Source of the DNA: Clostridiaceae bacterium
GTDB lineage: Bacteria; Bacillota; Clostridia; Oscillospirales; Acutalibacteraceae
Assembly: GCA_016282855.1 (NCBI GenBank)
Contig: JAEELT010000096.1
Location: 1-35,372, forward strand
Reading direction: 5' to 3'
DNA length: 35,372 bases
Positions 1 to 35,372 of the stretch are shown in pieces (positions within the stretch are counted from its first letter, which is position 1; each line of letters opens with the position of its first letter). The notes under the pieces were generated by a model. The model did not search any database and was not told the origin of the DNA. It worked only from the letters and a program-made list of their open reading frames with translations. Both the position numbers and the translations under genes were made by a program.

Positions 1-34
1 AAAGGCGAAAAGCGAAAAGACTATATAGTTTAAT

Positions 35-69
35 GGACTGCGAATTATACACTCGCAGTCCTGTTTTTT
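35..69 (+). terminator. Rho-independent terminator of a gene upstream of the window
   Basis: Perfect 9-bp stem GGACTGCGA(35-43)/TCGCAGTCC(53-61) followed by CTGTTTTTT. Confidence 0.7.
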
Positions 70-147
70 GCTCGTATTTAACTATAATAAGGAATGATTG
101 TTTTGTCTTTTCTCAACGCCTTTGCAGGGCAGGCATATATGCTTGCC

Positions 148-171
148 GTAGGGGCGGATATCATCCGCCCG
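148..171 (+). repeat. REP-like palindromic intergenic repeat, copy A
   Basis: GTAGGGGCGGATATCATCCGCCCG; exact reverse complement of 4197-4220; internally palindromic (GGGCGGAT-ATC-ATCCGCCC). Confidence 0.75.
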
Positions 172-328
172 AAAAAAGAGATATTCGCAGCAAAATAGGC
201 ATTATCCTTGTCGGTAAGGTAATCGCCGCAGGTGACAGGTGAGAAGGCAAAAGCACCGCTTTTTACGGCTTTATCTTTATATATCCGACTGCGTCGTCCG
301 CGGCAGGCGCTCTCTGATTATAAAAGCA

Positions 329-360
329 AATCCCCTCCGGCATAAGGCCGAAGGGGATTA
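329..360 (-). terminator. Terminator of ferredoxin gene
   Basis: AATCCCCT..CCGGC-ATAA-GGCCGA-AGGGGATT inverted repeat just downstream of the minus-strand ferredoxin stop. Confidence 0.65.
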
Positions 361-379
361 TGTTTGCTTTTTTGTTTAA

Positions 380-550
380 TTATTCTGCTGCAGGAGCACC
401 TACGGGGCAGGTGTCAGCGCAAGCGCCGCACTCTATGCAAGTATCAGCGTTGATTACATACTTGCCGTCGCCTTCGGAGATAGCTTCTACGGGGCATTCT
501 GCTGCGCAAGCGCCGCAGGAGATGCATTCGTCACTTATCTGATATGCCAT
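380..550 (-). CDS. 2x[4Fe-4S] ferredoxin, 56 aa
   Basis: Hand translation MAYQISDECISCGACAAECPVEAISEGDGKYVINADTCIECGACADTCPVGAPAAE*; two CxxCxxCxxxCP motifs; RBS AAGGAGG upstream of ATG; not in supplied ORF track (below length cut-off). Confidence 0.95.
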   Translation of the reverse strand: MAYQISDECISCGACAAECPVEAISEGDGKYVINADTCIECGACADTCPVGAPAAE

Positions 551-598
551 TTGTGTTGCCTCCTTGTTTTGGGTTTTATAGCTTTGCTTTACCCTGAC

Positions 599-3500
599 TT
601 ACCCGAGAAGCTGGCTGATGGTGCCGCTCTTGAGAAGGTCAATGATTGTGGGTATGAGCTTTGCATACGTGAGAAGGTTGAGCCAGGTCTTTTCGATGCT
701 CAGATGATAGAAGTAGAAGGAACCGTCAACTTCGTCTCTCTTGGGAAGGAAGAGGATGTTGATATTCTTCTCGGGATCCTGGCAATGTACTATATCGGCT
801 TTGGTTGCGGGAATTGCGTTTACGCCCATGCCGGTGAAGGGAGCCCAGTAATAGCTCTTGAAGTTCTTGCCGAGTGCCCAGCTGATACAGTCGGAGTCAT
901 CATATACTCTGAAGAGGAAGTCGGTGTCTGCCATCCACTGCATCTGGAGAATGCTGGTTGTGTAGATGTGCTGAGCGCCGGTTTCGCTTCTGTCATTGTA
1001 GCCTTCCTTCCAGGTTTCCTGAGCGGGAAGATCTTCAAATGATGTGTAAACGCCGTCCACATAATATGCTTTGAAGCCGAGGAATTCGCAGTTGCGGTAG
1101 GGCCTGTATTTATCATCGGCCTTCGGGTCGGAAACTTTCTTTTCACCGTCAACCTCGGTTACGGTTGCCGCGGGTGTGCTGTTGGGGGCGGTTGTTCTTA
1201 TCCATTGTGAGAAGAAGGGCTCGTTTTCAAGGCCGGATTCTTCAACGTCATATTCGGGGTCGTAAATTGTAGTGCCGTAGTTCATGGGCTCTGATGAATA
1301 ACGGATACCCTGGCCTACTATGTCTTCGTTTACGTTGCCTTCCTTGTCAACACCGTTGTTGAAGTCAACAAACGCTGTTCTCTTACTGGTGTTGTATGAA
1401 GCGTAAACATTGAGCACTCCGTCTTCGCTTTCGTCTGCGAGATAAGCGTAGATGTTGGTGTCTGTGCCGTTACCGTTAGAGGTAATCTCGGAGTTAAGTG
1501 AAAGACCGTTGGCGTAGGGTGAAAGTGACTCGGGGCAGTTATCGTTGATTGTCTGAGTGAGCTCTTCGTCAACGAGTGAAGCGTAGGTTATTGCTTCGCT
1601 GCCGGATACGGCTTTTTCGTGGGAGAAAATCCACTTGCCGTCTTTGCCGAGGTAATGGAACTTAACTGTGTAATCATTGGCGACCCACTCCGTGTTGAAG
1701 TATGCGACGGGTGATTCGCTGTCGATGATATAGGTGTTGATAAAGTCTTTGTCAAGCTTTATGGTGTCGCCGTCCTGTGTAACATCTATTTCCTGACCGT
1801 CGGTGGTAACAAGATAGATGCGGGTGAGCTTGTAGCCGCGGTTAGCAATGATGGGGCCTTCGCTGTCGGCAGCGCCGTTCTTGTAAAGCTGAGAGAGCGG
1901 GAACTTGCCGGTTTCGTTGCCGCTTAAAACATTGCTTTCCATTCCGAGATATTCAAAAGAGTCAAGGGTGATTGTATCACCGATGCCGAGCACGGAGTAG
2001 GAAGCGCGTTTCTCACTCTTACCGCCGTTTCTGTCAACATAAATACCTACATAATAGGGCTTCTCTGCGACATCAACATAAATTGTAAGGTGGTTGGGGT
2101 TGTCGTTGTCGGTGCTTGCGTATTTGGGAGCGAGCTTTTTGCTCACATCATCCACGGAAATTGTGCCGTCATTGCCGTCTTTGTAATCAACTGTGTAGCT
2201 GTAAGTGTCAATTCCGGAAATATCCACGTCAACAAGAGGAAGAGCGTTGGTCGCGTTTTTGAGAGCGATTTTGCTGTTCTTCTCAGCGTATTTTTCCTGA
2301 AGAGGAGTGTAGACAATGTTGGATGTGACAGGCTCATTCCACTCAAGGCCGTATTTGCCGTTATCATCCTTTTTCACGATGCCTTCATCGTCAAATTTGG
2401 GAGTATAGACATCTGCGGTGAAAACAACGCATGCGTTGAGCACAAGCTCTGAAATCAAATCGATATCAATGCCGAACTGTACCTCATATCCGCTGAACAA
2501 ATCGATGGGAGCGGGGTTGCCGTCTGAGTTCTTCCAGCCGAAATATGTGTAAGCCCATGTCTTGATTTCGTCAGAGGTGTTGATAGTCTCGGAATAAGTG
2601 CAATCGGGAGTGCCGGGGATTTTACCGTTGGCAGAGTACATAATCTTGTAGCTTCTGGTGTCGGTATCGCCCGTAAGCTTGAGAGAGCTGATGCCTGTGA
2701 TTTCGGGAATCTGATTCTGCATTTCAGCACAGCGCTTAATAATCTTCATGTAGTCATCGCCGTTTGCGTATGCGCCGTAGTTGCCGTAGTAGGTGAAGAG
2801 CTTCTCATAGCCGTATTCGTATGTGCTTGTCTCTGCATTGAGCTTAACTGTCTGCACAAGGATGTCAACAGCGCCTGCTCTCTGAGCGGTGAGTGTGACA
2901 TCATCGGCTGAATTGAAGGTGTATTTGTCGGTGTAAACTTCGCCGTTGGCATCCTGCCAGCCGCCGAACGCGACGCCGGCTTCGCTGTATGTTGCCTTAT
3001 AGCCGGAAAGATCGGCAAAGCCGTCGCTGATGGGGCATGTGAGGGAAACAGATGATTCGCCGTCTATTGTGGCGCCGTCACCCGCGTTAAGAGTAACTGT
3101 AATCTGTTTGTTTGCGGGAATCGCTACGAGCGTAGCGTCACGGCTTGCCGTAAGCTCTGTAACGATTTTGCCGTCAAGGGTCCAGCCGTAAACACCGTTT
3201 ATCCGAGGCAGGTTAACGCTTTCACCGTAGCTGTATTCTGCCGGATCATAGGCCTGAGTGCCGTCTTCATAAGTATAGTTAATCTCAAACTTTTTGTTTG
3301 TCTTGAAAGTGAAATTACCGTCTGTGATGAACTCTGTGCCTTCGGGGAAACTGTATTCGTTTCTGGCGGAGGCAATTTTGCCTATAGGTTCATCGGCGGA
3401 GCCGTTATTGTACTTGGATACGCAGTTCTGATAAAATGAACTGTCAAGAACTGCCTGACCGAAAGCAGCATCATCCTTGAGCGTTACGGTGCCGACATAA

Positions 3501-4042
3501 ACGGGGTCATCGGATGTGGGGGTTGCTGTGTTGGGGTTGTTTGCGGTGCCCGACATCAGGTAAGTCACTCTGATACCGTTCCAGGTGACGATATCATCGG
3601 ATGTATAGCCTGTAGATGCGACTATTTCGCTGTATGCGGCATTGTTGGCAGCAAAGGCCTTATTGGCCGCTGAGACGGCGTCTTTACCAATTACCACCTG
3701 AGAGCCGCCGACTGTCTTGACAGGGGCGTTGAACATGTCACCGTCGAGAGCGGCAACAAGGTAAGTGGTGCCGTAAATGGTGCAATTGCTCTTAAAGAAA
3801 ATCTTAATGGTGTAGGTCTTCGTAACATCGAGAACAGAATCTGCAGTAAGCTCGTTGTCGTTCTCATCGTAGAGCCTGAGAGCCTGATAGATGAATTGCT
3901 TTCCTTCATAATCAGACGAAAGCTCCGCGAAGGATTTCACTGTGGAACCATCCGCGGCTGTTGCGTAGAGACCCATTGCCATCATGCCAACCATCATGAC
4001 GGCACAGAGAATAATAGCAGTTATTTTTCTGACAGTTTTCAT
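599..4042 (-). CDS. Large secreted protein (1147 aa) with InlB B-repeat-like segments; function unknown
   Basis: N-terminal signal peptide MKTVRKITAIILCAVMMVGMMAMGLYATA; segment VTLNAGDGATIDG...AFGGWQDANGEVYT resembles Listeria-Bacteroides repeat; no recognisable sortase motif. Confidence 0.8.
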   Translation of the reverse strand: MKTVRKITAIILCAVMMVGMMAMGLYATAADGSTVKSFAELSSDYEGKQFIYQALRLYDENDNELTADSVLDVTKTYTIKIFFKSNCTIYGTTYLVAALDGDMFNAPVKTVGGSQVVIGKDAVSAANKAFAANNAAYSEIVASTGYTSDDIVTWNGIRVTYLMSGTANNPNTATPTSDDPVYVGTVTLKDDAAFGQAVLDSSFYQNCVSKYNNGSADEPIGKIASARNEYSFPEGTEFITDGNFTFKTNKKFEINYTYEDGTQAYDPAEYSYGESVNLPRINGVYGWTLDGKIVTELTASRDATLVAIPANKQITVTLNAGDGATIDGESSVSLTCPISDGFADLSGYKATYSEAGVAFGGWQDANGEVYTDKYTFNSADDVTLTAQRAGAVDILVQTVKLNAETSTYEYGYEKLFTYYGNYGAYANGDDYMKIIKRCAEMQNQIPEITGISSLKLTGDTDTRSYKIMYSANGKIPGTPDCTYSETINTSDEIKTWAYTYFGWKNSDGNPAPIDLFSGYEVQFGIDIDLISELVLNACVVFTADVYTPKFDDEGIVKKDDNGKYGLEWNEPVTSNIVYTPLQEKYAEKNSKIALKNATNALPLVDVDISGIDTYSYTVDYKDGNDGTISVDDVSKKLAPKYASTDNDNPNHLTIYVDVAEKPYYVGIYVDRNGGKSEKRASYSVLGIGDTITLDSFEYLGMESNVLSGNETGKFPLSQLYKNGAADSEGPIIANRGYKLTRIYLVTTDGQEIDVTQDGDTIKLDKDFINTYIIDSESPVAYFNTEWVANDYTVKFHYLGKDGKWIFSHEKAVSGSEAITYASLVDEELTQTINDNCPESLSPYANGLSLNSEITSNGNGTDTNIYAYLADESEDGVLNVYASYNTSKRTAFVDFNNGVDKEGNVNEDIVGQGIRYSSEPMNYGTTIYDPEYDVEESGLENEPFFSQWIRTTAPNSTPAATVTEVDGEKKVSDPKADDKYRPYRNCEFLGFKAYYVDGVYTSFEDLPAQETWKEGYNDRSETGAQHIYTTSILQMQWMADTDFLFRVYDDSDCISWALGKNFKSYYWAPFTGMGVNAIPATKADIVHCQDPEKNINILFLPKRDEVDGSFYFYHLSIEKTWLNLLTYAKLIPTIIDLLKSGTISQLLG

Positions 4043-4196
4043 AGCAACACCTTCCGGCAGATATAAATTAGATATTACTAATATAACATATTAAAAGTAA
4101 TATAATCAAGGGGTGATTTAATAATTGCCGTATTTGTGCGCACATTTCTTATGTGCGTCATGGAAATATCCGTGCTCTGCAGCATAACCTTTTTTG

Positions 4197-4220
4197 CGGG
4201 CGGATGATATCCGCCCCTAC
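4197..4220 (-). repeat. REP-like palindromic intergenic repeat, copy B (inverted relative to copy A)
   Basis: CGGGCGGATGATATCCGCCCCTAC, exact reverse complement of 148-171. Confidence 0.75.
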
Positions 4221-4230
4221 AGCTCTGTTA

Positions 4231-4267
4231 AAACAAACAGGGACTGCGGGTTCTGAACCTGCAGTCC
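4231..4267 (-). terminator. Terminator of argF-carA-carB/dapF operon
   Basis: GGACTGC.GGTT-CTG-AACC.GCAGTCC stem; on the minus strand followed by CTGTTTGTTTT. Confidence 0.6.
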
Positions 4268-4296
4268 TTGTAGTTTTTATTCGGTTTGATGCGGGC

Positions 4297-7200
4297 TTAA
4301 TACTCGAATACTCCCTCGAATGACATTACGGCGGAGCCGGTAAGGGTAACCTTTTCGTCGGTGTAATTCACAATCACATCGCCTCCGGCAAGCTTTACGG
4401 TGATGTCTCTGCCTTTTTCGCAAAGACCCTTTTCGCACGCTGCCACAACACTTGCGCACGCGCCTGTGCCGCAGGCAAGAGTTTCGCCGTTGCCTCTCTC
4501 CCAGACTCTCATACGGATATTCGTCTTATTGATAACCCTGACAAATTCCGTGTTGATTCTGTGAGGGAAGGCTTTGTTGGTCTCAAATTCGGGGCCGATT
4601 TTCTGAAGGTCAAGACCGTCTATGCCTTCAACAAATGTTACATAGTGGGGATTGCCGACATCAACGCAGGTGCCGGTGTATTCCTTGCCGTCAACAGTTA
4701 CCGCCTTATCGGTTTCGGTTATGACAGCCTTGCCCATATCGACTCTTGCCGAGGTGACCTTGCCGTCACGCACAAAGAGTCTGAGCCTCTTTACACCGCT
4801 GGCCGTTTCGATGCTGACATATTCGTTTCTGTGGTAGCCCTTGTCATAGAGGTATTTGCCGACGCAGCGGATATTGTTGCCCGCCATCTTGCCTTCGGAG
4901 CCGTCACGGTTGAAGTGGCGCATCTTAGCGTCCGCAACGGTTGATTTTTCTATAAGCACAATGCCGTCGCCGCCTATGCCGTAATGCTGTCTGCAAAGGC
5001 TCACGCACAGTGACTCGGGGCAGGTAATCTTGCCGTCGAAATTCTCAACGAAAATGTAGTCATTGCCGCACGAATGCATCTTGGCAAAGGGTATCTCAAG
5101 GCGCCTTGTACGCATATCGTTGATGTCAACAAGCTCGGTATTCTTGCCGGTGAATCCGCTCTCTATGATTTCAGCGAGAGCGTTCGCGGTGTCAAGCGAG
5201 GTAAGGCAGGGAATGCTAAGTTGCATTGCTCTGAGGTGAATTCCGTTATATTCCTCTACTGTGGCGTCATTTACGGCTCCGGTGTAAATTATATAATTCA
5301 CATTGCCGCTCTCCATAAGGCTGATTATTTCCTTATTGCCTTTTGTAATGGGAACGGAAACCACATCAATACCCAGAGAGCCGATAACATCGGCGGTTTC
5401 GGTGGTGGCGTAAATAGTTATATCCTGGTCGGCAAAGCGCTTTGCAAGAGAAATAACCTCCTCGAAATCGTGCTTGTCAACGCTGATGAGCACGCCCGCG
5501 GATTCATTCTTGGAAGGCACTTTGAAGCCGGCTGCCGCAAGGCCCTTGAAGAGCGCCTCAGCGGGAGTTTTGCCAAGGCCGAGCACCTCACCTGTCGATT
5601 TCATTTCGGGGCCGAGAATTGAGTTGGCGTCATTGAGCTTCTCAAATGAGAACACGGGAACCTTGACTGCCGTGTAGGGAGGAGTGCAGTAAAGGCCTGT
5701 GCCGAAGCCCATTTCGGCAAGCTCCTCGCCGAGCATTACTCTTGAGGCGAGGTCAACCATGGGAACATTTGTGACCTTGCTTATGTAAGGAATGGTACGG
5801 GAAGCTCTGGGATTAACTTCAATAACATAAAGCTCATCTTCATATATAAGATACTGGATGTTGACCAGACCCTTTGTGCCAAGGGCGAGCGCGAGCTTTT
5901 CGGAGCAGTCGCAAACTTTTTTGAGGAACTTGTCATTGAGGTTATACGGAGGATAAACCGCTATGGAGTCGCCGCTGTGGACGCCGGCTCTTTCGATATG
6001 CTCCATAATACCGGGGATAAGAACATCCTTACCATCGGAAATAACATCAACCTCAAGCTCTATGCCGGGCATATATTTATCGATGAGCACGGGGTTGTCA
6101 ATACCGCCGGAGAGGATTTTTTCCATATAAGCGACGGTATGCTCCCTGTCGTGCGATATGGTCATATTCTGACCGCCTATAACATAGGAAGGTCTGAGAA
6201 GCACGGGATAGCCGAGAGTTTCGGCAGCCTGAATTGCTTCCTCAAGCGTGTTTACGCCCATTCCCTTGGGCCTGCTGATGCCGAAGGTTTCAAGCAGAGC
6301 GTCAAACCTGCTTCTGTCCTCGGCAAGGTCAATGCCGTCGGCGGACGTGCCCAGAATGGTGATGCCCGCTTTATCGAGGAAGGAGGTGAGCTTGATTGCC
6401 GTCTGACCGCCGAACGCCACAACCACGCCTATGGGTTTCTCAACCTTTATAATGTTCATAACATCCTCGGGTGTGAGAGGCTCGAAATAAAGACGGTCCG
6501 CGGTATCATAGTCTGTGGAAACGGTTTCGGGGTTGTTGTTTACGATAACAACATCGTAGCCCAGGTCTCTGAGAGTCCACACGCAGTGAACCGAGCTGTA
6601 ATCGAACTCAATACCCTGACCTATACGGATGGGACCCGAGCCGAGAACCATAATAACGGGCTTGCCGCTTCTCTTGAAGGTGCGCGCTTCACACGCTTTG
6701 TCGCAGCAGGAGTAGAAATAAGGTGTCTGCGCGTCAAACTCGGCTGCGCAGGTGTCAACCATCTTGTAGCTGAAATCCATTGAAGGAATGTTCTCAACGC
6801 CGGAAATGCGTTTTATGGCGGCATCGGTGTAACCGAGCTTCTTGGCCTTCATATAGATTTCGTCATCGACAACGCCTTTTGCAAGGATTTCCTCAAAATC
6901 AACAAGGTTTTTGATTTTATAAAGGAACCAGCGGTCAATCTTGGTGATATCAAAGATTTCATCAATCGAAACGCCGCTCTTTATCGCCTCAAATACTGTG
7001 AAGATTCTTCTGTCATCCTGTTTGGCAAGGCGCACTCTCACGGGCTCATCCGTAAGAGGCGGAGCGTTGAGGGTGTCAAAGGAGATTTCAGCTCCCCTGA
7101 CCGCCTTAAGAAGGGCGGATTCAAAATTCTGCCCTATGGACATAACCTCGCCCGTCGCTTTCATCTGGGTGCCGAGCTTTCTGCTCGAGCCGGCAAACTT

Positions 7201-8289
7201 GTCAAAGGGCCACTTGGGGAACTTGCAGACAATGTAGTCAACAGCGGGCTCGAAGCAGGCGCAGGTCTTGCCCCTGATGTCATTCTGAATCTCATCAAGA
7301 TTGTAGCCGATAGCTATCCTCGTGGTGATTTTGGCTATGGGATATCCGGTAGCTTTTGATGCGAGAGCCGATGAACGGGAAACCCTGGGGTTCACCTCAA
7401 TAACAGCGTATTCAAAGCTGTCGGGGTTGAGCGCGAACTGGCAGTTGCATCCGCCTACGATGCCGAGCGCCTCAACCATATCGAGAGCCGCTGAGCGGAG
7501 CATCTGATACTCTTTGTTTGAGAGAGTAAGAGCGGGAGCGACAACTATCGAATCGCCCGTATGAATACCTACGGGGTCAACATTCTCCATAGAGCAGATT
7601 GCTATGGCGTTGCCGTTAGCGTCTCTCATGGTTTCAAACTCTATCTCTTTCCAGCCGGAAATACACTTTTCAACAAGAATCTGTGTGATGGGTGAAAGGT
7701 CAAGACCTGTTTTTGCTATAACGGCAAGCTCCTCGGCATTGTCGGCTATACCGCCGCCGGTGCCGCCGAGCGTGAAAGCGGGCCTTACGATTACCGGGTA
7801 GCCGATTTCATCCGCGACTTTAAGAGCGGTTTCAATGTCTTCCGCTATTTCGGAGGGAACACAGGGCTGATTGATGCTCTTCATTGTGTCTCTGAACATT
7901 TCCCTGTCTTCGGCCTTGTTTATGGCATCTATGTCGGAGCCGAGCAGACGCACGCCGTATTTTTTAAGCGTGCCGTTCGCTGTGAGCTGCATGGCGATTG
8001 TAAGACCGGTCTGACCGCCCAGACCTGCAAGCAGGCTGTCGGGGCGTTCTTTTTCAATTATCCTTGCGACTGTTTCGGCGTTTAGCGCCTCAAGATAAAT
8101 CTCGTCGGCAAGGTTTTTATCGGTCATAATGGTAGCGGGGTTGGAGTTTACGAGCACGGTGTTTATGCCTTCGGCTCTGAGCACGCGGCACGCCTGGGCG
8201 CCGGCATAGTCAAACTCCGCCGCCTGACCGATTACGATGGGACCCGAACCGATAACAAGCACTTTGCGAATGGCTGAATCTTTAGGCAT
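4297..8289 (-). CDS. carB-dapF fusion: Fusion: carbamoyl-phosphate synthase large subunit (N-terminal ~1058 aa) + diaminopimelate epimerase-like domain (C-terminal ~272 aa)
   Basis: CarB hallmarks (VLVIGSGPIVIGQAAEFDYAGAQACRVLRAEG, VNSNPATIMTD, second ATP-grasp half IMVLGSGPIRIGQGIEFDYSSVH, MGS-like C-term) running in frame into DapF-like RRLEIPFAKMHSCGNDYIFVENF...HYGIGGDGIVLI...RDGSEGKMAGNNIRC...GNGETLACGTGACA. Confidence 0.93.
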   Translation of the reverse strand: MPKDSAIRKVLVIGSGPIVIGQAAEFDYAGAQACRVLRAEGINTVLVNSNPATIMTDKNLADEIYLEALNAETVARIIEKERPDSLLAGLGGQTGLTIAMQLTANGTLKKYGVRLLGSDIDAINKAEDREMFRDTMKSINQPCVPSEIAEDIETALKVADEIGYPVIVRPAFTLGGTGGGIADNAEELAVIAKTGLDLSPITQILVEKCISGWKEIEFETMRDANGNAIAICSMENVDPVGIHTGDSIVVAPALTLSNKEYQMLRSAALDMVEALGIVGGCNCQFALNPDSFEYAVIEVNPRVSRSSALASKATGYPIAKITTRIAIGYNLDEIQNDIRGKTCACFEPAVDYIVCKFPKWPFDKFAGSSRKLGTQMKATGEVMSIGQNFESALLKAVRGAEISFDTLNAPPLTDEPVRVRLAKQDDRRIFTVFEAIKSGVSIDEIFDITKIDRWFLYKIKNLVDFEEILAKGVVDDEIYMKAKKLGYTDAAIKRISGVENIPSMDFSYKMVDTCAAEFDAQTPYFYSCCDKACEARTFKRSGKPVIMVLGSGPIRIGQGIEFDYSSVHCVWTLRDLGYDVVIVNNNPETVSTDYDTADRLYFEPLTPEDVMNIIKVEKPIGVVVAFGGQTAIKLTSFLDKAGITILGTSADGIDLAEDRSRFDALLETFGISRPKGMGVNTLEEAIQAAETLGYPVLLRPSYVIGGQNMTISHDREHTVAYMEKILSGGIDNPVLIDKYMPGIELEVDVISDGKDVLIPGIMEHIERAGVHSGDSIAVYPPYNLNDKFLKKVCDCSEKLALALGTKGLVNIQYLIYEDELYVIEVNPRASRTIPYISKVTNVPMVDLASRVMLGEELAEMGFGTGLYCTPPYTAVKVPVFSFEKLNDANSILGPEMKSTGEVLGLGKTPAEALFKGLAAAGFKVPSKNESAGVLISVDKHDFEEVISLAKRFADQDITIYATTETADVIGSLGIDVVSVPITKGNKEIISLMESGNVNYIIYTGAVNDATVEEYNGIHLRAMQLSIPCLTSLDTANALAEIIESGFTGKNTELVDINDMRTRRLEIPFAKMHSCGNDYIFVENFDGKITCPESLCVSLCRQHYGIGGDGIVLIEKSTVADAKMRHFNRDGSEGKMAGNNIRCVGKYLYDKGYHRNEYVSIETASGVKRLRLFVRDGKVTSARVDMGKAVITETDKAVTVDGKEYTGTCVDVGNPHYVTFVEGIDGLDLQKIGPEFETNKAFPHRINTEFVRVINKTNIRMRVWERGNGETLACGTGACASVVAACEKGLCEKGRDITVKLAGGDVIVNYTDEKVTLTGSAVMSFEGVFEY

Positions 8290-9352
8290 TGTTTTTTCCT
8301 CCCATCATATCAACGAATTTATCAAAAAGGTAAGATGTATCGCAGGGGCCTGCGCAGGCCTCGGGGTGGAACTGAACTGTGAAGCAGTCCTTGCCGGGGT
8401 ACTCCATGCCTTCGTTTGTGCCGTCATTCGCGTTCACAAACAGCTCGTTGCCTATCCCCTTGAGGCTGTCCGCGACGACAGCGTAGCCGTGGTTCTGACT
8501 GGTGATATGGGTTCTGATGCCGTTGACATCCTTGACGGGCTGATTGCCGCCTCTGTGGCCGTATTTGAGCTTTACGGTCTTGCCGCCCATCGCTATAGCC
8601 GTGAGCTGATGCCCGAGGCAGATACCGAACACGGGAATCTTGCCGATAAGCTTGCTTATCTGCTCTATTGAGTAAACATTCTCGGCGGGGTCGCCGGGCC
8701 CGTTTGAAAGCATTATTCCGTCGGGGTGAGAGTCAAGTATTTCTTCCGCGGGGGTGTTATAGGGTACAACGGTAACATCGCAGCCTCTTGAATTAAGGCA
8801 CCTGATAATATTGTGCTTCGCGCCGTAATCAATGAGCGTCACGTTTCTTTTCTTTTCGCCTGTAGCGGGGAAGAATTCCTTCTCTTTGGTGCTCACAAGA
8901 GCAACCTCGCCTTCGATTTTGTAATTGTTGATCGGAGACAGATCTGTGGGAAGCTCTGAGCATATCATGCCGTTCATTACGCCGTTTTCGCGTATGATTC
9001 TCGTGATTTCGCGGGTATCAACGCCGCAGATGCCGGGCACATTGTGCTCTTTAAGAAATCTGTCAAGCTCATACTCGCTGCGGAAGTTTGAAGGAGTGTC
9101 GCAAATCTCTCTCACGACATAGCCTCTCACTGTGCAGGCGCCCTCGAAATCCTCCTCTATAACGCCGTAGTTGCCGATTGAGGGGAAGGTCTGCACGATA
9201 ATCTGACCCGCATAACTCGGGTCCGTGAGCGTTTCAATGTAGCCCACAACTCCCGTCGTGAAAACCGTTTCGCCTATGACCTCGCCGGGCGCGCCTATGG
9301 CTTCGCCTTCAAAAATCATACCGTTGCTCAGAACCAGATAAGCTTTTTTCAT
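8282..9352 (-). CDS. carA: Carbamoyl-phosphate synthase small subunit
   Basis: CarA N-domain plus class I glutamine amidotransferase motif VFGICLGHQ and FHPEA; 8-bp overlap with carB. Confidence 0.96.
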   Translation of the reverse strand: MKKAYLVLSNGMIFEGEAIGAPGEVIGETVFTTGVVGYIETLTDPSYAGQIIVQTFPSIGNYGVIEEDFEGACTVRGYVVREICDTPSNFRSEYELDRFLKEHNVPGICGVDTREITRIIRENGVMNGMICSELPTDLSPINNYKIEGEVALVSTKEKEFFPATGEKKRNVTLIDYGAKHNIIRCLNSRGCDVTVVPYNTPAEEILDSHPDGIMLSNGPGDPAENVYSIEQISKLIGKIPVFGICLGHQLTAIAMGGKTVKLKYGHRGGNQPVKDVNGIRTHITSQNHGYAVVADSLKGIGNELFVNANDGTNEGMEYPGKDCFTVQFHPEACAGPCDTSYLFDKFVDMMGGKNNA

Positions 9353-9370
9353 AATCTCACCCTTTCATCA

Positions 9371-10363
9371 TCATATAAGAGTAGCCGCCATAACGGCTTT
9401 GATTGTGTGCATTCTGTTTTCGGCCTCATCAAAAACTATTGAGGCGGGGCTCTCAAACACCTCGTGAGTCACTTCCAGACCGTTGTGGCCGTATTTCTCA
9501 AATATATCTTTGCCGATTTCGGTCCTCAGGTCGTGGAACGCAGGCAGGCAGTGCATAAATTTGCAGTCTTCCTTCGCCTTTGACATAAGCGAGGCGTTTA
9601 CCTGATAGGGCATAAGAGCTTCTATTCTCTCTTTCCATACTGCCTCGGGCTCGCCCATAGAAACCCAGACATCGGTGTAAATCACGTCCGCGCCCTGCAC
9701 GGCGATGTCGGGATTTTCCTCAAACTCTATGGTAGCGCCCGTTTGCGAAGCAATTTCGCGGCAGGTATTGACAAGCTCATCATCGGGGAAATACTCGCCG
9801 GGCGCGCAGGCAACAAAGTGCATGCCCATTTTTGCGCAGCCCACCATAAGGGAATTGCCCATATTGTATCTGGCATCGCCCATATATACCAGTTTAATAC
9901 CCTCGATTTTGCCGAAATGCTCTCTGATTGTGAGAAAATCGGCAAGAATCTGAGTGGGGTGAAATTCGTTTGTAAGACCGTTCCACACGGGAACATCAGC
10001 GTAACGGGCAAGCTCCTCAACTATTGACTGACCGTAGCCTCTGTACTCAATGCCGTCAAACATCCTGCCGAGCACCCTCGCGGTGTCGGCAATGCTCTCC
10101 TTTTTGCCTATCTGGGAGCTTTTGGGGTCAAGGTAAACCGGATGCATGCCGAGGTCGGCAGCGGCAACCTCAAAGGAACATCTTGTCCTTGTGCTGGTTT
10201 TCTCAAAAATAAGGGCAACATTTTTGCCCTCACAATATCTGTGAACAACTCCGTTTTTCTTCTTATATTTAAGATCTGAAGCAAGATCGAGCAGGTAGTT
10301 TATCTCCTGCGGAGTGAAATCGAGAAGCTTCAGAAAGTCTCTCCCTTTGAGTGAAATCAACAC
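9371..10363 (-). CDS. argF: Ornithine carbamoyltransferase
   Basis: STRTRCSFE and MHCLPAFHD motifs; GTG start at 10363 ([16 protein letters not shown]) with GGGGGG RBS; the track start at 10405 lies upstream of the -10 box. Confidence 0.94.
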
Positions 10364-10377
10364 GCTTTTCCCCCCGT

Positions 10378-10422
10378 ATGGTAAATTTTTACCATTATAC
10401 GTCAATTATGCATCCTTGTCAA
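10378..10422 (-). promoter_or_regulatory. argF promoter with 18-bp palindromic operator at the predicted start site
   Basis: Minus strand TTGACA(10422-10417)-17 bp-TATAAT(10399-10394); palindrome ATGGTAAATTTTTACCAT at 10378-10395. Confidence 0.8.
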
Positions 10423-10462
10423 TATTTTTTTTGAGTTTTCTGTATTTTTATGCGATATTTTT

Positions 10463-10494
10463 GCATTTTATTCATTTTGGATGAATATTATTCA
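10463..10494. promoter_or_regulatory. Two tandem ARG-box-like sites
   Basis: TGCATTTTATTCA and TGAATATTATTCA, same 13-nt pattern TGMATWTTATTCA, ~20 bp apart, upstream of argF promoter. Confidence 0.5.
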
Positions 10495-10580
10495 TTTCTG
10501 CTTTTTCGTGGCCGGATATAGCGGCGGATACGGACCTTTTCGTTATCATTTTGTTCAAATATCTTTTAAAATACGGACAT

Positions 10581-10610
10581 TTGACTTGATTTGTGTAGCG
10601 GTAGTATAAT
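10581..10610 (+). promoter_or_regulatory. Promoter of the SDR gene
   Basis: TTGACT-18 bp-TATAAT. Confidence 0.65.
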
Positions 10611-10643
10611 AAGGAGCAGAGAAAAGATTTACAGGAGGACATT

Positions 10644-11819
10644 ATGGATAAAAAAGAATCGTTATCTGTTGTAACCGGAGCGAGAGGCTACGTCGGTTAT
10701 GCCCTTGTAAGCGAGCTTGCCCAAAGGCCCGGCAGAATCCGCGTGCTTCTCAGGCATGACTGCAAGGAGCTGGACAGATTCGGGTGCGAAAAAATAATGG
10801 GCGACATCTGCGATTACGCCAGCCTCGAAAAAGCTTTTGAAGGAGCCGACACCGTTTATCACGTTGCCGGTCTTGTGGATATTGAGGGCACAAGAGACAG
10901 GCTTGTCTGGTCCGTGAACTACGGCGGCACAAAAAACGTTGTTGCCGCGTGCAAAAAATGCGGGGTGAAAAATCTCGTTTATGTTTCGTCAGTTGACTGC
11001 ATCCCCGCCACAAGGGGTACAGCGCCGATAAAGGAGTATTCCACCCTCAACCCGAACCGCCTGCCCGACGCCTACGGCAAATCAAAAGCGGCGGCAACCC
11101 AATACTGCATTGAGCAGAGCGATGACAAGCTTAAAATCTGCATCGTTCAGCCGAGCTGCTGCATAGGTCCGGATGATATTTACGGCACCAACAGCGTGTG
11201 CTCTATGATTCAGCTCTATCTAAGCGGTCTTTTCCCCTGCACTCTCAAATTCGGCGGCTATAATTTTGTTGACGTGAGAGATGTGGCAAAAGGAATGATA
11301 TCCGCAGCAGAAAAAGGCAGGGGCGGCGAATGCTACTTCCTGTGCGGAGACCGTCTGAGCATTACCGAGTTTATATCCACTCTCGCAAAAATCGAGGGAA
11401 AGGCGCCGCCGAAGATTGCTTTGAGCAAAGGCTTCCTGCTCAAAATGTGCCCGATTATAGAAAAACTTTTCAAAGCGGCTAAGCTCCCGCCCGTACTCAC
11501 GGAGTTTTCAATTAACAAGCTGTGTGAAAACTGCAACTTCTCTTACGAAAAAGCGGCGGCCGAGCTAGACTTCAGGCCCATGAGCGCCGAGGAATCGCTC
11601 AGAGACACCGTAAACTGGCTCAAGCAGAATCCGAAAAGCACCAAAATGCTCGGCAGCATAGCGAAAAACATTGAGGGATATATAGAAGGAATAATGTATG
11701 AAGACCTGAAAAAGGTCGGGGACGATTTCTTCAAAGTCGAAAAAAACGTGGAAAAAGACTTTAAAAACCGCAGTAAGCATTTCAGCGAATTTATTAAAAG
11801 CAGAAAATGGCATTACTGA
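10644..11819 (+). CDS. NAD-dependent epimerase/dehydratase (extended SDR / 3-beta-HSD-like)
   Basis: VVTGARGYVGYALVSEL Rossmann motif, YGKSKA catalytic motif; RBS ACAGGAGG. Confidence 0.85.
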   Translation: MDKKESLSVVTGARGYVGYALVSELAQRPGRIRVLLRHDCKELDRFGCEKIMGDICDYASLEKAFEGADTVYHVAGLVDIEGTRDRLVWSVNYGGTKNVVAACKKCGVKNLVYVSSVDCIPATRGTAPIKEYSTLNPNRLPDAYGKSKAAATQYCIEQSDDKLKICIVQPSCCIGPDDIYGTNSVCSMIQLYLSGLFPCTLKFGGYNFVDVRDVAKGMISAAEKGRGGECYFLCGDRLSITEFISTLAKIEGKAPPKIALSKGFLLKMCPIIEKLFKAAKLPPVLTEFSINKLCENCNFSYEKAAAELDFRPMSAEESLRDTVNWLKQNPKSTKMLGSIAKNIEGYIEGIMYEDLKKVGDDFFKVEKNVEKDFKNRSKHFSEFIKSRKWHY

Positions 11820-11860
11820 TGCAGCTCCGCTTCCCGTATAACTCTGATAAGTCCGTAAAA

Positions 11861-11888
11861 AACACCCGTACGCCGGGTGTTTTTTTGT
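11861..11888 (+). terminator. Rho-independent terminator
   Basis: ACACCCG-TACGC-CGGGTGT followed by TTTTTT. Confidence 0.8.
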
Positions 11889-11934
11889 TGAATGATGCGT
11901 TGCGGTATGGTAGAATTAGTTAAAAAAAAGGGAG

Positions 11935-12258
11935 GTGGACAAAATCAAAAAAGTAAGAATTACCGTCAAACGCAAAGCCTGTTACTCCGATCTCATTGAA
12001 GAGTATGAAAACCCGATTGAGCACGCCTGCGATATGCAGACCGGCGCGGTATTCACCGCCAACGGGTGGCAAAAGCCGGAAGGCCTGTGTGACAGCGCGT
12101 GGGAGACCCTCTCCCCCTTTGTTATGGCTCTCGCTCACGGAGCGGAAAACTTCTATGACGGGTGGATGAAAAACAGCAGGTCCGCCATGATTTCATGCAA
12201 CGACGGCTTCAGGCCCGTAAGCTTCCTTCTTGAAGCGACCGATGAAGACGCCGGCTGA
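11935..12258 (+). CDS. TIGR04076-like small protein
   Basis: KKVRITVKRK...KPEGLCDSAWETLSPFVMALAHG...MISCNDGFRPVSFLLE pattern; start codon uncertain (see findings). Confidence 0.75.
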   Translation: MDKIKKVRITVKRKACYSDLIEEYENPIEHACDMQTGAVFTANGWQKPEGLCDSAWETLSPFVMALAHGAENFYDGWMKNSRSAMISCNDGFRPVSFLLEATDEDAG

Positions 12259-12278
12259 AAGCAAAGAGAGGTGCTTTT

Positions 12279-13112
12279 ATGATTGATTTCGGTAAATCTA
12301 TTTTTGATAATTCAAGAGACAGGGTCCTGCTGTGCGCTCACCGCGGCGTATCGGGGGCAAATATTCCCTGCAACTCAATGGCGGCCTTCAAGGCGGCCGT
12401 GATGAGCGGCGCGGATATGATAGAGCTCGACGTAACCAAAAGCATAGACGGCAAACACTATGTTTTTCATCCGGGTATGGAGCACGCTCATCTGCGCAGG
12501 AAAAAGCTGATATCCGTCATGCGCTCCTCCGGGGTTGAAAAGCTCCGCTTTGTAAACCAGGATGACTGCCCGACCGATTTCGGAATCAGCACTCTCGAGG
12601 ATGTGCTTGACTACCTGAGAGGCAAATGCTACATAAATGTTGACAAATACTGGACGGATATTCCCGGCATTACCGCAATAATAAGAAAATGCGGGGTTGA
12701 AAAGCAGGCCGTAGTCAAAACCGCAATAAAAGACAGATACATAAATGAGCTTATCAGATACGCACCGGACCTGATGTTTATGCCGATTGTAAAGCATAAG
12801 GATGAAATAACACACGGCCTGATTGAGCGCGGCATAAACTGCATAGGCGCCGAGGTGCTGTTTGAAAAGGAAGACGAGCCCGTCGCCTCACCCGAATATA
12901 TCGAAAGCATGCACGGCAAAGGGCTTGTGGTGTTTGCAAACGCTATTGTTTACAACAAAAACGATGTCATCGCCGCCGGGCATTCGGATGACAACTCATT
13001 TGTAATCTCACCCGATTACGGCTGGGGCTGGCTCGCGGACAGAGGTTTTGACATCATCCAGACGGATTTTTGCCCTCTTGCCGCAAAATACCTTTCCGAA
13101 AGAAACAAATAA
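12279..13112 (+). CDS. Glycerophosphodiester phosphodiesterase family protein
   Basis: LLCAHRGVSGANIPCNSMAAFKAAVMSGADMIELDV motif; RBS AGAGAGGTG. Confidence 0.85.
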   Translation: MIDFGKSIFDNSRDRVLLCAHRGVSGANIPCNSMAAFKAAVMSGADMIELDVTKSIDGKHYVFHPGMEHAHLRRKKLISVMRSSGVEKLRFVNQDDCPTDFGISTLEDVLDYLRGKCYINVDKYWTDIPGITAIIRKCGVEKQAVVKTAIKDRYINELIRYAPDLMFMPIVKHKDEITHGLIERGINCIGAEVLFEKEDEPVASPEYIESMHGKGLVVFANAIVYNKNDVIAAGHSDDNSFVISPDYGWGWLADRGFDIIQTDFCPLAAKYLSERNK

Positions 13113-13141
13113 AAGAAATAAATAAGAAAAAAATAAATTAT

Positions 13142-13180
13142 AAAAACCGCTACTGCGGGCAAAAAGCAGCAACGGTTTTA
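13142..13180. terminator. Probable bidirectional terminator between convergent genes
   Basis: AAAACCGCTACTGC...GCAGCAACGGTTTT inverted repeat. Confidence 0.5.
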
Positions 13181-13188
13181 TGTTTTTA

Positions 13189-14034
13189 TCAGCCGGCTTT
13201 TGCGAAATGCATCACATTATTGCAGATAAGCTTGTCATAATCCACAGTGTGAATGAGAGAGCCGTCTTCAAGAGGATAAACGCAGATATCTTCAGCCTCG
13301 TTGTCATAGTTAGGCACGGTGCGGATAAACTCCGTGACGACTTTGCCGTTGCCCGGGTTTACGCGATAAACTGTTTCGCGCGTGCCGGGGTCTTTGCAGT
13401 CATACGAGAGCCAAAGCATTCCCTCATAAACAGAGCCGCCCTGAATGCGGTGAATCTGTTCGCTGAGCTTTATGATTTTAATAAGGCGCATTGTTTCAAG
13501 ATCATACTGCAGTATTTCGTCAACAGGGTCAAACATTGAGGTGTAAAGATAACCGTTTTCCCTGTCAACGGCGCACCAGGGTATGCCGTCTGTAAGATAC
13601 TCGCATGTCATATCATAGTATTTGCCGGTGTATTCAAGCGTTTCGCAGTCGTAAAGGAGTATGAAATTGTATCTGTCTCCTTTACCCTCCACAGGAGCGT
13701 AGATTAAACCGTTTGCGCAGTCAATGCCTCCTATGTGATTGCTGCCGTATTTCTCCCTGAATTCCTTCGGCACGCTGCCGCCGCTGACCTTTTTGCATTT
13801 CATATCCGTGCCGAACTTTGCAAGGCCTGTGAAATTCAAAGCGGTCATTGCTCCGGAGCAATAGAAATACTCGCCGTCGCAGCATATTCCCTGTGCCGAA
13901 AACATAGACACAAAGGGGCTCAGCTTTTCGCTGCGGATAAGCTCGTAGCCGTCAGAAACTTCAACGGAACCGAAGCCTAAAATATAGACGGCTATGAGAG
14001 AAAGGGTTGTAAAAAAAGAAGCTATTCTGTTCAT
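13189..14034 (-). CDS. Secreted/lipid-free exported protein, possible beta-propeller; unknown function
   Basis: Signal-peptide-like N-terminus; repeated short beta motifs (GEYFYCSG, GLIYAPVEG, GYLYTSMFD, GMLWLSYD). Confidence 0.7.
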   Translation of the reverse strand: MNRIASFFTTLSLIAVYILGFGSVEVSDGYELIRSEKLSPFVSMFSAQGICCDGEYFYCSGAMTALNFTGLAKFGTDMKCKKVSGGSVPKEFREKYGSNHIGGIDCANGLIYAPVEGKGDRYNFILLYDCETLEYTGKYYDMTCEYLTDGIPWCAVDRENGYLYTSMFDPVDEILQYDLETMRLIKIIKLSEQIHRIQGGSVYEGMLWLSYDCKDPGTRETVYRVNPGNGKVVTEFIRTVPNYDNEAEDICVYPLEDGSLIHTVDYDKLICNNVMHFAKAG

Positions 14035-14142
14035 TTCATTTCCTCTTTTATCCTGTATCTTATACTGCCATTATATATGCAATTGAGACTCTTTGCAACA
14101 GGATTTACGCTTGACGGGGCGCAGAAATATGAGGAGCCTGTT

Positions 14143-14970
14143 TTATACAACGGTTTTCTCTATCCATTTTCCGAGCAACTGTGTAAGCTTCATTCTCTGG
14201 CCGGAAAAACTGTGACCGCTTGTTATGGTTTCATACTGCACATTTGCGCCGAGTTTCTTCAGCTCACGCTCGAGCGGCTTCATCATTTTGTCGGCAGGCG
14301 CAACCGTATCGAGAGACGCTTCCACAAGAAGGATATTATGCTTGGCGAGGAGGTCGCATTCGTTGAGAATGCTCAGCTCAAGGATGTTATCAAGAGCGTT
14401 TTCAAAAACTTCGCCCGCCGATTTCATTTTCAGACATCTGCCCTCTGTTTCAATCATCAGAAACAGTTCTTTTTCCATACCGTAACGAAACGCGGCGCCT
14501 GTATCATAAGCGGCGAGAGCTGCAATCCCTCTTACAAACGGAAGCTCCTTGGCAGCATTGAGCACTGTCTGGCCGCCCATACTGTGCCCCACAAGGAATA
14601 TATTTCCGGTATCTATATCATATTGCCCGGCAATCGCCGGGTTAGCCGCCCATTTGGCAACAGCAACGAGGTCATCCCTGAGATTTGTAAACAGATAACT
14701 GCCTTCACTCCCCCACGCTCCCCTGTGGTTCATATGAATCACTACGCAGCCCGCTCTCATCAGGGCGAGCTCAAGGTCATTGTTTGTGGTATAACCCGGG
14801 AAACCGTGCGACATAAGTACCGCCGGGTACGGCCCCGGTATTCTTTTATCGGGCAAAAGCAGATAGCCGTACATACGGCAGCCGCCGCTTACAATATTCA
14901 GCTCATATACTCCGGGCAACGAGCCGGCTTCATCCGTTTCAAATTCCTTAAACAGGTTTTCCGAATTCAT
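14143..14970 (-). CDS. Alpha/beta hydrolase (dienelactone-hydrolase/peptidase S9-like)
   Basis: PAVLMSHGFPG, GHSMGG nucleophile elbow. Confidence 0.85.
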   Translation of the reverse strand: MNSENLFKEFETDEAGSLPGVYELNIVSGGCRMYGYLLLPDKRIPGPYPAVLMSHGFPGYTTNNDLELALMRAGCVVIHMNHRGAWGSEGSYLFTNLRDDLVAVAKWAANPAIAGQYDIDTGNIFLVGHSMGGQTVLNAAKELPFVRGIAALAAYDTGAAFRYGMEKELFLMIETEGRCLKMKSAGEVFENALDNILELSILNECDLLAKHNILLVEASLDTVAPADKMMKPLERELKKLGANVQYETITSGHSFSGQRMKLTQLLGKWIEKTVV

Positions 14971-14979
14971 TTTAATTCC

Positions 14980-15426
14980 TCACAGGCTGTATTTCATTAT
15001 TTCGGGGCGGCACTGTTTGCCCCTTTTGCCGCAGTCGGAGCAGTAAACCGCAATCTTCGGGGAGGAATCCCAGTCCATCGTTTTCCAGCCGCACCGCCTG
15101 TAGTAATCAGGCTCCTTTGCGCAGGCCCATATTTCCTTTACCCCCAAAGCTCTTGCCTCGCTGAAAACGACCTGTTGCATCACCTTGCCGTAACCGTTGT
15201 TAAAAAGGTCTTTCCTTACGGCAATGTCACCGAGTGAATACACTCCGCCGCGTATTTCAAGAGTTGACGCGGCCATAAGCTCGCCTGTTTCCTTATCATC
15301 CATACGCCACATCTTTATAATCCTTTCGGGCGCTCTGTCCTCAATTTTAACGCCCATACCGCTCTCGCTGAAAAGAGTGGACAGAGTGAGAAAATCGTCA
15401 GTTTCTCTTATAATGTATTTTTCCAT
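14980..15426 (-). CDS. GNAT-family N-acetyltransferase
   Basis: SLGDIAVRKDLFNNGYGKVMQQVVFSEARALG; FYRRCGW-like C-term (DYYRRCGWKTMD). Confidence 0.85.
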   Translation of the reverse strand: MEKYIIRETDDFLTLSTLFSESGMGVKIEDRAPERIIKMWRMDDKETGELMAASTLEIRGGVYSLGDIAVRKDLFNNGYGKVMQQVVFSEARALGVKEIWACAKEPDYYRRCGWKTMDWDSSPKIAVYCSDCGKRGKQCRPEIMKYSL

Positions 15427-15455
15427 ATTTTCCTCTTGATATAATGATTTAAGAA

Positions 15456-15484
15456 ATTATATATCTATTTGCCTACTATGTCAA
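15456..15484 (-). promoter_or_regulatory. Promoter of the GNAT-hydrolase operon
   Basis: Minus strand TTGACA(15484-15479)-17 bp-TATAAT(15461-15456). Confidence 0.75.
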
Positions 15485-15623
15485 TAGGCATTATTGTTTA
15501 ACCGGGTTTATTATGTTTTGCAGGCACATATCATAACCGTCAGGCGGCACACACATTCGGCAACAGAGCGTTGCTTGCAAACAGTCTGAAAATCTGTAAT
15601 AATAATTACAAGGAGGTGTATGT

Positions 15624-16388
15624 ATGACCACTAAAGATATTATTTCCGAACTGAGAAAGAAAAACGGGATGTCGCAGGAAGAACTTGCGGAAAAAGTGTT
15701 TGTAACCCGTCAGGCAGTTTCGCGCTGGGAAACCGGCGAAACGGTGCCCGGCACGGAAACGCTCAAACTGCTTTCCGGGCTATTCGGAGTATCCATAAAT
15801 ACCCTGCTCGGCTCACCGCATCAGCTCATCTGCCAATGCTGCGGAATGCCTCTTGACGATTCAATCATAGGCCGGGATAAGGACGGCGCTCTTAACGAAA
15901 GCTACTGCCGCTGGTGTTATGCAGACGGTACATTCACTTACAGCGATATGGACGAGCTGATAGATGTATCCGTTAAACATATGGCCGGCGAGGGCTTCAC
16001 CGAGGAGCAGGCGCGCGCATATATGAAGCAGACCCTGCCCACCCTTGATTACTGGAAGAGATATGATGAGCTCAGCGACAACGGCGAATTTGACAAATTC
16101 AAGAAACAGCTTATTGATGAAATAAACGCTCTTCACATAGAAGGGATGCCTGAGGTTAAATCTCTCAACGCGCTTGTCGGCAGCTTCGTTAATCTTGAAT
16201 ACCGACTGCCGGGCGGCGCGGGAGCTAAGTTCCTTGATGACGGCGCAACATACCTCGGCACTCAGCTTGAGTCGGAATTCGGCGGGGAAAAGTGCTTCGG
16301 AGTGCTCGCAAATATGGATTTTATATTGATTTGCACTTATGAGAATCAAGGTAAAAACCCCGAGCTGATTCTTTACAAAAAGAGATAG
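15624..16388 (+). CDS. XRE-family HTH regulator fused to zinc-ribbon-like domain and C-terminal domain
   Basis: HTH LRKKNGMSQEELAEKVFVTRQAVSRWETGETVPG; CQCCGMPL...YCRWCYADG zinc-ribbon; RBS AAGGAGGTG. Confidence 0.85.
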   Translation: MTTKDIISELRKKNGMSQEELAEKVFVTRQAVSRWETGETVPGTETLKLLSGLFGVSINTLLGSPHQLICQCCGMPLDDSIIGRDKDGALNESYCRWCYADGTFTYSDMDELIDVSVKHMAGEGFTEEQARAYMKQTLPTLDYWKRYDELSDNGEFDKFKKQLIDEINALHIEGMPEVKSLNALVGSFVNLEYRLPGGAGAKFLDDGATYLGTQLESEFGGEKCFGVLANMDFILICTYENQGKNPELILYKKR

Positions 16389-16433
16389 TGAAGCCAAACG
16401 AATTATCATCAATGATATTATTTACGCATATAA

Positions 16434-16457
16434 AAACGCCGCCCGGCAGGGGCGGCG
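16434..16457. terminator. Terminator hairpin between convergent genes
   Basis: CGCCGCCC-GGCAG-GGGCGGCG. Confidence 0.6.
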
Positions 16458-16467
16458 CTTTGCTTTA

Positions 16468-16677
16468 TTAACCGAAATCGTATTCAATCAAATCCCCGGG
16501 CTGGCAGTGAAGCGCTTCGCAAAGCGCCTCGAGAGTTGAAAAACGAATGGCGCTGACATGGCCGTTTTTAAGCTTGGAGAGATTGACATTTGCCACTCCG
16601 ACCGCTTCCGAGAGCTCGTTGAGGCTGATTTTTCTGTCAGCCATGACACGGTCAAGGCGTAATACAATTTTACCCAT
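16468..16677 (-). CDS. Small XRE/Cro-type HTH regulator
   Basis: MGKIVLRLDRVMADRKISLNELSEAVGVANVNLSKLKNGHVSAIRFSTLEALCEALHCQPGDLIEYDFG; ATG at 16677 preferred to track start 16749. Confidence 0.88.
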   Translation of the reverse strand: MGKIVLRLDRVMADRKISLNELSEAVGVANVNLSKLKNGHVSAIRFSTLEALCEALHCQPGDLIEYDFG

Positions 16678-16690
16678 ATCGTTCTCCCTA

Positions 16691-17404
16691 TCAAAGAGTT
16701 TCGTCGGATTCTTTCTGGAGCTGAGCGCCGTACCTGAACACGACAACAAGAATGAAAACCACAGCTACAAGAAGGATGCTGCCGAGATCGACAGTCATAT
16801 TGAATGATGAATTGCTGCCCACGGCGCTCCAGAATCCGCCGTTAAGCATATGAATGACACAAACAGGTATGAGAGAATAAGCAAACCTTGTCATGCTCCT
16901 GACAACGTTTTCGGCAAAGGGGGTATCGCAGTCCTTAAGGGCTTTCATGAGAGCCTTAAGCATATACAGGGCTGCGGTAATCGCGGCAAAATAGCAGAAA
17001 GAGACACAAAGAGCGGCAAGAATCTTGCCTATGCTGTAATTTTTTTCACCGACGGTAGCGTTAACTTTAAGCCCGCCGTTGTCTTTTTTCTGAACAGAGA
17101 TTTCCGAAATATCCGAATCATCGGGAGTGATAATCTCACCGCCGTCAGAGATAAGATCAGAAAGATTCTCTACACCGTCTATCTTAATAAGCCTCCGGAC
17201 CTTGCCGAAGAAATCGGTTTCGGAGTCAATATCAATACCGGTTGAAACAGTAACGCTCAGCTTATCATCGCTGACCATGGCGGCGCCGGCAACGCCGATG
17301 CCCAGGCAGACCATACTCGCTATTGATGCGATAATAAGAAGGATGCAGATTACATAGCCGACCTTGCCGGCAACATTGATTTTTTTGATGGACTGGTTTT
17401 TCAT
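16691..17404 (-). CDS. DUF2975-like membrane protein
   Basis: Four predicted TM segments; immediately upstream of a small HTH gene, the usual DUF2975-HTH arrangement. Confidence 0.75.
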   Translation of the reverse strand: MKNQSIKKINVAGKVGYVICILLIIASIASMVCLGIGVAGAAMVSDDKLSVTVSTGIDIDSETDFFGKVRRLIKIDGVENLSDLISDGGEIITPDDSDISEISVQKKDNGGLKVNATVGEKNYSIGKILAALCVSFCYFAAITAALYMLKALMKALKDCDTPFAENVVRSMTRFAYSLIPVCVIHMLNGGFWSAVGSNSSFNMTVDLGSILLVAVVFILVVVFRYGAQLQKESDETL

Positions 17405-17427
17405 GATTGACCTCCCGCGTAAATAAT

Positions 17428-17501
17428 TTAATGTTTATCGTTAATCCGATTATATCACAGTTTTTACGTTTGTCAAGTGCTTTTTAATGTTTTTCGTTAA
17501 T
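17428..17501 (-). promoter_or_regulatory. DUF2975-HTH promoter flanked by two near-identical operators
   Basis: TTGACA(17476-17471)-16 bp-TATAAT(17454-17449); operators TTAATGTTTATCGTTAAT (17428-17445) and TTAATGTTTTTCGTTAAT (17484-17501). Confidence 0.75.
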
Positions 17502-17528
17502 TTTTTATTCTTTTGCGCAAAAGAAAAA

Positions 17529-17551
17529 AGCGGCGCTAAAAAAGCGCCGCT
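17529..17551 (-). terminator. Terminator of the 42-aa small ORF
   Basis: AGCGGCGC-TAAAAAA-GCGCCGCT; minus strand followed by TTTTTTCTTTT. Confidence 0.8.
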
Positions 17552-17562
17552 CCGGGAGATAA

Positions 17563-17691
17563 TCACATATTGGTCATCAGGCCGAGAAAGTCGGGAAGAC
17601 CGAGCGGCCCGAAGACATTCATAAGAACCCCGTAAGCAATTTCAAACGGAATAAGCAGGGGCAGGCCGAAAACCAGAATCATTTTCCACAT
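17563..17691 (-). CDS. Small hydrophobic protein, 42 aa (not in supplied track)
   Basis: MWKMILVFGLPLLIPFEIAYGVLMNVFGPLGLPDFLGLMTNM*; RBS AAAGGA; own promoter and terminator. Confidence 0.65.
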   Translation of the reverse strand: MWKMILVFGLPLLIPFEIAYGVLMNVFGPLGLPDFLGLMTNM

Positions 17692-17765
17692 ATACTATCC
17701 GTCCTTTCATTTTAATCTCACGCCCGGCGGGTGCTCAGAAAAAAGCGCCTCCGTCTGCTGTATTG

Positions 17766-17794
17766 ATTATAGTACATATACTCCGCTATTTCAA
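17766..17794 (-). promoter_or_regulatory. Promoter of small ORF
   Basis: Minus strand TTGAAA(17794-17789)-17 bp-TATAAT(17771-17766). Confidence 0.7.
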
Positions 17795-17833
17795 TCAAAT
17801 AATAATGAATAAAATAAAAATTCTGTTTTTTCA

Positions 17834-17862
17834 TTGACAAAATCATTTTGTTTTGTTATTAT
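17834..17862 (+). promoter_or_regulatory. tRNA operon promoter
   Basis: TTGACA-17 bp-TATTAT upstream of tRNA-Met. Confidence 0.7.
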
Positions 17863-17883
17863 ATAGTGCGTTCCGACTGAAAT

Positions 17884-17960
17884 GGGCCATTAGCTCAGTT
17901 GGTTAGAGCACTCGGCTCATAACCGAATGGTCCGGGGTTCGAGTCCCTGATGGCCCACCA
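17884..17960 (+). tRNA. tRNA-Met(CAT) (tRNA-Ile2 with lysidine not excluded)
   Basis: Acceptor GGGCCAT/ATGGCCC, anticodon loop CTCATAA, T-arm GGTTCGAGTCC, encoded CCA. Confidence 0.93.
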
Positions 17961-17965
17961 TTCTT

Positions 17966-18041
17966 AGGGGTATAGCTCAGTTGGTAGAGCAGCGGTCTCC
18001 AAAACCGCGTGCCGAGGGTTCAAGTCCTTCTGCCCCTGCCA
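17966..18041 (+). tRNA. tRNA-Trp(CCA)
   Basis: Acceptor AGGGGTA/TGCCCCT, anticodon loop TCTCCAAAA region, encoded CCA. Confidence 0.93.
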
Positions 18042-18050
18042 AAACAAAGA

Positions 18051-18076
18051 ACAGATGCAAAAGCATCTGTTTTTTG
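18051..18076 (+). terminator. tRNA operon terminator
   Basis: ACAGATGC-AAAA-GCATCTGT followed by TTTTT. Confidence 0.85.
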
Positions 18077-18090
18077 TTTTCATAAGTTAA

Positions 18091-18373
18091 AAGGACTTAC
18101 CGAGGCACGCGGAGCGTGCCGGGTCGTCGTCCTCGCAAGCTTCATATCGTTCCTTTTTACCTCTTGTTAATCGGAGCGGTAAAAAGTCGCTCATTCCGCT
18201 GCTCGTCCTCTCCCCAAAAAGTCTGTTGACTTTTCGGGGGCCCAAATATGCGCGTCCGGTGGACGATACAGCGAGGCGGTGAGGTGACAAAACAAGGAGC
18301 AATGCGAAGCGGGTCAGCGAGCAGTGCGACTATGTTTTGGAGGGGGTTGCGCAGCAACTTCAAGTCCTTCTGC
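18091..18373. repeat. Palindrome-rich noncoding element bounded by a copy of the tRNA-Trp 3' segment
   Basis: TTCAAGTCCTTCTGC at 18359-18373 duplicates 18019-18033 in tRNA-Trp; AAGGACTT (18091-18098) is inverted to AAGTCCTT; several internal perfect hairpins. Confidence 0.5.
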
Positions 18374-18630
18374 TTTGTTAAAATCTGCTACTGCCCGGGC
18401 GGAAAAAGTTGTGAAACTGTTGTGAAAGTCCCGGCAAAACCACGACGAAAACATCACAACTCTTTCCGAAAACGCGAGGGGAATTCTGCGGAGAGTTATT
18501 TTTTTTTTTTATTGAAAGTGAATATATAAATATGATGGGCTGGCTCTGCAGATTCAAGGCTGGCAAAGGTAAGCTTTGGATGTCTTGCAACATATATGTT
18601 CTTTGGATGTCATTATACACACTAAAAAAT

Positions 18631-18661
18631 CGCAGCGAATTCCCCACAGGAATCCGCTGCG
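18631..18661 (-). terminator. Terminator of pilus operon
   Basis: CGCAGCG.ATTCC...GGAAT.CGCTGCG; minus strand followed by ATTTTTTAG. Confidence 0.8.
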
Positions 18662-18666
18662 TTATT

Positions 18667-19449
18667 TTATTCTGTTCTGTAAGCCATTACCGCGAAGCGC
18701 CCGTTTTGCGTATGATAACTGCAGGTTGAGAGTATCAGAATCTGCGCTCTGCTCTGCGGCGGTGTGCCGATATCGATTTCGGATTTTTCAAGCATTCCGG
18801 AAAGTATGCGGTAATATTCCTCATCACTGAAATTGCCTACATTGTCAAAATAACGGTATTCGTTTTTTGAATTCACCTTTGTGCGCAAAGCCGCAAACAC
18901 GCGGTAAACCCGTTTGCCTTCAGGTGTTTCGAAAATAATGTCACGGTGCTGCGCCGCCCAATCGGCGCCTGCGAATTTATTAAGAGTGCCGAACATTGAG
19001 CCGGTTTTCATATTATGACCGTAAATGATGAAAATATCGGAGTTTTCATCGCAGCCCTCTCCTATGAAAGGCGTGCCCGAGTAAGAATAATTCTTATCAA
19101 AATCACGGTGAAGGTAAAACTGCGGGTCTTTTGCGGGGGGCATAACAACAGGATAATCAATGTCGGTATCCGGCAATGTGAGCCAGCCTCTGAAATCCGC
19201 GTTGCTTTCAATGAGAGGAGCGTATTTTATTGCCGGGTTATACTCTTCCGGGTTTTCATTATCATTTTGGCTTACAATACGGCGGTATTCGGAAAACCTG
19301 CTCTGCTCCTGCTTCTGAGGAAAGTAAACGGAAAAGGCTTTATAAAGCGACACGGCAAGCACGGCGGTAAAAGCCACCGCAAGAAGCGCAAGCACGGCCG
19401 TTCTGGTTCTTATCCGTTTTTCCGTAATACCATCCCCTTTCATAAACAT
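18667..19449 (-). CDS. Class B sortase (accessory/pilus)
   Basis: N-terminal TM; DTDIDYPVV, FIIYGHNM (His), LSTCSYHTQNGRFAVMAYR (Cys, Arg). Confidence 0.92.
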   Translation of the reverse strand: MFMKGDGITEKRIRTRTAVLALLAVAFTAVLAVSLYKAFSVYFPQKQEQSRFSEYRRIVSQNDNENPEEYNPAIKYAPLIESNADFRGWLTLPDTDIDYPVVMPPAKDPQFYLHRDFDKNYSYSGTPFIGEGCDENSDIFIIYGHNMKTGSMFGTLNKFAGADWAAQHRDIIFETPEGKRVYRVFAALRTKVNSKNEYRYFDNVGNFSDEEYYRILSGMLEKSEIDIGTPPQSRAQILILSTCSYHTQNGRFAVMAYRTE

Positions 19450-19466
19450 AACAGATTATCAGACCG

Positions 19467-22400
19467 TCAGCCATTATACGCTCTGCGTTTTCTGATGATA
19501 ATGAGCACAAACGCCGCAAGGCTCAGCAGGGCAAGCAGCGCCGGAGCAATACTGATGCTGCCGTCAAACACGCCTGTGGGTATGGGCGTATCCAGGCGGT
19601 TAATAATATCGAGCGCAGTATCCCCTGAAAGGCGGAAGGTTTTGGTGCTTACATTTTCCGCCTGTTCTTCACCGAGAGTGAAGGTGGTGTTATAGCCCTC
19701 GTTTGCCTCGGTTACGGTTATATCGGTGCCCTTGGGCAGCATAATGGTCACGGTATCATTATGAGCGAGCGTAAAAGTGCCGCCGCTGTGAAGGGCGTTA
19801 GTCTGAGTTGCTCCGTTCTTAGTCCACTGATATTCATCCGAAGGATTTGCGCCGTCAACAGTCAGGGTGAAGGTAAAGGGCTTTACTCTGTTGCCGAAAG
19901 AGCCGGTTACCGTTTTGGTAACCGTAAGCAGAGCTGCATTATCCGAGGGAGTATTGGGAACGGTGATGGTGTAGTTTCTGATATCCTCTCCCTGTACGCT
20001 CAGATAGTTTCCGTGGCCGGTGCTGTTTATAAGCACCTCCCCCGTTTCCGTGATGGTGAATATTATATCCTGCGTAATCTGCTCATAGCCTACCGGCGGG
20101 TCGGTTTCGGTCAGATAATACTTGCCGTGACCAAGGGAGGCATTAACAAGAGGAATAATGCCGTCTGAACCCGTAACGAGCGTTTCATAACCGGGCATCG
20201 GAGCAAGGTCCTTTACAAGGCCGCCTATGCCCATAACGCTTCTGTACAGGGCAAAACGGGCGCCCTCGAGAGGCTGATGAGTATTAGCATCTGTTTTGAC
20301 AGCCCGCAAAGTAAACTGCTCATTGTAGATATCAATATAAGCAATGAGCTTATCGCCGGCGATATCAGATTTTCTGCCTGTCTGCCATTTTGCCTCGTTT
20401 CCGCTGACGGTTACAGTATCATCATTGGCTATTGAGAAAACGGCGGCATTGGGCAGGCCGGCATACCCTACGGGAGGAGTCTGCTCGGTAAGGCTGTAAT
20501 TCACATTACGCTCAAAATCATAAAGAATCGTTACCCTGCCGTGGGAATCAGACGTGAATGTGCCTATGGTATCGCTGCCCTGCTCAAGGGTAAACGCGCC
20601 GTTTGCGAGAGGCTCGTGTGTGTGCATATCGTACAGGGTGATTACAACGCCGCCGGTACGCAGGTTGGTAATGGTATCGGTCCTGACGTTTTTAAGCTGT
20701 GATTCGGGAGTGTCGGTGGACACGGGAGCACCTACGGTATATTCAACGCTGTATGAATAAACCGCGGAAGTGTCTGAATTCGCCGGCACGGCGCTTATTG
20801 CGGTAAGGTCGCCGTCATTGAGCTTTCTTGATATGCTGTCAAAGGTAACATTTTCGTTTGCATCGGTGCCGGGATTTACAAGCTCAACCTCGTGCACGCT
20901 GTAATCGGCGAAGGTAAAGCCGGTAATGATGCTGTCAAAGAAATAGCGGGTGCCCGCGTCAGGGCCGTAGAGCATTCTGACTGTGCCGGGAACAAGGGTA
21001 TTGCCCGCATAAACCGCCACATAAACCGGGTCGTGGGATTTTGTGAAGCTTGCGTCACTCCACTGTTTATTGACATCAAGGCCCCAGCCGCGCTTGTTTT
21101 TAACATACATTTTGGGCGACTCATTAGCTCTGACCCAACCTGAATTGATGGTGTCGCCGTCCTCGGCGTGGTAGGTTCCGCTTTCGCGCTCATACTCAAC
21201 AAAAGTGTAACCGAGAGGTATTTCATTCTCCCTTTCAATGAGCATGAATCTGGTGCCTACGGCAACATTGGGCACATGCACGGTATAGCCTGCGGGTATC
21301 TTTGAAACAGCGCCGTTCATTGATGTTTCAAAGGTGAACATTCCTTTCTCGGACGCGGTCAGGGAATCATAATCCGTAAGGGCAGTGGGTACAAGCCTGC
21401 CGGAATCCGCATCCCACCTGCAAAGGTGACCTTCGGCGGAATCATCCGTAACAAAGTACCTGACCATGTTTGCGGCGGTGAGGTTATCGTCTGAACCGTT
21501 TGAAAGATAAAGCCTGTAATTGAATACTGATTTATCCTGCTGAGCACTGAGCGGATTGCCGGACTCATCGTACAGCTTTTTCTCAATGCTGACGGTACGA
21601 AGAGAATCGGGATCAACATGGTTTTCAAAAACGATTGAAGGCTGCTGGGCAACACTGTGCCAGCCGGAATTATATGAGCTTCTGCCGGAGCCCGGGATTG
21701 ACTCGGGAGAAACAGCGTTGCCGTTTACTTTGACCGAATCATAAACTTCATCGTTTACTCCGCACTCAACGATTTTATACTCGATGGTATTCATCGGGAA
21801 ATGAACCTCGGCGCTCTTGCCCGGGTTGAGCAGATAGACCGAGTTATATGGAACCGAGCTGTTTGGCGGAGTATAAACGGGAAGATAATCAATCCTCTGG
21901 GTTGAATTCTGATAGGTAACATTGATTAAGCTGTTATCATTTGTAAGCAGATGCTCAGTTCCTGTTTCCTCATCCTTATACCAGATCTGATAGGGGTACT
22001 CAACAAGGTTGAAATCAAGGTCATCGGAACCCGTCACCGTTTTTGTGAGCATGACATTACCGGGGGTAACATTACTCAGGTTAAAACGCATATGAAGATT
22101 TGACGCACCTGCGCCTCTCTCCATATAGAATATTGTCATCTTATGGGTGGTGTAAGGCCTGAATACCGTTGACTCCCCTTCGAAATACTCGGCAAGGTAA
22201 TTGTTTATCTCCTGCTCACTCGCATTGGGATTCCTTGAAACATAGTTTTCACGGAATATCTGCCGCAGGGTCTTTCTGGTGCCTTCAACATTAACCATAC
22301 CGGATGAGAAGTTACAGCTGCCCTGAAGCGCGGAGTGAATACCGCCAAGATCAATGATAAGCTCGCCGTCAACATAGAACCAGAAGTCGTCATCGCCGGT

Positions 22401-25091
22401 GAATTCAAAAATAATATCGTTGCCCCAGGCATCCTTACCGTTGGGAGTCTGCGTCAAAACGGCAGTCATCTCCATACCGTTATAATAGTTGGGCGAGGTT
22501 ATCTTATGAAGCTTTTCGTGTTTTCTCGGGTCTGAGTCGGGCAGCAGACCTTTTTCGGGCTTATTGTACTGAGCAAGGGCACTGTAAAGGTTTTCCGGGT
22601 TGTTTTGTGTGCAGTAAACCCCTGCGCTGATATTGTTGTAGGGCATAAACTGACCGTGCTTAAGGGTGCTCCTTGAGCTTTCATCCATAGTTCCGAGCTC
22701 TCTGTAAACCGTGAAATCGGTGCCTATGGTGCCGTCCGGCTTAACAAGAGTGGCATAATTCTGGCAGCTGTCAAACTCATAATAGCCGCTCGCGTTATAT
22801 GTGCTTTCAAGGAAGAGATGGTTAACTGTTTTAGTCTGACTCTCTGTGAAGAGACCTGCAAGGGAGCCGCCCGCGGCAGTCGGATATCCGTCATTACCCA
22901 GGTTGGTTGAAAGAAGGCCTTTGGTTGCCGCCGTCAGGTTTGAGACGGATGAACCCAGGAAGGTATTCTGAACATCGGGCGAAGAGAAGTCAATCATCTT
23001 CATCTCTATTCCGTACTGACTGTTGTCAATGGTATTTACCGTGGTGAGAGTTGAAGACGTGTTGCGGACCGTTGCAAAATAGAAAGTATCGGCATCAGAC
23101 TTCGGCCCGGACACAATACGGCCGTTGGCAATATCCGACTGCAGACCGGAATAAGCATAGTAAGGATCATCCCAGGCAATTATGCCGGAATAATAGTCAC
23201 CCCATACTCTTCCCGGAAGGTTAATGCCTATTTTATTATCTGAAAGGGTCTGACCGTCTTTAATCTGAGGCGCAATATATTTCCTTGAGTAGGGATTATA
23301 AAGCTCATAATAATTATTGGGTGTGCCGTCTTCATAAGTGTACTCGGTGAAATCCCATAAGAGCGTGTTTATCTGATTGCCGACCCACATGATTTCATCG
23401 CCGCGCTCAAAGCAGGGATAGAGTGTGCCGTCATGATCTATGGCATAAAAATCATAACCGTTTGTTCTGCTGTTCCACACGCGGGTATAGACAATTACGT
23501 TTGCGCCGTCGGGAACATCCGAGATGCTGATTTTATCCGCGTGGTATGTAACATAATCGGTCTGGCTGAGAGTTGAGGGTTTAACTATATGAAGCCACTG
23601 GGCCGTACTGCCCGAGGCTGTGTTCTGACTTTCAAACTCCGTGCCGTTGAATGCCACGGATTTGCCGGCGCATGAAAAGCTGAGCTGATTGCTGCTGTTT
23701 GAATTGATAACGATTTCAGATGCCTGCTGCAAATCAACAAGAGAAAGAGTGCTGCCTATATTGAGATATTTGGTTACTCCTTCAACCTCGGTCGAAATAT
23801 AGTATTTGCCATTACCGAGATAAGTGAAACTCCATATTGTTATATCGGCGTTATCGGCAACATAAAGGGTTTCAGTGCCGATTTCTTTACGCACGGTAAG
23901 AGACATCATTGAAAGAGTGTTGTTATTCTCATCCGCCATAAAGCCGTAGCCCTGAGTGCCGCCGGGGTAGCTCATAAGCCCGAAGCTTGTGCCGTCAAGA
24001 TGCAGATAATCAACCGACTCACCCGGCCCGTAATCAATGCCTATCTGTGAGTTGACGGCGTTATTGTTATCGGTGTAGTACCTTATGCCTTTGCCTCCGT
24101 TGGAGTGCTGAAGCCACTTGCTCTCACCGCTCTGCCTGAAATAGAAGGTGTGGTTTGCGGCATTGGCAACGCTGATTTCAATAAGGTCTGCGGAGGCCTC
24201 ATCGCCCAGCCCGATATTATTGCCGGATTTTGTGTAAATATATTTTTCGGCATTGCCGATAACAGTGTAAATCTTATAAACATACCCCGTGTTGCCGACT
24301 TTTTTGAAATGCCAGATTGCCGCATCGAGAACCGATGCCGATTCGGCAAGCACGGAATTGCTGCCGCTGACATTAACAGTGCTTGTGAAATATGTTTTAT
24401 TGCCGTAGTACAGGCGGAATCCTGCGGAAGAAGAGCTGCCTGTAAGCTCATCCTGAGAGCTGACCGAGCCGTTATCGACCGGCTGAGCAATATCCACTAT
24501 GGCATAAACGCTGAAGCCTTCGGCGGCAAAGGAGAGCCTGCCCTGCTGCGCGGAAAATGCGGACATGGCTTCATAAGTACCGTCGTCCTTGATATGAATA
24601 AGCTGCAGCTTTCCGCTGCCGGGAATATCCGAATCCGTTATTTCAACATTAACGGGATTGATGAACCCCGGCTGATACTCATTGCCGCCGCTGGTGATTG
24701 TGATATCATAAGCGGCAATAACCCTTGCCCAGGGAATACCCGGCAGAATATCCGGCCCGGACAAATTGTCTGCATAGTCCCCGGTAACATCAACCGCCTG
24801 TGCACGGGCGTCGTCGGGCATAATGCCGCTCAGCTCAATCCTGTCGCCCGGGTCGCCTGATTCAGGATGAACCGAGAGGCTTATACTGTCATAGCAGGCG
24901 GCAGAACTGTCGCCGCTGTCTGCGCTTGACACAGGCGCTGCAACACCGGCAAATATGCCCGAGATGAGTGAAAGGATAAGAAGCATAATCAGGGCATCGG
25001 CAAGTGCCCTGCGGCCGTTTTTAATCAGAGCACCGGCTGAGGAGAGCGTGCGTCTGAAGAGCATATTCTGTTTTCTGTTTCCGGATTTCAT
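19467..25091 (-). CDS. Giant pilus tip/adhesin-type surface protein (1874 aa): fibro-slime/PA14-like domain, SpaA/CnaB-like domains, FctA-like repeat, IPTGV sorting signal
   Basis: DIIFEFTGDDDFWFYVDGELIIDLGGIHSALQGSCNFSSG (fibro-slime-like); KTDANTHQPLEGARFALY...YYLTETDPPVGYE (SpaA); C-term PIPTGV-TM-RKRR. Confidence 0.88.
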   Translation of the reverse strand: MKSGNRKQNMLFRRTLSSAGALIKNGRRALADALIMLLILSLISGIFAGVAAPVSSADSGDSSAACYDSISLSVHPESGDPGDRIELSGIMPDDARAQAVDVTGDYADNLSGPDILPGIPWARVIAAYDITITSGGNEYQPGFINPVNVEITDSDIPGSGKLQLIHIKDDGTYEAMSAFSAQQGRLSFAAEGFSVYAIVDIAQPVDNGSVSSQDELTGSSSSAGFRLYYGNKTYFTSTVNVSGSNSVLAESASVLDAAIWHFKKVGNTGYVYKIYTVIGNAEKYIYTKSGNNIGLGDEASADLIEISVANAANHTFYFRQSGESKWLQHSNGGKGIRYYTDNNNAVNSQIGIDYGPGESVDYLHLDGTSFGLMSYPGGTQGYGFMADENNNTLSMMSLTVRKEIGTETLYVADNADITIWSFTYLGNGKYYISTEVEGVTKYLNIGSTLSLVDLQQASEIVINSNSSNQLSFSCAGKSVAFNGTEFESQNTASGSTAQWLHIVKPSTLSQTDYVTYHADKISISDVPDGANVIVYTRVWNSRTNGYDFYAIDHDGTLYPCFERGDEIMWVGNQINTLLWDFTEYTYEDGTPNNYYELYNPYSRKYIAPQIKDGQTLSDNKIGINLPGRVWGDYYSGIIAWDDPYYAYSGLQSDIANGRIVSGPKSDADTFYFATVRNTSSTLTTVNTIDNSQYGIEMKMIDFSSPDVQNTFLGSSVSNLTAATKGLLSTNLGNDGYPTAAGGSLAGLFTESQTKTVNHLFLESTYNASGYYEFDSCQNYATLVKPDGTIGTDFTVYRELGTMDESSRSTLKHGQFMPYNNISAGVYCTQNNPENLYSALAQYNKPEKGLLPDSDPRKHEKLHKITSPNYYNGMEMTAVLTQTPNGKDAWGNDIIFEFTGDDDFWFYVDGELIIDLGGIHSALQGSCNFSSGMVNVEGTRKTLRQIFRENYVSRNPNASEQEINNYLAEYFEGESTVFRPYTTHKMTIFYMERGAGASNLHMRFNLSNVTPGNVMLTKTVTGSDDLDFNLVEYPYQIWYKDEETGTEHLLTNDNSLINVTYQNSTQRIDYLPVYTPPNSSVPYNSVYLLNPGKSAEVHFPMNTIEYKIVECGVNDEVYDSVKVNGNAVSPESIPGSGRSSYNSGWHSVAQQPSIVFENHVDPDSLRTVSIEKKLYDESGNPLSAQQDKSVFNYRLYLSNGSDDNLTAANMVRYFVTDDSAEGHLCRWDADSGRLVPTALTDYDSLTASEKGMFTFETSMNGAVSKIPAGYTVHVPNVAVGTRFMLIERENEIPLGYTFVEYERESGTYHAEDGDTINSGWVRANESPKMYVKNKRGWGLDVNKQWSDASFTKSHDPVYVAVYAGNTLVPGTVRMLYGPDAGTRYFFDSIITGFTFADYSVHEVELVNPGTDANENVTFDSISRKLNDGDLTAISAVPANSDTSAVYSYSVEYTVGAPVSTDTPESQLKNVRTDTITNLRTGGVVITLYDMHTHEPLANGAFTLEQGSDTIGTFTSDSHGRVTILYDFERNVNYSLTEQTPPVGYAGLPNAAVFSIANDDTVTVSGNEAKWQTGRKSDIAGDKLIAYIDIYNEQFTLRAVKTDANTHQPLEGARFALYRSVMGIGGLVKDLAPMPGYETLVTGSDGIIPLVNASLGHGKYYLTETDPPVGYEQITQDIIFTITETGEVLINSTGHGNYLSVQGEDIRNYTITVPNTPSDNAALLTVTKTVTGSFGNRVKPFTFTLTVDGANPSDEYQWTKNGATQTNALHSGGTFTLAHNDTVTIMLPKGTDITVTEANEGYNTTFTLGEEQAENVSTKTFRLSGDTALDIINRLDTPIPTGVFDGSISIAPALLALLSLAAFVLIIIRKRRAYNG

Positions 25092-25127
25092 ACGCAGACC
25101 CTCCTTTCCGTTTATTTGTGTTTGCAG

Positions 25128-25988
25128 TTATGAATCCTTTTCTTCTTTGCTCTTTTTACTGTTTATGAGTTTACGGCAGTCAGCCGCGTATATGATTGAA
25201 AGAACCAGAAGACCCGCCGAAGCTATCATTGCGATAAGAAAATATACTTCCATACCGGTATCATCGCTTGTTTTTGGGTTGCTTTTGTCCGGAGGAGCCG
25301 GAGTATCGTCCCCGACAGGGGCTGTTGTTTCTTCAGGTTCGGTTTGGTCGCTTCTGCCCCGGGGTGAAGTAGTTCTTTCCGGCGCATCGGGGCGGTTTCT
25401 GCGGTCCGGTTTAGTTGTGGTTACGGGAGCAGGCGGAGTGATGCCGCCCGGAGCTGTTGTTTTTTCGGGAGTGGCGGGAGTTCTGCCTCCCGGTACCGGG
25501 GTCGGTACAACAGGTATGGGAATAACGCCCGGTGATGTGGTCTCTTCATGCCCGGGATTCATATTCACAAACAGAATTGTTCCGGGGCTGCTGCTTCCGG
25601 GATCGCCCGCGTATTTTACGCCGTTTGCATAAATGAGAGTCACCGCAGAGAGCTTGCCGTTTTCATCCGTAACATATACCTTTACGGTATAAACGGTGCT
25701 GTCAAAATTAAGCTTACGGGAATCCGGTACCGTTTTTACGGTGTAGGCATAAACTCCGGGCTCGGTGAATTGTATATTAAACCGTCCCTCTTCCCCGTCT
25801 TCAAGCTCAAGCTCGGTTTTGTCGGGGATAGGGCAGTTGACTTCCGGTATTATTATGGCTTTGCCGCCCTGTTTAATTACAACCGTTGCCTGTGCGCCGA
25901 CAGGTTCATAGGCCGAAGCGCAAAACGAGGCATTGACAATCAACGGTATTGCGGCAAGCAAAAAGATAACAGTTAATAGCTTTTTCAT
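25128..25988 (-). CDS. FctA-domain anchor/basal pilin with Pro/Thr-rich stalk and NPKTS sorting signal
   Basis: Signal peptide; TEPGVYAYTVKTV FctA-like motif; TTAPGG/TTSPRG Pro-Thr-rich region; NPKTSDDTG-TM-basic tail. Confidence 0.82.
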   Translation of the reverse strand: MKKLLTVIFLLAAIPLIVNASFCASAYEPVGAQATVVIKQGGKAIIIPEVNCPIPDKTELELEDGEEGRFNIQFTEPGVYAYTVKTVPDSRKLNFDSTVYTVKVYVTDENGKLSAVTLIYANGVKYAGDPGSSSPGTILFVNMNPGHEETTSPGVIPIPVVPTPVPGGRTPATPEKTTAPGGITPPAPVTTTKPDRRNRPDAPERTTSPRGRSDQTEPEETTAPVGDDTPAPPDKSNPKTSDDTGMEVYFLIAMIASAGLLVLSIIYAADCRKLINSKKSKEEKDS

Positions 25989-25992
25989 TTAA

Positions 25993-26709
25993 TCAATCCG
26001 GGATTTCGGTAAGAACACCGAAAACAATAATTCTTTCATAGCTTTCTGCCGATTGGCAGGTGGATAATCCAATGATTTTTGACCGGTCTGCAGCTGTGCC
26101 GGGGTAATATACGGCGGATTTTTCCGCCAGATAATCAAGGAGCTCTTCGTTGCCGGTTTCATCGGGGCTGAAAACAGTTTTTTCGGTTGCCTGGGCTTTG
26201 CAGGCGGCGAAAAGCTCAATATTATAACTCTTTCCGGTTAATGTGATAAGTGTGCCCGCCCTGTGGGCGTCAAAATATGACCTGTCCGCAAACGCATCAA
26301 GGGAGCCGAACATTGCGCCGTACTCCATATGATGGCCGTAAACAAGGGAGTAATTGTCGGTAAAATCCTTGCTGTTTCTGAAATCAAGAAAAATACTGCC
26401 TGACAGGGCAAAATTGCCGTAGGGGTCTTTATTGAGATACTCCTCATTGGTTTTACCCTGCATAACGGGATAATCAATTTCTGTGTCATCAACGGTCAGC
26501 CAGGCAACAGCGTCCTCGGATAACTCCGCAAGAGCTTCGGGGTGGCTCAGATCAGGCTTGAATCTGAGAATATCCGAATTGTTGGCGCCGGAATAGACCA
26601 TATAGGCATCAATCATCGCGTAGAGACAAATCAGGAAGAATATGAGAGAAATGACAGCCACAATACGGTCAAAGCTCTTATTAAGAAATATTACTGTTTT
26701 GCGTGCCAT
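25993..26709 (-). CDS. Class B sortase, pilus polymerase candidate
   Basis: DTEIDYPVMQG, LVYGHHM (His), LSTCQSAESYERIIVFG (Cys, Arg). Confidence 0.92.
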   Translation of the reverse strand: MARKTVIFLNKSFDRIVAVISLIFFLICLYAMIDAYMVYSGANNSDILRFKPDLSHPEALAELSEDAVAWLTVDDTEIDYPVMQGKTNEEYLNKDPYGNFALSGSIFLDFRNSKDFTDNYSLVYGHHMEYGAMFGSLDAFADRSYFDAHRAGTLITLTGKSYNIELFAACKAQATEKTVFSPDETGNEELLDYLAEKSAVYYPGTAADRSKIIGLSTCQSAESYERIIVFGVLTEIPD

Positions 26710-26730
26710 TTAATCACCTCATTTCAATGT

Positions 26731-26801
26731 AACCATACGGTAATAATCCGTAAAGGCGTGTTTTTTTACAGCATACGGATTATTACCGCTACTGTATGGT
26801 T
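26731..26801 (-). promoter_or_regulatory. Long intercistronic hairpin upstream of the sortase gene
   Basis: AACCATAC+GGTAATAATCCGTA (26731-26752) versus TACGGATTATTACC (26774-26787)+GTATGGTT (26794-26801); 22 bp with a 6-nt bulge. Confidence 0.85.
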
Positions 26802-26830
26802 TCATAATTCAGACTGCGAATCCGCACTTA

Positions 26831-26865
26831 GGCTCACACGGGCATAATTTTTACCCGTGTGAGCC
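26831..26865 (-). promoter_or_regulatory. Hairpin immediately 3' of major pilin gene
   Basis: GGCTCACACGGG (26831-26842)/CCCGTGTGAGCC (26854-26865), perfect 12 bp, no T-tract following. Confidence 0.85.
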
Positions 26866-26887
26866 ATATTCGCTTTTCCTTAAAAAA

Positions 26888-28144
26888 TTATTCTTCGTAA
26901 AATGCTGATTTTTTCTTTTTGCTGATGATGAAGATAATAATTGCTCCGAAGAGTAACATGCCTATAGCAAAGGGAGCAACAGCCATAATAACGCCGGTGG
27001 GGATAATACCGTCGCGGGTATTTGTGAATGCAACCGCTATGGTGTTTGCGTCATCTTCGTCAATGGTACCTGCCGCCTGATGGTCTGCGGTGATAACAGC
27101 CTCGCCGGTATCGGTGCCGTTAAGCTTATCGCCGGTAACAGCTGTCGCGGGCTTATAATCCTCTTCATCCTCAAGCACGTTGTAGCCGGCGCCGATGGGC
27201 AGGCCGTTGATGCTTATAGTCTGGCCGTGCTTAAGATAGAATACCTGAGTTACTGTTGTGGCACCTGCGGGAACAACAAGGGAAGCAGGCTGCACATAAT
27301 CGGCTGAGCCGTTGAGAGCGGCAATGGTGGTAGCCGCGTTGGGATTCTTGCTGATTGTGGCATCGGCGCCGCCGGTGGTGTAATCAACAGTGTAAGCGTT
27401 GCCCGCTGTTACGCCGCTGATTGTAACGGTAACGGCAAAATACTTGTCTCTTGATGCCTGGTTGCCGGCAACGGTCTTTGAAAAGCTGAGTGTGCCTGTG
27501 GGATACTCATTGACAAAGCCGTCAACCTTGTCGGCAAGGGCAGTGCCGGCGGTAACGACATCACCCGAGCCGTAATCCTGGCTCTTGACCGGGGCGGCGT
27601 CATTTGTGTGAAGCACTGTACCGCTTACCGTAAGAACACCGGAGGCATCGCTTGTAACGTAAACATCAAGGTAAAGGGGATTTGCTTCAAGACCGACCGC
27701 TGTATCGGTTGAAGAAACTTCTCTGAGCTCAAAGCGGTAAACGCCGGGCTCTGAGAAGGTTACTGCGGAAAGATTGATGGTTGCGGTCTGCTTTGCATAT
27801 ATCTTGCCTGAGGGAAGGGTAAGGATATCGCCGCTCTGAACGGCATTATATGTGGTATCGGTGGGCGTAAAGGTCACAGTGTTCACGGTAGCGCCCTGGG
27901 GGCCGGCGTAAACTGCCATATGGGTGCTGTCCGCTGCCTTGGCAGTGCCGGGGAGAATGCTGAAGGTTATTGTGGTGTTAGGCACATGCGCGTCGTCGGG
28001 AATAACAAGATACTTCTTGAAATTCACTGCGGCGGGGCCTGTAACAGGGGTGTTGGTAATTGCTGTGGATACGGGTGCCGCAAAGCTCATAACAAGTGCG
28101 AAAATCATGAGCACTGCAAGCGTGTTGAAAAATCTCTTCTTCAT
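26888..28144 (-). CDS. FctA-like major (backbone) pilin
   Basis: Signal peptide; FSEPGVYRFELREV; LSFSKTVAGNQASRDKYFAVTV; VAFTNTRDGIIPTGVIMAVAPFAIGMLLFGAIIIFIISKKKK, closely patterned on Streptococcus pyogenes FctA/Spy0128 (FTNKKDFEVPTGVAMTVAPY). Confidence 0.9.
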   Translation of the reverse strand: MKKRFFNTLAVLMIFALVMSFAAPVSTAITNTPVTGPAAVNFKKYLVIPDDAHVPNTTITFSILPGTAKAADSTHMAVYAGPQGATVNTVTFTPTDTTYNAVQSGDILTLPSGKIYAKQTATINLSAVTFSEPGVYRFELREVSSTDTAVGLEANPLYLDVYVTSDASGVLTVSGTVLHTNDAAPVKSQDYGSGDVVTAGTALADKVDGFVNEYPTGTLSFSKTVAGNQASRDKYFAVTVTISGVTAGNAYTVDYTTGGADATISKNPNAATTIAALNGSADYVQPASLVVPAGATTVTQVFYLKHGQTISINGLPIGAGYNVLEDEEDYKPATAVTGDKLNGTDTGEAVITADHQAAGTIDEDDANTIAVAFTNTRDGIIPTGVIMAVAPFAIGMLLFGAIIIFIISKKKKSAFYEE

Positions 28145-28202
28145 ATTTTTTTCCTCCTTTTATGAATCAAGATATTTTTTTATTTGAATATATAAACGCC
28201 GC

Positions 28203-28769
28203 TTAAAAGCCTCTGCGGCGGAAAGAAAAAATAATGGGTCCGTCAACATTTTTCATATCAACCGAGCCAAAGGACCTGCTGTCATTTACATCCTCACGGT
28301 AATCATTCAGTATGAACACCTTTCCCTCTTCTACTTTGAAGGGGTATTCAATACCGGACTGTTCAGACGGATAAGTGGGATAATAAATATCCTCCGCAGC
28401 AACCATTCCGTTTACGAGAAGCTGACCGAAGCTGTTTATTTCAACGATGTTGCCGGGAAGGCCTACTACCCTGCCCACACACTTTTTGCCGCCGCTTTCA
28501 TACAGTACAGCAGCGTTGATGTAAGGACGCTGAAGCTTGAGTGAAATAACCAGGTCGCCGTCATTGATTGCAGGGTGCATATTATTGCCGTAATGGATAT
28601 TTACACCCAGCACGAATATAAGAGCAAGCGCAACCGTCAGCGCGGCAGCAGCAATTTTGACAATAAGGTTAACCGCAAGGCGATTTGTTGATATTTTTTT
28701 GCGAGGCTGCGCAGGCTTTTGGGGCAATTTGACCGAATCATTGTTTTGCTTAAACGATTCCCCGCTCAA
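28203..28769 (-). CDS. SipA-like signal-peptidase-I homologue, predicted catalytically dead
   Basis: SPase I fold motifs GNNMHPAINDGD, CVGRVVGLPGN, VFILNDYREDVNDSRSFG; Ser-to-Asn and Lys-to-Gly at the dyad; TTG start with AGGTGA RBS. Confidence 0.85.
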   Translation of the reverse strand: MSGESFKQNNDSVKLPQKPAQPRKKISTNRLAVNLIVKIAAAALTVALALIFVLGVNIHYGNNMHPAINDGDLVISLKLQRPYINAAVLYESGGKKCVGRVVGLPGNIVEINSFGQLLVNGMVAAEDIYYPTYPSEQSGIEYPFKVEEGKVFILNDYREDVNDSRSFGSVDMKNVDGPIIFSFRRRGF

Positions 28770-28830
28770 TTATTTCACCTACCTAAAAATACTTATATAA
28801 ACATTTATAAATATAAAAATGTGGTATTAT

Positions 28831-28859
28831 ATTATAGTTTTTGTAAAAGATAATGTCAA
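28831..28859 (-). promoter_or_regulatory. Consensus promoter of pilus operon
   Basis: Minus strand TTGACA(28859-28854)-17 bp-TATAAT(28836-28831). Confidence 0.85.
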
Positions 28860-29170
28860 CTGTTACAATGAATTTTTTGTTGCAAAACCGCTTTTCCGGC
28901 GATTTTAACCGATCAATTATCTTAAACGGAAAATTGAGCGGCTGATTTTCACCTTAAAGCAGAGCGGGTTTCATAATCCGGACTGAACGCTTGAGTTTTC
29001 AAGCTTATTGTTTTTGTATTGAAGTGAAGTGCTGTTTTTGATATAATGATTTCAGCAAACAGGATTTGAGCACAAGATGTTGCCTGAAAAAAAGCAATCG
29101 GCAACACATAAACCGGTTTATCCGCCCGCGGTAAAATAAGCGGTACAACCGGGTTTACGGAGTGATTTTT

Positions 29171-30535
29171 ATGATTCAAAAAACAATAGGCATTGTTACG
29201 GCGGTTTTCGCTTTCCTGACTTCTTTGTCACAGATGATATTTGCGCCCAATACAATAAGAATTGATTTTGACAGCGTTGTTGATGAAATACGGCCCGTTC
29301 ACAATATCGGAAGAATGCCTGAATATGTGACCGAGAGCGAAATCAACAGTTATTTCACCGCAGCAAATATGACTTCCTGCAGAACCCACGACATCAACTG
29401 CACTGATATACACCGCATTTTCCCTGATTTTTCAAAGGATGCAAACGACGAAAGCTCATATAACTTCACCGAATGCGACGGTGTTATCGCGGCAATCGCC
29501 GACACGGGTATGGAGCCCTTCTTCCGCCTGGGCATAAGTTACAGCGACCCGGAGGTATCCGGCGAGTTTCTTGCGCCCCCTGCCGATTACACAAAGTGGT
29601 CGCAAATCTGCGAGCACATAATTCTGCATTACAACGAGGGCTGGGCAAACGGGTTTGATTACAATATCAGATACTGGGAAATATGGAACGAGCCCGAAAA
29701 CAGCGATGACGTGCAGGATAACCACTTCTGGACAGGCACAGATGAAGAATTCTTCCGCCTGTATGATACTGCCGCAAAATACCTGAAAGAAAGATTCCCG
29801 CAGCTTAAAATCGGCGGTTACGGCTCCTGCGGTTTTTACGCGCTGACAAAAACAAACGCCGTAAACACAGGCGCAAGCCCGAGAAACAAATATTTCATTA
29901 CTTATTTCAACAATTTTCTTGACTATATCAGAGAGCATAACTCCCCTATGGATTTCTTCACGTGGCACAGCTACACCACCACCGGAAAGAACGCCCGCTA
30001 TATTGAATATGTTAGAGAAAGCCTCGCAAACGCAGGCTACGGTGAAGCCGAGATAATATGCGACGAGTGGAACTTCAACCCCACGGAAAACGATAAGATT
30101 GACCGCCGCTACGGGGCAAACCAAACCTCAATGCTCCTGATGTTTCAGAATGAAAAGCTCGATATGGCGCATTATTATAACGGCGATGATGACGCAACAC
30201 TATGGAGCGGCCTGTTTGTAGAAGGTCGCCGGCCGTCATCGGCATATTACGGATTCCGGGCCTTCGGACAATTATACGAACTCGGCAGTCAGGCGGAAAT
30301 CAGAAATCACCGGTTGCCCGGGGATTTGTATGCGGTTGCCGCAACGGGCGAAAACGGGCAGGCGCTGCTTATCTCCAATGTGTCCGAAAAAAGAGACAGA
30401 AAGCTCAAAATTGACGCCGGAGAATATACCGTTGAAAAATGTATGACGGTAAACGAAAACTGCGAATGGGTCGAGATACAGCTTCCCGATAAAATTGAAA
30501 GCGGCTCAATGCTGTATATCACATTCGTCAGATAA
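29171..30535 (+). CDS. Exported GH39-like glycoside hydrolase (beta-xylosidase family)
   Basis: N-terminal hydrophobic segment; RYWEIWNEPEN (acid/base) and EIICDEWNF (nucleophile); ATG 29171 with GGAG RBS. Confidence 0.82.
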   Translation: MIQKTIGIVTAVFAFLTSLSQMIFAPNTIRIDFDSVVDEIRPVHNIGRMPEYVTESEINSYFTAANMTSCRTHDINCTDIHRIFPDFSKDANDESSYNFTECDGVIAAIADTGMEPFFRLGISYSDPEVSGEFLAPPADYTKWSQICEHIILHYNEGWANGFDYNIRYWEIWNEPENSDDVQDNHFWTGTDEEFFRLYDTAAKYLKERFPQLKIGGYGSCGFYALTKTNAVNTGASPRNKYFITYFNNFLDYIREHNSPMDFFTWHSYTTTGKNARYIEYVRESLANAGYGEAEIICDEWNFNPTENDKIDRRYGANQTSMLLMFQNEKLDMAHYYNGDDDATLWSGLFVEGRRPSSAYYGFRAFGQLYELGSQAEIRNHRLPGDLYAVAATGENGQALLISNVSEKRDRKLKIDAGEYTVEKCMTVNENCEWVEIQLPDKIESGSMLYITFVR

Positions 30536-30625
30536 AGCGTTTGCCGCAGCGGAAAAAGCATAAATGACGCAGTGAACTTATGATAAACATCCACCGCAAA
30601 ATGCAGACAAAAGCCGGAGAATTAT

Positions 30626-31054
30626 ATGGGCGGAAATAACAAAAGCAATACACGGGCAGCCCGTCGCGATGACCGGAAAACAGAGCCGATGCCTGCTTTG
30701 CACGAAACTTTTACGCTGAGCAGGGCATTTACTGATGATGAAATGTCCGCTCTGCGGCGCGGCAACATTCCTCAGTCAATGGAGGACAAGTGGTTTCTGT
30801 TTATGGAGGGCTCAACCCTTTGGGCGCACCGCAGCTGGACGGGATATTGCATTTACAGAATTGACTTCAAAGAGGATAACAGGCATATTGTCACGGTCAA
30901 CCGCGACCCGGAGCAGTACCGCTGCGCAAGCGTGCAGGAGGATATTTCTTCACTCGGCAGTCTTCCGGACATGTGGACCCGGACTCCTTATGATTACTAC
31001 GGCGAATGGCTCTCGGAAACTTATGATGCTCTCAGGAAAGATAATAAAGTGTAA
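30626..31054 (+). CDS. Conserved-looking hypothetical protein, 142 aa
   Basis: ORF with RBS GGAGA; MEDKWFLFMEGSTLWAHRSWTGYCIYRIDF core. Confidence 0.65.
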   Translation: MGGNNKSNTRAARRDDRKTEPMPALHETFTLSRAFTDDEMSALRRGNIPQSMEDKWFLFMEGSTLWAHRSWTGYCIYRIDFKEDNRHIVTVNRDPEQYRCASVQEDISSLGSLPDMWTRTPYDYYGEWLSETYDALRKDNKV

Positions 31055-31061
31055 AAGATAA

Positions 31062-31085
31062 GCCGGGCTGAATAATCAGCCCGGC
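31062..31085. terminator. Bidirectional terminator between convergent genes
   Basis: GCCGGGCTGA-ATAA-TCAGCCCGGC followed by CTTTC. Confidence 0.8.
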
Positions 31086-31101
31086 CTTTCATTAAGCCTT
31101 T

Positions 31102-34100
31102 TTATTCTTCGGGTGTTTCCCCGTCTTTGCTTTTATTATCGCCGCTCTTTTTCGCTTTCTTTTTCATAATAACGGGTATCAGCACAGCGGGCACGGCCAG
31201 CGCAATTATGCCGAAGAACACTATACCGTTAAAAGCAGTAAACAGCGAACCTTCGCTATGATCCTGTATAAGCTTATTCACATCAAACACATTGCTGAAA
31301 ATGAGATTTGATGTTGCCATACGGGTCGGGAAATTCATATAAATCCAGCCGTAATACTGACCCCTCTGATAGCCGTAGGAATCAAGGAAAGTATTTATGC
31401 TGTCACTGCCGATGCCTGTTGCCAGCTCCTCGGGCGAACCGGAGAGCGGCCCGACAGTCAGAGGAGGAATAAGGCAGTCCGCATTGAAGCTGTAGTTATA
31501 GGTGGATGAATAAATCATTCTCACGTCGGCAATGAACTGCGATGAATCATAATTCTGACGGAAATCGAGCCCTGCGGACTTACTGAAGCACTCGGTGAGA
31601 TAGTCTATTTTGTCCCGGGCGCTCACATCGTAATGATCCTCTGTGAATTCGGCAAAGCGCCTCTCAACAAGGTAAACCTTGCCTGCCGCCTCGCCTACCG
31701 TGGGCATTTTCTGCTTTTCGCCGAGCACAACTATACGCGGGTCTTTTGCCGCCTGCTCAAGGACCTTTCCGAGAATAGTCGCGTAATAGCCTCCTACATC
31801 GTCACCCTCGCACTTGAAGGTAATGTAAACAGATTCGCTTTTGTTATTCTCAACAAAGGCGAGAGCTTCTTCAATCACATCTCTGAATGTGAGATTGGAG
31901 CCGTCAAGGTTACGGCAGTCCGCCATAGATACATCGTGGCTTGAATACTTTGAAAAGCCGAGCGCGCCGAGCGTTCCGTGGCAAAGCTTGAGAAAGCCCG
32001 CCTCATAAAGCAGGTCATCGCCCTTGAGCTCTTTATTGTCAAGGTCTTTGATTTTCCTGTTGGGGTCATAAATCATACGCACATCAAAGGTGCGTATGCC
32101 GGCGTTGAGCTGCTGCTCTACCGTAAGATTATTGCACTTTGCGAGCTCATCAACGATAAACTGAACAAGTTTTTCAAAGTTGAAGGCAATATATATCGCC
32201 CCTGCGATGATGAGCGGAAGTTTATTCATTATCAGAGAGAGGAGAGCCGGAATGGTGGTTGAGAAAAGCGGAGCGAGCGAAGCAATAATCTTAACCCAGT
32301 CAGGCAGCTTATCATCAACTATATTGACGAAATTATCAAGTATCACATCAATCATTTCCTGATTGAGCTTCACATTATATGTGCCCGTATCGTGAGTGCC
32401 GGGCATATTCACCTGAGAAATTGACGCATTCTGAGGAATATATTTCATCCAGTTGCGCGTTGTGACACCCTTGTAGCCGTCAATGCAGCTGAAGCTTGAA
32501 GGAATCATACCGTAGTAGTATTTCGCGTATTGGCTCAGACCGATTTTTTCGGTATATCCCCTTTCTGTGTCATAAGCGAAGGTGGCATATCTTGCGGTCA
32601 GGCAGTCAAGCACCGTGGTGTAGGAATAGTCTATCCTCTGGAGCGCCTCTGTCTTTTTTTTGTATTTTTCGGATGTGGGGTTATCTCTCGTGTAGCCGCT
32701 CTTGCGGTTATCGCCGAACGGCTCGCAGTAATGGACGGAATAAAGGATTTCGCCCATAAGCGCCTTCATATCATCGCTGATGTAAAGGCCGTTTTCCTGA
32801 GCGTATTTTTTCACGTTGGACCAGCAGGATTTAAGAATATCAAAAGGATTGCTGCCGTCGTCATACTTTTTCTTGATATACCTTCCGAAATAAGTGGTGA
32901 AAAGGTAAACATAACCGCCGCTTTTATCAATAAAATCCTTGTTCCACTCGTAGCCTTTTCTGTAAGCTCCGTTAAAGAAATCCCTTGTTTCAACGCCCTC
33001 CCGGCCGGTCATATCTATGACCTCCCAGCTTTCGGGCCCTTTTACGAGCGCGTTGTGATTGGCCACCTCGCGAAGAGCGTAATAAAGACGCTCGGAAGAG
33101 AGCTCGTCGACATAAGGCTTGCCGAGAATCATATCTGAATAGCCGCCTATATCTATGTCTCCGAGAAAGTCAACCGATAAATCCGCCCTGTGATAGAAGG
33201 AATCTCTGCCCGTCACATTAACGCTTGCGTAGTCTATGTAAACATCTCCGTTTTTGCCGCTGAGCTGAGCGGGTTTGCCCGCAGCTCCGCCGCCGGCTCC
33301 TCCGCCGCCGATGCCGTAGTCCGCAGCTTTGCCGGCACAGAACTCCGATGTTTCGCTCATGCCTTTGTCACCGGACTCGGCGTAGATGGTCAGAGTGCCC
33401 AGAATGTAAACTGTGCCGCAATCCGTGCCTCTTTCGGGAAGGTCGGATGAGTCTTTGATTCCCTTGCCGCCGCTGCCGCCGATACCGGCTCCCGCACCGC
33501 CGCCGGAGCTTGATTTTTCTCCCTCGTGGGCGTCACCGCCCAGGGCAGTGAGCGCCCCTGAGCCGCGGATAATCAGAGAAGAGCTCTCCGGCACATATAT
33601 GCCGGCGCCCGCTCCGTTAATTCCCTTGGCTCTGCCGCCCCTGAGAGAAACCTTTACACCCGTGGGAATATCAATGGTTATTTTGGCATTTTCCGGTATT
33701 GTAAGCGCGTTCTGACACGCGGGAGCGGTGTAAGACACGCTTTTTTCAAAGCGGTAATGCCCGTTATCCTCAAGCTCAAGGTCTTTTACATCCGTAACGG
33801 CCGTGGCGGAAACATCCGTAAATGAGCCGTCCTCATTGAGAGAGAATACGCCTCTTTCAATATCGCCCTCGAGCCTTCCGGTTATTGTTGTGTCATAGCC
33901 GGCATAGACTGTGCCGGAAACGCCGTCTGCCTTTTCAGGATGAGCTCCGCCGTTGCCGCCGTCGCCGCCCTTGAGATCGCCGAATCTGACACCTTCTTTG
34001 CCCTTTGAATAGGCGTCGCCGCCCTTGCCGCCTTTGCCGTAACCGTCGTGATCGTTATTCGGATATTCGGTGCTGCGTGTGCTGCCTGAGCCGCCACCGC

Positions 34101-35372
34101 CGCCTCCCGAGCCGCCGGGACCGCCTGCGCCTATGCCGTATGGGGCAGCTTCGCCGCCCGCGCCTGCACCGCCGCCGCCACCGCCGCCGGCGTAGTAATT
34201 ATCAGTATAGCCGGAGTCTTTGTCACGAGCCTTTGAGCCGCTTGAGCCGCTTGAGCCTTCAGCTCCGCCTTTGCCGGGCTCGGCGATAACCGAAACCTGC
34301 TCAAAAATACAGACATTTCCGCATTCTTCGCCCGACATACCCTTCCGGCCGTTTTTGCCGCTCTCACCGTCGCAGTCTCCCTCAGGATTCTCACAGGGAG
34401 AAGCGGGGTGGTCCGCTTTTTCACGGTAAAGATTTATTTCGCTGAGCTGCAGATAATCCTTTAATGTAAAATCAAATCTGAAATAGCTGTATTCTTCTGT
34501 ATTGTCGGTGCCGTAAGTGAATTCTCTGTAATCCTGCGCTGTCATCTGAGGGTCGTCCACTGACGAAACAAGGGTCCACTCAATATTATCCTTTGAGCCG
34601 TAAAGCGCCCAGCCGGAGGGCAGCCTGCCGTATCTGCTGTTGTCATCTGCGGTGACAAGGCCGTAGGATACGACCTTTTCGGGCTTTGATGTTCTCACGG
34701 CAATGCAGATTTTACCCTCTTTTTTTACGCAGCATTTTGTTTCGTCCTTGCTGTCAAAAAGATTGAGGGTGGTCTGCTTATCATAGCCCTGCTCCCCGCT
34801 CACAAGCACCGCGTTATTTATCTTTTCGCTGTAAGGGTAAGCAGTCTCACCGTTATCGGAGCCTTTATAAAGGCCGCCCTTGCCTCCTTTGCCGCCGTTA
34901 CCGCCCTTGCCGCCGATACCGGCTCCTGCTCCGCCGCCGCCTGCTCCGCCGCTGCCGCCGTTGCCGGCGTAAAAGATTCCTTCGCCGTCGCGGGAGTCTT
35001 TATCAAAGAGCGCGTTTTCGCCCTTTGCGCCGTTTTCGCCGTCAGAGGCGTTGCCGCCTGCAGCCTTCAGCGTGCCTTCACCCTTTATGATAAGAGTGGA
35101 TGATGCGGGAAGATATATTCCCGCACCCGCGCCTGCGGAAAAGACGGCATCGGCGCCTTTTGCCGTTACCGTGACTCCCTTTTCAATCTGAAGCACGACA
35201 GTCGAGAGCTCGGGCACGATTATTCCGCTGCCGGAGGGATGACTGTTTGTGAATGATAAATCTTTTTTGAAAACATAGGTCTTGCCGTTTTCAAGCAGAT
35301 AACCCGATTTGCTTCCGGCCACAACATCAACCGTGTTGTTTTTTGCCTCAAGCGCGCGGCCTTCCACAGTCG
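31102..35372 (-). CDS. Surface mosaic protein, 5'-truncated by window edge: Gly-rich repeat modules, F5/8C-like insert, PI-PLC-like phosphodiesterase domain, C-terminal TM anchor
   Basis: SQVNMPGTHDTGTYN, QLNAGIRTFDVRMIYD, LKLCHG (PI-PLC X-type); GSGGAGGGGAGAGIGGKGGNGGKGGKGG; PSGWALYGSKDNIEWTLVSS...YFRFDFT (F5/8C-like); frame stays open to the window end. Confidence 0.82.
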   Translation of the reverse strand, partial: TVEGRALEAKNNTVDVVAGSKSGYLLENGKTYVFKKDLSFTNSHPSGSGIIVPELSTVVLQIEKGVTVTAKGADAVFSAGAGAGIYLPASSTLIIKGEGTLKAAGGNASDGENGAKGENALFDKDSRDGEGIFYAGNGGSGGAGGGGAGAGIGGKGGNGGKGGKGGLYKGSDNGETAYPYSEKINNAVLVSGEQGYDKQTTLNLFDSKDETKCCVKKEGKICIAVRTSKPEKVVSYGLVTADDNSRYGRLPSGWALYGSKDNIEWTLVSSVDDPQMTAQDYREFTYGTDNTEEYSYFRFDFTLKDYLQLSEINLYREKADHPASPCENPEGDCDGESGKNGRKGMSGEECGNVCIFEQVSVIAEPGKGGAEGSSGSSGSKARDKDSGYTDNYYAGGGGGGGAGAGGEAAPYGIGAGGPGGSGGGGGGSGSTRSTEYPNNDHDGYGKGGKGGDAYSKGKEGVRFGDLKGGDGGNGGAHPEKADGVSGTVYAGYDTTITGRLEGDIERGVFSLNEDGSFTDVSATAVTDVKDLELEDNGHYRFEKSVSYTAPACQNALTIPENAKITIDIPTGVKVSLRGGRAKGINGAGAGIYVPESSSLIIRGSGALTALGGDAHEGEKSSSGGGAGAGIGGSGGKGIKDSSDLPERGTDCGTVYILGTLTIYAESGDKGMSETSEFCAGKAADYGIGGGGAGGGAAGKPAQLSGKNGDVYIDYASVNVTGRDSFYHRADLSVDFLGDIDIGGYSDMILGKPYVDELSSERLYYALREVANHNALVKGPESWEVIDMTGREGVETRDFFNGAYRKGYEWNKDFIDKSGGYVYLFTTYFGRYIKKKYDDGSNPFDILKSCWSNVKKYAQENGLYISDDMKALMGEILYSVHYCEPFGDNRKSGYTRDNPTSEKYKKKTEALQRIDYSYTTVLDCLTARYATFAYDTERGYTEKIGLSQYAKYYYGMIPSSFSCIDGYKGVTTRNWMKYIPQNASISQVNMPGTHDTGTYNVKLNQEMIDVILDNFVNIVDDKLPDWVKIIASLAPLFSTTIPALLSLIMNKLPLIIAGAIYIAFNFEKLVQFIVDELAKCNNLTVEQQLNAGIRTFDVRMIYDPNRKIKDLDNKELKGDDLLYEAGFLKLCHGTLGALGFSKYSSHDVSMADCRNLDGSNLTFRDVIEEALAFVENNKSESVYITFKCEGDDVGGYYATILGKVLEQAAKDPRIVVLGEKQKMPTVGEAAGKVYLVERRFAEFTEDHYDVSARDKIDYLTECFSKSAGLDFRQNYDSSQFIADVRMIYSSTYNYSFNADCLIPPLTVGPLSGSPEELATGIGSDSINTFLDSYGYQRGQYYGWIYMNFPTRMATSNLIFSNVFDVNKLIQDHSEGSLFTAFNGIVFFGIIALAVPAVLIPVIMKKKAKKSGDNKSKDGETPEE

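What the first reader, a model, noticed from the sequence alone, without database searches (positions are those of the whole stretch)
28203..28769. Pseudo-signal peptidase: both catalytic dyad residues replaced
SPase I box B (G-x-S-M-x-P) reads G-N-N-M-H-P, with Asn (AAT, 28581-28583) for the nucleophile Ser. Box D (K-R-V-x-G-L-P-G) reads G-R-V-V-G-L-P-G, with Gly (GGC, 28473-28475) for the general base Lys. Box E keeps DSR.FG but GDNR became NDYR. S. pyogenes SipA, needed for pilus polymerisation, likewise lacks both dyad residues (Asp and Gly). This suggests a non-proteolytic pilus chaperone conserved far from streptococci, with a different Ser replacement.
Basis: partly seen in the sequence, partly recalled or inferred. 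Interest (0 to 1): 0.7.

Follow-up and report, generated by a model that had tools for sequence, protein, structure and literature searches.

The report
SipA-type dead signal peptidase, pilus operon
This gene encodes a signal-peptidase look-alike that has lost its cutting residues and very probably helps a class B sortase build pili, a clostridial relative of the known Streptococcus pyogenes SipA protein; the same gene cassette turned up across gut Clostridia, Erysipelotrichia and Coriobacteriia.

Summary
ORF 28203-28769(-) is a type I signal peptidase fold with Asn63 (AAT, 28581-28583) for the nucleophile Ser and Gly99 (GGC, 28473-28475) for the base Lys. It is a SipA homologue by sequence, predicted fold and tree: best PDB hit S. 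pyogenes SipA (4n31; 38-39% identity, TM 0.92), and it falls in a SipA clade that includes that protein. It heads a cassette sipA-fctA-srtB(class B)-fctB, the gene order of the S. pyogenes FCT pilus region. A census found 77 distinct SipA-like proteins in Clostridia, Erysipelotrichia, Streptococcus and Coriobacteriia. Lys is never present at the base position (Gly, Arg, Ala or Leu). The nucleophile position has drifted through 11 residues, with at least 24 changes on the tree, so "a different Ser replacement" carries no meaning. All 54 adjacent sortases scanned match class B. Intact-dyad signal peptidases sit in class C sortase pilus loci instead. A C-terminal R-x-R-x-[ILF] tail marks 72/77 SipA-likes and 0/54 canonical peptidases. 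Most likely function: non-proteolytic, membrane-anchored pilus assembly factor. The mechanism is inferred from S. pyogenes, where it is itself unresolved. New member of a known kind, with a broader range than the literature I found.

The parts
28203..28769 (-). SipA-like pseudo signal peptidase, 188 aa, TTG start
   Evidence: PF10502, TIGR02227, PDB 4n31 E 2.5e-22; AF2 model pLDDT 89.9, Foldseek top hit SipA TM 0.92
28581..28583 (-). AAT, Asn63 at the SPase nucleophile (Ser) position
28473..28475 (-). GGC, Gly99 at the SPase general-base (Lys) position
   Evidence: never Lys in 77 SipA-likes
28296..28307 (-). Box E N-D-Y-R (canonical G-D-N-R); Asn occurs only where the base position is Gly or Ala
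28206..28220 (-). C-terminal R-R-R-G-F tail, SipA-clade signature R-x-R-x-[ILF]
   Evidence: 72/77 SipA-likes versus 0/54 canonical SPases
28611..28688 (-). single predicted N-terminal membrane helix, residues 28-53
   Evidence: AF2 model secondary structure; hydrophobic segment in the sequence
28776..28784 (-). AGGTAGGTG, Shine-Dalgarno-like site
   Evidence: sequence
26888..28144 (-). FctA-like major pilin, 418 aa, IPTG sorting motif near the C terminus, no YPK pilin motif
   Evidence: PF24547, weak TIGR03786; weak PDB matches to S. pyogenes T-antigen pilins; motif scan
25993..26709 (-). class B sortase, 238 aa; nearest solved structure 3psq (chain title 'hypothetical exported protein')
   Evidence: TIGR03064 173 bits, cut-off 153.75; 3psq E 1.5e-42
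25128..25988 (-). FctB-like basal pilin, 286 aa, NPKTS sorting motif
   Evidence: PF12892, TIGR03786
19467..25091 (-). 1874-aa putative tip/ancillary adhesin with fibro-slime domain and C-terminal IPTG sorting motif
   Evidence: TIGR02148, weak NF033396; sequence
18667..19449 (-). second sortase gene, just downstream of the adhesin
   Evidence: PF04203

Best explanation
The gene encodes a membrane-anchored, catalytically dead type I signal peptidase homologue, orthologous in kind to S. pyogenes SipA/LepA, and works as an assembly factor for pili polymerised by a class B sortase. Shown here: fold, dyad loss, clade membership, cassette and purifying selection. Inferred from S. pyogenes genetics: it is needed so that the class B sortase, which lacks the lid of class C pilin sortases, can join FctA-like pilins. 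Inferred further: it holds a pilin (its signal-peptide or sorting-signal region) or the sortase next to the membrane, and its working surface is not the old active site but other conserved parts (the cleft and the membrane-proximal R-x-R-G C-terminal tail).
For: Best sequence match SipA. AF2 model pLDDT 89.9; Foldseek hits 1-3 are all SipA (TM 0.83-0.92 by target), with true SPases lower. SipA clade 100/99 support including S. pyogenes SipA, unchanged when catalytic columns and tail are removed. Cassette: 57/57 non-redundant loci with enough downstream sequence have an FctA-like gene within 4.5 kb, 56/57 a pilus-type sortase, 52/57 an FctB-like gene. 54/54 adjacent sortases match the class B model TIGR03064. 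In 391 Clostridia genomes, all 13 with a sortase of at least 255 bits to the pilus model also have SipA. SipA and sortase distances correlate, r = 0.90. Base position never Lys, nucleophile changed at least 24 times. Intact-dyad SPases lie in class C sortase pilus loci. The genome has two tandem intact-dyad SPases elsewhere (C112), so secretion does not need this protein. sipA deletion abolishes pili in S. pyogenes, and SipA shows no peptidase activity (PMC4049620).
Against: No experiment on this organism. 28 of 77 relatives keep Ser at the nucleophile position. Young et al. report SipA homologues with an apparently intact dyad in S. suis and S. agalactiae (PMC4049620). In vitro binding of SipA to FctA, sortase or peptides was not detected in S. 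pyogenes. The FctA-like match is weak at sequence level (E about 1e-5 to 1e-3 to solved T-antigens).
Confidence: 0.85

Rival explanations
1. A pilin-specific peptidase using a non-canonical mechanism (for example a Lys next to the old site, or substrate-assisted catalysis).
For: The peptide-binding cleft fold is kept. Lysines 95 and 96 lie near the old base site in this protein.
Against: No conserved Lys, His or Cys anywhere in 77 relatives. Nucleophile position takes 11 residue types. In S. pyogenes the double mutant of the Asp and the nearby Lys still polymerises pili and no cleavage was seen (PMC4049620).
Confidence: 0.06
2. A degenerate leftover of a pilus-linked signal peptidase with no present function.
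For: Loss of dyad residues.
Against: dN/dS 0.12-0.15, single-clade retention across phyla, 57/57 operon linkage, conserved tail.
Confidence: 0.02
3. A decoy or regulator that binds signal peptides and restrains the true signal peptidase so that pilin precursors stay membrane-bound until the sortase acts.
For: Keeps the SPase fold and single membrane helix, and lies in the pilus operon. The genome has two canonical SPases.
Against: No direct evidence. S. pyogenes SipA did not bind signal-peptide fragments in vitro, although only truncated proteins were tested (PMC4049620).
Confidence: 0.07

Closest known systems
SipA/LepA of the S. pyogenes FCT-2/3/4 pilus region (PDB 4n31, 4k8w)
   Same: Fold, Gly at the base position, Asn at box E (NDYRE), DSR, R-x-R-G tail, one N-terminal membrane helix, gene order sipA-fctA-class B sortase-fctB, pilins without YPKN motif
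   Different: Asn instead of Asp at the nucleophile position; about 38% identity; adhesin gene at the end of the cassette rather than before sipA; found in Clostridia
C. perfringens VR-10B (NE) pilus locus (PMC8088525)
   Different: In the passages read, that paper does not discuss the dyad of the signal peptidase; its sequence was not compared here
Canonical type I signal peptidases (LepB, SpsB)
   Same: Peptidase_S26 fold, boxes B-E recognisable
   Different: Ser-Lys dyad absent; box E Gly is Asn; C-terminal region ends R-x-R-G-[IFL] instead of the canonical W/F-P-containing end
Intact-dyad signal peptidases of class C sortase pilus loci (L082, L083 here)
   Same: SPase-fold protein encoded in a pilus locus
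   Different: Dyad kept in L081-L083 and L085; sortase is class C in L082 and L083; outside the SipA clade

Membership tests
SipA/LepA pilus assembly factors | Type I signal peptidase fold, closest to SipA | tested here: met
SipA/LepA pilus assembly factors | Ser and Lys of the dyad both absent | tested here: met
   Asn63 and Gly99
SipA/LepA pilus assembly factors | Groups with S. pyogenes SipA in a tree | tested here: met
   clade 100/99, also without catalytic columns and tail; S. pyogenes SipA has a long branch, so its place inside the clade is less sure
SipA/LepA pilus assembly factors | Encoded with FctA-like pilin and class B sortase | tested here: met
SipA/LepA pilus assembly factors | Required for pilus polymerisation, no peptidase activity | not testable with these tools
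   needs experiment; shown for S. pyogenes (PMC4049620)
Active type I signal peptidase (S26) | Ser-Lys catalytic dyad | tested here: not met
Class B sortase | Neighbouring sortase scores above the TIGR03064 cut-off | tested here: met
   173 bits versus 153.75

The most novel reading that the evidence does not exclude
SipA is a general partner of one distinct, pilus-polymerising subclass of class B sortases in at least two phyla. It arose once from a signal peptidase by loss of the base Lys, and its functional surface moved from the old active site to the membrane-proximal C-terminal R-x-R-x-[ILF] tail, which contacts the sortase, the pilin or the membrane.
Probability: 0.3. Interest if true: 0.6.

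Novelty: new member of a known kind. Interest (0 to 1): 0.42.

Why it matters
Why S. [quoted passage not shown] A broad set of relatives turns this into a comparative problem. It shows which residues may vary (the old nucleophile site) and which may not (no Lys at the base position, the Arg tail, DSR, P66-I68-x-D-G-D-L), and it ties the protein to one sortase subclass. The current NCBI model for signal peptidase I (TIGR02227) scores this protein above its cut-off, so it and proteins like it are liable to be annotated as active signal peptidases.

Tried and rejected
Whole-genome download was not available. The idea that Asn has a special role was rejected because the position is unconstrained. 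An alternative Ser-Lys pair was looked for and not found. The idea that every class B sortase comes with SipA was rejected: of ten further class B sortase regions fetched with lower scores (172-187 bits), none shows SipA, and two of them (L187, L191) have the sortase next to FctA-like proteins; in one of the ten (L188) the sortase itself was hidden by the simple gene caller. A first script failed on a naming error. Using L146 directly as a search centre failed and was replaced by G447.

Full report
WHAT IS THERE. The ORF at 28203-28769 (minus strand, 188 aa, TTG start preceded by AGGTAGGTG) encodes a type I signal peptidase homologue (PF10502; TIGR02227).

CLOSEST RELATIVE. Against all solved structures the two best hits are the two S. 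pyogenes SipA entries (4n31 E 2.5e-22, 4k8w E 6.7e-21), well ahead of real signal peptidases (best 4e-8). The AlphaFold2 model made from 64 homologues (pLDDT 89.9) matches SipA 4n31 with TM 0.92 by target length, 1.9-2.0 A and 38-39% identity. E. faecalis and B. anthracis signal peptidases reach 0.70 and 0.61.

OPERON. Downstream on the same strand lie an FctA-like pilin (26888-28144, IPTG sorting motif), a class B sortase (25993-26709, above the TIGR03064 cut-off, nearest solved structure 3psq), an FctB-like pilin (25128-25988, NPKTS motif) and a 1874-aa adhesin (19467-25091). sipA-fctA-class B sortase-fctB is the order given for S. pyogenes FCT types 2-4 (PMC4049620), except that the adhesin gene there comes first. 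The 71 FctA-like proteins next to SipA lack a match to the YPK pilin motif scanned, as reported for S. pyogenes FctA (PMC7900414). A second cassette in the same assembly (contig C43, L005) has an 87% identical SipA. Since another gene pair at 78% identity also occurs and the bin has 4.35% estimated contamination, it could be a second strain.

CENSUS. The class-level genome search, the named scan of 84,980 species (its pattern starts after the nucleophile, so it does not select on the dyad) and the first relatives search gave 77 distinct SipA-like and 54 canonical proteins. The SipA group was defined by score to a SipA profile and confirmed by tree. Canonical: Ser 53/53 readable, Lys 52, Arg 2. 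SipA group: the base position is Gly 59, Arg 13, Ala 3, Leu 2, never Lys; the nucleophile position is Ser 28, Asn 12, Ala 10, Asp 10, Gly 8, Glu 3, Phe 2, and one each of Gln, Lys, Arg, Thr. Asn at box E occurs only where the base is Gly or Ala (39 and 1), which fits the steric argument in PMC4049620. The tree puts the SipA group, with S. pyogenes SipA inside, on one side of a 100/99 branch. This holds when the catalytic columns and the tail are removed. The nucleophile needs at least 24 changes within the clade, the base 6. The S. pyogenes branch is long, so its exact place is unsure.

LINKAGE. Of 57 non-redundant loci with at least 3.5 kb downstream, 57 have an FctA-like gene, 56 a pilus-type sortase and 52 an FctB-like gene nearby. 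54 of 54 adjacent sortases match TIGR03064. Among 391 Clostridia genomes the sortase profile shows a gap between at least 255 bits (13 genomes) and at most 197 bits. All 13 have SipA; the fourteenth SipA genome (G411) has its sortase at 197 bits. One partial sortase (G351:C18) lies too near a contig end to judge. The profile was built from SipA-adjacent sortases, so this shows that the subclass is distinct and that no SipA-free member was seen, not more. Distances of SipA and sortase correlate at r = 0.90 over 47 loci, as expected for a cassette inherited as a unit. As a natural control, signal peptidases in pilus loci with class C sortases (L082, L083) keep Ser and Lys (these loci were picked by their score to the window protein, so they are a small sample).

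RANGE. Besides Clostridia, members occur in the isolates Sharpea azabuensis and Streptococcus hyointestinalis and in a Holdemanella MAG. They also occur in 12 of 150 genomes of the class around a Coriobacteriia MAG; the 12 proteins checked all lack Lys and nearly all carry the Arg tail. Many are MAGs, but the number makes contamination an unlikely general cause.

MECHANISM. Shown: dead dyad, conserved fold, purifying selection (dN/dS 0.12-0.15), tight linkage. Known for S. pyogenes: SipA is essential for polymerisation, has no peptidase activity, and its Asp and nearby Lys are dispensable (PMC4049620). Inferred: the same role here. New lead: the C-terminal R-x-R-x-[ILF], present in 72/77 and absent from 54 canonical proteins, follows the last strand (E175-183), which in SipA belongs to the membrane-associated sheet (PMC4049620). 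It is a candidate contact site and is testable.

VERDICT. The Ser replacement itself is not informative. The existence of dyad-less SipA and its class B sortase link were known in streptococci, and a clostridial pilus locus with a 'signal peptidase' and class B sortase is described for C. perfringens (PMC8088525). The breadth, the single loss of Lys, the drift of the nucleophile and the tail signature were not found in the papers searched here, which cover open-licence papers only.

Noticed in passing
4297-8289 (-): Carbamoyl-phosphate synthase large subunit fused to diaminopimelate epimerase in one 1330-aa ORF, beside carA and an ornithine/aspartate carbamoyltransferase gene; full-length fused ORFs occur in several other genomes of the genus and order, while other genomes have the synthase part alone.
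   Followed up: partly
L005 (contig C43) 4032-11878: Second sipA-fctA-srtB-fctB cassette in the same assembly, SipA 87% identical; may be a true second operon or a co-binned strain (a second copy of the CarB fusion at 78% is also present).
   Followed up: partly
L089 5834-8537: Two divergent sipA cassettes lie in tandem; the first sipA belongs to a different branch and lacks the exact tail motif.
   Followed up: no
L020, L011: Two signal peptidases of the canonical group have Arg at the base Lys position while keeping Ser.
   Followed up: no
31102-35370 (-): Very large Gly-rich surface protein without Pfam hits whose C-terminal half contains a GTHDTGTY...HG pattern reminiscent of phosphatidylinositol-specific phospholipase C domains, then a C-terminal membrane segment.
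   Followed up: no
L187 and L191: SipA-free loci with a different class B sortase next to FctA-like repeat proteins: a possible class B sortase surface system without SipA.
   Followed up: partly
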